Below, piece after piece: positions 1-64,000 of a DNA stretch of 64,000 bases. This DNA is from Hexactinellida sp. DTS-2022 (Eukaryota > Porifera > Hexactinellida). The position numbers and the translations under genes are program-made. The stretch spans positions 3,348,001-3,412,000 of the forward strand of contig JAPNXP010000006.1 of assembly GCA_028753945.1 (NCBI GenBank). The letters are read 5' to 3'. Under the pieces are notes generated by a model. The model was not told the DNA's origin. It saw nothing but the letters and a program-made list of their open reading frames with translations, and did no database searches. The first letter of the stretch is position 1. Every line of letters begins with the position of its first letter.

Positions 1-239
1 CCCTCCAAATGAAAAGTTAAGATTCCTGTTTAGGGGGGCTCCCCCAATTTTTAGGGGCTCCCCCCTATCCAATACTAGGTAATATATTGATTTGAGGGGG
101 TACCCCCCAATTTACTACTACCTATACTAATAAGTAAAATTTAAGTAGTACCTATAAATTCTATAAAATATATCTACGGTAGTAGTTATAAAGTTCCATC
201 TATGTATTAAGCCACCTAGCTGGTACGGTCTTTTGCGTC
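1..239 (+). repeat. Left terminal inverted repeat of the Ginger1 element (inner part)
   Basis: This matches the reverse complement of 4693-4932 nearly base for base, including the inner boundary at TTTTGCGTC. It starts inside an array of palindromic G/C blocks such as GGGGTACCCCC. Bases 240-313 then repeat 73-142 of the same arm (CCAATACTAGGTAATATATT onward), an internal direct duplication absent from the right arm. Confidence 0.85.
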
Positions 240-632
240 CAATACTAGGTAATATATTGATTTGAGGGGGTACCCCCCAATTTACTACTACCTGTATACT
301 AATAAGTAAATTTCAATAAAATAATTTGGAATTCCCATTTCCTCAGGTTATTCTATAAGGGGAGACTCTCCTTTTCTTAGGAGAGGTATTGTTGTCGTAT
401 GTCTCCTTTGTATCTCCACTTTGGAGGAACGTGATTTGTATAAATTAGCAAATCATGGACGTATACGGCATAAGCCCCACCTACAAAAAGGGGGAGTTTT
501 TCTGAGGCGAATGTCATCGACCCTGTTAACTCCACATTTCCCTATCGGAAACAATGGACATTGCATCGGGAATTTATGGCGCCACATTTCCCAAGAAATA
601 TTCACTTCCAAAGGGATTTGGGGGATATAATA

Positions 633-819
633 CAGTGGAACTCGGTAATAACGTACACTGGTTAGTACGTACTTTGGCTTAGTACATACTCATTTATTTT
701 TGCAAATTTGTAAATTTTTATGTATTTCTATGTATTGTCAACTCGGTTAGAACTTACACTCGGATAGTACGTACTAATTTTTCTCTTCCGAGGGTGTTCG
801 TACTAACCGAGTTCTACTG
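633..819. mobile_element. pogo/mariner-type MITE with TA duplication
   Basis: It begins CAGTGGAACTCGGT and ends ACCGAGTTCTACTG, flanked by TA at 631-632 and 820-821. Internal sequence also pairs (tandem GTACGTACT-like motifs). It sits inside the Ginger1 element upstream of the transposase start and so is the younger insertion. Related ends recur at least seven more times in the window. Confidence 0.8.
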
Positions 820-1214
820 TATATAATTTCTTAATCATTTTAGATGCACATTACCGATATTTAGCAATGATCCAATCCTGTGATTAGATCTCAATAATTT
901 ATTCATAGTGATCTCAATAATTTATTCATAGTAATCTAATATGCATTTTTGATTAATAAATGATTATTGTAATAAGTTAGTTAGCAAAAATGCTCTTCCT
1001 TACCACTAAGTCTGAACGAATGTGTTATTATTATATTTCTCAATCTGACTATTTATGTGTTGTAAATATATGTCTTCCAAAACGAACAGAATTAGATTAT
1101 GCATTATGAATTTAATATTTCTTTCACAAGGTTATTTAATTCCTATATATTGTAATAAATTATACTACATGTACGTATTAATCTACGCATAAACATTTGT
1201 TCAGTACTTTTCCG

Positions 1215-4200
1215 ATGGGCGATAGTTATTCAGATTCTGATATCGATCATTCTTTTCTCATCGAAACTGATCAATTTGCAAACGACCAATTATTATCGAA
1301 GCTGATTATTATTATCCCCACCCTACCAGAGATTCCTCAAGAGACGTTTTCTCAGCATGATTTGCGAAATAATTTTGATGGCAAAGCGAGGATTATCACT
1401 GACCACATGTATGCTCTGCATGTTGCTTATTTGTTTTGGAAAAGAAATCGCAAACTTGATGAAGCAATACCATTGATTATTCAAAAATCAATCGAGATTA
1501 TAAAACCAAAAGTAAAAGAGAATCGTAAACTTCTCAGATCTTTCGTTCAGAAAAGACTCACAGAATTCTCACTAAAGGTAAGTATGCTACTGTATATACT
1601 TATATTTGTATCACATTTTGTCTGGATTGGGTACACTGTAGTATATTAATTTTTGTATTTTTAGATAACGGAAGATGGTCAGTTACTCATGAAAGGAAAT
1701 AAAATTGTTTTATCCGAAGGGATGCTAAGAACGGCAGTAAAATGGTATCATGATCAATTGAATCATCCGAAGTTTACTACACTATCAAAATCAATGAAGT
1801 CTAATTTTCATATTTGGGGTCTGGAGCAAACTTCATTTAAAAACTTGTATTCAGAATTGCAATGCGACATATGCTGTTCAAATTTATTGCTCCCTAAACG
1901 AACTCATTCTAGTCATATCAAATCGTTTGAAATATTTGACAGAATTCAAATTGATCTTACCCAAATCGCCTATGGTGATCAAGAAGACATACTTTCCAGA
2001 AAAGGTTATAAATGGGTGCTAACCATTATTGATTGCTTCAGTAAATACGTTTGGGCTTATCCACTAAAATCTAAAGAAACTAATAGAATTTGCGAACTAA
2101 TTACTCAACTATTTTCAAGTGAAGGAAATCCTAAGATTCTACAGAGTGATAACGGTGGTGAATTTGTTTCTACATTGATTCGAAATATAATGCCTAAACT
2201 TGGTATTCGATTGGTCAATGGTTCACCATATTCTCCGACAACACAGGGTCAAATAGAGAGATTTAACAGAACGTTCAAATATCTCTTGAGGAAAGAAGTT
2301 CAGATAGAATTATCAAATAATAATTTTGAAGTAGTAGAAAACTGGGGGGATTTGTTAATTCCAAGAGTTATCGATTCATACATACACAAAGTACACAGAT
2401 CTTTATCTCGGACTCCATGGGAATTGTACAAGAACAGAACTTCACCACATCCTAAGACTAGCCTCAGAATAGAAGACATAAATACTCAAGAGATAGAATT
2501 GAGTTGCGCGTATCCTAATCCAGAATTAAGATCATGGGGTACTCACTCTGATCTTCATGATATAAAAGGTGCAATTAGACATTATTCTGGTGTAAGAGAA
2601 AAACTCAATTTGGAAACTTTAAGTCAGACAAGGAAGGTACAAGTTGAAAATTACAGACAAATAACAAAGAAAACTAATGGTCAGAATTTTGAAGTTGGGG
2701 ATATAGCTCTTATGAAAAATCCACTAGTATCTAAAATGAGGAAAAAGAAAATTTTTCTGGAAACCTTGAATGTCAAAGTGAGAATCTTAAAGAAACATTT
2801 GATATCTAATCAGTATCAAGTCGAATACGCAAATTCCCAAGGAGACCTTAAGCATAAATGGGTTCACAATACAGAACTATTCAAGGGAGGTACTTCTATT
2901 GAAATTACTGGATCAGACTATTTCGGAAAATCAATCGATTGCCAGTTCAGTTTGGAAGATTACAGAAAGTTAGTTACAAAGTTTGAACAACATATAGCAG
3001 AGATATGGTGCAATGGAAGAAAAATGAAACATAATCTTTTAAAAAGTATTACCACCTATGACAAACAACAGTTTGGTAATCTAGATTCTAGATTGGAGAA
3101 GAATGAAATTTGCAACAGCGGGGATAAGTTACATTTTTACGGAGAATTAGTTTTTGAAGTATTAGACTACTTATTTGTTCAGTTCTGTGCTAAATCGTTT
3201 TCAGCTGAATGTAACAAAGATTCCTCAAATAACGATTGCATACTCAAATACTTAGCACACCATGGTTTCAATGAACACTTAGGATCTCTACAATATTGGT
3301 ACCGCAGGAGATTAGATGATGAAAAGGGAAGCTATTTTGCTATAGTTCAAGAACTACATAATCCACATACAAAGCACTTTTGTGGAGAATGTATATTTTC
3401 AGCTGACTGCACCCATGAATGCTGTTTCAAATTGTTAACCTATGTCTTTCATCAGAAGAGTTTGTCTAGAGTAAGGGCTGATTCCAAAACAGTTAGTTGC
3501 TTGGGCAAAAGAAAAAGAGAAAAATGGCACTACCCCGAAAGTGAAATAGGTGACAATATCTCGTCAAATGTATCAATGGACGAAGAACAACTGAGCACAA
3601 CCAAAAGAAATTCCATTGTGGAAGAATGTAACTTATTTGTCAATATTCCATTAGAAGATGTGAGAATAGTGAAGCATAACGAGATCAAAGAAGAAGATCA
3701 ATTACCAAACATGACTGATGTCAGTTTACAGACGAACAAATTGTTAAATGCACCATGCAATATAATATCTAAATCCATCGAATCAGCGAACAGCGCACCT
3801 TCAAATTCAGAAGGAGATCTTTTTAAGCCAGTAACGATGGAATGGAGACGAAAAGCAATTCAAGAAAAGCTGAACATGAGAATAAACATTGAACACACTA
3901 CGTTTATTCCACATAATACATATAGAAAATTGAAAAATTGCGTTGCTAAGAAAAAGATTTCTATCATTCCTGATGGAAATTGCTTTTATAGGGCACTCAG
4001 TTGGTGGCTCACAGAGGAAGAAGATTTTCATCTATTAATTAGGACAAAGATAGTCGAATTTATGAGAAAGTCTTCGAAATGTCAGCAATATATAAGAAAT
4101 AAGACAGATCAAAATATCGAGGAGTATATTACGGAAAACAACACAATGGCTTCTACCATATGGGCAACAGATGTTGAAATATTTAGTGCTGCTATCTGGT

Positions 4201-4382
4201 TAGAAACCGACATATTTACGCTAAATAATGATACGTGGAACAGATTTTCACATGTAGGCTTCATTCCAAAAAAAGGTTGTAATATACCAAGTCCGTTAAG
4301 TATTTATCTTGAAAATTTATCTTGCCATTATGAACCCATTCTTTCGGTAATTCGAAAGGGTTATCAGCGTTTAGAGAGTTAG
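1215..4382 (+). CDS. Ginger1 transposase: integrase core plus C-terminal OTU protease (1026 aa, one intron)
   Basis: Exon 1 is 1215-1577 and exon 2 is 1665-4382. The 87-bp intron has the donor AAG|GTAAGT, an acceptor ending in TTTTTAG, and lies in phase 0. I start at the first ATG (1215); the frame is open a little upstream without another ATG. An HHCC zinc finger uses His150, His155, Cys188 and Cys191. The DDE core shows Asp218 (in IQIDL), Asp283 (in LQSDNGGEF) and Glu319 (in GQIERFNRTFK), a D-35-E spacing. The C-terminal OTU domain has its DGNCFYRAL nucleophile motif with Cys894 and a CHYEP histidine motif near residue 1009. The product should cut and paste its own element; the protease role is unknown. 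No stop or frameshift interrupts it, so it may be recently active. Confidence 0.85.
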
Positions 4383-4525
4383 ATATTAGAAGATCATTAG
4401 ATATATTTTAGAGAATTAGATATTAGAAGATTATTAGATATATTTTAGAGAATTAGATATTAGAAGATTATTATAAATATTTTGGAGTATTATATCTTAG
4501 AAGGCCATTAGATATATTTTAGAGG
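4377..4525 (+). repeat. 37-bp tandem repeat spanning the Ginger1 stop codon
   Basis: Nearly four copies of a unit beginning TTAGATATTAGAAGAT, period 37 bp. The first copy includes the transposase stop codon. Later copies are more diverged. No function is apparent. Confidence 0.8.
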
Positions 4526-4692
4526 ATTCACATTATTGCTCTAATTAAAGCAATCCTTGAAAATAAATCCTATTACAGGGGCAGTATATTTTTGAAAATA
4601 CATACATTCTGCTAATTTCGTTGTTGAACACGCATTCATAAGATACTTTTGAGGGCCCACTTCCTGCAGCTCTTGTTAGCTCGATTTACCTA

Positions 4693-5160
4693 GACGCAAA
4701 AGACCGTACCAGCTAGGTGGCTTAATACATAGATGGAACTTTATAACTACTACCGTAGATATATTTTATAGAATTTATAGGTACTACTTAAATTTTACTT
4801 ATTAGTATAGGTAGTAGTAAAATTGGGGGGTACCCCCTCAAATCAATATATTACCTAGTATTGGATAGGGGGGAGCCCCTCAAAATTGGGGGAGCCCCCC
4901 TAAACAGGAATCTTAACTTTTCATTTGGAGGGGCCCCCCATTATATAGAGGGGCCCCCCTAAATTTAATTTGAAATTGAATAAAAATGGGGGAGCCCCCC
5001 CTAAAATGGGGGGGCCCCTCCAAATAAGGACCTACAAATTGAAAAAATGAGGGGGTACCCCCCAAAATGGGGGGGCTCCCCCAAATCGAATGGCAAACCC
5101 TAAAAGAAATGGGGGGGTACCCCCCAATATTAGGGGAGCCCCCCCAAATGAACCCCTACA
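4693..5160 (-). repeat. Right terminal inverted repeat with G/C palindrome array
   Basis: Inverted partner of 1-239, extended outward. From 4830 to 5150 it carries about ten short palindromes of the types GGGGTACCCCC, GGGGGAGCCCCCC and GGGGGCTCCCCC, spaced by A+T-rich segments. Such subterminal arrays are commonly transposase binding sites; that role is inferred here. G-tracts of five to seven could also form quadruplexes. Confidence 0.7.
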
Positions 5161-5164
5161 GTGT

Positions 5165-5425
5165 CCGCATCATTAATGTCCATGTTCTATTAAATCTTTA
5201 GATTTTTATCTCTTAGAGAGCGCGAGTTATGTGCGATTAAGTGAATTTTTAAGGTTCTCAAAATGTGACAATGACGTCATAACTTGTCGAGGTGTGAGAA
5301 ATTTTGAGTGGAAACCTCACTTGTTGGCGGGTGCCAAAAGTTACCCCTATATGTCACTTATCACAATTGGAAACCGTCCAGTTTCTTCAATCAACTCGGA
5401 ACATACAAACAATTATATATATATT
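5165..5425 (+). repeat. Dispersed repeat containing the GACGTCATAACTTGTCGAGG block
   Basis: The same segment recurs inverted at about 9790-10080 and 33045-33185. All copies share the GACGTCAT core, the TGTGAGAAATTTTGAGTGGA stretch and the GGCGGGTGCCAAAAGTTACC stretch. Copy ends differ, so it may be part of a larger non-autonomous element. Its short reading frames are not genes. Confidence 0.7.
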
Positions 5426-5965
5426 AGAGCACTGTGCGGGGCGGGTTGTTAAATCAACTTAAATGCGGGTTGTGGGACCCGCACACCGCAAATTCCTGCG
5501 GGTCAAAGGATCAGAATATTTGCGGGGCAGGTGCGGGTCAGAGATTCTTCCTGCGGGTTGTTGCGGGATGATGCGGGTCAGCGCGGGTTAGCGCCAGTGT
5601 TCTCGCAAAGCCTTATTTGGCGGGTGCAGTGCCAACCTTTTGTAACAATGTAACCCTCTATAGTTCATAAACATAATAAATGATCAATATAATCTTAAGA
5701 TGGCACGTATAGCCTTCTTTCTTATTCCTTAAGGATGTAAATATTTTTGTGCCCGCATTGTGTGCCGAGTGTTCACACACTATTCTATAATCCTGGTGGG
5801 AATACTGATCATCGAGGGTTGGTGCGGGTTATTGTGAGGTAGGTGGATTAGTGCGGGTTCATTTCATTTGTTTATTTAGTCGGATTTGCGGGGCGGGGCG
5901 GGTCAATCACCAATAGATGCGGGCGGGTGTGGGACCCGCATTTGACCCGCGCAGAGGTCTAATAT
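5426..5965. mobile_element. GC-rich inverted-repeat element (GCGGGT family)
   Basis: The left part carries GTGCGGGGCGGGT and GGGACCCGCAC; the right part ends in TTTGACCCGCGCAGAGGTCTA, reverse-complementary in character. Many GCGGGTNNTGCGGGT repeats lie between. A short relative lies at 39490-39630 and ends in the same CCCGCGCAGAGGTCTA. Probably a non-autonomous DNA transposon; no clean target duplication was found. Confidence 0.5.
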
Positions 5966-5997
5966 ATACATACGCACATGTTTGTGTTTTAATAGTA

Positions 5998-6570
5998 CGA
6001 GCCCTTCGGTCTCGGTCGCTTCGCGACGAATCACTCTCTCACAAAAGTCGCTTCGCGACTTTTGTTTGTTCGTGTTAGGCACTACGCAATACAATTAACG
6101 GCCGCTTCGCGGCCTTTCCCTCCCCAAAAGCAATCACATTAATAATGAGTTTTAATAGCTCAATAAATTTCAGTTGCCGATAAGAAAGCTCGAATCAAAA
6201 TAATACTAAAGAAAAACAGGCAATAGAATAGACAAATGATTGATTGGTTAAATGAATTTCTTTTCAATCAATCAGATTGCAGCCTCAAAAAACATTTCTA
6301 TTATGCACAATCAATTTATACTAATTGATGAAATCTGCTAATTCATACTAACAAACCCTCGAATTTAATTGGCTAACATATTTTGTCACCTTCAAATGTG
6401 AATATTTCTCTTCAAAAACCAATAGATCGTTGTCGCAGTACAAAATTACCCATGTATAAAAATTTTCAGCTTTCTGGGACTCGTAGTCTTTCCAATCAAT
6501 TCTGGACAAACACACAAACAAACACACAAACAAACAAACAAACAAACACACAACAATTCCTCTTTTAATA
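5998..6570 (-). mobile_element. Helitron-like non-autonomous repeat, copy A
   Basis: Read on the minus strand it starts near TATTAAAAGAGGAATTG and ends in three hairpins followed by CCGAAGGGCTCG. The hairpins are GGCCGCGAAGCGGCC, AAGTCGCGAAGCGACTT and GTCGCGAAGCGAC, all with a GCGAAGC core. Copy B follows directly (6573-7140) and is nearly identical apart from small indels and point differences. A (CAAA)n tract marks the 5' side. Similar elements lie at 15232-15638 and 55377-55920. Confidence 0.55.
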
Positions 6571-6572
6571 TA

Positions 6573-7140
6573 CGAGCCCTTCGGTCTCGGTCGCTTCGCG
6601 ACGGATCACTCTCTCACAAAAGTCGCTTCGCGACTTTTGTTTGTTCGTGTTAGGCACTACGCGATACAATTAACGGCCGCTTCGCGGCCTTTCCCTCCCC
6701 AAAAGCAATCATATTAATACTGAGTTTTAATAGCTCAATAAATTTCAATTACACGATAAGAAAGCTCGAATCAAAATAATACTAAAAGAAAAACAGGCAA
6801 TAGAATAGACAAATAATTGATTGGTTAAATGAATTAATTTTCAATCAATCAAATTGGAGCTTCAGAAAATATTTCTATTATGCACAATCTATTTATACTA
6901 ATTGATGAAATCTGCTAATCCATACTATAAACCCTCGAATTTAATTGGCTAACATATTTTGTCACCTTCAAATGTGAATATTTCTCCTCAAAAACCAATA
7001 GATCGTTGTCGCAGTACAAAATTACCCCTGTATACAAATTTTCAGCTTTCTGGGACTCGTAGTCTTTCCAATCAATTCTGGACAAACACACAAACAAACA
7101 CACAAACAAACAAACAACAATTGCGCTTTTAATATAAAGA
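6573..7140 (-). mobile_element. Helitron-like non-autonomous repeat, copy B
   Basis: A head-to-tail duplicate of copy A with the same three GCGAAGC-core hairpins at its minus-strand 3' end and the same 5' (CAAA)n tract. A short GATA repeat follows at 7138-7156. It abuts the truncated C-terminus of the MULE remnant at 7145. Confidence 0.55.
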
Positions 7141-7144
7141 TAGA

Positions 7145-8190
7145 TAGATAGATAGATTAAAAGAACCCACTGTATGGCTGATTGCCTTAACATATTCCAA
7201 TGCGGAATATTTACCTTCAACAAGATATTCTTTATATTTCTGTAGCCGCTGGTCGTTTAGCACATTTTTCTTCTTCCTTTCCCTTGTAATCCGTAAACCT
7301 TCTTTTAATCTTGCAATTTCGTTGTTTGTGTCCACTATAATTTCATTAAATGTATCCAGAGCTTGCTACACTATATTAAGGACTTTAGTCTTCCGTTATA
7401 ATTTTCTGCTCCATTATTTGTGGCCATTTTCTGGTGCCAAAACAGATAATTCTTCAGGTGGAACTTGATTAATCAAAGTTCTCTTAACATATTGTTTGAG
7501 TTTCTCCACTCGATCAATTTGATGCTCTTCGAGACCAAGATTTTGTGCATTAATTTGATTGCATGTAGGCTGTATTTCATCTGGAGGTAAGAACGGTAGA
7601 GCCATAATACAGCGTATGTAATATTGAAATGCACCATTATTGGTGTATGTCGTTGCAATATTTACTTTTTGAACCTTCTTCCAAATTCGCTGGGTATACT
7701 GGAACCAACAGCCTTGTAACTTTATCCCATTGAACAGCGTTCTATAAGCATTACATGCTGCCTGTTCCCAGTCCGACATTGCTATTTGAGGTTGAAATTT
7801 TGGAATAATTTGATGAATTTTTGACAGAACTGCATGATATAATTCTTCAGATTTTCCAGGCAGAAGACAATGTATAGCAGGGAGTACATGTTGATCAATG
7901 ACGATAAAGATCGTCCAAAGCTGGTAAAACTGCAGTGGTACAGTAAAAAAGATACCGTCAAAACAAATTTCTGATATTTCAAACATTATGGAGGTAAAAA
8001 GATGAATCCACTGTCATCGCCTCTAAAAACAGAAGCTTTGAAATGCATTCCGAATATTGTTCCTGGAAATTGCATCTCAAATTCGGAAAGCGTTTGGGGA
8101 ATTTTGGGTTGAAGTTTCCTTCTACATCGATACACTGTAGACTCGCAACTGTGAAATGAAATTTGTCTGCCTGCTGGATCTATTCTCGTT
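7145..8190 (-). pseudogene. MULE transposase remnant
   Basis: The longest open stretch (7414-7986) shows the MULE core: an LLPGK-type loop, SDWEQAACNA in the place of the second catalytic Asp block, and the CWFQY stretch where CX2H is expected. The frame then breaks, and a C-terminal piece reading EYVKAISHTVG follows at 7180-7340 in another frame. The first catalytic block reads FDGIFFTVP at about 7945. Frameshifts and truncation by the Helitron-like repeat make it a pseudogene. It is closer to the MULE at 23.5-25.0 kb than to the one at 46.5 kb. Confidence 0.75.
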
Positions 8191-8483
8191 ACATCATTGA
8201 AAACCTTCCGTAAATTACATCGCGATATTTTTAGCAGCTTTCTTACATTTCGCTTTTACCAAGTGTATGTCATTATTATATTCACTGTGTCCATGATTAT
8301 GCCAGGAAATGATACTTTTCAAATTCGAATCATGGTTCAGTTTACCAGAAGATTTACAACCGTTACGGAACAAAAACATCTCAAATAATTATAAGCGACC
8401 ATTCTTTTGGACGAAATATACTTATGTCCATCAGAAGTATCATAAATTGTCCCGCGATTCTGTTTATAAGTTGTAAGCGTGTA

Positions 8484-8736
8484 CAGTAGAACCTGCAGAA
8501 ACGGGGTGCTCATTGTGTGAGCGACTAGTATATTTCCAGGAATTAGTTTATAGTCAATTGGGTTTGCTTGAGTGAGGAACAAATTAGAGATAGAGAAATT
8601 TGAGTAAAGTCTTAGCCACCCCGATTCCCGTTTGTGGAGGTTCATTTATGTGGGACTAGGAAATTGCTGCATTTTTTTTAACACAATTTTCAGAGGATCC
8701 CCGTTTCCACAGGCCCCGTTTGTGGAGGTTCCACTG
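8484..8736. mobile_element. pogo/mariner-type MITE
   Basis: It begins CAGTAGAACCTGCAGAAACGG and ends TGGAGGTTCCACTG with TA on both sides (8482-8483 and 8737-8738). Imperfect 25-bp inverted repeats. Confidence 0.75.
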
Positions 8737-8924
8737 TACTCCATATTTATTAGATAAGTAAATTATGAAATATTGTAGGGATATAATGTACGTATGTGCT
8801 ATTTATTAATATGGATGTACATAATGCACTCGATTGGTCAAAAGATACCATTTGATTTGTTTACTAATTCCACAGTCAGTGATTTAATTTAATTTAAACC
8901 AGCAAAAGAAAACTTAGAAGCTGT

Positions 8925-9080
8925 AGCAACATCACAAATTCTGAGAATTGTCAACATCACAAATTCTGACAAATGACAACATGACAAATTCTAACAAATG
9001 ACAACTTGACAGATTCTAACAATTTACAACATGGAAAATTCTAACAATTGACAACATCACAAATTCTAACAAATGCAGCG
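8925..9080 (+). repeat. Tandem repeat, about 25-bp unit
   Basis: About six diverged copies of ACAACATGACAAATTCTAAC with AAATG. The spacing and form resemble the iteron arrays in MULE ends elsewhere in the window, but no partner array was found. Confidence 0.7.
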
Positions 9081-9145
9081 CTCCCTATTAAAACACAAAC
9101 CTTTATGGAAATACGACAGTTGTGAACACTGTAGATACATTTAAA

Positions 9146-9745
9146 TAAGACTAGTGCGATATTTGTGTACAACTTTGGTACGAAATTTGTGTACAGAGGT
9201 TTTTGTGTACAGCGACATTTATGTACAGATTGTAACTTTGTATAGCTGTAAATGGGTCACATTAAGTAATGGATAATGACCCATTCTTATTATTTTACAA
9301 TATCAACTTTATTCGTATTATTTCAATTTAATTATCTGATCAAACATACAAATAAACGACAATCTATCTTTATTTATGAATGACAATTTAGATATAAGGC
9401 AATCGATTAATGAGCTGAGTTGAGTAGAAGACTGAATTTAAAAGAATCTAAATTATCTGTTAATTGGAACTATTCCGATCTAATTATCCGTATGGAGTGT
9501 ACAGCGACATTTGTGTACAGAGTTCTGTGCATGGGGACACTTGTGTACAAGGACAGTCAACCCGGGTAGTGAATTGATTGTCTCATTAAAATGTATGCGA
9601 GTAAATTAAACATTTTTATTTAAGTAAATAAATAACATTTTTTAAGATAACAGTTAGGTTCTTTTATTCTAAACATTCAAGGAACTAAAATAGTGTACAT
9701 AACATAGAGGCTTCTAATAAGCAAACTCAACTAAACTAAATTGTT
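9146..9745 (+). mobile_element. Solo end of the 17.4-kb MULE family
   Basis: It matches the inverted repeat arms at 17430-17762 (same orientation) and 20245-20825 (inverted). It holds several TTTGTGTACAG iterons at the outer part and again near 9500-9550. No transposase or second arm is adjacent, so this is a solo arm left by deletion or a partial insertion. Confidence 0.75.
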
Positions 9746-9768
9746 AAATTGAGAGCGTGTTCATTATC

Positions 9769-10240
9769 TATACTATTAAACACAAGCCTGGGTGGGTGTG
9801 TGTATATTATATATTTGTTTGTATGTTCCGAGTTGATTTTAGAAAGTGGAAGATTTCCGAATGTAATTTTTGGCATATAGGGGTAACTTTTGGCACCCGC
9901 CAACAGTTGAGGTTTCCACTCGAAATTTCTCACACCTCGACAAGTTATGACGTCATTGTCACATTTAGAGAACCCTGAAAATTCATTTAACCGCACATAA
10001 TTCCCGCCCTCAGAGATAAAAATCTGAAAATTTAAAAGAACATGCACATTAATTCTGAGGACACGTTGGTCACACCAGATCACTAATATGCTTACTCATT
10101 ATCACATGATGACGTAATGACTAAATTTTCACACATTGTTGAATTTGAATATTAGGCCTATTTACGCTTTATAATCAATGTTAGAAGTGGTGTTTGGCTG
10201 TGTTCTGCCGCGAAACGACCTAGCAAGCGAAGCGCGAGAG
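9769..10240 (+). mobile_element. Possible Helitron-like element with TCTATACTATTAAA start
   Basis: It starts TCTATACTATTAAACACAAG, a typical Helitron 5' form, directly after an A. Toward the end it has AGCAAGCGAAGCGCGAGAG, again with GCGAAGC. It contains an inverted copy of the GACGTCAT dispersed repeat. The 3' terminus is not clear. Confidence 0.35.
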
Positions 10241-10376
10241 TATTAATGAAAATAGAAGTAAAATTAAAATCCCGTCCGCCGTCCGTTTTTCTGAAAAATA
10301 TGGATGATAAACAATCTATTTATCTACCTGGCTTAATGTACGTATATATCATCAGATGAGAGATTAATATTTGCAG

Positions 10377-11897
10377 ACGTGGGTGCAAGCTGCAGTACAC
10401 TGCCTCCAAAATGCAATCCAGCGAATACAGCGACCTGCACAATCAACAACTGCAAAGATCAGTGCAAAGTCAATTGTTGTAATAAAGATTCTCAGAAAAA
10501 ATGTACAATTCCGACTTGTATCGGATGTAAGGGTACTGCTGCTGCTACTTGTCAGGCGAATACAGCTAACAATTGTAAGTTGTGCATTAATTATCATAAA
10601 TCAGGGTTTATAAATGTAAATTATGTTGTTTAATTATTAAATTGAGACGATTTGAACTTGGCGCTTAAATAGATAGATGAAACAGAATAATTTTATACTA
10701 ACAAATTAACAATATGTCAATATATAGGTGCAGGTATTACTGAAAAACAGAGCAAAATTAATGTTGAGAAGATAACTGAACTATTCTATACAATACAAGA
10801 TCAAATAGAAGAATCAAAAAGGAATTTGGGCTCTCATGGTAAGAATCATAGAAAGTTTGTTTCAAATTAATATGTATTTAGATTATATACTCTCAGTATA
10901 AGATTCTGAAAATGAACCCATCAGTGGCGTAGCCAGCCCTGAGTGATTACACGGGCACACGACTAAGTTATTATTAGAAAAAAAAAAAGTGTGTTATTTA
11001 TAAGGCCTCTGAATTTTGATATTTTTGACAGCTGTTAATGCATTTGTTTATTTACTAAAAATACGAGTTCGAAAATCTGAAGTTAAAGGTCGATCATTTT
11101 TGTAGCGGAAAAGTTGCGTATGAAATACCGAATGATTCAGATAAAGGGCCGATATAGCGACGTGTTTCGATAATAATTTAAGAATAAAACGAGTAAAATG
11201 TGGTATAGTATATAGTATAGCAGATGTTAACTGTAAACCTAACCAAATATTACACTGGTACCGGCACATAATGTAACAGCACAGATACAGGCCCGGGTGT
11301 AGCTACGCCACCCTCGAATATAACGTATAATACATACGTCCTAAACATAGGATAACTTATATTTTAAGAAGTGAAATAATCATTAAAATTGTAAAATTAT
11401 GTTAGCTGTCACAAAAAATGATTATAGAACATTATTTTCACATTAATACGAAGATACATTTGATATATATTCTCTAACTAAGAATATACTTTTCATAATA
11501 CGTGAATCAACTTCATGTATTATGTACTTATACTTGTAATACGTTATACGTCTAACTACGTATAACTACTACGTTAAGTTTGAGCAAATTAACCTATGTA
11601 AGAGAAAATCGATCATATGTTGGGACGCGTTATTATTGAAGATTTGTCCCAATTAAAAGTGATCGAAATGTGTAAACCCACTATTTTGTCCTTTTAGGCA
11701 GATATATATGCCAACAGTTGATGGAGACACATGAAGATGTCAATCTCATAAGAGATAGTAATGAACGTGAATTTGGTGGTGACTTTGACTACATTTTGAA
11801 TGAAGAGTTTAGTGAGGAACAAATGCAATACTATTCGGATGCTAATCAGCCAATGGATGATGCTTTGGAAGAATTTAGTGAACTTGGTGTATTTTGA
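10377..11897 (+). CDS. Cysteine-rich protein gene, at least three exons, 5' exon not found
   Basis: Exons are 10377-10574, 10728-10838 and 11698-11897. Each internal junction is GT-AG (donors TT|GTAAGT and ATG|GTAAGA; acceptors TATATAG and CCTTTTAG) and all join in phase 1 without a stop, which is strong support. The first listed exon starts at the acceptor ATATTTGCAG and needs an upstream exon for the start codon. It encodes about 65 residues with 12 cysteines (for example NCKDQCKVNCC and PTCIGCKG); the twelfth cysteine is completed across the splice. The later exons encode a charged, acidic, probably helical tail ending EELSELGVF-like (EEFSELGVF). I do not recognise the family. A secreted or membrane-anchored Cys-rich protein is possible, but no signal peptide was found. 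Confidence 0.65.
10922..11314. mobile_element. hAT-like MITE in the second intron of the Cys-rich gene
   Basis: The left end reads CAGTGGCGTAGCCAGCCCTG and the right end GGTGTAGCTACGCCACC, an imperfect inverted repeat of the CAGTGGCGTAGC type. No clean 8-bp duplication was found. It lies wholly between exons at 10838 and 11698. Confidence 0.5.
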
Positions 11898-12683
11898 TAA
11901 TATAGTTAATTAACACCCTAATTTCATTCTTAATTAGAGATTATTAAGGATATAAATATTCATTAATTTGTAATATTAATGTATATTTTTTATTGAAAAC
12001 TTGAAAGTATATACTCATTATTAATTATTAATGATATCATATAACCGATAGCGATGATTTCGATAAATATTATATTCTGGTGGCGCAATAATACATTTAT
12101 TTTATTCGTCTGAGGTGAAGATATTATGTCTCATTGAGCTCATCTAAGAATAAATTGCTACTTAATCCCTCTACGAGTATTTGGTTGGTTGCCTATCGAG
12201 ATTTGTATTTCCAATTCAAACACTATTTAAAATCCCAAAAACATCTTGATAATTTAAATGAGTACTTTGGAATTAGGTTTAAATCAGATTGTAGTACATT
12301 TGGACAAGTAAAGTAGTGTTTTCGAGTTTTTACAGCCTTAGACATAATAGAACTTGTATTAAGTTGCCAAAAATATTTTACTAGTTAAATATGTGAAGTA
12401 ATACACTATATACAAAGTGATAAATATAGCAATCGTTATAAGAAAAATAATACTTATATCAAATAAATATTAATATTCAGAGTGAGTAGAAACTTTTTCT
12501 AACCGTGTACAAGTACTTAATTCTAAATTCATCACAATCACCCTTTACTTTAGCCAGAACACCTAAAAGCCTGTTATATTCATCCATGAGACGACTGTTC
12601 TCTTCTTCAAGGGCACTTGCTGTATTTTCAAACTTCTCAGCCTCTGAAGACATTAATTATGCGAGATTATCTAATCTATTATG
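11898..12683. other. No gene recognised
   Basis: A+T-rich. A 60-residue frame at 12134-12316 lacks an ATG near its start and any recognisable feature. Nothing else seen. Confidence 0.4.
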
Positions 12684-12756
12684 CAGTAGAACTCGGTGAT
12701 AACGTGGCCCTAAGAAATGGAATTAATGTACCTATAATTACAACCGAGTTCTACTG
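12684..12756. mobile_element. Short pogo-type MITE
   Basis: A 73-bp unit starting CAGTAGAACTCGGT and ending ACCGAGTTCTACTG. The right flank is TA and the left flank TG, so one side has mutated. Another half end (GGTTTCACTGTA) lies at 12960 without a clear partner. Confidence 0.7.
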
Positions 12757-13285
12757 TAGTGCCAGGTAAAGGAGAATCTGCAATATAAAAATATCCTATG
12801 GAACAACTCAAATTAAGAATTTGAGATTTTCAAGAGATATTTTCCATAGATGATAGGGTACGATTTTTTCTCCCAAATTTTCAAATACAGTACTTTATTC
12901 TAAACTCTTGTTAAGGAACAAATTAACACCTCTTTTAACGAACAATTTTTTAGGGAATTGGTGATCCGTATGGAGAGGTTTCACTGTATATTAAATGTAA
13001 TTCATTGCAAACACGGTGAGCCATATTACAGTTCAGACTCTTAACAATTTTCATAAGGAAATAGGATGTAAATGGAACTGTTAACCAAATTATTTGGCTG
13101 TTAATGCCTAAACTAGCTGCTTTTAACAATATATTTGGATTATACTTGAATCCTATTATTAGCCAAAAATTAGAAGCTCGCTTCTTAAATCTAATACAAA
13201 CGAATTAGGTTGCGTTACGTACTGACGTTCAAAATCTATAAACAAATTAGACTAATATCTATGAAAAAATTGGTGGTAATAGTAA

Positions 13286-16200
13286 CTATTTTTCTGACCC
13301 ATCTTTCGGCTGTAGGCTCTGTAACTTCATTAACTGAAGAGTATAGTCAATAATACAAGCGTCCTGCATCAGTTTATCCAGTCTAGACATATGTCTCTGA
13401 GAATAAGGGAGCATAGATTGTAAATGTTTACGAAAATCTGCGATTTTTTTTAACTTTTCATCCGGAACAGTTCGGAAAATAACATTCATAATTCTTTGTG
13501 CGGCCATATAGAATTTACTATTCGTATTCCATTTGACAATATGAGGAAATAACATTGATAACTCTGATAATTCGAGTGAAGTTATAATGCGTGTGAGGAC
13601 AGTATCACTCTCATCGGAAATAATTATTTTCTCAATAATGGAGTAGAGTCTACGTGGCATATCGAGTGCTAATTTAAATGCATTTTCGTGGTCATTTGCT
13701 TGAAGTAAGTTTTCTAAATTTTGTTCACGAATTATTAGTTCATTTCGCTTTCGAATTCGTATTTCCTCATTCTCAACTGTCATATCATATAAAATATGGA
13801 CATTTGAATCTGAGCTGCCAGAAATTAAAAATTTTCCATCTTCAATAGATATGAGGCCCCAAACTTTATCTTGATGTAAATCTAGTGTTAAATCGCACAT
13901 CATTGATTTAATATTCCAAACTTTAAGAATACCTTCGCTTGCACAAGATATCAATTGAGTGCCTCTCGTGATATAAGCAATTTGCAAGACACCAGATGTG
14001 TGTCCTTGGAATGTGCGCATGCATTGGAAATCAGAAATATTCCAAATCCTAATAGTCATATCGGCAGAAGCAGTAGCCAAACACTGATCGAATGGTGAAA
14101 ATTTTACACACCAAATTCCTTTCTTGTGACCTAACAAAGCAGCAATTACCTCACCTTTCGAAGTATCCCATATTTTCGCCGATTTATCATTCGATCCTGT
14201 AGCAATGTACCGGTCATTCGGAGACACATCAACTGAATTGATATCTTTGGTATGCCCGGCTCGTGTCCAATGTGTACTAATTTTAAGTACCTTTTCGTAC
14301 GGCTCTACTAACAGAGACAAGTCCCAAACTTTCAGTGTTAAATCCTGACCTGCACTCACTACAAAATCATTTGTTAATTTTGAAAACGCAACTGCATTAA
14401 CATTATGCGCATGACCCTTCCCAATTGCTACTTTCGCCCAACTATTGTCAATCATTTGCCAAATAAAAATGTTCTGGTCTTTGCTACCAGATACGAATCT
14501 ATCTCCATTAACATTGCCATCAACACATAGCACCATATCTTTATGGCCACTAAGTAGAGTAGGGTTGCCGAATTGACCTAATTCATTAGACAATGATTGA
14601 TAAATACGAATCATTTCGCTGTTAGCAGCAACAGCAAGTTGATTATTCTTAAGTAAAGTCAAACTGAGTACCTCGTCATTACAACCCACGAGATGATCAG
14701 AAACTGAGAAATCTTTGGTATTAATGCAATGAATTGACTGTTCATGATTCACTATATAGACACACCCAGCTGAGACAAATAATTGTGAAATTGATAGAGA
14801 AGCAGGTGCATCTGTTTGTGATTTCGAAGATTCAAATATTCTACCATAAGGTAGGATGGTAGAAACATTTTTCCATGTTTTTGGATCGACTACGAATATT
14901 TCACCGCGACAAGATGCTGTGAAGAGGTAGAACAGCTCATCATCTGGTGAAGCAATACATAAAGCTTCAAGACTATGTTGTAGTGTGATTAATCGCGATT
15001 TTGAATGTTCTGCTGTGTCTTTTGAGATTTCCCATTCAATAATGACTCCATCTCCTCCAGATGTGAAAAGTACATTAGGAGAAAAAGGATGGAAAGTTAG
15101 ATCTGTCAACAAATTGAGATGACCCTCCAATTTACCTAAAAGGTAGATAATGTGTTAATTTAATATATTCCAAATATTATGCTTCTATTCACGTAAATGT
15201 ATATTTTTGGCAAATTTGATTTTAACTATAACGAGCCCTTCGGTTTCGGGCGCTTTGCGACGGATCGGTGCTGTGCGGCATTAATCCTCACCATTTCTAC
15301 CATGTAGGATGTTATATACATCACTTTCTACCATTTTCCATAGTTTTAAGTAGTTTAACAATAATATCCGTTGAAAGCTAACTTCTAGGTTGATTTTGAA
15401 TTTTTATTAATTTCATTATTTATTTGTGTAAACTACATCAATAATTATTCATATTAGAAATTTATAAATGAGAAATTCGTGTTCAGCATACTTATTTACC
15501 ATTTATAACATTTTGAAGTTAGTTTATACCTCATATATAAACGTGGTTTCTATTCCCCCACCACTTTAATACAATCCGGGCAAAAAACAAACACATACTA
15601 CACACACACAATCAACAATCGAGCTTTAATAATATAGATTTTGATTATCACAAACTCAGAATGTCTAATATTTGCTATAGGGAGTTCACGGATGAAAAAG
15701 GTTGGGAATCGCTGCTCTTAACTGTATATAATAAGAATCTAATCATGGGTATTTAAATTCCAAGGGAACTAATAATTCGGATCAAAAGGGATATTTATAT
15801 TTTATCCAGTGAAAAGTTCAATTGTATTTTATACTAGGGTGAACTCAATTTTAAATTTACCCTTGGGGAACTTAAAATTACATCAAATGTTAAGTTATCC
15901 CAAATCATCCATACTCAATTAATATGTAATAATCTGCATTAGTATATGCAATGTGTAATGCTAGTTGGATTTGAGTAAGGATTCATATTTAGTATAAAAG
16001 ACTTCATAAATATTATATACGTATAATAATTTTAAATGACTATAACAATTATCCTAAACTCAGTGTTTCTATCGATCTACCTAATATTCAGTGTATACTG
16101 GGGATTTATTTTCGCCAGGAGAATCCATTGCTGCGGAAAATACAAGAGAGGAGTAGCGAGATGTTTCTCAGGTGATTTAAGTTATTTAAATAAACAATTT

Positions 16201-19200
16201 TATTATCATTATCAAACTGAAATATGGAAAATACTCCATTACTTTTGATCACTTCTTCTGAAATTATTGGAAGTATCGTACTTTTCACATCAGTTACCAT
16301 ATAGAGCATTACATTACCTATCATAAAGTAAGTAATAATACGCTCGAGTTACCATTCACTGATTGTACAAGTTACCACAAGCCTGCACTGAATCAAGTTA
16401 ATATTGTATATACGGAAATTCCTTTCTTAAATGGACTTAGCTCCATAGCGAGATCTGCTGAATTATTTGTGCTTGCTCTCAGTATAAGTTTGATGAATTA
16501 TCTAATTATTCGTATGAAGAAAATCAAACAACCGTACAACACATTGAATTATCGGCTGTTCTTAAATATAACCACCTTGTTAAGTATAGTAATTATCCTA
16601 ACTGGGTTTATACAATATACCATAGTTATTAGTACCGTATTGTTCTACGTTATTGTACCCACATATCTCTGTATATTTGTTCGCACTTCCAAACGATTCA
16701 AATGTGCCTTGCTCCAGAGAGCTTTGGAACGTCTCACACAACACGGTTCCAACAAGGAAGAGATGAAACAGTACAGATACTGCAAGCACACTATTAATAT
16801 TATAACATGGGGATATCTGTTCATTCTATTAGCAAAGACGTTAACAGATATTAAACAGCTACTTATCAGTGCGGTACTTAATGGGAACTGTTATTTTCCA
16901 TTTGATTTCTTCCCTTCTCTTAATCTTGTAATTGAGACTGCAGAAGCTGTTGAAACATTTTTCGAAGTAATGGAAATTATAAGGTGGATGGGTGTTGCAA
17001 CTTGTTATATAGGGATGGTGATGTTCTTGTTCCCAATGGTGTATATCACAATCCTTATTTGGATAAAACATATCCGCAGGTATATTTATGGTGATGAAAG
17101 GATTAAGTATAGCACTGTTGATGCAAGCTAAAATAATTGTATTAATTAACATTACCAGTTGCTAATGATTATATTTCTTGTCAATAAAGGTTATATTCAG
17201 TAATATTATTTGTTGTGTAGTATTAAAGAGTTATTAGTTACAGATCATAACTGTATTCCGTATTATAGAGAGTCGGATTATGCAGGTTCTAGTGTATTTT
17301 ATCAAATTTCATTTGAGTTACTATCTGGGGTTCTTTGTCTTCAAGGCACTAAACAATTATTATTTATTATTTATAACCTACATAACTAATGTACGTATAG
17401 TGGGATTCGCGTAGGAAATACAAAGTTGTGTACAAGACTAGTGCGACACTTGCGTACAACTTTGGTACGATATTTGTGTACAGCTACATTTATGTACAGA
17501 TTGTATAGCTGTAAATGGTCACATTAAGTGATGGATAATGACCCATTCTTAGTATTTTACAATATCAACTTTATTCGTATAATTTCAATTTAATTATCTG
17601 ATCAAACATACAAATAAACGACAATCTATCTTTATTTATGAATGATAATTTTAGACATAAGGAAATCGATTAATGAGCTGAGTTGAGTAGAAGACTGAAT
17701 TTAAAAGAATTTAAATTAACTATCAATTGGAACTATTCCGATCTAAATATCCGTATGGAGGTATAAGATGTTTATCTAAAAAGTTATTTTAAAAGCAATG
17801 CTCTTAAGAAAAACCATAACTGGTCTGGTGAGGTAATTCATTACTATCGTCACCAATGTTGATTCGCTTTCCAGTTACTTTTTAGATTTAGTTGGTCGAA
17901 TTCCCTTATAGTATTGTGCTTGTTTCAGTTCGACGCTAGATTGTTCAATAATTAATGCATGACAAAATTTCCAGAATTTTGGATGGTGACATGCAACGGT
18001 GACTGAAAACGCGCGATGCCAAGCTTCGACTGCATTCGTTGTCCTCGGTTTTCCACATCGAACTAAGTGAAAGTTGTTCCACATCTCGATTGGAAATAGT
18101 GGCGAATCGTAACATCCAAATTTATCTCTTCTCCCAACATATGTACTTACAAAGTAATCATATAGCGGTAGTGCTTCATGAGGAACTTGAGCTTTTAAGT
18201 TTTCAAAAGTGTGTACAACATGTTGATGTGGTAAATAAGCTAGAGCAGGTAGCATTCTGAGGAGTAATGAAAATTCAAGATCATTTAGATAGCGAGTTTG
18301 CAACCCAACTTCCTGTATCTTTCTATAGACAGCCTGAGATAAATGAAAAAAACAGCCCTTGACATTTGTTAAAGCCCAAACCTCTCGGAAGGTATTTATG
18401 GCAGCTTTCTCAAAATATACCCTCAGATATTGGGGATTAGAATTAGGACATAAGTCTTTTATAATTTTTTTAATAATCTTTCGATAATAGAATGAACTCT
18501 TGCCCGGGAGTAAAACATAAAAACATGGAAGCAGACGTCCATCCAGGAAAGGGTAAACTCCACCAGCTAACCCATGGATTGTGTAAAGCTGTGAAAATAA
18601 AGAAGGAACAGTCTTGAATGTTCCATCTGCCATCCATATCGAACATATAGTTAGTTATTTTTGTTTTCTTCTGACCAAACATTATAATTCTATCTGACCC
18701 TGGGCCAGAATCGTAGATCAAAAACTCTTTCAACCCTAGCGCTTTTATATTTTGGTCAATTACGAGATCCAAGAGGGAAGTAGGGTTAGCTCGAGCTGGT
18801 CTTACTCTTTGACAGGTCCTTTTCAGACTTTTTTCAAGGGGTAAAAGGGTTTTAGCAATCTCAGACAAACTACCAGAAATTTCAGCAACTATTCGATGTG
18901 GATTATCGTGAGTTTCTTTAGACCGTCTCTTAATACCTGCGCGTAATACAAGTACTTATTCTGCTCCGATCTCTGGTCCATGACAGTGCTCGCAAATCAT
19001 TTTAAGGATATTTGTTGATTTTGTATGTATACGCCCCCTACAGTTTTACTTGACAACGCCACTGCTTCTTTACACTAGCTTCACGCTGAAAATTGTAGAT
19101 GAATCCTTCGTGTGATAATGTATCATGTCCCTTAGAAGATTTTATCAATTTGTAGTCACAATTGCACTGGGAAAATTGTCACTACTCAGAGTGACCGATG

Positions 19201-22200
19201 GAATAACTGATGTTGATAATCAGTAGAGGCATTAGAAAGAAAATGGTTGCAAGTAATATTATTTTGAATTAAGTCAGTTTGTGGATATTCTAAAGTTAGC
19301 GCTGATGGATTATCCAGCTTCACTATTCTGCCATGACAGTACAAATGAAATTCTGAGAGTATTTTGAATATGTGCTCATTGATAATCAAAATAATACCAT
19401 CATAATCTATCCAGCTTAAAAGTCCGCCATTTTCTTGTGCTGTTCCCATTTCATCACGGCAACGTTCAAAAGGTAAGGCGTCACCCTTATTTGTATGCTG
19501 CCTTCAGGCCTTACCAAGGTTTAAGAATATTTCATCCAAAGCCGGAGACAGATGTTCAAAAGTAGACATATAGTTTCGCTTTGGAAATGTCAGCGCAATT
19601 AATACTTCCGACCGTTGATTTGTCAATTCAGATAGAATCATTTCTGAAGTTAAAAGGGTAGCATTAGTATTGAGATACGTTGGATCTGCTATCTGTTCAA
19701 GATTAGTCCATTTATGTTCAATGAATGTAGACCAAGAAATTGATAAATAATCCATTAGAATTTGAAATTTCATATTTAGTCGAATACTACATATAAAGGA
19801 ATGCAAGGCCCTAAATCCTATTTTAATATTTACACCCGGAGTGAAGTAAAATACAGTGAGGTGAAACATTGATCGATGTTATATCCAATTTGACTAATAA
19901 AAAGTGCCTCAAAGTGGTATAAGTATATTAATTAATTAATCTCAGGGAAAATGAGAATTCTTACGGTATCAGAACCAGAATTAGAACCAGCACGCAGGTT
20001 GCACGCTAGAGCCAATAAAAAAAAGTACAAGTATTTCATTTATTAGATGTTCAGTAACGAAAATAATCATGTGTACTTGCTTATGGAAGCTGAATTTGCA
20101 GTAAGAGGGCTCATTTTAGGGTGAAAAAAAAAAAGAAACTGACAGTCAGGATCAGGTCTACTTATTATGAACAATTTTCGTCTGCTTATGAGATAATAAT
20201 AATAATAATGAACAAGTACTACGGCTCCCAATTTAACAACTTAGATTGTTTGAGTTGAGTTTGCTTATTAGAGCCTCTATATTATGAACACAACTTTGGT
20301 TCCTTGATTGTTTAGAAAAAAAGAACCTGACTGTTATTTTAAAAATTGTTAATTATTTTATACTTAAATAAAACTTGTAAAAATGTTTAATTGAGTTAGT
20401 TAAACTCGCATACAATTTAATGAGACAATCTCTTCACCTTACCGGGTTGACTGTCCTTGTACACAAGTGTCCCATGCACAAAACTCTGTAACAAATGTCG
20501 CTGTACACTCCATACGGATAATTAGATCGGAATAGTTCCAATTAACAGATAATTTAGATTCTTTTAAATTCAGTCTTCTACTCAACTCAACTCATTAATC
20601 GATTGCCTTATATCTAAATTATCATTCATAAATAAAGATAGATTGTCGTTTATTTGTATGTTTGATCAGATAATTAAATTGAAACAATACGAATAAAGTT
20701 GATATTGTAAATACTAAGAATGGGTCATAATCCAACACTTAATGTAACCCGTTTACAGCAATACAAACTGTACACAAATGTCGCACTAAGCTGTACACAA
20801 ATGCTCTGTACTCAAGTGTCTCCCTCCGTTCGCGTAATAGTAAGTCGTATTTTAGTCAAACTTATAATTAGAGGAACATAATTGACTTTAAATGCTCGCT
20901 TGGGAATGAAAAGCTTGCGCTTGCTAATAGAGTATTCTTACTTACAGTTAATATGTTTGCTATTACTTTCATAGTTCAAAATTAATACATTATTTTAGAA
21001 AATATCTGTTCTGTATTTTGGTTCTCTTTCCAGTCTACCAAATACCTTGGATTGGCTCAATTTAAAATTTAAAACAGCTCTCATAACAATTTCATTTGAC
21101 TAACGCTTCTGATAGAATTCCAAAAGGATTTGCTTGAAATATTGACGGGCCATAGGCCTGAGAGTAGCATACATACTTGGTGTGTAGGTTCAGTACAGAA
21201 TATATATACTAACCGGCCAACATATTTTAACAACAGGCGCTTTAATGCAGACCAAATATTCCTCTGGTAGAGTGGTAGTGTATTTTTGAGAAATAACTTA
21301 TATGTAGACCGTCTATAACTAAACCACTTTTACCCATTACGGCAAGGGCTTTTGGTCTTGATAATTTATAGATGGTCTACAAATACCGTCTGTAAATATA
21401 CTTTCCACATATAAGGAAGCTCTATTTTAAAGACTGTTTAAACTACTCTGAAATAACTTTATAAACCCATTTGTTTAGCTCATTAGTGAGTCCTGTTGTA
21501 CTTCCGCTCTATTCTATAAAGGTCACTGTAAATGAGTCCCCATATAATAATCAACCTAAGTATAGCGGACACCTGGACACAATGGTCATTTTGTAATTTT
21601 TAGCAGCTAATCTGATAATATATAATCTAAATGCAGTATACACTGATTCGTGACCTTCGATATAAAGGCCTGAGTGCTGGTTTGAACCATGGATCACTTA
21701 AAGTGCATTGAAAAATGGAGAATTGATCTTTATTCGAATAATTAGCAATGATAGAGCTGAAAAGTGTATTATAACTATATAGGAATATGGTATCCAGGTA
21801 TACATAGCACCCTCCAGAATTGTGATATGTCATCATCTGATGACGTTATGGTAATTTTGGTTGCGAATTATCTTGTTTTTCTAGCATAATTTTAACATAG
21901 TTAAACGCGTTATAAATGTTCTAAATTGGAACATGGTTATACCCAGAAGTAGTTGAAAAAGATATATCGAAATTCTAAATGGAATGTTGACACATTCCTC
22001 GGTTGCCATGGAAAATGTATATTTCCTAAAATGTGCCATAACTCAAAAACTATGAATTTTATGTAAACTAGACTGGTACTGATCTATCCGGAATAGGTAA
22101 CTTGCTATTCATCGATAATACATTTTCTATGCCTAACTTCAATAATTTTTGAGATAGTGAGTGATTACCTAATAATGAATTAAGTGTTTAATTATCTCAA

Positions 22201-25200
22201 CATTTATAACGCGTTTAACTATGTTAAAAGTATGCTAGAAAAACAAGATAATTCGCAACCAAAATTACCATAACGTCATCAGAAGATGATATATAACAAT
22301 TCTGGAGGGTGCTATGTATACCTGGATACCATATTCCTATATACCGTATTTCCCCGAATAAGCGCCGGGTCAATAAAAATGACATTGGTATGATAAAATC
22401 TATACACATTAGTTGATCACTGTAATGTAATTCCATTGATTTTGGCAACTTCGGTAGATATACTGTTGGTGGAAACCATTAGAACCGACTCAAATATTAT
22501 ATTCTGGATTTTTCACAAAAATTTCAGGATAATTTTGGCCCACGAAAACAATAAGCGCCGGGGCGCTTATTCGGGGAAATACGGTAGTTATAATACACTT
22601 TTCAGCTCTATTATTGCTAATTATTGGAATAAAGATCAATTCTCCATTTTCAATGCACTTTAAGTAATCCATGGTACACAAATTTTCGCTTAGCACTCAG
22701 GCCTTTTATATCGAAGGTCACGACTGATTATTATATTTCTCCGCTTAATGGGGTAAAAATTTGACAATAATTATAGGACGGAATTACAGTTTGACTCAAC
22801 TAATATATTTAGCATATTTCATTTTTAAGTATTTTTCACTAGTATAAGTACTCAGGTTCAGGAAGGAATTTGTATACCGAATGGTGAGCTAGACAAATAT
22901 AAATATTAAAAATATATAAATGCGAAATTCGTGTTCAGCATACTTGTTTACCTATTATAACATTTGTTTACCTTTTATAACATTTGGAACTTAATATATT
23001 TCTCAATTATAATGCGGTTTCTATTACCCCATCACTTTAATACAATCCGGACAAACACACAAACACACACACAACAATCGAGTTTTAATAATATAGATGT
23101 TCTCATTCATCTACCTTAAAAATCAACGTTTACATAGGAGTCGTAACCCACAAGGTCACCAGACATTACCTGGGTAGTGCAAAGGACTTACAAGGTGTTA
23201 TACGGTAGCACCCGGATTATCCGAGTTTACTAAAATAAGAAGGTAGGAAGTATACTCCGCTTGATAGAGCCACCGGTTATTAAATCTCAAAGCTTAATTT
23301 GGTAAAACTAAACCGGAACAAAACTGACCCTATTTAGCGAAGTCAACTGTATATACAATATAGTATATGTATACCAAAAACTGTACCATATTACAACCCG
23401 AATAAGCGCCGGGTCAATAAAATGGCATTTGTAAAATAAAATTAACACCCATTAGTTGATAAATGACGTGTAATTACATTGATTTAGACGGGAACGCGTA
23501 ATTTGGTCAACGCTAAGTTAGGAATTTGGTCAACGTGTGTAACCTGTCGAAGTGATCCATGCAGTTCATTAGTAACATTTAGACAAATGGAGAGCAGTAT
23601 ATGTGTAAAAGAAAACGAAAAATGTTCCCACCTCTCCCCTTGGATCCTCAAATTTATGTCAGCTTATTCGTGACTCCCCTTTTGTACATATATGTAAAGG
23701 AAGCGTCTGTAGTGAATGATCACATGCAATCATATTTGCATCTGATTTAATGCTACAGAAGATGAAATATGTTGAACAAATCCAATTTGATGGAACGTTC
23801 TATACAGTACCGGCGATTTTCTATCAACTCAATTATACTATTCATAACGCTTCATGAACATTGTATTCCAGCTATGCACATTTTGATGCAGAACAAAACT
23901 GAGGATCTATACACACTTGTTGTATTAAAGCTACTTGAACTAATTCCTGATTTTTCTCAAAAAATTGCTGTTAGTGATTTCGAAAAAGCACCTAGAAATG
24001 TATTCACACACTTTTCCCTGGAATGAGAGTATTTGGGTGTTGGTTCCATTTTACTCTAGCCATCTGGAAAAAAACACAATCCTTAGGCCTAGGAAAATTA
24101 TACAAAAATAATAATACGTTTGCAAATTTGCTCAGAAAACTAATGGCATTGTCTTTATTACCTGAAGATAAATTAATAGCAGTTTTCCCAATTTTATTAC
24201 AAGAAAGTTTCAATGAGAATGAGCTACTTAAAAGTTAAAGTTTTACTACAGAAATACATTGATTGTTTGAGAAAAAGCATTGTCAATATTTTCTGCTGAA
24301 AATGCACAAATAATGGTGCTGGAGTCAGCTGGACATATCATAAAACTCTAAATTGTTTGTCAAATTTGAAATTTTGGTCTGATCTAAACAAGATAATACT
24401 TGATTATGAAATTGAATATCAAAGGTTCGAACAATTTCTCATGCAACAGGTCTTCAAATTACCAGAAATTCAAGCAAGAAAAATTGCCAAAATGCTGAAC
24501 GTAGAAAAGCATGTAAAGACAAGTTATAAGATGGAACATTCTCAACTACTCAATATCTCAACGCTATTTCACTAACAATAGGGCGTACTTCTAAAATTTC
24601 CCAGGACGATTCAATTGATGAATCAATTCACAGTGATGATGACACACTTCAAAACACTTGCCTAATTTGTTGCCAAACAATTGAAGGAATATTTGCATTG
24701 GTCCCTTGTGGTCATGCAAATCTATGTCGCAATTATGGACAGAAATTTATTGATGAAGACACGCACTGTCCCATTTGCCGTAGTGAGATACTGAGATTAA
24801 TGCAGATTTTTCAATAATAATCTTTGTAATACTTCATTACTATTAATTTCATTTCATTGCTATGTCATTTAATTCACATTAAATTGTATTTCATTACTAT
24901 TTATTTCACAATTCCAGCGTAATAAAATTAGTAAAATACATTGTAATTTTCATTAAAAATACAGGATTTAAAATGTATCGTTGACCAAATACTTAACTAT
25001 GGAGTAGACCAAGTTCCTAACTCCCATTTAAGCAACTTCGGTATGTTTACTGTCGCTGAGAACCATTAGAATCTAGATAATATTATTTTCTAGATTTTTC
25101 AAAAAATTTGAGGATAAAATTTGGCTCACGAAAACAATAAGCGCAGAGGCTTATTCGTCCAAATTAATTCGGTAGAAGTAGAACATACAATTGGATAATC

Positions 25201-25924
25201 AATAGCCATTTATCACTCCAAGACGGTATGTATATTACTTAATAACTAGGGAATATACAAATATATTACCGAGGTTTTGTATCTTTCCTTCATCAGTATA
25301 CTTCCAGATCGCTAATTCTCTGAATGACCCCCATGTAAACAGAAGGCACCATTCTGGGTTAGGATGCCATCGTACACAATGGCTGAGACTCCCTAATGCT
25401 ATATTATGTGCTGTTTGCTTATAATTCCCATCTTTTATCTCCCAAAGTCTCAGTTTATGGTCGCTATGCGTCGTGGCTAGAATATTACGACTCTTTGAAT
25501 AATCCAATGATAAAACTAAGCAATTATGGATTTTAATCAATTTCAAAGCCTTTGCATTGCCACCTGTGTAATGCCGCAAGAGCGAGCTTTGCCAGCCTGT
25601 AAACACCTGTATTCTCTCAATGCCAGACACATCACATGTATCAAACTCTACAGCACACAGCGATAGCAGAGTATCCTCGTATTCCTGTATCTTACTCAAT
25701 ACAGTACCAGAATTGTCTACAATAGTAAAACCATTGTGGAACGGACAAATAAGATATTGTCCATCTGCTGTATGCGAAAGCTTTCCTCCACTGCCTCGTG
25801 ACTTGGGAGCATAGAATGGTTTAATGCTATGTTTCACTTCATACACAGTCTTGAGATGCAGAGACTCTCCGCTAGGCGTCTTGAAATACTGAATTGGCTT
25901 AGGTTCAGGTTCTGTTTGCTCCAT
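13286..25924 (-). CDS. TBL3: Transducin beta-like 3 / UTP13, nucleolar WD40 protein (834 aa, two exons)
   Basis: Exon 1 is 25924-25270 and exon 2 is 15135-13286. The donor CTCG|GTAATA and acceptor CTTTTAG|GTAAATTGG give a phase-1 junction that rebuilds LGKLEGH, and the joined length (2505 nt) is a whole number of codons. The protein has the tandem WD40 repeats of TBL3: exon 1 holds the first two to three blades and exon 2 the rest, including GHTKDINSVDVSPND and FSPFDQCLATASADMTIRIW. The C-terminal Utp13 region contains WNTNSKF and LLPYSQRH-like (MLPYSQRHMSRL). In other eukaryotes the family is part of the UTP-B complex of the small-subunit processome that matures 18S rRNA. Length agrees with about 800 residues in vertebrates. 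The single intron is 10,134 bp and contains a gene and many transposons. Confidence 0.93.
15232..15638 (-). mobile_element. Helitron-like repeat, copy D
   Basis: Read on the minus strand it starts TCTATATTATTAAAGCTCG after an A and ends in GAAGGGCTCG before a T. The terminal hairpin is a decayed version (GTCGCAAAGCGC) of the GCGAAGC hairpins of copies A and B. It contains the ATGCTGAACACGAATTTC segment shared with copies at 22.9 and 55.4 kb. Confidence 0.55.
15993..15999 (+). promoter_or_regulatory. TATA box of the nested membrane gene
   Basis: TATAAAA, 37 bp before the ATG at 16036. Confidence 0.5.
16036..17131 (+). CDS. Putative seven-helix membrane protein nested in the TBL3 intron (frame broken twice)
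   Basis: The ATG at 16036 opens a frame encoding a first hydrophobic helix (residues 3-25) and a basic loop. A second helix (IIGSIVLFTSVTI) is read in another frame near 16260-16310, and from about 16315 a third frame runs to 17131 with five more hydrophobic segments. Loop features match the gene at 51076: a Cys in the loop after helix 2 (FTDCTSYH) and a CYF motif before the last helix (NGNCYFPF). A TATAAAA lies 37 bp before the ATG and an AATAAA at 17183. No GT-AG pair I tried restores the second helix in frame, so either there are two frameshifts (pseudogene or sequence error) or an unusual splice. Function unknown; chemoreceptor-like topology is only a guess. Confidence 0.6.
17183..17188 (+). 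terminator. Polyadenylation signal of the nested membrane gene
   Basis: AATAAA 52 bp after the stop codon at 17131. Confidence 0.5.
17875..19170 (-). pseudogene. FLYWCH-MULE transposase pseudogene
   Basis: Reading leftward, a FLYWCH-like zinc finger (EGFIYNFQRE, KQWRCQVK, then an HCHG pair) lies at about 19160-18960 with a stop in it. A linker and the FLIYDSGPGSDRIIMFG block follow at 18868-18640. The main core (17875-18633) is in a different frame: MADGTFKT holds the first Asp, the CX2H motif reads CFFH, and TTNAVEAWHR holds the Glu. The second Asp block reads YFEKA, so that Asp is lost. Compared with the intact copy at 46932-48353 it has at least one stop, one frameshift and a lost catalytic residue. 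Confidence 0.85.
19186..19869 (-). pseudogene. Unrecognised ORFs inside the MULE
   Basis: Two minus-strand open stretches (19504-19869 and 19186-19449) lie between the transposase and the right inverted repeat. They read as ordinary globular protein (for example WSTFIEHKWTNLEQIADP and LSWIDYDGIILIINEHIF) and may be parts of one gene broken once. No family recognised. Being inside the inverted repeats they are candidate cargo or captured sequence. Confidence 0.4.
21285..21430. mobile_element. MITE, TTATATGTAGACCGTCTAT family (copy 1)
   Basis: The left end CTTATATGTAGACCGTCTAT and right end CCACATATAAGGAAGCTCT are inverted copies. A better preserved relative is at 25981-26150. Confidence 0.55.
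21651..22720. mobile_element. Foldback element with 270-bp arms
   Basis: 21651-21920 is repeated inverted at 22200-22720 once the nested MITE at 22344-22584 is removed. The arms begin TGACCTTCGATATAAA outside and reach AACGCGTTTAAC inside; the spacer is about 280 bp. Short reading frames in the arms are not genes. Confidence 0.85.
22344..22584. mobile_element. MITE with CCGTATTTCCCCGAATAAGC ends, TA duplication
   Basis: 241 bp with inverted ends CCGTATTTCCCCGAATAAGC and GCTTATTCGGGGAAATACGG. TA is duplicated at 22342-22343 and 22585-22586. The opposite foldback arm keeps the empty site with a single TA, which fixes the borders. Its interior matches both flanks of the MULE-bearing element at 23386-25172. 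Confidence 0.9.
22920..23097 (-). mobile_element. Helitron-like 5' end fragment
   Basis: On the minus strand it starts TCTATATTATTAAAACTCG, follows with the (GT)n tract, then the ATGCTGAACACGAATTTC segment of copies D and E. The 3' hairpin end is missing. Confidence 0.5.
23490..25025 (+). mobile_element. MULE with RING-bearing transposase, nested
   Basis: Its ends are inverted: GGGAACGCGTAATTTGGTC on the left, and GGGAGTTAGGAACTTGGTC as the complement of the right. Both arms repeat an AATTTGGTCAACG iteron. The flanking 8-mers ATTTAGAC and ATTTAAGC agree at 6 of 8 positions, as expected for an old MULE duplication. The uninterrupted site ATTTTGGC survives in the MITE at 22344. Confidence 0.75.
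23769..24817 (+). pseudogene. MULE transposase with C-terminal RING finger, decayed
   Basis: Pieces in several frames run in order: MLNKSNLMER to the SDFEKAPRNV block (23769-24010), the CWFHF motif and helices (24023-24238), the core C-terminus (24357-24575), then a RING finger at 24658-24783. The RING reads CLICC, then PCGHANLC, then HCPIC. One metal ligand, expected three residues after LC, is Tyr. The reading ends at TAA 24815. The first catalytic block is QFDGTFYTVP at about 23785. The closest relatives in the window are at 7.1-8.2 and 60.3-61.8 kb. Confidence 0.75.
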
Positions 25925-25980
25925 TGGTTCCTATCCTATCAATTAACTCTTTAGCTATAGTGTTGGGAACGTTAAAATTT

Positions 25981-26150
25981 TGAGATATCTTATATGTAGA
26001 CCGTCTATTTCTAGACCAGGTTTTCTTACATATACATTAGTATTACCCATAAAAAGCAGGGCAAGTGGTCTACAGAATTTATAGACGGTCTACAAATTTT
26101 TGGCTTATTTGTATGGGCTTTTATAGACCGTCTACATATAAGGATGCTCT
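25981..26150. mobile_element. MITE, TTATATGTAGACCGTCTAT family (copy 2)
   Basis: The left end ATCTTATATGTAGACCGTCT and right end AGACCGTCTACATATAAGGA are inverted copies, with further internal TAGACGGTCTAC repeats. It lies just upstream of the TBL3 start codon (25924), so it could affect the promoter. Confidence 0.65.
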
Positions 26151-26248
26151 AAAATTTTCAAGTTTTATGCTATTCAGAATGTATGATTAATAAGTATTTT
26201 AATATATGATTGTTAATTAACTTACGAATTTATATATAAATGGAAATA

Positions 26249-26328
26249 CATTAAAACCTCCAAAAGTGAACACCTTCAATAAATTAACACTTTTTCCCCA
26301 GGGTGTTCACTTTCTGAAGGCTTTACTG
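26249..26328. mobile_element. Short pogo-type MITE
   Basis: An 80-bp unit with ends CATTAAAACCTCCAAAAGTG and CACTTTCTGAAGGCTTTACTG and the paired core GTGAACACC/GGTGTTCAC. Confidence 0.55.
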
Positions 26329-26329
26329 T

Positions 26330-27141
26330 CCTTAAAGTAAGGGAATTACTTATATATTGGCCAACATCTTTTCGAATGTAATTTTTATGCACAGGCAAAG
26401 TCATTTTTTAACACCAAAATTTCACCACTGTGAAGCCGGATTCTGATATTGAAAAGGAGTTTGCCAGGAAATAAGCAAGGCCTAAAGAAATACTTTTACG
26501 GTTCGTTTGAGTGTTGATTAGTACTAACTAGGGCGGGGTTGGTTAACCGTTTTGAAGCTACGGTTACGACTCGATTTCTCCCCACGGTTAACCTAGCATC
26601 TTACTCATTAACTATAACCCGTAATCTTTTTTTAGAATCGCTTTATAAAGTACATGAACTGATACATTTGGTACTTTAGTTAACTTAGAAACAATGTTGT
26701 TACAAAAAATTGATTTTGTAATTATTGGAAATGGATTTAGGATTATAATTTTCTAACAAAATTCGAAAATTTTATATTTTACACAATAATATAAAAATCC
26801 ACTGCTGATTTCAACAGACCGGCTAACTGGTTGATACAAGCTGTAACCGTTATCCGATATTAGCAACGGTAATCCTGGTAAACCGAATCCAACCTTGATT
26901 AGTAAAGGAAAAATATCAAACCAACCCAAAATTTATTATTCAAACTAACGATCGTTATTGACAGTCATTTTGTATACGATAAGACCAATAACATCAGAGT
27001 ATAAATAAGCGGTATATTCATGCAGGGGAAATAGAAACAAACAAATAAATTATCAACTAACTGTATAAATAACATTGATTATAATTAAAATACCTACTAA
27101 CTCTCATGAGTTAGAACCAAATCAAAATGAGATTATATGAA
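26330..27141. other. No gene recognised
   Basis: A+T-rich spacer between the TBL3 start and the 3' end of the Ig receptor gene. Around 26530-26910 GGTTAACCG and related complements hint at an old inverted-repeat element. Nothing else is supported. Confidence 0.4.
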
Positions 27142-29343
27142 CTATAAAAAGTCTACATAATGGTCTGGAGGCAGATTTTCTAAAGATTCCCTGTTGATAA
27201 TATTAATATTAATTGTTGTACTCGTTGGAGTAACTTGAGATGTGTTGGTATGTAGTTCTATGGTAGAAATGGATGCTACATGTTCGTGTGATGTAATATA
27301 GGGAAAGGATTGTATTGGTGATGTTACTACAGGCACAACTTGTTGGTTAAATGGATTAGGCATACGAGAGGGTTGGGCAGGATATATTACGGGATTGGGT
27401 GGTGGTAAATGTGGAATCATGGGATGTGGGTGGTGTAATACAGGAGTCATGTTGGGAGGCTGTACAAGTGATACAGTGTGTGTCGCTATGTAAGGAGGGG
27501 GTATAGTAGGAGCTTGTACAGGAACAATCGGACGTTGCTGTATAAATGTAGGTGAGGGTAGAATGCCATAAGAATAGTGAATATCTTCAGCGCTATGACT
27601 ACGCTGTCGATGATGGATGGGCGGTGGAGCTAGATGGCTAGTTTGATGCTGATGCTCTCTAATAAGATTGTCTATTGAAACTGACTGTGAGGGAGGTTGT
27701 GTGCTGGATATATCATAAGTAGGCGGGACTGCTGAGCTATGCTTTGGTGTGGGTCTCGCGTTTGGTTCTGGTCTATCGATATCAGGAAGGCTATAAGAAC
27801 GTTTACGGTACATCGCTCTCTGTCTAGCCAGCTGATCTCTGGTATGCGGCTGTGTCCGTAGTGTCTGGTTCTTATGTGGACGTAAAATCGGTATTTCATT
27901 AAAAATACTTTCCTCAAAGCCACCATTGAATGGTGTATGTGTTAATTGTTTGTAACGAAACTGCTCTGGCAAATCATCTTGTGGCCCGAAGGACTGTAAA
28001 GGGAATCCATCTCTAACAGGCACGATTGGTGATGAAATTTCGTGAGAAGAGAACTTTCTAGAACGTTCAGAACAGCATTTACGATAACAGATACAAGACA
28101 TACAGAAACAACAGCAACATATACAGAAAGTCAACACAACTATAGCAAATCCACCAATAGGGAAAACCAAATAATAGAGATAGTTTGGGAATTCAAAGAA
28201 ATCTAAGTATGCAATAGGTTTAATGGTCATACTTGATGGTTGCGTGATTGCTTTTGTAGATGTGATTTCGATTGTAACGAGTGTAAAATTCGAATAAATC
28301 GTAGGAAAATAAGTTGATTGAGTAGTTTCAATCTCAATTAGATTAACGGACAGATTGAGTATGAACATGGAAACTTTGAAATACTCATGTTGTACAGTAC
28401 AGTAGTAATACCCGTTATCATTTACTGATAGATTATCAATTTGTGGTGAAACAGTTTTGTTGTTTACATTTGAAAAACTAATTGTTGTATTTTTCGTAAA
28501 TGTTTCTGCGAAATTCTGACAATATTGTGTCAAATTTAGCGATCTACCAACTTCTGTTGTTAAGTTTTTATAATAAAATTGCTCTTCTGTAACTGAAATA
28601 ATATACTCACTCTTACGGAAGAAATACCCACTCACTGGTATAATCTGACATAGAATCATTTCATGTGTATTCTCAGTTAATTCACCATTGGTCAATGGAG
28701 GTGGGTAATACAATTCGTCATCTGGAGTTAAGTACGTGACTCTTGGTATATTGTTTACACAGTATGAGCTGTTTGTATTACAAATGTACATATAGTATAG
28801 GGTCTTTTCAATAGGGCATTTCATAGTGAGATTTAAACTATTCATTGGTATTGTTAATAAGAAAGTGGATTCAAATACTCTTGGTATGTACTCAATGGTA
28901 ATTCTGTTTTTCGAGTGACAACCGGAAATACTACACGTATAGTCACCTGAAGATTGTGCGGACACACTTCTAATGTAAATCTCCCATTCATCCAAACGTA
29001 TACGCTTCACGCTTAAACTGATTGGTTCTGTCACAAAAGCGATTGTATTAATTGTTAATGCATTGTTGTCAAATTGTAGAGAAGTTGAGTTTTCATAATT
29101 GTCAAAAATAATGTCAAATGATTCGATTAAATCTCCAGCAGAGCCAATGCTTTGAGAATTGCTGAGAGAAATAATACAGAAAAATGTTGTGCTAGAAGGA
29201 TTCAACGGATCGTAATCTAAATAATCCATAGTACATGTAACTGCATAGGAAGTACATGGTAGTAGCGAGTTAGTGTTTAGGATGGAAAGGAAGAATAATA
29301 GAATACACAGGATTGGTCTGTGGAAGTGAGCAGGTTGCGTCAT
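27142..29343 (-). CDS. Type I membrane receptor with Ig-like ectodomain and proline-rich tail (733 aa)
   Basis: Single exon with ATG at 29343. Residues 1-27 are a signal peptide. The ectodomain (28-385) has Ig-like features: GDYTC (Cys137) and NGYYYC (Cys315) are typical F-strand signatures, and there are many N-X-S/T sites. A transmembrane helix spans about 388-413 and is followed by about ten cysteines within 407-424, likely palmitoylation sites. The 300-residue tail is rich in Pro, His and Gln. It contains RSYSLP (515-520, a canonical 14-3-3 site), a second RSHS (581-584) and two PY motifs, PPTY (540-543) and PPPY (615-618), which bind WW domains such as Nedd4-type ligases. No kinase domain or ITAM is seen. 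Ligand unknown. The tail suggests a scaffold or ubiquitin-regulated receptor, which is inference. Confidence 0.8.
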   Translation of the reverse strand: MTQPAHFHRPILCILLFFLSILNTNSLLPCTSYAVTCTMDYLDYDPLNPSSTTFFCIISLSNSQSIGSAGDLIESFDIIFDNYENSTSLQFDNNALTINTIAFVTEPISLSVKRIRLDEWEIYIRSVSAQSSGDYTCSISGCHSKNRITIEYIPRVFESTFLLTIPMNSLNLTMKCPIEKTLYYMYICNTNSSYCVNNIPRVTYLTPDDELYYPPPLTNGELTENTHEMILCQIIPVSGYFFRKSEYIISVTEEQFYYKNLTTEVGRSLNLTQYCQNFAETFTKNTTISFSNVNNKTVSPQIDNLSVNDNGYYYCTVQHEYFKVSMFILNLSVNLIEIETTQSTYFPTIYSNFTLVTIEITSTKAITQPSSMTIKPIAYLDFFEFPNYLYYLVFPIGGFAIVVLTFCICCCCFCMSCICYRKCCSERSRKFSSHEISSPIVPVRDGFPLQSFGPQDDLPEQFRYKQLTHTPFNGGFEESIFNEIPILRPHKNQTLRTQPHTRDQLARQRAMYRKRSYSLPDIDRPEPNARPTPKHSSAVPPTYDISSTQPPSQSVSIDNLIREHQHQTSHLAPPPIHHRQRSHSAEDIHYSYGILPSPTFIQQRPIVPVQAPTIPPPYIATHTVSLVQPPNMTPVLHHPHPMIPHLPPPNPVIYPAQPSRMPNPFNQQVVPVVTSPIQSFPYITSHEHVASISTIELHTNTSQVTPTSTTININIINRESLENLPPDHYVDFL

Positions 29344-29924
29344 AACATTAATTCTATGAATTTAGTGGGAAATAAACATTGCGTGTCATACGAGTTAGAA
29401 CAGGTATCTAATTGAATTAAAAATAATATAGTTATGCAATTTCATGTAACAATAAGGTTGGAAACCAAAAATTACAAAATACATTGAATGATAATAAGTA
29501 ATAACCTTTCTATTTTGCAGGGCTTTCACGAGCAATCTGATTGACTAGATGACTCGCGAGTCACCACGAGTCAGGACTCGCGAGCATTTGCGTAACTAGG
29601 GCAAGTGCCGCTGTGGTCAAGTGTGAAGACATACGCCAAAACAAAAACACTTTAAGTAGTGTATAAACCATAGATGCATTATACGATTATACGTTATACG
29701 TTCGGGGAGCGTATAATGGACCATACGTTAAGATCGTTATACGTTATCGTTGTATGATGATTATACGTTACGTATGATGGTATTATACGTTCACCTATCG
29801 TATAATGAGAATTATTCCCATTTTTCCTACTCCTGTTTCGCCTACTCCCATTTTGCCTACTAATTTGAAAATAGTGCCATTTCGCCTACTCATTCTTCAA
29901 ATTAGATTTGTTATATCCTAATAT

Positions 29925-30092
29925 CAGTGGCGGACACTTTGCTAATTATTGGGGGCGCTCTGACCTAATTATCCTAGTTTGTTATTGTAATATTAATTAA
30001 ATTATATATCACCTTCTCTAATGAATACACAATTTCGTTGAATATATTGGGGGCGCTTGAGCGCCCCTAGCGCCCCCTAGTGTGCGCCACTG
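29925..30092. mobile_element. hAT MITE with perfect 8-bp duplication
   Basis: 168 bp; ends CAGTGGCGGACAC and GTGTGCGCCACTG. CCTAATAT is duplicated exactly at 29917-29924 and 30093-30100. Inserted within the MULE at 29669-31489. Confidence 0.92.
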
Positions 30093-30277
30093 CCTAATAT
30101 GGACGTGAAATTAACCAGGTTTCATTAATTAATACTGAATATAATCTGCTTGTTTAATTAGGATTCAACTATTATAGTACGCCGTGAACTACGTTATATA
30201 AGGTCTATGCACCAACTTTGTCAAACTGGACCATGGATTAAAGGAAGGCCATTGATAAATAGGTTATTTACCGTTAT

Positions 30278-31233
30278 CTAATTAACTAGTAGTGCTAATG
30301 CTGCTGTTTGTCGAATGAATTGATTCATTACAGCATCTTGTTTGTAGAGCGTTTGAAGGCCCATCGTATTTATCTTTCTATTTATTGCCTGGGTGAAGTG
30401 AAAGTAACAACCTTTTACAGTTGTAGATGGGAATACTAACTGAATTGCCTGAATAATAGCAATCTCGAAGTCAGTTAAAATTTCATTTGGATTTATGTTA
30501 AAGCCAAGTTGTCTAGCCTTTAAGATAAGAAGCTCCAGGGCTTTTAAGTATATACTTCGTGACTTTCCTGGGAGAAGACAATGCACCAAAGGGAACTGCT
30601 TACCACTTTTGAATGCGTGTATAGTGAAAATTTGATAGAATATGCTGGGACATGTTTGAAACGTACCATCCATGTAAATTCTTTCAACCTCTGATAAATA
30701 CCTTATATTGTCTGTTGTTGTAAAGATGACAATTTTTTCCTCGTCACCGCCTTCTTCTGCAATAAGAATTGCGACCCACTGTATGTTCTAGCCCATTCAC
30801 CATGGAAATGAACTTCACTCCTGGATTGTGGGAGAGGGGGAAGTCGTTGCCTTCGTATCCTGTACAATTCAGATTTTATTGTAGGAAAGCTAGGAAAATG
30901 AGCTGCTATTGCATCACGATCATAACGAGCTGATATTTCAATCATACACCTTTGATAGATACTTGGTACAGGGTCAATACTTTCCCTAATAGTAGTTTTT
31001 ATCGTCTCGAGTGAATTACAGGCGGATATTTATGAATCATCAGCTGGGTGGCTGTGTTGATTTGCTCTGTTAGAAATGATTTCCCCATTGAGCGTTGTAA
31101 GTGTTCCGCTACAAGTTCGGGATTTGGAGCATCTCCAGAAAATCCGACCATCTAGCCCTCGTCTATTAATTTGATATTTGTAGCCTTCATAAACAAGAGC
31201 ACGAGCTCCTCGATTGGTAGAAATAAACTCCAT
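30278..31233 (-). pseudogene. FLYWCH-MULE transposase pseudogene, C-terminus deleted
   Basis: Three pieces in order on the minus strand. A FLYWCH finger at 31233-31030 (FWRCSKSRTC and QHSHP metal ligands); a linker at 30945-30703; and the MULE core at 30673-30278 with MDGTFQTCP (first Asp), TDFEIAI (second Asp) and CYFHFTQ (CX2H). The core stops at 30278 before the region with the catalytic Glu, which is gone. Different frames and the missing C-terminus make it non-functional. Confidence 0.85.
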
Positions 31234-32027
31234 AAATAGATAATTATCACTCTCAAACTTACTGTTTATATATTTGGGCAGTATGTTATTTGTTGTTGTA
31301 CTACACCTATCAATAACAAATTGAGATACCTTAAATACTTGCTATAAAAAAAACAAATCTCATTTGAAGAATGAGTAGGCGAAATGACACTGATTTCCGA
31401 TTAGTAGGCAAAATGGGAGTAGGCGGAATGAGAATATTCGGTTTAATGGTACCATATATACGTTATACGTTACGTATAATGCAACTATGGTATAAACAAA
31501 ATACATAAGCCTGTGCTAATAAAACGTAATCCAGTAAAGCAAATGTATTGTCTATATGTAGTACATAGAAAGTATACTACAGCCCAATCTGCGTTATATA
31601 TAATTAAATGGTTGTACAAATTCTATAACATATCAAAAATATAATGTCATGTAAAATAGACAACTACTACGAGCTATTAGCTTTTGGACGATTGGAGCTC
31701 ATATCTTACAAAATATTATGTATTTATTCAAAAAAAATATTTTATCTGTTGACAACTGCTGTCCTTGAGAATACAGCCTGTAAAATTATCGTAAAATGGT
31801 TCAAGATATTATATAGCCTGTGATTCGTGTTATTGTGTGAAACAAATGTAAAATGCTACCCCAAAGCGTGCCCCCTCACTTGCTACGCCACAGCTCGCGA
31901 GTCATCGAGTCACGGTTCTGCATTTATTGAGTTGAAGTAGATTCAGGACTTTCAAAGTAATTTTTCCCAGTTACTATGAGAAAAAAATAGAAACATTATA
32001 AAAATTAATTATTTATATGCTCATGAT

Positions 32028-32181
32028 GGTAAAGCGGAAATGGTTCGATTTTTCAAAATAGGAAATAGTACGACTTTCATTCTTGTATTGTTGGACCATG
32101 GACTGAAAATTCGAACTATTTCCTATTTTGGTTATTCGAACTATTTCCGGTTTTGGTTTTTCGAACCATTTCCACCATACC
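32028..32181. mobile_element. MITE with perfect 8-bp duplication, GGAAATGGTTCGA family (copy 1)
   Basis: Ends GGTAAAGCGGAAATGGTTCG and CGAACCATTTCCACCATACC. CTCATGAT is duplicated exactly at 32020-32027 and 32182-32189. Copy 2 is at 36699-36878 in opposite orientation. Confidence 0.9.
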
Positions 32182-32224
32182 CTCATGATGACCGGATCAG
32201 TACATTTGTTCTATTTATTCAATA

Positions 32225-32409
32225 CAGTAGAAGTCGGTATTAATGTACCCCCTTGGGAAAGGAAAATAAGTACATATTATCCAAGGGTAAGTAGTAACTG
32301 ATTTACACGACAAAGAAATGCATACTGCGTTATACGTAGACTTGGTTAAAAATAAATTTGTACGCATTAAAGACGAAGTACGTAATAACCCAGTTATAAT
32401 CGAGTTCTG
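32225..32409. mobile_element. pogo/mariner-type MITE
   Basis: Begins CAGTAGAAGTCGGTATTAAT and ends ATAATCGAGTTCTG; TA on both sides. Confidence 0.75.
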
Positions 32410-32439
32410 TATCTAACGATATTCTAAATTAGGAGCAGT

Positions 32440-32760
32440 TTTGGAGATTCCTTAGGTGATTACAAACTCTTTATTTTCAAATTGAAATTCGAAATATAAA
32501 TGTGTCACTGGACCAGAACACAAATTTCGATATAACTGAGGAAGAAAGATGAAATTGCGAAATCGGACTTTTAGGTGACATCACCAGGAAATTCTCTCTC
32601 CCCAAGTCCAAATTTGAAATATATATCACAAATGGTCTAGTCAGGATGCTCTATACAGCCGGAAGTCAGACAGAACAAACTTAGAAATGTGCATCTTATA
32701 GTATAAACCTATAGTAGGACCCTCCTATAGCGTTTTTACTAGAAGAAGCACACTAAAATT
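32440..32760 (+). repeat. Dispersed 300-bp repeat (copy 1)
   Basis: It matches the reverse complement of 39893-40200 along its length, sharing GACCAGAACACAAATTTC, AATGGTCTAGTCAGG and TTTTTACTAGAAGAAGCA. Nature unknown. Confidence 0.7.
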
Positions 32761-34650
32761 CAAAAATTAAATCAATTGATTTTCATTTTATTTTATTTTT
32801 TTAATCATTGTTTTTTCCATTTCAGGAAGTAATGAACTTTTCATGAATTGGGACATTTTTAAAATGCGTTTACTGATAACCATAACATCAGGGCCCGTAT
32901 TCACTAAGATTACTTAGTACTTAAGTACTAAGTATATACTTAAGTCATAGACTCCTTAAGATAAGGACTGGAACGTCGCGATCTCGGGGTTTTTAACTTG
33001 TGTCTGAGAGGCTCCAATTATAAAATTGAAAAAGCATTAGGTTTCCGGTTTCCAAATGTGATTTTTGGCATATAGGGGTAACATTTGGCACCCGTCAACA
33101 ATTTGAGGTTCTCACTCAAAATTTCTCACACCTCGACAAGTTATGACGTCATTGTCACATTTCGAGAACCCTGAAAATGTCTAGCACTACATTCCAAAAA
33201 TAATTAACTATCCAGGTTTGAAATTAACACACGAGCAATTTGCACGCAAATAACCGATAATTTGTTTTATATCTAAGCAATATTACAAAAGTTCAAGTAA
33301 TTAGAGCCTGGATAAACAATAATTTTGTAATGTCGGTATTAGTAAATGCACCAATCAACCTGTCAGCTAAAAAATTAGTTTAATAATTATTTTGTGATTA
33401 GTACAGCGAAGATAAAATTGAATGTTTGGATAAAACGCTAGTCTACAGTCCCGGTCCCAGGATTGAAAAAAATTACGTATAGTACACGTACTACCAAATA
33501 TTTGAATATTCGTTCGAAATGATTGAACGAATACGTATTCGTTCGTTCGAAATGAAAAATCGTTTGAGGAATATTAGATTGAAACGGATATTCGTTTACT
33601 AATTTGGACAACAACATGACATTTATTTAGATCGGAGAGATCGTAAATAATAAATATAAAGGTCTGTTAACTAATCAATTGGAACAGTCATTGGAAGAGT
33701 CACTATTGGCTACTCCACGGGGTATAGTCGAGGATAATACTAATAGATTAAATGAAACTACTGTTGAGCAGCATTCAAGACAGATAGAGTTATGACTGAA
33801 AGCCCGATTCGTTCCAACCCAATCTTCATACTTTCGGGTACCACTATCACCTCATCATAGGCGCCGATGTTGGAGTACTGGGGGAACACACTAACGAACA
33901 CACAACAATCGAATTTAAATATTATAGATTTCCATTGTTAGTTCTGGTGTACTCTGTATAGAAAACAATTTACAATAAGTTAACAATAATTATGCGGAAT
34001 TAATTGAAAATTGTTATGGAATATATAATAGAAGCTACTCGATCTCAATAGTAAATAGAAGCTACTCTATTTCACAAAGTGATTTCGAATTTCTTCTACT
34101 TTCAACTACCCTTCGCCTCGCGTAAATGTACCTATCATGGTGGGATCTGGGGAGTCAGGATCCCCCAGATCGTTGATGTGCTAGCATCCTCTGGAGTTAC
34201 CCATGCCATACAGTTGTAATTTAATGTACTATATTTGTTTAAACCATTAGTAGCTTCATCATTGGCCTCCGAATGCTCAAGTCGCTCGATCTTGGAACGA
34301 ATTGACCTTTCTGATCAACTTTCGACCTTGGGCAGCCAAGCAGCGGCGGCGCCCTGGGTGGGCAGCAGATGGGCAAACCTAAACCCAGGGGGGCACACCT
34401 TTTTAGAAAAAAAACGCAGGAATTCATAGTTGCCGTCGAGACTCGAGAATCCACATTTTTTCCCAGTAAAGTATAGAAAACTAATCCCAATTTGCCCAAA
34501 ACTCCAAGAATCGCAAGAATCGCCGTTCGCATTCAAAACTGGTCTAATAACACTGTTGCATTTAACACTTAACATTGATTGGGCAATCATGTTTGAAGAC
34601 TCTGATGAATCTTGTTGTTCATGTTCAATATTGTTCATATTTCGCTAAAA
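32761..34650. other. Repeat-derived spacer, no gene
   Basis: Contains a single CAGGGCCCGTATTCACTAAG end (32890), the inverted GACGTCAT dispersed repeat (33045-33185), palindromic ATTCGTTCGAA runs (33510-33600) and a Helitron-like 5' end ending at 33928. Reading frames at 34235-34640 show no family signature. Confidence 0.5.
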
Positions 34651-34659
34651 ATATCTACA

Positions 34660-35840
34660 AAGATCGGCGCCTATGCACCTCATTGTGTTCGGAAAACGCG
34701 TCTGTCTTATAATTTCGAACCAACACACCATCTTTCAAGCGTAACTGAGAACTAATCTGCTTGTAAGTTCTGAATGGATCAGTTTTCCATCTTGATCCAC
34801 AAAATTGTAAACGAATAGGGACAGCTTCTAGTTCATGTATTACCTTGCTAATGGTATGATCGTTTAGTTGATAAAATCATATGTCCTCAAGGTTTGGTAC
34901 ATTACTAATCTCTGTAAGGGCCACTATATCTCCTGAATTATGTGTTGTCGAATTGTAAACAGAACATCCATAATTAGAACCATGATTTACCAATCTCGAT
35001 AAGGCGTCTGCATTATGATTCTTATTGCCTGGCAGATAATTTATCTCAAAATCAAACTCTTGAATAATAAGTGCCCATCGCCACAGTTTTCCAACGCTTT
35101 TCTGACTAGATAACCATTCTAATGGTTTGTGATCTGTTAGGATCTAGAAATGCCGCCCTATAAGATAATGTTTAAAATGCTTTAAGGACTCAACTATTGC
35201 TAAACACTCCAGTTCTATTGTACTATACCGAGCTTCGCCATTCTTAAGGCTCTAAGAAAACATGCTACACACGATCCTTTTGTTCTAACACGGCCCCCAA
35301 TCCTATACCGCTTGCATCTGTACATAGAGTAAATTTTGCTTTGAAAACAGGGCATATCAAACTGTGTATGATGCCAATTGTACTTTCAACCTTAAAAATG
35401 CAGTCTCCTCCTTATTTCCCCAATAAAATGATATTGTTCCTTAATAAACGGTTTAAGGGATTAGTAATAGCTGCAAAGTCTTGAACATATCTCCTGTAGT
35501 AACTAGCCAATCCTAAAAACTGTTTTACTTCCTTCTGGCATGTCGGTTTACCACACTTTCAATCTTAGAAGCGACATTCCTTTTCCTGAAAACCGATGGC
35601 ACAGATAGTCGACAAATTCTTTCCGATTTTACATTTCTTTCCGCGTATGGTTAAGTTTGACGAACGAAGTCTTGCAAATACTCCATGCAAAGCAGCTCGG
35701 TGAGAACGTATGTCTTTTGAGAATATCAAAATATCGTCAATGAGATTATCCGTGCAATATCCCAGCTCCCTTAGAATTTGATCCATAGTCCGCTGAAATG
35801 CACCAGGTCCACCTGTCAACCCGAACGGTAGAACTTTAAA
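34660..35840 (-). pseudogene. Ty3/Gypsy polyprotein remnant (RT to RNase H)
   Basis: Reading leftward: a reverse transcriptase piece at 35819-35640 (TGGPGAFQRTMDQ, then LIDDILIFS, the YXDD-type active site with Leu in first place); an RNase H piece at about 35240-35000 ([35 protein letters not shown]); and a spacer toward integrase. Stops and frameshifts break it throughout. No LTRs were identified. Confidence 0.85.
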
Positions 35841-36461
35841 TTCATAAAACCCAAGCCCAGGTCCAGGGGAGAAGGTTTTACTGTACTTGGTTTAGTACGT
35901 ACGCGTACTTCGGTTATGTACGTACAAACTTGAATAAATATGTCAATTTATATGTATCTCTATGTACGTAGTGTAATTCGCTTAGTGCGTATACTCGTAT
36001 AATACGTACCCACCGACATTCCGGAACTAACTTTCTCAAATAAATTCTAATCAACTTATATTAACCACATTTTACTCAGCGTTAAATTTCCAGCAATTTG
36101 TTATATCACACGACCATATTTGGGAGAATTTTTCCCATACCTACGTTGGAATGTGTCTCTCAATTTTTCTCTCTTACTAATTGATAAAATCTTCAAGTTT
36201 AATGGATAAAGGTAAATTTCGAATAATTTTATCAAATCACTTTCAGAGGGTAATTATTCTCCGATAGCTGAGTGAAGTCGAAAAAGGGGTCACTGGATTG
36301 GGAAGGGACACAATTTGAGAATGGAAAGCGGACACAATTTGAGAATGGAAAGCTGACACATTCCGACGTTGCTATGGGTAAAAATTGATTGAAATCTAAC
36401 GCTCAGTACAAATATGGTGATTACAAGTTGATTATATCTGATTTGAGAAAGTTGAAATGTA

Positions 36462-36580
36462 CAGTGGAACTCGGTTAGTAGTTACCCCCTCGGGAGATAA
36501 GAATTAATTTCGTAAACTGGGGTGACTTAGCAGGGGCGGCACTTCCTTTCGAAAAGTTATTAATTAAGCGGAGTCGACTG
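36462..36580. mobile_element. pogo/mariner-type MITE
   Basis: Begins CAGTGGAACTCGGTTAGTAG, ends TTAAGCGGAGTCGACTG, TA on both sides. Confidence 0.75.
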
Positions 36581-36698
36581 TAATTAATTAATTATATTAT
36601 TATATTATATTATCAATAGTATTAAGCGAGGCAGAGCGAGGACTGTTAACTGTAGCACAGACGTTCGATATGAACCAGTGGTCGTAGAAAGTTCAAAC

Positions 36699-36878
36699 GG
36701 TATGGTGGAAATGGTTCGAAAAACGAAAACTGAAATTGTTCGAAAAACCAGAATAGGAAATAGCATGGATACGAGAAAAACCCGGCTTGAATCCATGGTC
36801 CAACAATACAAAAATTAATTTACTATTTTGGTTCGAACTATTTCCCATTTTGAAAAATCGAAACATTTCCGCATTACC
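36699..36878. mobile_element. MITE with perfect 8-bp duplication, GGAAATGGTTCGA family (copy 2)
   Basis: Ends GGTATGGTGGAAATGGTTCG and CGAAACATTTCCGCATTACC. GTTCAAAC is duplicated exactly at 36691-36698 and 36879-36886. Confidence 0.92.
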
Positions 36879-37110
36879 GTTCAAACCAGTATCAAACGAA
36901 GCGCAATGGTCCAGAACCACCACCAGTGATGAATTATTTTTATGTATTTCTTCTCAAAGTGTTACAAGTTTTTCGCAGCGAGACATACAAAACTCACCGC
37001 ATTGATCAAAATAGAAGTGTTTGAATATTTATTTCGCTCCATTCAAACTTTGGGTTTGTTTCTATGCTAGATACAACCCAGAACAGTCATGTATATAGTC
37101 TAGTCTGGGT

Positions 37111-37185
37111 CAGTGGCGGCTTCAGCTCTTTCGGCGCCCCCACGCAAACGGTTGCTTGTGTTGCTTGTGCCTAAAGCCGGCCCTG
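37111..37185. mobile_element. 75-bp hAT MITE
   Basis: Ends CAGTGGCGGCTTCAG and CTAAAGCCGGCCCTG. Flanking 8-mers GTCTGGGT and GTCTGGCT agree at 7 of 8 positions. Confidence 0.75.
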
Positions 37186-37477
37186 GTCTGGCTGCACGTA
37201 GGACTTGTCCGGTCGCTAATGAAGAAGATTGTCTAAGCTCGTCATTTGGTGTTTCTGCTATGCATCGAACCTTTGGCACAAAGTTACAATTTGAAGTTTG
37301 GAGAGTACGACATCGACAGAGCGGGGGAAATACGTTGAATGGATTTTTAATTGAACTGAAGTTGTCACTCGCACTCATATTGAAAATTTTGGAAATATCT
37401 GTCAATAGCTAAGTCGTGTTTGAACTGAATAAATAAATAAAATAATATCTATTCCGCATTGAAACTCCAATAATATA

Positions 37478-38042
37478 CAGTAGAACTTCGTTAGTACGAA
37501 CACCAAGGGACTGTCACTGGAAAATTGGTCCCGAAAATATTGGTTCCCCGGACCAATTTTTTCGGGTAAAATTGGTCCGGGGACCAATATTCCATGGAAT
37601 TTTGGTCGGGGGACCAATTTTCCCCGAAACATTAGTCCGGGGGACCAAAATATCATGGAAAAATGGTCCTAGAACCAATATTCCATGGGGACAAAATTTC
37701 CGTGACAGGACCACCAAATGTGTTTGCCTTATTCGGAATTCGTATTAATTAAGTTACTATTAACCAATATAAATTGAAAAGGCTTTGAAGAGGACTGGAA
37801 CAGAAGCGTAGCCAGGGTGCGGGACTTGGGGCACAGGCCGCACCCAAAAAAATGCCCACTAGTATAATATAATATAATATATATTACTAATTATACTATA
37901 GTGCGGAAATTCCGCACCTAAAATCTACCAGTGCCGCACCTTCATGCATGCCTAGCTACGCCTCTGGAGTTTGGACTGAATAGTGTTCATACTAACCGGA
38001 ATATCGTAAGCGAAGCGTGTTCCTAGTAACGAGGTTCTACTG
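37478..38042. mobile_element. pogo-type MITE filled with nested repeats
   Basis: Outer ends CAGTAGAACTTCGTTAGTAC and TAACGAGGTTCTACTG, flanked by TA. Inside, 37511-37708 has inverted CTGTCAC ends and a dense array of GGGGACCAAT-type repeats, and 37801-37966 has CAGAAGCGTAGCCAGG facing CTAGCTACGCCTCTG, a hAT-like unit. Confidence 0.7.
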
Positions 38043-38062
38043 TATGTACATAAACTTGAAAT

Positions 38063-38170
38063 ATTAATTTCGGAACGGAACGGTATGGAACGGTACCATT
38101 CCGGAAAATTAAAGTACCTAAATTACGGAACGGTACCATTCCGGGAAATTTAAGTACCTAAATTACGGAA
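38063..38170 (+). repeat. Short tandem repeat of GGAACGGTACCATTCCGG
   Basis: Two full copies of a 46-bp unit plus a partial one, each centred on the palindrome CGGTACCATTCCG and followed by AGTACCTAAATTA. Confidence 0.7.
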
Positions 38171-38506
38171 CAGGATAGACCCCCAAGGTATTGGTTATTG
38201 TAGACTAGAAACATTTTGGTCTTGCATCCTGATATACTATTTTGTACTAAATGTGCTAAATTATGAAGATAAACTGAAACAAACCGGTGTAGGGGCGTTT
38301 AGGAACCAGGGGCCGAAATAACTAACCTATTGTGTTCTTGTGGTGCCCCCGCATTATGCATAGATTGAGTATATTGTTATAGGTTTAATCAATCTTTAGT
38401 TGATCTATCCCAGCTAAAGTACCTAAATTAACAATTTAAATACCGGAACCCTAACTATAAATAAATTACATGAGTGGTATTAGTTGGACTTTCAATTAGG
38501 TAGTGA

Positions 38507-39241
38507 CAGGGTTGCCAACCTCTGAAAACAAAAAAGCGGGAGATTTTGCCAATTTTGGCGGGAGTTTTACCAAAAAGCGGGAGGTCGAAGATGAAAAAGC
38601 GGGAGACTCAATATATATGCTATTTTTTTAAATATATCATGAATAGAACGATATAATATGATTATTTAGTATGTTTTGATATCTACAATTAGGAAAAAAA
38701 CTTGGTACTCGAAAAAAAACTGAAAATTAAAAACTACAGGTAAACCTCCCAAAGCGGCACCCATCGGGAGAATGATATTGTGCCGCTTCTCGGAGGTTGC
38801 CGCTTTGGGAGGTTGCTCGTAAGGTAAAACTCCCAAAGCGGCACCCATCGGGAGAATGATTTTGTGCCGCTTCTCGGAGGTTGCCGCTACTCGGAGGTGC
38901 CGCTTTGGGAGGTTGCTCGTAAGGTAAAACTCCCAAAGCGGCACCCATCGGGAGAATGGTTTTGTGCCGCTTCTCGGAGGTTGCCGCTACTCGGAGGTGC
39001 CGCTTTGGGAGGTTTACCTGTACAACTAAAAAAACTTGAAAAAAAACTAAAAAGAAAAAACTTGTTGCTCGTAGGTTGACTAATTTACTTGAATAATTTA
39101 AACAAATCCCGTTATTTTACTAATTATCATAAAATCTAAATATATAAACAATTTCCAAAAAGCGGGAGTTTTAAAAGTTTGGCGGGAGGTCGGGAGGATG
39201 AGAGAAAAAAAGGCAAAAAAGCGGGAGGGTTGGCAACCCTG
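38507..39241. mobile_element. 735-bp non-autonomous element with CAGGGTTGCCAACC ends
   Basis: A perfect 14-bp terminal inverted repeat CAGGGTTGCCAACC; TAGTGA flanks both ends (38501-38506, 39242-39247). Both arms carry repeated AAAAAGCGGGAG motifs. The superfamily is uncertain: a 6-bp duplication is shorter than the usual hAT 8 bp. A MITE has inserted in the middle. Confidence 0.85.
38737..39020. mobile_element. TA-flanked MITE with internally amplified hairpin units
   Basis: Ends CAGGTAAACCTCCCAAAGCG and CGCTTTGGGAGGTTTACCTG, TA on both sides. The interior is three head-to-tail copies (period about 110 bp) of a self-complementary unit with CTCCCAAAGCGGCACCCATC and GCCGCTTTGGGAGG. Nested in the 735-bp element. 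The reading frames here are artefacts of the repeat. Confidence 0.85.
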
Positions 39242-39489
39242 TAGTGAACTCAGATTTCATCAGTATGTAATGCGTACGTGCGTGAGAACATTTGGTAATG
39301 GTGGTGCTCTACACCACCTTGTCTACAGTCTACACGTCAGACACATGTCACTTATACATACTTAGTGTTTAGGGACTTACATACGTTTTTAATTAATGAT
39401 CTCTTGTTGTAAAATGCACATTGTATCACTGCCCTCCTTCCTGAGTGCGACACTTAGTTAGTATGACTAATAATATTGTAATCTTTTAA

Positions 39490-39630
39490 GGGGTGTTCTG
39501 CGCGGGTCGTATGCGGGTGCTGCCCCGCAAAATATTCAGATCCTTTGTCCCGCATGAACCCGCGGGTTGCGGATCCCGCATTTATTTATTTATTAATAAT
39601 TATATAAATCCCGCGCAGAGGTCTAGTCCC
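39490..39630. repeat. Small GC-rich inverted repeat (GCGGGT family)
   Basis: TTCTGCGCGGGTCGTATGCG on the left faces CCCGCGCAGAGGTCTAG on the right. Short relative of 5426-5965. Confidence 0.5.
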
Positions 39631-39892
39631 TATCACTGGACTGATCTCAATATTTAGCGATTTCGGACTAAGCGGGCCCTAAAACGCTAATGATTTAGGG
39701 CCGGGGGTAAAAGAATAAAAAATAAGAATTTTAGACGGGCAGGAAGATTGGAAATTGGAATCACTATTTTGGTTTACTCGGGGTCTCGGTAGGGAATCCA
39801 CGGGATTACACATATCTTTCGATCGAGGGTTAAACCAAGATAAATTATATAGTATAAAATAAGTTTTGTTTTCCAAAATTTAGTTCTTGCTT

Positions 39893-40200
39893 CTTCTAGT
39901 AAAAACAGTTATATAGTAGGGTCCTACAATAGTTTATACTATACAAATAAGATGCACAGTTCTAAAATCGTCCTGATGGAGTTCCGTCCGTCCGGCCGTA
40001 CGCGATAGCCTGACTAGACCATTGGTGGTAGAGATTTCAAATTTAGACAGGGAATAGAGAATTTCTGGAGATTATATAACACCCCGATGCCCGATTTCTC
40101 AATTTTGCCTTTGTTCGTAAGTTACATAGAAATTTGTGTTCTGGTCTAGTGACTCTTTGATAATTCGAATTAGCAATTGAAAATATAAGGGTTGTATTCT
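39893..40200 (-). repeat. Dispersed 300-bp repeat (copy 2)
   Basis: Reverse-complement partner of 32440-32760. The segment from here to the NHL promoter (40200-40640) shows only A+T-rich sequence and a short TTCTGTTA repeat. Confidence 0.7.
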
Positions 40201-40668
40201 TCCTAAGATGTTATTTCTATAAATCGATTAAATAGAATAAGTCGTTAACCAATTCTACGTTTTATTAACGGGACATATCAACAAGTAGCTTTCTTGAAGT
40301 AGTTTTATTCTGTTATTCTGTTATTCTGTTACTATGCTGTAACTGTGACAGTACGTAGTACGTATTTAGATATTTGAAATTGTGTGATGGGTCATAGGGT
40401 GGGTCATGGGTCACAAAATTATATTATTCAAATTAGTGACGTGAATATTATATACGTAAATCTGTTGTAAATATGATATCTTGTTATTCTATACTCAATT
40501 ACAATTAGGGCAGAATAGAAAAACTTTAACCACATTCCTTATAGCATCCTAGCAACGAGACATTACAACATACACGTGTATAACTCGTGGTGTTGTTTAC
40601 TACCACACTATACTCACATCATCATCCCATTATTGTTGTTTGTTGCAACAAGCAAATCATAACACAGC

Positions 40669-40676
40669 TATAAATA
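40669..40676 (+). promoter_or_regulatory. TATA box of the NHL gene
   Basis: TATAAATA, 65 bp before the ATG at 40742. The same octamer precedes the genes at 46932 and 51076. Confidence 0.5.
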
Positions 40677-40741
40677 CACAGATTATCCATTGCAATCAAT
40701 TCGTACATAAACTATTCAACAATTCCTCTACAAACAATCAA

Positions 40742-41968
40742 ATGGCAGCTCGCTATCCTATTCCCCCTCCAGCAGCAGACCCCGTAGAGACACAAATAAA
40801 CAGAGCCATAGACGGTCTCATAGCGCTACTGAATCTCCGCAGAGCTCAGCTGCTGACTCAAGTCCGCGACGCATGCAAGGAGAAGAGAGCCGCAGAGATG
40901 GCTCGACAAGAAATTCAGACACAATTAACCACCGCCCGGACACATCTCCTAACCGATTTGAAGGACAAGTCCCTAAAGTCTTTTCGCGATAAAACGGTCT
41001 CAGAAATTGAACAGAAACTGGGAGAACTGAGAATGAACATTCCAGTCGAGACACAATTAAGGTGGCAGTGCGACACACGAGAACTCAAAGTGAGCATTTC
41101 CCGTCTCGGAGAGATTGCACAGGTACCAGTAGGGCATAACTATGCCACATTCCATTTACCCACTGTCGCTACTGGGGGACAAGGTATAGCTCCTGGCGAG
41201 TTGAGCGGGCCATCTGGTGTCGCCATTAACGAAGCTACAAACCAGATATTCGTAGTTAATTGTAGAAATCGCAGAGTAGAGATATTCTCCGAAACAGGAG
41301 AGTATCTCAATCAGTTTGGTAACGGACGGTTGTATCATCCAAATGGCATAGCTATTCATGGGAATAGTGTGTATGTTAGTAGCGACTGGGGACACAATAT
41401 AAGTAAATACTCGCTAACTGATTTTAGCTTCGTTAAGCGGATAGGGGAGAGGGGATCGAATAACGGAGAATTCCAATCTCCTCAACAACTAACAACAGAT
41501 CCCAACGGACAGGTGTTCATAGCAGATTGCCATAACAACAGAATCTGTATATTCGACACAGACCTAAACCATGTGAGGAACATCACACATCAGGCAATAT
41601 CAAAACCGCATAACATCAAGCTATGGAATGACCGCGTATACGTACTGTGTCCATACAAGAACCCGTGTATGCTGGTACTGTCGCTAGAGGGAGACTTCTT
41701 CCACTCTATCATTAGCTGTGGACGAGGAATGGATGTGTTAGACCCATGCTTCTTCTGTTTGGACGCAAATAACAACATTGTCATTAGCGATAGTTGCACA
41801 CACTCCATTCGTGTATTCTCCCCAGCAGGCAACCTCCTACACTCGATAGGAAGAAAGGGACACGAACAAGGAATGTTCCATTGGCCCCAAGGAATAGCTA
41901 TATATACAAACGGGAGATTAGTTTGTGTGTCCAATAACAAGATTTTCGGTCTACAAATATTCTGTTAA
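40742..41968 (+). CDS. Coiled-coil NHL-repeat protein, TRIM-like without RING (408 aa)
   Basis: Single exon. I start at the ATG in AATGGCAGCTCG (40742). The frame is open about 100 bp upstream but lacks an ATG. Residues 15-125 form a charged coiled coil (LNLRRAQLLTQVRDAC, EKRAAEMARQEIQTQL). From about 150 to the end are NHL repeats making a propeller: GELSGPSGVAINEATNQIFV, GRLYHPNGIAIHGNSVYVSS, FQSPQQLTTDPNGQVFIADC, and FHWPQGIAIYTNG near the end. The arrangement matches the back half of TRIM2/3/71-type proteins; RING and B-box are absent, so no ubiquitin ligase activity is implied. NHL propellers bind RNA or protein. Codon use is more G+C-rich than the surroundings. Confidence 0.9.
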   Translation: MAARYPIPPPAADPVETQINRAIDGLIALLNLRRAQLLTQVRDACKEKRAAEMARQEIQTQLTTARTHLLTDLKDKSLKSFRDKTVSEIEQKLGELRMNIPVETQLRWQCDTRELKVSISRLGEIAQVPVGHNYATFHLPTVATGGQGIAPGELSGPSGVAINEATNQIFVVNCRNRRVEIFSETGEYLNQFGNGRLYHPNGIAIHGNSVYVSSDWGHNISKYSLTDFSFVKRIGERGSNNGEFQSPQQLTTDPNGQVFIADCHNNRICIFDTDLNHVRNITHQAISKPHNIKLWNDRVYVLCPYKNPCMLVLSLEGDFFHSIISCGRGMDVLDPCFFCLDANNNIVISDSCTHSIRVFSPAGNLLHSIGRKGHEQGMFHWPQGIAIYTNGRLVCVSNNKIFGLQIFC

Positions 41969-42330
41969 TTTTTTGTATTAGTTTGTAATTTATTCTCTTT
42001 GCAAAACAACATTAATTAATTAAAATAATATCTCACATTTTCACACTGATTCTTGAAAATACGGTTCCACTATACTCTCAACACCAGGAGCCTTTCTTCG
42101 ATAAACTTAAACATAATTATAATAAGTACAGTAAACATTGGATTTAAGTTTAACACTCGTTTTGGGCAGGCTAAAAAGGTCACTATATTCAATATGTCAC
42201 TAAATCCGAAGTAACTTCAAATACTGCTACGGACCTCTGGGCAAGATATAAAGTCGTTATTAGCGATTTGTAGCAAAAGCCGATGTCGTTAAATCCAATG
42301 TTACTCTATAAAGTAATTAACTATTTAGTA

Positions 42331-42667
42331 CAGGGTTCCGTAAACTAGGTTTTTCAGGCCGCATGCGGCCTGAAACAACTTTATGTCTGGCCTGATAGCC
42401 CAATGGAAATTTGTATCATGTGTGGCCTGAGAGACATTTCTAATTTCATCTGGCCTGTACACATATACACACTGATTAATGTACTAGTAAAAAGTTTTGA
42501 CTAGAGTTCTTTATGCACTTTTTGCTTAGAAATTAGTATAGTTCTAGTATTACAACAACTTAATAGTTTTGTTATAAATTTCGAAAATTCTCGATATTGT
42601 TTGCGGTCTGAAGAAAAATTTGTTAAGATTATGTGGCCTGATATAAATGAAAGTTTGCGGAACCATG
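42331..42667. mobile_element. hAT MITE with perfect 8-bp duplication
   Basis: Ends CAGGGTTCCGTAAAC and GTTTGCGGAACCATG. ATTTAGTA is duplicated exactly at 42323-42330 and 42668-42675. The interior is rich in GGCCTGA repeats. The 300 bp before it (41969-42322) hold no gene. Confidence 0.92.
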
Positions 42668-42679
42668 ATTTAGTATATA

Positions 42680-42779
42680 CAGTAGAACTTTCCTAATACA
42701 TAGCTCATTGGGATAGGAAATCTGTGTCGGATTAAGGAAATTCCGGTTTATAGGGGGTCAGATTATGCAGGTTCTACTG
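42680..42779. mobile_element. pogo/mariner-type MITE
   Basis: 100 bp; begins CAGTAGAACTTTCC and ends ATGCAGGTTCTACTG; TA on both sides. It lies four bases beyond the duplication of the hAT MITE. Confidence 0.8.
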
Positions 42780-43140
42780 TACTTATTTTTCTTAAAAGCA
42801 CCGTATTTCCTCGAATAATCGCAAACAAATGCTATGGTGAATATACCCCACCTAAGTACAGTCGACTCCGCTTAATTCATTAATTCAACAAATTTACTTT
42901 CAATCTTCTCTCTCACTCGACTCAAATCTAACTCGTAATTATCTTCTCTCAATTGATTAGCAGCAGACATTAGTAGAGCTTAGGATGATTCAAAAATAAT
43001 TTCTATATAAGAACATAAACTTATCGTACAATGATATAAAGACTATTATATTTTACTTATAACTTAATCGTTTTCACACAGTAAGGTTATTCCATAACAT
43101 TCTATACCAGTGGCGGAGCCTAGGCGGGGAAAGGGGGGCA

Positions 43141-43272
43141 TGTAACAGTCTGTATCAGCTGGTATCAGCTTGTAACAGTCTTTATTAGTTTGTATCAGCT
43201 TATATCAATCTATATTAGTCTGTATTAGCTTGTCACTGTATCTGTGTATCAGTTTGTATCAGCCTGTATTAG
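43141..43272 (+). repeat. Short tandem repeat, TGTATCAGC(T) unit
   Basis: About a dozen diverged 10-11-bp units of TGTATCAGCT/TGTAACAGTC. Upstream, at 43110, lies a single CAGTGGCGGAGCC hAT-like end. Confidence 0.75.
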
Positions 43273-43445
43273 CTACTACAAATCGCATTACTAATTACTA
43301 AATACCAGTATTTCATTAACTACGCGAATTCCTAACAATTTGGGGAAATACTGACATTTTTTCGCAAGATATTGGGGCTTTCGAAATACTTTTTATTTTT
43401 CACAGCGTATGTGCTTCCATTCTAGGCACTGGTCGCAAATATTAT

Positions 43446-43954
43446 CAGAGCATTAAGTGCTCATCATTTTTGGGAGGCGCTCCCGCTCCGCGCTCCTAAT
43501 CATAAAAAGGAGCGGCGCTCCTGTTTTCGCTCCTCAAAAAAAAAGGAGCGCACTCCCGCTCCCGCTCCTGAAATATTGGAGCGCGCACACTTTGCGCTCC
43601 TTCATTTCTTATGTACCAAAATGTGTTAAATAAACAAAGATATTTCTCTAATTGACTAACTCTGATTTTCGCTTAAAAACTGCGGAAACCTCCTGAAACT
43701 AATATTATTACACCATCTATGAATATTTACGTACCAAATTATACGTGCCCTAGTTTATATAATGTAATTATACTTGTAAGGTAACGATTTAGTAAATTGT
43801 AATATTTGAAAAAGGAGCGCGCTCCTAAATATTTGGAGCGCACTCCAGCTTCCGCTCCTCAAATATAAAAGGAGCGCGCTCCACCTTGCGCTCCTGAAAA
43901 ATGGAGCGCGCACCTGGTGCGCCGCTCTTTGGAGCGCGCTCCTTTAATGCTCTG
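43446..43954. mobile_element. MITE built from GGAGCGCGCTCC palindromes
   Basis: Ends CAGAGCATTAA and TTAATGCTCTG. Flanking 8-mers AATATTAT and CATATTAT match at 7 of 8. Both halves carry about five GGAGCGC/GCGCTCC blocks; the middle 150 bp is plain A+T-rich DNA. Confidence 0.8.
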
Positions 43955-44232
43955 CATATTATATCATCAAAATTTTTAGTGGGTTGACAGCATGTCATTA
44001 TTTAAATGACTAAGATGTCCCATATTTTAGTTCTGATCACTTTTGATGAGGAACCTTGTGAATCTTTTAAGTACTATTAGGCACGACTCAATATGCTTTC
44101 GAAGCATCTGCTGATCAAAACATAATTGACTCACATCATCTCCTATTGAGTATGATCTGTAAATTCTATTGCAAAAGGACCACATCATGATGAATCTTTT
44201 TGTTGATCAACCTTAATGACATTTGTTGTAAA

Positions 44233-44835
44233 TTATATACTAGTTGATAAATAAATCGATGTTAATTCTTCATCTAATTGGATGCTTAGCTTTCCTAAAT
44301 ATAAGCTGTCCATTAGGAGAACTTTACTATCAATAGAGGCGGAAGTAACCCAATGAGCTACCCCTGTATGGTGTATTTTAATATTTATTTCTGAAATGGG
44401 TGACCTCTTAAAACTAGTTACTCGTAGTGAGTATAAGGTATCTTGAAATGAATTGTTCATTATAAACTGTTTTCTCAAAGTGGTTTGTGCTGCCCAAATC
44501 ATGTTGGAACTTAGCCATCCGGTTTCCGATAGCAAATATTTATGGGCGTGAACCAGATGCGGCGCGAGGGTGGGGCCAGGTGGGCCTGTGCCCCACCTGA
44601 ATTTAGCGTGCCCCACCTCATTAACGTATGTGTGCCCCAGTTTAATAGCCTGTGCCCCACCAGTGGCAGCCGTCATGCGCCGTCACTGGCGTGAACTGAT
44701 CAATCCGAAATCTATAAGCCACATTTTATTGGAAGGCCCTATAAGGGTGGCCGATTTCTTGTGGTTTGACACTAACAATCTTAGAGTTGCATTGAAGATT
44801 GATATCAGAGTTGTGTGTGGATACTCTTCGTAATC
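44233..44835 (-). pseudogene. Protease-like gene fragment interrupted by a MITE
   Basis: The minus-strand frame at 44550-44233 reads LLSETGWLSSNMIWAAQTTL, then GVAHWVTSASIDSKVLLMDS. A WLxxxxI-helix followed by an HW motif and a D(S) strand is the pattern of Ulp1/C48-like peptidases; His is visible in AHW and Asp in LMDS. The predicted Cys region is not found. The hAT MITE at 44554-44688 splits it from a possible upstream part at 44835-44697, which is in a different frame. The family call is tentative. Confidence 0.4.
44554..44688. mobile_element. hAT MITE with perfect 8-bp duplication
   Basis: 135 bp; ends CAGATGCGGCGCG and TGCGCCGTCACTG. GCGTGAAC is duplicated exactly at 44546-44553 and 44689-44696. 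GTGCCCCACC repeats fill the interior. Confidence 0.92.
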
Positions 44836-44867
44836 GTGTTATTCATAAGCAGAATTTGAATCTGAAT

Positions 44868-44950
44868 CGGATACCGACAATTCGCACTACGACAATTCGC
44901 ACCTACGACAATTCGTACCTAATTTGATTGGCCAATTTAATGGCACAATA
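44868..44950. repeat. MULE-type iteron array, single end
   Basis: GGATACCGACAATTCGCACT is followed by two more CGACAATTCGCAC units and TTTGATTGGCC. This parallels the left end of the 46.5-kb MULE (GGAATACCGACA start, CGACA units, TTTGATTGGCT). The partner end was not found. Confidence 0.6.
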
Positions 44951-45049
44951 TATATTGAATCGCATTTAGAACAAATGTTATATAAATGAATTTTAATACT
45001 ATTCATTATTGATTTCATCGTTGGTAGCTAAATTATATTTAAAATCCAT

Positions 45050-45154
45050 AATTGCAGCTGTGCCGAAGCAAAGTTCCTTTGGTGGCACTATATTTTGTTG
45101 GTGGTTTATTAATAGTGCCTCCAAAGGAACATGCTGTCGGCGCAGGCTGCAATT
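45050..45154. repeat. Hairpin repeat 1
   Basis: Arms of 42 bp (45050-45091 and 45113-45154) pair almost fully around the loop TATTTTGTTGGTGGTTTATTA. The arm core is GTTCCTTTGG-GGCACTA. A second hairpin of the same family lies at 45876-45990. Confidence 0.85.
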
Positions 45155-45439
45155 TTGGTTTTTTTTGGCCAAGTCATCAACGCCCAAGGTGTGAAGAACC
45201 ATTTGTTAATTAGTCGTTGTCACAAGGAACAGTAGATAAATTTGTTTCTATCATAAACCATCTTGAGTTTAATGCCATTCATTCATTATGTAATGATAAT
45301 AAATTATATTATTAGTTATTTATTTTAGCAATGTTATCCACGGTTGAGTTGAATTAAGTCAACAAATTTCTTATTTAATTTAATTTGTTTTAATTCACTG
45401 TATAGTAATACTACAATTAAATAGAAGCCAGCTGGAATT

Positions 45440-45875
45440 TATAAGTTAAATCAATATATTTATCGCAAATTGAAACAATAGTGAAAGATTTAACAAGAAA
45501 AATCTATATAATTATCGCAAGTTGAATCAATGGAATTAGATTTAACAGTTTTATTGAAATTGAAGTGTGTGTAAACAAAGAAATTTCAACCCCAATTTAT
45601 TGCAGAAATTAAACCCATTATAAAAAATCTTCTTATTCCATCAGAGGAAGAATTTTATGATGAATCCAATGGTTAAAAGAAATTGGGGGTATAGTAAAAC
45701 AATTTTTGAGTTATGGATCAGACAAATTTTGAAAGGTGTTAAAGATGTGTCCAAAATGTGTTAATAAAAAATCGTAACCCAAGGTGCAAATTAGACGGTA
45801 ACACCGCACCTACATGCCAAGTTTCAGCCCATTAACTATAAAGCTCTGGCCAGGGCACCGTCTACCGAGAAAAAA
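45440..45875 (+). repeat. Direct repeat, left copy
   Basis: Matches 48650-49010 in the same orientation with moderate divergence, sharing CAAGTTGAATCAAT, GAATTAGATTTAACA and ATGTGTCCAAA. The intervening 2.8 kb contains the hairpin repeat 2 and the intact MULE. Confidence 0.65.
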
Positions 45876-45990
45876 TCCAAAATTGCGGCCTGTGCCGATG
45901 CATGTTCCTTTGGTGGCACTATATTTAGTTGGTGGTTTATTGTTAGTGCCTCCAAAGTAACATGCTGTCGGCACAGGCTGCAGTTTGGGA
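45876..45990. repeat. Hairpin repeat 2
   Basis: Arms of about 46 bp pair (GCGGCCTGTGCCGATGCATG with CATGCTGTCGGCACAGGCTG) around the same 21-bp loop type as hairpin 1. Both hairpins are followed by a T tract, then GCCA and GTCATCA. Confidence 0.85.
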
Positions 45991-46541
45991 TTTTTTCGCC
46001 ATGTCATCATCACTATGAAGGTGTTAAATTATTTCAGAAAGGTGTTTCAAAAGGCTACGATCCTTAGTGAGTTGGAAGTTTGTTTTTGCTCACTTCATTT
46101 CAAAGATATTCAAGTTTCAGTAGAATATTATAGGTGATGAATCAGCATTTTTTATGTGCGTGTTGGGTGACTACCCAACACCAACCAACCCATTCGAAAT
46201 ATAGAATTTACAAAATTGTAAAAACACATTTTTTTGACGATGTCATCATCACCTCAAAGTGTCAAGACCCATCTGTAGAGGTGTTACGTAGCATAAGGAT
46301 CAATTGATAAATTGGAAGTTTGTTACTATCTTCCATAATCTCTGAGATTTATGATATTTAATTAATTAGTATAAATAATTATTAATATTATTTATAATAT
46401 AACACCAATTTCAATGTCAACTTACAATTATTAAGTTAAATTATTTTCTCATAAATAATTAATTAATTAATTTTGCTATCAAATTTCAATTCCGACACTC
46501 GATAACCCCTAATATACAAATTGGAAACATCTATATAAGTC

Positions 46542-46685
46542 GGAATACCGACATAACGTTACACGACATAACGTTACAGACAGAATGTTACTTGGGCAAA
46601 ATGTTACACGACAAAATGTTACATAGACAAAATGTTACACGACAGAATGGTACTTATTTGATTGGCTAGTTTTTTAGACTTCATA
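46542..46685 (+). repeat. MULE left inverted repeat (seven iterons)
   Basis: Two CGACATAACGTTACA units, then GACAGAATGTTACT, GGGCAAAATGTTACA, CGACAAAATGTTACA, TAGACAAAATGTTACA and CGACAGAATGGTAC. Confidence 0.93.
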
Positions 46686-46876
46686 TATGGACTCTGTTTA
46701 CCAAAAACAAGGAATCTAAACTAGAACAACAATCTAGGTACTATGTAGAATGGTGTGGACGGTTTACACCTTAGGTGATTAATGCAATCTCATCTAGTAC
46801 AATTCAGGTACTAGAATGGTGTAGTGAGTTTACACCTTTTGGTGATTTAGTACTGTAATAATAGGAGAACTTCATG

Positions 46877-46884
46877 TATAAATA
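46877..46884 (+). promoter_or_regulatory. TATA box of the MULE transposase gene
   Basis: TATAAATA, 47 bp before the ATG at 46932 and inside the element. Confidence 0.5.
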
Positions 46885-46931
46885 GTACATATTTTCCAAA
46901 ATTGGAAACTTTATTATTAAATACACACAAC

Positions 46932-48353
46932 ATGGCGACTGCTCCTCATCAGACATTTAGGGTGATCATATCTCAGAAAGGAGGACAGAAGATGATTCAA
47001 GGTGGATATATGTATGGTATGCAAAGGAGAGTAAATGATGTCACACATTGGCAATGTGAACAGAGGGAGGTTTGCAAGGCGAGAGTACATACTAAAGGGA
47101 TGGATATAGTGAGACGCACTAACGAACATCTCCATGCACCAGACGAGGAGTCGGTGAGGTGCTACGAGACAAAGGTCGGAATGAAGAGGCAAGCACTACG
47201 ATCCCAGGACAGCTCCCTTCACATAGTTGGTGAGTGTCTCCTTACGGTATCAGAAGGCACCGCTGCTAAGCTGCCCAAGCTAGACAGCCTGAAGCGCACC
47301 ATTCAGAGGCAACGCGTGCAGGCATTGGCAGCTCCTGCACAGCCTGCTACCTTGGAACAGCTCACACTCCCACCAGAGTACAAGAAAACAGCAAAAGGCG
47401 AACAGTTCCTCTTGTACGACTCTGGCCCGGAGGTACAGCGAATCCTTATTTTCGGGACACAGCAAAACCTGGAGATGTTGCAGTTATCCCAGGTCTGGTT
47501 GGCTGATGGAACATTTAAGACAGCACCCACCCTATTCACACAGGTGTATGTGGTACATGCATTGCGTGGTGGGCCTGATCCCATGAAGGATGGCCACTTG
47601 TTACCTAGTCTTTTCGTGCTCCTACCTAATAAAACAGAGGTAACCTACACAAGGATGTGGCAGCAAATCCAGCTCCTTTGTCCTGCTGCTCATCCCATCG
47701 AGATGATAATGGACTTTGAAAAAGCGTCACTCAACAGTTTTGCACACTTCTGGCCCGATACACTGCTAAAGTGTTGTTTCTTCCACCTAACGCAAAATGT
47801 ATGGCGCAAGGTGCAGGCTGAGGGGATGCAAGCTGAGTACAATCTGCATGGAGATCTGGCTAGAAGCATCCGACTGCTACCAGCTCTCGCATTTGCTCCA
47901 CCATCCCATGTACTACATCTCTTCAATGAGGTAGCTGGGCAGCTGCCGATGCCACAAGCAGCCGGTCTGCTGGCATACTTCGAGGACACCTACATCGGAC
48001 GCCTGCTCCCGAGCGGAACTTACCAGGAGGCTCTATTTCCTATCGGCCTGTGGAATTATCACATTATGACACCATTCGGACTACCTCGAACCACTAATGC
48101 TGTCGAGGCATGGCATCGCTCCTTTAATCCAACCGTTGGATGTCATCATCCGAACATGTGGAAATTTATCACAGCCCTGAAGCGGGAGCAGGGACTAGTC
48201 GAAGGACGACATGCCAAGTTCGTCGCAGGAGCTCAGCCGTCCAAGAGGGGGAGGTGCCAAGCCAACGAACAAGCGTTAAAAACATTGATTGTGAGCTATT
48301 ATTTTCGTCCTGGATTGGAGTTCTTAAGCGGAGTAGCGCACCATTTAGTTTAG
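46932..48353 (+). CDS. FLYWCH-MULE transposase, intact (473 aa)
   Basis: Single exon; the ATG at 46932 follows ACACACAAC. The frame is open 30 bp further up without an ATG. The N-terminal FLYWCH zinc finger (about 8-70) has Cys42, Cys48, His66 and His68. The MULE core follows with LADGTFKTAP (Asp192), IMDFEKASLNSF (Asp261), the CX2H motif CFFH (Cys282, His285) and TTNAVEAWHR (Glu392), so all three catalytic acids are present. It should excise and insert the surrounding element; the FLYWCH finger probably reads the end iterons. The gene is much richer in G+C than its surroundings. It has a TATA box and an ATTAAA at 48459. Confidence 0.93.
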   Translation: MATAPHQTFRVIISQKGGQKMIQGGYMYGMQRRVNDVTHWQCEQREVCKARVHTKGMDIVRRTNEHLHAPDEESVRCYETKVGMKRQALRSQDSSLHIVGECLLTVSEGTAAKLPKLDSLKRTIQRQRVQALAAPAQPATLEQLTLPPEYKKTAKGEQFLLYDSGPEVQRILIFGTQQNLEMLQLSQVWLADGTFKTAPTLFTQVYVVHALRGGPDPMKDGHLLPSLFVLLPNKTEVTYTRMWQQIQLLCPAAHPIEMIMDFEKASLNSFAHFWPDTLLKCCFFHLTQNVWRKVQAEGMQAEYNLHGDLARSIRLLPALAFAPPSHVLHLFNEVAGQLPMPQAAGLLAYFEDTYIGRLLPSGTYQEALFPIGLWNYHIMTPFGLPRTTNAVEAWHRSFNPTVGCHHPNMWKFITALKREQGLVEGRHAKFVAGAQPSKRGRCQANEQALKTLIVSYYFRPGLEFLSGVAHHLV

Positions 48354-48458
48354 GAACTGCTTAAGGAGTCAAGATGTGATATATAGTAAATCATCACTCA
48401 ATTATTTATTTGTGTGTGTCCTTTGAAGTATTTATTATAATTAATGTTATACCGTTAT

Positions 48459-48464
48459 ATTAAA
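48459..48464 (+). terminator. Polyadenylation signal of the MULE gene
   Basis: ATTAAA, about 105 bp past the stop and just before the right inverted repeat. Confidence 0.4.
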
Positions 48465-48480
48465 GTAACCATTTAATGAT

Positions 48481-48639
48481 TATGAAGTCTAAAAAACTAG
48501 CCAATCAAATAAGTACCATTCTGTCGTGTAACATTTTGTCTATGTAACATTTTGTCGTGTAACATTTTGTCCAAGTAACATTCTGTCTGTAACGTTATGT
48601 CGTGTAACGTTATGTCGTGTAACGTTATGTCGGTATTCC
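48481..48639 (-). repeat. MULE right inverted repeat (eight iterons)
   Basis: Reverse complement of the left arm with three, not two, of the outer CGACATAACGTTACA units, a clean one-unit length difference of 15 bp. Confidence 0.93.
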
Positions 48640-48649
48640 CTACTCGATC

Positions 48650-49010
48650 TCACAAGTTGAATCAATATAATTATCACAAGTTGAAACAATAGAATTAGAT
48701 TTAACACTTTCAATTGAACTGAAGTGTTAGTAAACTTAGGAAACTTGCAACTCAATTGCGGCCCAAACGAAACCCAATATAAAAATTCGTGCACTGTGAC
48801 AAGGTGTAGAATTTAATTCTCTATCGAATGCATATAAATAGAATATTCGGGCACCATTTAATGTTCTTTTTCTAACATTAAATAGGTGTAAAAATGTGTC
48901 CAAATAAATGTAATCAAAAATCGTGACACCAGGTGACATCTGTAACCCATGAGACACATATCCTGAAAATCTTGGCTCTTAGTTAATAAAACTCTGGTCT
49001 GTGGACAGGA
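48650..49010 (+). repeat. Direct repeat, right copy
   Basis: Same-orientation partner of 45440-45875. It starts about 11 bp after the MULE's right end. The following 430 bp to 49440 contain no recognisable gene. Confidence 0.65.
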
Positions 49011-49439
49011 TACGGAAGGATAATATACCAAAGTAGTCATATCAATACTGGGCTACAATTACCATATATGAGTATGTATATTTGTTTTCGTCATTGTGGT
49101 TAAATCCGATGAGAGTTTAGTTTATTCCATGACAATAGGTAATTCATTTTACGAGCAATTAGAAAGTAAAACTGGCCTGGAAATGAAATGAGCAAATACT
49201 TGACTTATCTAGCCTTATAATATAGTAGGCCATGGTTAGAGAATAGAGCAATTCAGTAAAATCCAACCAATTCTATATCTCATTCTTGACTCCAATTATA
49301 CTAAATCTACAGGATAGCATAATAATTAAAGAATACAGACAGGAGAGACTCTACTACCAATCAGAAAGAACGTTCCAGTAGTCGTAGCCACCGACTGCCC
49401 AGACTACTTCATCTGTCGGCTTCAGAGAGTAGTCTCTCT

Positions 49440-50161
49440 CTATTGTGGGTGGATTCTTAATGAGAAACGCGTGCATCCATTTATCAGATTTTCGAATCTT
49501 AGCCGGACCATCCACTTGCCGTCCTTCGTCTCCGGGTCTATTCTCCGCCCCTTAAATGTGACCCAGAAGAGACCATCTGGACAGTCCACCTCCCACTTAT
49601 CCCTCAACTCTCGGATCTTGTAGCTGATCATGGTAGTGAGGATGTGCCAGACCTTAGGGGGCTCATCAGGAACATCGTGGTACCCCTTGTCCATTAGCGC
49701 CCAGACATCTTCCTTCTTGGAAGGCTTTTCAGCTTTTGGGCGGGGAAACACCTCACAGTCTTTTGGGACTAGTTTCATAAGGCGGTCCCATTTGGTGATC
49801 TCAACAGGTCTTGGAATTGATACTTCCTTGTTAGCACCGCTCCGGATAGAAGGAGGTCGGGTCCCGTCGGGATGAGATGATTGGAGTGGATGCAGGTCAG
49901 GAGCTAGTGTGGGGCTCTTTGTTACAGAACGAGTCGGGGTTCTTGGCGGATTCGTATTTACAGGTGTAGATTTGGTACTATCTGGAGTAGAACGAGATGT
50001 CTTCTGTTATTATCTGTACTGCTCCTGAAGGAGGGAACATTAGTGGATATTTTCTCTACCCGGTCAAATGTATTTGAATTACCAGAATTTTGTGCCACTT
50101 GTGCCACAAGAAGAAACACATACCACTTTAAATATATCGACGTAACATGAGCTGAAACCAA
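49440..50161 (-). CDS. Hypothetical protein, possibly two exons or one frameshift
   Basis: The 3' part, open from about 50003 to 49440, starts with a Thr/Ser/Pro-rich stretch (TSRSTPDSTKSTPVNTNPP) and ends in a compact region (KEDVWALMDKGYHDVPDEPP, then LRDKWEVDCPDGLFWV, finishing FSLRIHPQ). The only nearby ATG-led upstream part, 50161-49958, is in another frame and begins MVSAHVTSIYLKWYVFLLVA. I could not find a GT-AG pair that joins them in phase. Without the upstream part, translation could start at the internal ATG at 49778 (112 aa). I recognise no family. Codon use in the 3' part looks like real coding sequence. Confidence 0.45.
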
Positions 50162-51035
50162 TAGGTTTTCAAGTGTATAACGATAGTTTGATATTTAAGG
50201 CAATCCGGGTTATACTGTACCAATATTGTAGTATTTGTGATCCTGTCAAGCCACTTGTGGCTTATATAAGAGACTAATTAAGAGTATAAAAAATCTGTTG
50301 GTTCAGATATTTTTGGCCGGATGAAATATTACTTTGATAATGTATTTTCGCTTGCAACAAATAATCATCATCGATTTACGTTTGTGCTTAACAATTTATT
50401 TGTATTACTGTATTCCAGTGTTGTAATACGAGCTCGTGCTTAGGAACATACTCTCTGATCTGTTGATCAAATAGTTAAATGTATTGCATTTACAAAAGTG
50501 ACTCTAAAAGCAATTTTCCATTTATCAGAGACTCACCGGGTAGTTTTCAATAATCAATAATTGGTCATATGTAACAAATAATAATTCAATTTAGGAATTA
50601 TACATAATTATTTTCCATTTAAAGAATTAGTCAACTTAGATAGATGGAACTAATCATCAAAACATATAAAGTTACACAATATCAATGTTCCAAAAGTTGT
50701 TCAGTATTTCGAGTCAAAGTTTTAATATATAAGATCAAAATTTAAACTAATTAACAAATTAACAATAGTAAAGATAGGATATTTTAGTTGATATCCAATT
50801 GATCCTTAATAATTCCATTAGTAATTAGTAATGCGTATAGAGAAATTATACTGAACTATATATAATATGAGGTGATGTTTGTAAATTATATACATATATG
50901 ATATATAACTCATCAACAACAAGATTATATCATGATTAGGAGGAGTATCGTTGGAAATATTTCAGGGATACATCGTTTCTGAATTCCTTAAATGAGTTTG
51001 ATAAACACGTAAATTACATATTCACCCACGATATG
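50162..51035. other. No gene recognised
   Basis: A+T-rich spacer between the hypothetical protein and the 7TM gene. It probably holds the upstream regulatory sequence of the latter. No repeat was recognised. Confidence 0.4.
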
Positions 51036-51043
51036 TATAAATA
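51036..51043 (+). promoter_or_regulatory. TATA box of the 7TM-like gene
   Basis: TATAAATA, 32 bp before the ATG at 51076; such a short distance implies a very short 5' leader or a start codon close to the cap site. Confidence 0.5.
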
Positions 51044-51075
51044 ATAGAACAACAGAGGAAAATAAAACTCAGAAT

Positions 51076-52197
51076 ATGGAATTGTTAGCCAGCATTGTGA
51101 AGCATGAAGAACGTGGGCTATGCTACGTCTACATTCCTTTTATTTTCAGCACTTTATTCATTTTCTTGTATTACATTTATTATAGGAATTCATTAATCTA
51201 TCAGATCTCGCATTTATCCAGCACCAAATCTCATGACCTCTCACAACATAACTTGAACAAAAATCTTACATTCAAACTATTTGTCACAAACTTTATCATA
51301 GTGTTGTTGTTTCTGGAAATCTTCATCAGCCTTGAAAAGACAATAATAAATTTCATTCCATTTCCAAAAGTACTGGAGGTTTATAACTTAAGTGAAAATT
51401 GTCAAATATATCATTCTCCTATCTTAGTTGTACTCAACTACCCATTTTACTGGCCGTGGCATTTACCATTAGCGTTGATGATTTCAAGTCAGCTTTCCTT
51501 ACTTCCTACCATATACTTATTGTTAGCAGTGCTCAGAGAGAGATTTTTAAACTATCCATACAAGAAACTGCTAAAAAGAGGATTGGGCATAATTACAATT
51601 CGATACATTGTTTGCATTGGATTTTGGTTAATTTTCGCAACACACATCGTATTTTACGTTATTTACGTGATAATTTTGCTCATTGACTTCTTATTATATT
51701 TGTATTATGCACGCGCTTTATATCTAGTGATATTACAGCGTCGGAATGAAGCTAGAATTCATCTAGCCTTCGATGAGAATCTTTACAAAGAGCGGTCACT
51801 AGTCCTTGTTCAATACAAAGTTACGACAGTGTACTCAATATGTGTTGTGTCCCTGCGCCTAATTCTAGACATAATCGATAAAATGTTTATATTTACCTTT
51901 TTTATTATAAAAAATCCTTGTTATTTCAATTCCATAACGCTAGGGTACATTCCTTTATTTCAATTCAGTACACAGTTTCAAGTCAGAGCAACGGATGTTG
52001 TAATAGTAGCGACTTCTGTCTCCATGTTCTTCCTCTATCTATACCAATTGCTGTTGTTTGTAGCTTATTTCCTGGTTATTGTAGCAATTATTGTGAAGCG
52101 TATGTCCTTTTTAAGAAAACAGAATATAATTTCAAAAGTAATAGCTCCTATCCTACAAGAATATCAGAAAGATTTCCCTGCTTACAATACTAATTAA
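51076..52197 (+). CDS. Putative seven-helix membrane protein (373 aa)
   Basis: Single exon from ATG 51076. Hydrophobic segments lie at about 17-36, 65-87, 130-153, 173-192, 193-221, 249-278 and 306-340, which fits seven helices with a short N-terminus and a basic C-terminal tail. The loop after helix 2 has NLSENC (a glycosylation site and Cys109). The loop before helix 7 has NPCYF (Cys282). These positions match FTDC and NGNCYF in the gene at 16036, so the two look like paralogs. Classical GPCR motifs such as DRY and NPxxY were not seen, and helices 4 and 5 are almost contiguous, unlike rhodopsin-type receptors. A lineage-specific receptor or channel family is possible; function unknown. Confidence 0.75.
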   Translation: MELLASIVKHEERGLCYVYIPFIFSTLFIFLYYIYYRNSLIYQISHLSSTKSHDLSQHNLNKNLTFKLFVTNFIIVLLFLEIFISLEKTIINFIPFPKVLEVYNLSENCQIYHSPILVVLNYPFYWPWHLPLALMISSQLSLLPTIYLLLAVLRERFLNYPYKKLLKRGLGIITIRYIVCIGFWLIFATHIVFYVIYVIILLIDFLLYLYYARALYLVILQRRNEARIHLAFDENLYKERSLVLVQYKVTTVYSICVVSLRLILDIIDKMFIFTFFIIKNPCYFNSITLGYIPLFQFSTQFQVRATDVVIVATSVSMFFLYLYQLLLFVAYFLVIVAIIVKRMSFLRKQNIISKVIAPILQEYQKDFPAYNTN

Positions 52198-52495
52198 ATA
52201 ATTCATATATTAATGTATATTATGTATTATTTTGTTGTTAAGTTAATTAATTATTTCTTGTATAAAGTTGTACTGGCTAAATTGATAGAATAATTGATTA
52301 CCACCTCTTGTTGGGTTTCTCTTTATGATAACTTGTCTATCAATTTAGTTAATTCGTATCTACGAATTCTGTATCGTTTCAAATTCTTTTGTAAAATAGT
52401 TATAATCTCTCCATTTAATTCAAAAGGAAACAACTGAGCGCAATACTAAATTTATTCAATACAGTTTTGTTTATTAATTAACTATGACATTTATA

Positions 52496-52560
52496 TCTAT
52501 ATTATTAAAACTCAATTGTTGTGTGTTTGTTTGTTTGTTTGTTTGTGGTGATAAGGAACA
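52496..52560 (+). mobile_element. Helitron-like 5' end fragment
   Basis: TCTATATTATTAAAACTCAA preceded by A, then the (GTTT)n tract seen at the start of copies D and E. No 3' hairpin end follows within 1 kb. Confidence 0.45.
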
Positions 52561-52889
52561 AGCTAGCAGATTATCTTCTGTACTCAGAGCATGTCCGATA
52601 TTCCATCTTCAGGGGTCATTTTGGGCGTGATAAGACTTATAACAAAATTGCTTCAATAAAGGTATTTTGTACATACGTGATATAAACTATACGTAAATAT
52701 GAGAAATATTAGTAAATTGTGACTAAAATTACGTTTGATAAATATTATATTTAGGTATGAAGAATGATATTGGAACATATTGCAAAGAATGTCCAAAGTG
52801 CTTCGTGATAACTCCAAAAACTTGAAGTAGAATTTCCCCCCATTTTTCCATTAATGTACCAACTAAAGTGTGGAGTTTTGGTTGGTATT

Positions 52890-53350
52890 GACAATTTGAC
52901 ATCATCCGATCATCGGACCATTACAGGAATCAGCACACGGAAACAATTATATTGTCGCAGTGTTAGATCATTTTTCTAAATGGTCAGAAGCTTCAGCCAT
53001 ACTGATTTTCTCTACTTTGTTGCTAGTAGACTTGGATGTATGGATACTTTGATAAGTGATCAAGGACGAGAATTTGATTTTTCTCCTTGAAAGCCTATAA
53101 ACAGAACATCGCATTTCTTCAGCTTACCACCCTCAGACCAATGGTCAGCGTGAAAGGGATAATAGAATACTGAAAGCAGAATTATCTAAATTAGTAAATG
53201 ACAAATGCGATGGTTGGGATATCCATATCCCAGGAGTTCTCTTTGCCTACCATACAAGCAAACATGCTTCAACTAACTGTACTCCTTTCCAAGTGATGTA
53301 TGGTCGTATTGCTAGACTTCCAATAGATGTTTCTGAGAGGTATTTGTGTG
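52890..53350 (+). pseudogene. Ty3/Gypsy integrase remnant
   Basis: In order: IVAVLDHFSKWSEA (first Asp block region), TLISDQGREFD (second Asp), and AYHPQTNGQRERDNRILK followed by GVLFAYHTSKHAST. The catalytic Glu is in GQRERD. Frameshifts separate the blocks. It is in opposite orientation to the Gypsy remnants at 34.7-35.8 and 56.9-58.4 kb and so is a separate insertion. Confidence 0.85.
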
Positions 53351-53551
53351 AAATATAGTGAGCATTTAAATCCCGAGATTTTAAATATACTTGAAAATAT
53401 TCATTAAAACATAAACAGCCAAGTAATAACAATATAGTAATTGCACAAAAGCGATAAAAACAAAATTTTGATAAACGTCATTCCAACAATTTGAGGGTAT
53501 CTTTGGGATTTATACAGTTTACATTAAAAACAGCAGACGTATCCATCGAAT

Positions 53552-53834
53552 CAGTGATGTGCTCCGTTACTCAGTAACGGTAACGGTAACGGGTAAAAGT
53601 AACGGTAACGGGCATCTGTTACTTTTAACTAGTTACCGTTATCTTTAATCAGTTACTCTTACCATTTACATTACCGTAACACTGTAACCGTTCTACGTTA
53701 AACATATTCCATTGCCGTTACTCCGTTAATTTTAATGAGTTACCATTACATTAAAGGTAAACGTAGTACACGTACTAACAAAAGTAACGGAACAAATAAA
53801 GTAACGGAAGATTTAGTAACGGAGCACATCACTG
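53552..53834. mobile_element. hAT MITE with perfect 8-bp duplication
   Basis: 283 bp with a perfect 19-bp inverted end CAGTGATGTGCTCCGTTAC. CATCGAAT is duplicated exactly at 53544-53551 and 53835-53842. The interior is made of GTAACGG repeats. The next 650 bp (53843-54490) hold no gene I can support. Confidence 0.95.
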
Positions 53835-54497
53835 CATCGAATGGGTTCGAAATTGGAACCACTTTGGGTTGGGCCATACAAAGTGATATAAATAAATTCA
53901 ACATGCAAAATCTAGTAAGATATTCTCTCCAATATCATCTGAAGCTAGGAAGAAAATTGCAAGGTTATTAAATCTAACTGTATACAAAACCCAATACTTT
54001 GGAGAGGGGAAACCTAAACATTCCAAGACGTGTATACGTACCCGAGGTGTGGTAATTGTTACTTCCGAGCTATAAGTTTTATCATAATAGGATCAGAAGA
54101 AAATCACCTTGTGATAAGGAATCGAGTGGTTCAGTATATGTGTGGCACTATTAGCGACAAATTACAAAAAATATCTTAATCAGTCAGTTAATAATAATGT
54201 AAACTTAAGTTCGATGGCTCGCAATGAAGTTTGGGAGACAGATGCAGGAAATAATGGCTACAGTAAGTTTGCTTGAACACCATATCGTTGTTTACACGAA
54301 GAGTGGAGATTCTTTGGAATGGCTTACATTTCTTCCTAATTTACTCTCACGGACACATCCATGAGAGCCCTATACCTTGAAATTTATCAGAACATTTCAA
54401 TGTGGTAATCAAAGTCCAAAGTTAGATTGCAACTTGTCTGAGTAGTAGTCATTAGTTTTTTATGTATTTAGTATATGTTTTGGCACTAACATTAGCC

Positions 54498-55281
54498 CAT
54501 GGCCTTACTATATATATGGTGGCTACATATGCAACCGAATCATAAAAAAATAAGAGTCCAGTTTTGTAATTTTATTCTAAGCTAAACTATGCTTCCTATT
54601 GGCATAATTTGCATTGTGTATTGGGTAATCAACCATTGCTAGTCCAATGGAATCACTTTTGAGAATCTGAGATTTATGGTTAAGCTGTTTAGGGGCCATT
54701 TAATGATGACAGCCACAAATATACTATATAAACAATTCAAGTCTAAAAGAACTACGAGAAAATGAAGATATTTTGTTAATATAGTTAGTATATATTTTTC
54801 GAATAAATAATGAGAATGAATATATATAAACCAGTAATAAATTAATAATATACGTTTTATGGACGAAAATAGTAAGTTGTAACTCGGATACTGCTTGCTT
54901 TGCTCTAGATTGCTTTAGAATTTTATAGAATTTTTTAGAATTTTTAGAATGTCGCCATTTTGTGATTTAGTAGCCTTTGGAGAGTTTTAAATAAATCCCT
55001 ATATTAGTATTCCTGTCATAAAATTATTAGAAAGTATGAAGAAAATTAAATATATAATATTTGAAAAACAAATCATTATACCATAAATTGTTACCGTGAC
55101 CATTAAGTGGCGCCTAAACAGCTTAACCACAAATCTGAGATTTTCACAAGTAGACCCCATATACAATGCAAATTAAGCCAATAGGAAGCATACTTTAGCT
55201 TAAAATAAAATTACAAAACTGGACTCTTATTCTTTTCGTATGATTCGGTAGCGTGTGTAGCCGTATATATAGTAGGTCATG
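54498..55281. mobile_element. Foldback element with about 200-bp arms
   Basis: Arms 54498-54706 and 55106-55281 are inverted copies sharing AATAAGAGTCCAGTTTTGTA, ATTTGCATTGTGTAT-like and CTAAACAGCTTAACCA. ATTAGCC flanks both ends (54491-54497, 55282-55288). The spacer contains a TTTAGAATTTT repeat. Confidence 0.8.
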
Positions 55282-55376
55282 ATTAGCCTTAGCAGTAATT
55301 ACCTTAGCCTTAGCCTGATTATTGTTATTTGTCATACAAATTAGATTCTAACACATATAAATGTTATTCTTATACA

Positions 55377-55920
55377 TCTATATTATTAAATCTCGATTGT
55401 TGTGTGTTTGTGTTTGTTTGTTTGTCCGGATTGTATTAAAGTGATGGGGGAATAGAAACCGCATTAATATATGAGATATAAACTAACTGTCAAATGTTAT
55501 AATTGGTAAACAAGTATGCTGAACACGAATTTCGCATTTATAAATGTATAATATGAATATTTGTTGTTGTTGTTTACACAAACAGATAAACAAATTAATG
55601 AAATTCATAATCAACCTAGAAGTTAGCTTTCAACGGGTATTATAGGTAAACAAATATGCTGAACACGAATTTCGCATTTCTAAATTTATAATATGAATAT
55701 TTGTTGTTGTTGTTTACACAAATAGGTAAACAATTAATCAAAATTCAAAATCAATCCAGAAGTTACCTTTTAACGGGTACGTATTATAAGTATATAACTA
55801 TGACAAATATTACTAACTATGTAATCAATTGTTTAGTGAGGAGTAAGGCCGACTAGCGGCCGTTACCTAGAGGTGCGTAGCACCGATCTGTCGCAAAGCG
55901 ACCGAGACCGAAGGGCTCGT
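55377..55920 (+). mobile_element. Helitron-like repeat, copy E
   Basis: It starts TCTATATTATTAAATCTCG after an A and ends GAAGGGCTCG before a T. The 3' end has hairpins GGTGCGTAGCACC and GTCGCAAAGCGAC: the stems of copies A and B are kept but the loops changed from GAA to GTA and AAA. An inner segment of about 180 bp (ACAAGTATGCTGAACACGAA onward) is duplicated. Confidence 0.6.
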
Positions 55921-56950
55921 ATTATTATATTTTACTATGTGCATAATCTCATGATTATATTCTAGGAGAAGCTTTCCCTCTCTATTGTTCTCTCTTAGGC
56001 AGTTTTATATATTCTGGATCTAACATTTCGCGAAAATATTTTTCCAGATCTACATTTTAACTTACTTAAAATGTGTAACTCAACCAACATTAATGAAGCC
56101 CATCATATACGATGTAAAATTTGCATGGAAAAAAGTTGCATCGTATATTTGGAATGTTGCATACAAATTTGTTATTGCGATATTTCATTCAAATTGTTGA
56201 GTGTTTGACTTTATGCAAAATTGTTGAACCTTGTATGTTATAATGTTGCATCGTGTATGATGGGATTTATGTATACATAGATTACACAAGACTCCCCACA
56301 TTTTTCACATGCACAATATACGGTAGGCAGAGATTATAATCTGTCCTAGTACAGAATATACCGGGTATAATCTAGGCTAGGATAGGTAAACTCCGGGTAT
56401 AATCTGGGCTAGGACAGATTTGGCTTTACCAAATATGCAGTACTGTAATTAATCGTTCTCGTTATGTACTACTATTGCACTAATTATTGTAATTATAATT
56501 ATAATTATGAGGTAAATCCAAGGGGGGGGGGGTCAATTTTGAAAAGTACACCAATGGCAAATTATAAAGAATTTATACTAAAGGTCAAGTTAAAAAATTT
56601 TAGTACACCTAAAGGACAATTCTCATTACTGGGTATCGACGATAAAAATACTAAAATTAAAATTAAAATTGGGTAAAAATGCTTCTAGGAGGAGTCTTTG
56701 GGAACTAGATGTAATTAACTTCGGATCAATCCGTGCTAATCTGGTTACAGGTGACAACTTCAGTGTCACTTGGGGTACAAAAGCAAGAAATTTGGGAAGT
56801 ACTTGGTAATTCGGTAGGGTGGGGGTGAGTATTCCCTAAAAATTATTTTTCTATGAAGTCACCTATGGGTTAGAACCCTGTTGTGATCCCCCCCCCCTGG
56901 ACATATCCCCAACAAGAAGAAAAAGTATGACCCAAATAGTTGATCGATCG
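55921..56950. other. No gene recognised
   Basis: Contains two GGTATAATCTRGGCTAGGA repeats (56358-56420) and a G9-10 tract (56521-56531). The 70-codon frame at 56464-56676 begins with low-complexity Tyr/Asn and is not convincing. Confidence 0.4.
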
Positions 56951-56959
56951 ATTGTTTTC

Positions 56960-58430
56960 CGACCTCATAATTTCGTCCGCGTAACTTCAAAATGTGTTTG
57001 CGAAGCCGTTGAAATAGTACGCATGAAACTTTCCGGTGTTATTCGGTATCTGGAGAAAAATACTAAAATAACATCGATGAAATTCTTCTTGCAATGATCC
57101 AGTTCTTGACAAACTGGGGGAGCCAGCCATGGACTATTAGAAACATTTATCATGCCCTTGCTAAGCATTTCCTCAATTGTGAATGCATTTCATGCTGATA
57201 GGCCTGTGATATCATTCTAGGCGGCAGCTTGACAGGAAGTGCGTTCCTCGTACGGATCGGGAATGGTTCAACGTTTGCCACCCCAGAAAGAAAAAGCTCC
57301 TGAAAATCCTTGATTATATCTGTAAATTCCTCCTTGGTATCTGGATATTCAATCTATATGTATATGAATTGTCAATTCATACTTAGAAACGGCTCCTAGA
57401 CAATCCCAATCTTCCTCTACTTGATCCATTGAGTTAGAAGCTGAATAAGCTTCCGGGTAATTTAGCCTATGAACGGGACATGAATGTTTTATGTTTTCTG
57501 AAACATTTTGTATAATTTTGAAGATCTAAGGTAGTTATCCTCCCAATTGTAGGTCCAATAGCTACTCTATTAGCAAAGTCAAGGCTGATTCGATGATTTG
57601 CCAAAAAGTCATCCCTAGAGTACATCTGTAATAAGAGAAGATGCTATAATGAATTGCCAATCGTAATTTCCAGATCTCCCTCGCCCAGAGATTGAATCTT
57701 CAACTCCAGTTATAACCAAGTCGGATATATTGAAGTCGTTCAATGGTCCGGAAATCCTTCTTATTACTTTATTAAAACTTAGTTTACAAAGAAATGTATA
57801 TAAACAAATTCCGCTTATAGCGAAATCATTTATTATCCAATATAGCCTCTAAGCTATTGATTTTACTCCGGTTAAAACGAATTCTGCTTATAACGAACTC
57901 CATTTATAACGAAATCCGTTTATAATGAACTCCGGTTACAACGAAATCAGCTTGATATAAACTCTATTAAGATCGAACTCCACTTATAACAAACTCTGCA
58001 TATAACAATTTCCGCTTATAACGAAATGAAACTACGGTCCCGAGCACTTCGTCATAATGAGATTTGACTGAATAGCATTTGAAATAAGACTAACGGAAGA
58101 TCCACTAACCAGCATGATTTACACTCTACACCTTCAATTTCTGCTACAATGTACATGGATTTCAGAGGTTTACAAAAAGCTACGACATCTCTCTGAGGAT
58201 ATCGGTCGAATCGAGCCATATTTAGAAGCGGAACCTGTTTCGGCTCTCCCAACAGGTCCCTTGAAGTTAAAATTTTGTCATACTGGTGGTTCCGGGAAAT
58301 TCCTCCGGATTGTCTACAATTATAACTTTTCGAACTTGTTTTCGAAGTAAATGACCAAGGACTAGGACAATTTTGTGTGGTATGCCCTCTTCCTCCACAT
58401 ACGAAACACTTGAACTCCCTGGTTTCCCTC
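56960..58430 (-). pseudogene. Ty3/Gypsy gag-pol remnant
   Basis: Reading leftward: a zinc knuckle at about 58427-58370 (CFVCGGRGHTTQNC, a CX2CX4HX4C); a protease-like strand at 58170-58080 (VAEIEGVECK, then LVDLP where LVDTG is expected); and the start of reverse transcriptase at 57350-57100 (NALPVKLPPRM, then MLSKGMINVSNSPWLAPPV). Many stops. The tandem repeat at 57790-58040 lies inside it. Confidence 0.8.
57790..58040. repeat. Tandem repeat of CTTATAACGAAVTCCG
   Basis: About a dozen diverged 15-16-bp copies of CCGCTTATAACGAACT. It interrupts the Gypsy remnant. The unit resembles the ends of pogo/mariner-type elements, so it may be an amplified MITE end. Confidence 0.75.
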
Positions 58431-58519
58431 CTTCTGAATAGAACCGACCACGAGCGCCCAGTGATTATATTCTTGAACTCAATAGTAGTGAATTAAGCAA
58501 CAAGCAATAATTCAAGGGA

Positions 58520-59740
58520 ATACGAACAGTTCGCTGCATGGGCAGTTCGCTACGGACACTTCGCTCACAGGACAATTAGCTACATGGACAGTTCACTATG
58601 GTCAATACTCAGCGTATAATCATTTTCGGGACTCAGCGCAATTGCAGCCGGATTGTGGATACTGAAAGAATGGGTGAAAAATGCAGAGAAACTTATCAAT
58701 GTATTTTGACTAACTTCTCATGGGTACTACATATAACTCCCACCTTACACAAGCTCTTGGCCCATGCACCTAAGATAATTTCTATTTATAAAGAAGGGTT
58801 TTGGTTGGAGGATTTATCAGAAGAAGGGATCGAAGCATGTGATAAGCTGATCAGAAGATATCGTGAGAGGCTATCTAGAAAATTCAGCTTTGAGGTCAAC
58901 ATCAAAGATGTATTTGTAAGACTCATCTCTCAGAGCGACCCCATCCTGAAATCATACCGTGTTGTTAGGAAGAAATACATCCAAACAGATAGGTCAGAAC
59001 ACAAGAGCTATCAAGATTCTCTTGTAGATTCACTGATTATTGAATTAAAATAATAAAAGGATAATTTTGTACGTAATTGAACATGTTCTCAAATAATATT
59101 TGATTCAAGCTCATTTACAAGGTTATTGTCCAAAGCGGCGTTTTTCTATAAAGTCCAGCAGGTAACCCTTTGACATCGGTGGACTATTAGAGAGAACAGT
59201 CTGTAACCATAAATGTAAATTACAACTTATAGTAATATTTAACACAGAAATTGATAACTAGTAGTTAATAATTTCAATGTAATTTTTATTTTTCTCATAA
59301 TTTACGATGACGTCATAATTATCACACCCGAAGCCATATAAAATTGTGATTACACGAATCGATTTCCTATAGGGCAATAATACAGTTTTAGGGATAACTT
59401 ATCTGTGAACCAAATACATACTTCCAGTATATGGCTATTTCGTGCCACTGTGGATGTGGAATCACAAATTCATGAAGCTCCAATTGGAATCCAGCGTACA
59501 ACTAATGCAATCGAAGCCTGGCATCGCTCTTATAATCAACAATTGGCTGCCACCATCCGAATATATGGAAATTCATTAGTGCTCTGAAGGTTTAGTAGAC
59601 GCTAAACATGGCTAAGTATATTGGTGGAGAAAAACCCTTTAAGCGATTGAAGAATAGGGCCAATGAAGACGCACTAACAAATTTAGTACAGGGGTATCTA
59701 AATAGACCGCAGCTCGAATTCTTGAAATGAGTTGCTTACA
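58520..59740 (+). mobile_element. MULE fragment with an unrelated insert
   Basis: 58520-58597 is an array of ACAGTTCGCTAC-type 15-16-bp iterons, like a MULE end. A piece of MULE core follows at 58598-58640 (RIIIFGTQRN). The C-terminal MULE part returns at 59485-59729 (GIQRTTNAIEAWHRS with the catalytic Glu, then AKYIGGEKPFKR and RPQLEFLK). The 760 bp between are not MULE and include the ORF at 58640-59053. Confidence 0.6.
58598..59053 (+). CDS. Chimeric ORF, MULE start joined to an unrecognised domain (151 aa)
   Basis: The first dozen residues are MULE (RIIIFGTQRN). The rest is a different helical sequence: LTNFSWVLHITPTLHKLLAH, then LSEEGIEACDKLIRRYRERL, then FVRLISQSDPILKSYR. It reads as a conserved protein block and resembles, from memory, sequences found in invertebrate transposon-related proteins, but I cannot name a family. 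It is open for 456 nt without a break, which contrasts with the decayed surroundings. Confidence 0.4.
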   Translation: MVNTQRIIIFGTQRNCSRIVDTERMGEKCRETYQCILTNFSWVLHITPTLHKLLAHAPKIISIYKEGFWLEDLSEEGIEACDKLIRRYRERLSRKFSFEVNIKDVFVRLISQSDPILKSYRVVRKKYIQTDRSEHKSYQDSLVDSLIIELK

Positions 59741-59777
59741 GATTTAGGGATCCGCACATTTTGATCAGATTATGGAG

Positions 59778-62536
59778 TCGAATTTTAATCAATTTTTATC
59801 AGTAGAACTTGGATCAAACTTTTAATTACAGTTTTTGATTCATTTTTGATCAAAGTTCTACATTATTTACTCTTATGGAACTTTGATCAAAATTTAGGAA
59901 TAATTTTTTGATCATAATTCTACAATAGCAACTGATGTAGAACTTTGATCAAATTTGACATGTCGAACTTTGATCAAAATTCCTAAATTGCTTACACTAG
60001 CCATTTTTGATCAGGGTTCTACACCCAACTGCTTAAATCCCGTTTAGAACTTTCATCAAATTAGAAAGGGACCTGATTTGATCAATGTTTTACAATTATA
60101 TAGTGATGTAGAAATTTGATCAAAAGTTCTATAAAATAACTACCTATGATTATTATTCGATTAACTATATGTATTAGCACTAACATTTGATAATGATATT
60201 TTTGTAATGAATGAGCAGAAAATAATGAGAGCATAATGATAAACTAATACACGAAAGGAAAAATAATGGATTGAAGTTGAGCTATGAGTCAGCTCCAAAA
60301 TTTATGTTTATTGACCTACAACCTACAAGTCGGAAATCTGTCTCTTGTTGTGAAATTGATCTCGCAATTTCCACAAACTTGTGCATGCCCACAAAGGTAA
60401 GAATACATATGTAGATTTCCTGTTTTGCAAGCAAATAACACATGGATTATTCAAAGATTCTTCATTAATTTCAGTATCCTCATCACTCTCTTCACTATCC
60501 GAATAGTCGATGCATCTATCGCTATCAAAACTATGATTTTACCTACTGTGTAAGATACTTCTTTAACGTATTGGATAGCAGTATTTTTTACTTTCAAGTT
60601 TTTCGTTTTCAACATCCTTTTTCCTTCTCTCCCCAATTTCTAAGCCGTTCAATAACCTTCCATACTCCAGGTCATATTTAACATTATTCCTTTCAAGCAT
60701 TATCATAAATGTCCATATATTCGATGTTTTCAAACGAATAATCGATTTCAATCCTCTGTGATAAACTTCGCAACAATTGTTTGTTTTGTAAACTGAATGA
60801 TAAACGGACAAATCATCTCTCTTTATCCATTCATTCTGACATACTCTTCAAGTTTAGTAAGAATATTTTCATCTGTTGGGCTTAAACTTAGTGACGACAT
60901 GTTGCTTACTAGAATTTGAAATACAGATAGAATATCCTTTTGAGGTAGGAGTGGCAGACTCATTATCTGCCTGACCCAATTTTGGAAATTCGAATTCTTC
61001 GCATAACAGGATGTAAGTTGTAAGTTTTTTTACGTTACTCCATATCGCTTTAGAATAATGAAAGGCAGCCAAACATGTATATTTGTGGAAACATTTCTCG
61101 GAAAACGTTGCTTGGCGCTCGTTCATAATCACCTATTGCCAATTCCGGAGAAAAATCTGGGGCAATTTCTACAATTTTCTGCAAAACAGCATTATACAAA
61201 TATTGATTTTTTGCGACATTAGAACATGAATGGCTGGTAGAGCACGATGACCTTTTTGGATAAATATGGTAAATAATTGGTAAATAATTTCGGTACGACA
61301 TAGAAAGTCTCGTCAAAATTAACACTTTTCGTTGTTTCAGAGTAGAAAGCATTAAGTCCGAAACAAAATCAGCTGCGAAACCTTCAGAGATAATTACCAT
61401 AGTTCGAGAGTCTGATGCAAAACGAGTGAGTCTCAACATGTTATCAAATTCTTCTGGTGTCTTGGGATTTCGTGGAATCTCCATCCTTCTTCTTTTGAGC
61501 ATAGTATTTCGTACATGTCGATAACTTATTAAAGCTCCAGTTTGATCACAGCTCGTGACATCGTCAAAAACTAATCGAAAATTCTCTACTGAGGTTTCTG
61601 CAGCACGTTTAATTTTAATAATAAGGATAATTATTTCCGATTGATAAGTTTCCTTTGTGTGAATGTGGTTTTTAGTCAGATGAAAGAGGTTGCTTTAAGA
61701 ATCATATTCCCAAATCCAGTGCATTCTATTCGTTTGGTTCTCCATAGAGTACACCTCAAATAGATACAATGATCTTTTATAGAAGATTTATTGTACAAGA
61801 AATCATTACACATATAATTGCGAGATCCCAGTATTTACCTTCATTAATTTGGTACTCCATTTGTACGCTTATGCAGTCTGATAAATCTGCAATCTGTGTT
61901 AATAATCATTAATGTAAATTTCACCATTTATTCGTTTATAAGTATAATTAAAGTTACTTGAAAACTCCTAAAAAGTGTAGACGCATAAACATTAATAATT
62001 TAATTGTTATTGGAATAAGATTGTAGAGGAATTATCAAGAACTAATATTTCACCAATTTTATAAAATCTTTGCACCATTCCATTAACCTGACAAATTTCT
62101 AATTCAATTCTTTCTAATCGTTGATAAAATTTCTACATCACTATATAATTGTAGAACATTGATCAAATCAAATCTTTGCAGAATTTGATCAAAGTTCTAG
62201 CTAAGCAGCATACAGTAGAACTTGATCAAATCAGGTCCCTTTCTAATTTGATGAAAGTTCTAAACGGAATTTAAGCAGTTGGGTATAGAACCCTGATCAA
62301 AAATAGCTAGTGTAAGCAATTTATGAATTTTGGTCAAAGTTCTACAATGAATCTACATCAGTTGCTATTGTAAATTTTGATCAAAAAATTATTCCTCAAT
62401 TTTGATCAAAGTTCGACATCAGTTTGATTAAAGTTCCATAAGAGTAAATAATGTAGAATTTTGGTCAAAAATGAATCAAAAAATGAAATTAAAAGTTTGA
62501 TCAAAGTTCTAGTGATAAAAATTTATCAAAATTCGA
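59778..62536 (-). mobile_element. MULE with GATCAAAG iteron ends and RING-bearing transposase
   Basis: 59778-60140 and about 62150-62536 are inverted copies, both starting TCGAATTTT outside. Each arm holds ten or more copies of AACTTTGATCAAA with TTCTAC. Between them is a minus-strand transposase pseudogene. No clean target duplication was found. Confidence 0.8.
60317..61770 (-). pseudogene. MULE transposase with C-terminal RING finger, second copy
   Basis: Reading leftward: a FLYWCH-like start near 61760-61660 (MHWIWEYDS and HIH); the linker (MLKRRRMEIPRNPKTPEEFD, 61502); a core with AIGDYERAPSNVF; the C-terminal helices (NCCEVYHRGLKS at 60760; AIQYVKEVSYTVG at 60560); and a RING finger at 60450-60317 (CVICLQNRKS, then PCGHAQVCGNC after a one-base shift, then FPTC). 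One RING Cys is Phe. Several frameshifts. Closely related to the copy at 23769-24817. Confidence 0.75.
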
Positions 62537-62629
62537 AAAATAAATGTAGAAAAATAAAAATAAGCAAATAAAAATATAACAGTTCTAATACTAACTTTAA
62601 AAAGTTAAAATTCCAAAAGTAAAAAAATA

Positions 62630-63265
62630 CTATTTCTTGTACGTGATAATATGGGAGGGATATGCCATACAGTTCTCATAGACAATGTGTATAACTTCTC
62701 CCCCTCTTCTCCCCTGTACACTGTGGTATCTCTCAGAGCTATTGGGGCGTAAAGGGGGACGGGTAATACTTTCATCCCGTGAAAGTTCCTTCGAGTATCC
62801 TATAAAAACTGTTGCTACAAACACACAGCATAAATCGTCCCGTGTTTCATAGCGATAAGAATGTGAATATGAACAATTTGTGGCGAAATATATACCACGC
62901 CCCCATAAACCTCTGTGAGCGTAAATCATATTAAACCCTTGTGGATCGTTAATAATTAGGTCTGGATTGGTGTCGCTAGAGCCGTGAAAAAGCGAGCGGA
63001 TGTAGAGACAACTGTCTGGATTTATGTTAGTTTGTTGGATTATTTTATCTTTGAAAGCATTCCAGCAGTGGGGATTGAATATTTTCTTAATAAATATAAC
63101 TTCGGAGTATGGCATGGATGAATGGAAACAGCGAGAGATAGCTTTGAATTCCTCCTCTTGTGAGTTCAGGTTAACTTGACTGCAGGACACACCCACGTTA
63201 ACTGAGAGAACACAGTAATTTGTAATAAAATATTGATATGAAATTCTATACAGTGGTATTTGCAT
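62630..63265 (-). CDS. PARP-type mono-ADP-ribosyltransferase domain, 3' exon (up to 211 aa)
   Basis: The catalytic signature is plain: LFHGSS (His94) and GRGIYFATNCSYSHSY (Tyr126). The third triad position, two residues before the IVYE strand, is Ile192 rather than Glu. An H-Y-I triad is typical of mono-ADP-ribosylating PARPs (PARP10/TIPARP-like) rather than polymer-forming ones. The C-terminus AYPSHIITY matches the AYPEYLIT ending of that group. An ATG at 63265 gives 211 aa, but a good acceptor (GTGTCCTGCAG) ends at 63180, so the conserved part more probably starts there as a terminal exon of a larger gene. Upstream exons lie outside what I can identify, perhaps beyond the window. Confidence 0.85.
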   Translation of the reverse strand: MQIPLYRISYQYFITNYCVLSVNVGVSCSQVNLNSQEEEFKAISRCFHSSMPYSEVIFIKKIFNPHCWNAFKDKIIQQTNINPDSCLYIRSLFHGSSDTNPDLIINDPQGFNMIYAHRGLWGRGIYFATNCSYSHSYRYETRDDLCCVFVATVFIGYSKELSRDESITRPPLRPNSSERYHSVQGRRGGEVIHIVYENCMAYPSHIITYKK

Positions 63266-63283
63266 AATAGCAATAATGTTATA

Positions 63284-63443
63284 CAGTTGAAACCGGATAT
63301 TTTTAACAATCGGATATATTTAACACATTTTCTTGTAAATAATTAATTATTGTTGTTGTTGTAAAATTGGGTATTATTAACAATTGGATATTTTTAACAA
63401 ATTTTCGTTAAAAGAATGTGTTAAAAATATCCGGTTTCAACTG
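63284..63443. mobile_element. MITE with near-perfect 23-bp ends and TA duplication
   Basis: 160 bp; starts CAGTTGAAACCGGATATTTT and ends with its complement. TA on both sides. It lies just upstream of the PARP frame. Confidence 0.9.
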
Positions 63444-63599
63444 TATTAGCAAGTTATCTTGCATTCCCGAACAAGCATTTAATTGAAGTGAATTAAGTTC
63501 ATCTAAAGACAAGTTCGCCTACAAAAAATGATACTTGCTATTACGCAAACCCTGCTGTATAATAAAATAGGATTTCCTTAATAACAAATAGCAAACTAC

Positions 63600-64000
63600 A
63601 GTAGTAGACTCTCGTTAATACGAACACCAGGGGACCGTCGGTATTTCTTCGTATTATCGGGAAATCTTATTAACCGGAGTAATTTAAATGCATTTTATAG
63701 GCTAAGGGAACTAATCCTTGTGCTATAGTATAGTAGGTTAAATCTACATGTAGTTCTTAAACTCTATATCGCTTGTCTCACAACACTTGCACTCCCTCCT
63801 TAACCAATATTTCGCCTTATCATTGTTTATTGCTTAAATACAATGACTCAGAGATGGAACCGGTCGGGATTTTCATGACCCGACCCGACCGGCCGGTCGA
63901 CCGGTCAATCATAGCTAGCAATAATTTATAAATAATAGAAAACAAACTATGATATTATGATATCGAATAGATCATATAGAGATCTCGACCGGCCGGTCAA
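63600..64000. other. MITE ends, cut by the window
   Basis: A single pogo-type end (CAGTAGTAGACTCTCGTTAA) is at 63600. From 63855 a GACCGGCCGGTC palindrome-rich element begins and repeats at 63985-64000, continuing past the window. No gene. Confidence 0.5.

Follow-up and report, generated by a model that had tools for sequence, protein, structure and literature searches.

Short Helitrons with CTCG 3' ends and a series of 3' hairpins share both termini with RepHel-coding elements and nest in one another's 5' ends

The window analyzed here, a stretch of 64,000 nucleotides (G000:C15:3348001-3412000) from a host assembly of 112.4 Mb in 18 contigs, carries two short Helitron copies on the minus strand of positions 5998-7156. 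They lie head to tail, copy B followed by copy A (Table 1). The first-pass annotation had placed the pair at 5998..7140, a span that holds both copies except that B runs on to 7156. Both terminate in GTCGCGAAGCGACCGAGACCGAAGGGCTCG, and the next base is T. At least 110 places in the genome match copy A wholly or partly (with 40 of 2,656 first-look candidates scored). The junction between the two suggests an order of events in which copy A was present first and copy B entered at TCTA|TATATT, taking over the TC end of A. This course of events would explain the pair as well as the missing TCTA tract in copy A.

The target of copy A, TACTATTAAAACACAAAC (window position 5997 and below, minus strand; also found in L028), recurs as a target elsewhere. 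It resembles TCTATACTATTAAACACAAGCC at window position 9767 (plus strand), and the two sequences possibly represent the 5' end of yet another Helitron family.

The heptamer GCGAAGC forms an exceptionally stable DNA mini-hairpin. It occurs 10 times in the window against an expectation of 1.96, a count that 0 of 100 shuffles reach, and 6 of these 10 sites fall within copies A and B. The first-pass annotation had described three hairpins centered on this heptamer in the 3' region of each copy, and we find all three in both copies (hairpins I to III). Copies A and B also contain a fourth, terminal hairpin that was absent from the earlier list. When folded as single-stranded DNA, the whole 3' regions of A, B, and the coding element E1 (see below) were far more stable than shuffles, with z scores of -3.92, -3.86, and -4.45, respectively, and 0 of 200 shuffles as good; the A and B regions used here stopped at the last base or one base before it. 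For two shorter pieces of A, 34 and 17 nt long, folding in isolation gave z scores of -0.80 and -0.76, which are not significant. The nearest separate hairpin is 13 nt long and lies 17 nt from the end, and the last bases fold only weakly on themselves (z of -0.76). An RNA gene or tRNA was considered and rejected, with 0 matches in Rfam and 0 from ARAGORN. Papers listed for GCGAAGC and minihairpins deal mainly with aptamers and primers.

TABLE 1 Helitron copies, hairpins, and termini. Positions refer to the window unless a contig or another retrieved sequence is named.
Feature	Position	Strand	Ends, sequence, or basis	GCGAAGC center
Copy A, non-autonomous Helitron	5998..6572	-	3' end CTCG at 5998, before T	
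Terminal hairpin of A	5998..6014	-	CGAG-A-CC-GAA-GG-G-CTCG, to the last base; sequence, fold prediction	
Hairpin III of A	6015..6027	-	GTCGC-GAA-GCGAC, 17 nt from the 3' end; sequence, fold	6018-6024
Hairpin II of A	6042..6064	-	CAAAAGTCGC-GAA-GCGACTTTTG; sequence, fold	6050-6056
Hairpin I of A	6100..6114	-	GGCCGC-GAA-GCGGCC; sequence, fold	6104-6110
Copy B, non-autonomous Helitron	6573..7156	-	5' end A|TCTATCTATCTATCTATCTTTATATTAAAAG	
Terminal hairpin of B	6573..6589	-	Sequence, fold prediction	
Hairpin III of B	6590..6602	-	Sequence, fold prediction	6593-6599
Hairpin II of B	6617..6639	-	Sequence, fold prediction	6625-6631
Hairpin I of B	6675..6689	-	Sequence, fold prediction	6679-6685
Copy C, decayed	15232..15638	-	Coding-type 5' end A|TCTATATTATTAAAGCTCG; 3' end CTCG|T	
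Coding-type 5' end	23070..23097	-	A|TCTATATTATTAAAACTCG; no matching 3' end within 1.5 kb	
Variant 5' end	33901..33928	-	A|TCTATAATATTTAAATTCGATTG; no matching 3' end within 1.5 kb	
Coding-type 5' end	52496..52523	+	A|TCTATATTATTAAAACTCA; no matching 3' end within 1.5 kb	
Copy F, non-autonomous	55377..55919	+	Both ends coding-type (GTA and AAA loops)	
Copy with TTC loop in hairpin II, end	L009, 2075	-		
Copy with TTC loop in hairpin II, end	L016, 2072	-		
Copy with TTC loop in hairpin II, end	L022, 2077	-		
Copy with TTC loop in hairpin II, end	L030, 2068	+		
Coding element E1	C1:2899280-2909992		10,713 bp; examined end to end	
Coding element R43	C1:5909405-5920002		Both ends examined	
Coding element R40	C1:13279060-13289890		Both ends examined	
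Coding element R34	C2:2953431-2963534		Both ends examined	

The 21-nt 3' end of the family has 3,302 matches in the genome at up to 2 mismatches, compared with 0 for the reversed pattern. Bases flanking the termini were read from lists of the first 100 ends along contig C1 (of 1,993, 617, and 2,346, flanks with an outermost G excluded). The base after the 3' end was T in 97 of the first 100 of 1,993 listed ends, and the base before the 5' end was A in 96 of the first 100 of 617 TCTATATTATTAAATCTCGATT-type 5' ends, the TC start belonging to the search pattern itself. The rule was thus broken by three 3' flanks (not T) and four 5' flanks (not A). Among 77 distinct 3' ends in retrieved sequence, 75 read CTCG, one TTCG, and one CTGG; the last is an apparently unrelated match that precedes A, and it is the sole one of the 77 without a following T. 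Genome-wide, CTDGT ends (with A, G, or T at the third base of the tetranucleotide) number 44 against 2,346 matches to ACCGAAGGGCTCGT, a rough ratio given that the patterns differ in length. The predominance of CTCG and the rarity of CTDGT therefore indicate that the family 3' end is CTCG and not CTRR. These genome-wide lists bear out what had been proposed from a few copies, namely, an A|TC start and a CTCG|T end, with the non-standard end as the dominant form. The terminus carries a one-base ambiguity (T).

Empty sites were sought by joining the flanks of individual copies with a script and aligning them to the retrieved sequences; all those found belong to non-autonomous copies. One copy, in L002, resides in a 16-bp satellite, and its joined flanks align without a gap over 200 of 200 bases (90.5-97%) in 122 overlapping registers of a single array. 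Another, in L029 (minus strand, 2209), is nested in a sister copy; its joined flanks align gap-free over 200 bases (92-96.5%) at 30 places in 21 retrieved sequences; of the 57 alignments crossing this site at ≥88%, 24 contain a gap somewhere. Comparisons of L026 with L028 and of L013 with the window gave compatible empty-site alignments, but with gaps near the site. At the L002 and L029 sites, the element has inserted between an A and a T, and no bases have been duplicated or lost. The first-pass annotation had suggested fixing the termini from empty sites and had named a target duplication or different termini as evidence against its reading; these gap-free sites display neither. The satellite in L002 that carries this Helitron insertion has the unit TGTTACAAACGCAACA.

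A search with the Helitron_like_N profile (PF14214) gave at least 151 genome matches in two score groups (150 of 292 candidates scored; 150 of the 151 matches listed). The 49-nt coding-type 3' end, taken from an element with a 1,902-amino-acid (aa) open reading frame (ORF), has 947 genome matches at up to 3 mismatches. Five of these matches are exact. For four of the five, a first-group PF14214 match is found 7.1-7.6 kb upstream on the same strand, whereas none of the listed Rep matches is close to the fifth (C17:1643630). Four coding elements of 10.1-10.8 kb (E1, R40, R34, and R43) have the same two ends, all beginning A|TCTATATTATTAAATCTCGATTG and all finishing GTCGCAAAGCGACCGAGACCGAAGGGCTCG|T, a CTCG end. 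Together with E2 and one further 3' end, these form a chosen sample, in which the interiors of R40, R34, and R43 were covered in part. E2 (on C1, with a Rep ORF of 1,640 aa) has the family 5' end; it is the one of five first-group elements with that 5' end for which a 3' end of its own was looked for and not identified. A CTCG end about 11.4 kb beyond E2 was rejected as its terminus because it belongs to another short copy.

The 1,902-aa protein encoded by E1 is of the HUH/Pif1/OTU type. Pfam analysis of two parts of it detected Helitron_like_N (6.8e-64), PIF1 (7.5e-64), Pif1_2B (2.6e-18), and OTU (7.4e-6) domains, and an endonuclease domain gave no match in these two parts at an E value of 0.01. 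From the R40 ORF, a part of 1,181 aa was compared with Helraiser (PDB 7lcc), and the two align over 1,063 aa (E value of 6.5e-218). The HAH motif and two tyrosines of R40 fall on Helraiser H593/H595 and Y727/Y731, residues whose mutation cost activity, according to part of PMC4778049. By its shared ends and its Helraiser-type protein, this is therefore a Helitron of the canonical lineage with a non-CTRR end. The longer Rep/helicase relative that the first-pass annotation had proposed to look for is thus present, with an HUH-Y2 Rep and a Pif1 helicase between the same two termini and not the DDE transposase that it had named as contrary evidence. In combination with the empty sites, these coding relatives support its reading of HUH-type transposition into A|T.

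Additional members of the family are scattered through the window, including three 5' ends that stand alone (Table 1). Copy C has at least 141 whole or partial genome matches. Earlier, copies with AAA or GTA loops had been described as keeping their stems; both loops are indeed present in copy F, but its hairpin I is damaged, and in copy C, which has the AAA loop, the stem is damaged. Immediately internal to their 5' end, the coding copies (L063-L066) have a tandem repeat of about 140 bp, and related sequence is found in copies C and F (window 15395-15590 and 55400-55750).

Other mobile DNA is also present in the window. Positions 1-4932 have inverted arms (1-113/4820-4932 and 96-239/4693-4836) that are 97-99% complementary and contain G-run and C-run palindromes, and an ORF between the arms (1689-4382) encodes an rve integrase core and an OTU domain; the arrangement resembles that of a DNA transposon whose transposase is of the integrase type. 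Similar GC-run palindromes lie in the left flank of coding copy R40. A MULE transposase domain just under the Pfam cut-off occurs at 17875-18633 (minus strand), and another, with a FLYWCH finger, occurs at 46902-48353 (plus strand) between inverted arms of 137 nt that are 99% complementary (46549-46685/48481-48617).

We next consider how well the hairpins are conserved. In an alignment of 47 A/B-type copies, the stems diverge by 0.2-0.7%, whereas divergence reaches 3.3% elsewhere in the 3' region and 2.1% in the body, so that stems are approximately 5 to 15 times more conserved than nearby spacers. Changed stem cells number 3 of 658 in the terminal hairpin, 1 of 470 in hairpin III, 4 of 939 in hairpin II, and 4 of 564 in hairpin I. 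For the loops of the same 47 copies, the corresponding counts are 0 of 141 in both hairpin I and the terminal hairpin (invariant GAA), 4 of 141 in hairpin III, and 21 of 141 in hairpin II. Coding-type ends (n = 14) use different loops: ACA in hairpin I (8/14), GTA in hairpin II (14/14), and AAA in hairpin III (13/14), with GAA in the terminal hairpin (14/14). In 100 unselected genomic copies, the stem of hairpin III is intact in 73, and its loop reads AAA in 52 and GAA in 43.

The low divergence of the stems and the variety of the loops indicate that the stems are constrained and the loops partly free. The conserved parts are the stems and the terminal CCGAAGG. As a hallmark, GCGAAGC holds for the A/B subfamily, to which copies A and B belong, but not for the coding copies; because their loops read ACA, GTA, and AAA, we rejected the heptamer as a common denominator of the family. 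Stem covariation, which the first-pass annotation had suggested examining, proved thin: there are 3 compensatory cells among 53 A/B-type ends and 0 among 14 coding-type ends, and for hairpin III in the 100 unselected copies (471 of 500 stem cells paired) the changed cells comprise 4 compensatory and 38 others. One compensatory change, from A-T to G-C in hairpin II, is present in three copies. As the main support for the hairpins, covariation is weak. In 4 of the 47 copies, the loop of hairpin II reads TTC, the reverse complement of GAA, and in one (L026) it reads TTG. Three of the TTC-loop copies fall in one clade and the fourth lies apart; the TTC loop looks like the product of hairpin inversion by template switching.

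Removing 30 of 100 rows (own 5' ends, look-alikes, TA repeats, and flanks not starting with T) and merging 3 duplicates left 67 distinct non-self 3' flanks, which have the motif T-A-T-T-W-W-W-T-A-A-A; A occupies position +9 in 78% of them and position +2 in 66%. For the null distribution, A|T sites of matching A+T content were drawn 2,000 times, and the maximum for A at +9 was 63%. These flanks match TATTATTAAA, which is the coding element's own 5' end minus its first TCTA, at a mean of 4.58 of 9 positions (null maximum, 4.43), and they match TATATTAAAA at 4.46 (null maximum, 4.33). The match to a third reference, TACTATTAAA, was 4.13, below the maximum of 4.24 in the 2,000 draws. The non-self targets resemble the element's own 5' end.

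Exact insertion into the 5' ends of other copies would explain the arrays. Among the 100 listed 3' ends, 17 have another copy's 5' end as their exact flank. The 6,797 AT dinucleotides of the 64-kb window correspond to about 24 million oriented sites in the genome, compared with at most about 3,300 of the family's own 5' ends; we estimate the excess of self-insertion as roughly thousandfold, a figure that is inflated if arrays were later duplicated. We further classified 70 distinct 3' ends in L001-L030, the best 30 of 110 matches, a set that is biased to A/B-like copies and in which some sequences overlap each other or the window. Half of these ends (35) border a 5' end whose cut falls precisely at TCTA|T; this 5' end is of A/B type in 24 cases and of coding type, the other subfamily, in 11. 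Of the remainder, 4 meet a 5' end at a different offset, 1 is a direct CTCG|TC join, and 30 are non-self by this rule, a set that still includes two sequences in L016 resembling 5' ends as well as the L012 match, which is unrelated. The array junctions place the cut within another copy's 5' end, at TCTA|TATATTA or TCTA|TATTATTAAA. Direct genomic CTCG|TC joins without target bases occur at C1:4978446-4978480 (minus strand) and in the overlapping L009/L024. By eye, array size and the length of the TCTA tract show no link. Helitron insertion near other Helitrons is known (Yang and Bennetzen 2009, as cited in part of PMC12477314).

On the strength of sequence evidence, we are confident that copies A and B are short, non-autonomous Helitrons mobilized by a Helraiser-type RepHel protein from elements of about 10-11 kb with the same ends. 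By analogy with Helraiser, Rep would nick before TC at the 5' end and the helicase would unwind the element until the 3' hairpins make it pause, allowing a second cut after CTCG. The strand would then close to a circle with a CTCG-TC junction, and Rep would insert this circle at A|T, with the target read through bases 3' of the nick. The AT-rich preference of Helraiser is strongest on the 3' flank (part of PMC4778049), which fits such a read-out. Given the likeness of these target bases to the 5' end of the element itself, other copies would be favored and head-to-tail nested arrays would form. A more tentative model, which we consider conceivable rather than probable, is that the Helitron protein has one sequence-reading site for both its own 5' end and the target, four bases out of register. 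The front end of each copy would then be a preferred landing site and drive the growth of nested arrays on the 5' side, a route from dispersed transposon to satellite-like DNA, and a ladder of three to four hairpins would replace the single hairpin and CTRR as the stop signal.

Several other explanations were weighed against this one. The short copies could have been moved by a second RepHel lineage, their ends in common with the first being a coincidence of capture. Such a lineage is represented by L071 (G000:C18:2394900-2403100; P0001), which encodes Rep, helicase, and EEP endonuclease domains and is of the Helentron type; many of the second-group PF14214 matches lie in open frames of about 1,700 aa, and the sequences suggest that this lineage was recently active. 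However, the 8,201 bases of the single L071 copy contain neither family terminus, with up to 2 mismatches allowed for the 5' end and up to 3 for the 3' end, whereas four of the five first-lineage elements examined have both family ends and the fifth has the 5' end. Moreover, Helentrons are described as inserting at TT, not AT (part of PMC5148889), and a role for the second lineage is highly improbable. Classification of the family itself as a Helentron was likewise rejected, since no EEP domain was found in the two parts of the E1 protein analyzed, the targets are A|T, and the ends are not inverted. Still more remote, to the point of being negligible, is a DDE transposon or MITE family with coincidental hairpins, despite a palindromic 3' end and the MULE and rve transposase domains in the window. 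We rejected it given the RepHel in the coding copies, the empty sites without target duplication, and the lack of a terminal inverted repeat: copy B begins TCTATCTATC and reads CGAGCCCTTC inward from its other end, and the longest inverted word between the first and last 100 nt is a 10-nt TTTG repeat in B and 7 nt in E1, both internal.

Two further alternatives concern the arrays and the stems. Head-to-tail arrays might reflect rolling-circle read-through or unequal crossing over instead of repeated insertion into 5' ends. The two direct CTCG|TC joins are as expected of circle junctions or read-through, and longer arrays such as C16:4118858-4123761 could have grown by crossing over. Yet the 35 of 70 junctions cut at TCTA|T are without the TC end that read-through would retain, and 11 of them join two different subfamilies, which makes this account of the arrays quite unlikely. 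Slightly less so, though still unlikely, is the possibility that the stems are conserved through gene conversion or template switching of GC-rich palindromes rather than through a role as terminator. The TTC and TTG loops are what inversion of a palindrome by template switching would produce; the invariant loops of hairpin I and the terminal hairpin, however, are left unexplained by palindrome correction, and the 3' hairpin of Helraiser promotes correct termination (part of PMC4778049). Mobilization by the Helraiser-type RepHel, with insertion of copies into one another's 5' ends, thus remains our preferred reading.

In the open-licence literature, taken mostly at the level of listings and apart from Repbase, we found no description of CTCG ends, a hairpin ladder, or a target motif like the element's own 5' end; the CTCG in one Helitron paper is part of a primer (part of PMC6927752). 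Among the viral contigs of IMG/VR and the genome contigs of GTDB, none matched the 21-nt 3' end exactly. The array junctions of the family document target choice many times over in nature, and with the target resembling the 5' end, a general preference for AT-rich DNA becomes a recognition model that can be tested. Its coding copies provide a natural non-CTRR RepHel for the biochemistry of the 3' tetranucleotide and of hairpin roles.

The protein, the target, and the start make the family a Helitron, with a RepHel between the same termini and no target duplication, but the 3' end fails the canonical definition. That definition comprises TC...CTRR and one 16-20 nt hairpin 10-15 nt from the end (parts of PMC5148889 and PMC13286980). 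With canonical Helitron1, the family shares the TC start, A|T insertion, a hairpin near the 3' end, and RepHel, but where CTRR has R, CTCG has C. A rule based on TC...CTRR with one hairpin would miss, or assign wrong ends to, a family with thousands of CTCG 3' ends. Hel1 of insects also combines a non-CTRR end with A|T insertion, varying at the fourth base (CTRY) and not at the third as here (part of PMC6544945). GAA-loop hairpins are a likeness to Helitron2/Helentron elements, for example, the 5' hairpin GCC GAA GGC of FoHeli1, but the asymmetric terminal inverted repeats and TT or TNAT|T targets of those elements, and the EEP domain of Helentrons (part of PMC5148889), were not seen in the family; nor were the terminal inverted repeats and target duplication of DDE transposons and MITEs.

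Helraiser/Helibat1 of bats (PDB 7lcc; PMC4778049) resembles the family in both protein and ends. The RepHel proteins are homologous over 1,063 aa, with HUH and Y2 residues aligned, in a comparison that covers the part of the R40 protein without the C-terminal OTU domain. Also common to both are the TC start, A|T insertion, a 3' hairpin, an AT-rich target on the 3' flank, and CT..G|TC head-to-tail junctions, the direct joins of the family matching the Helraiser circle junction (part of PMC4778049). Helraiser differs in ending with CTAG, although CTTG ends occur in some of its products, and in having one 19-bp palindrome 11 nt from the end (part of PMC4778049), whereas the family has CTCG and four hairpins, the last of which reaches the terminus. 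In contrast to Helraiser, the family has a base-specific target motif that resembles its own 5' end.
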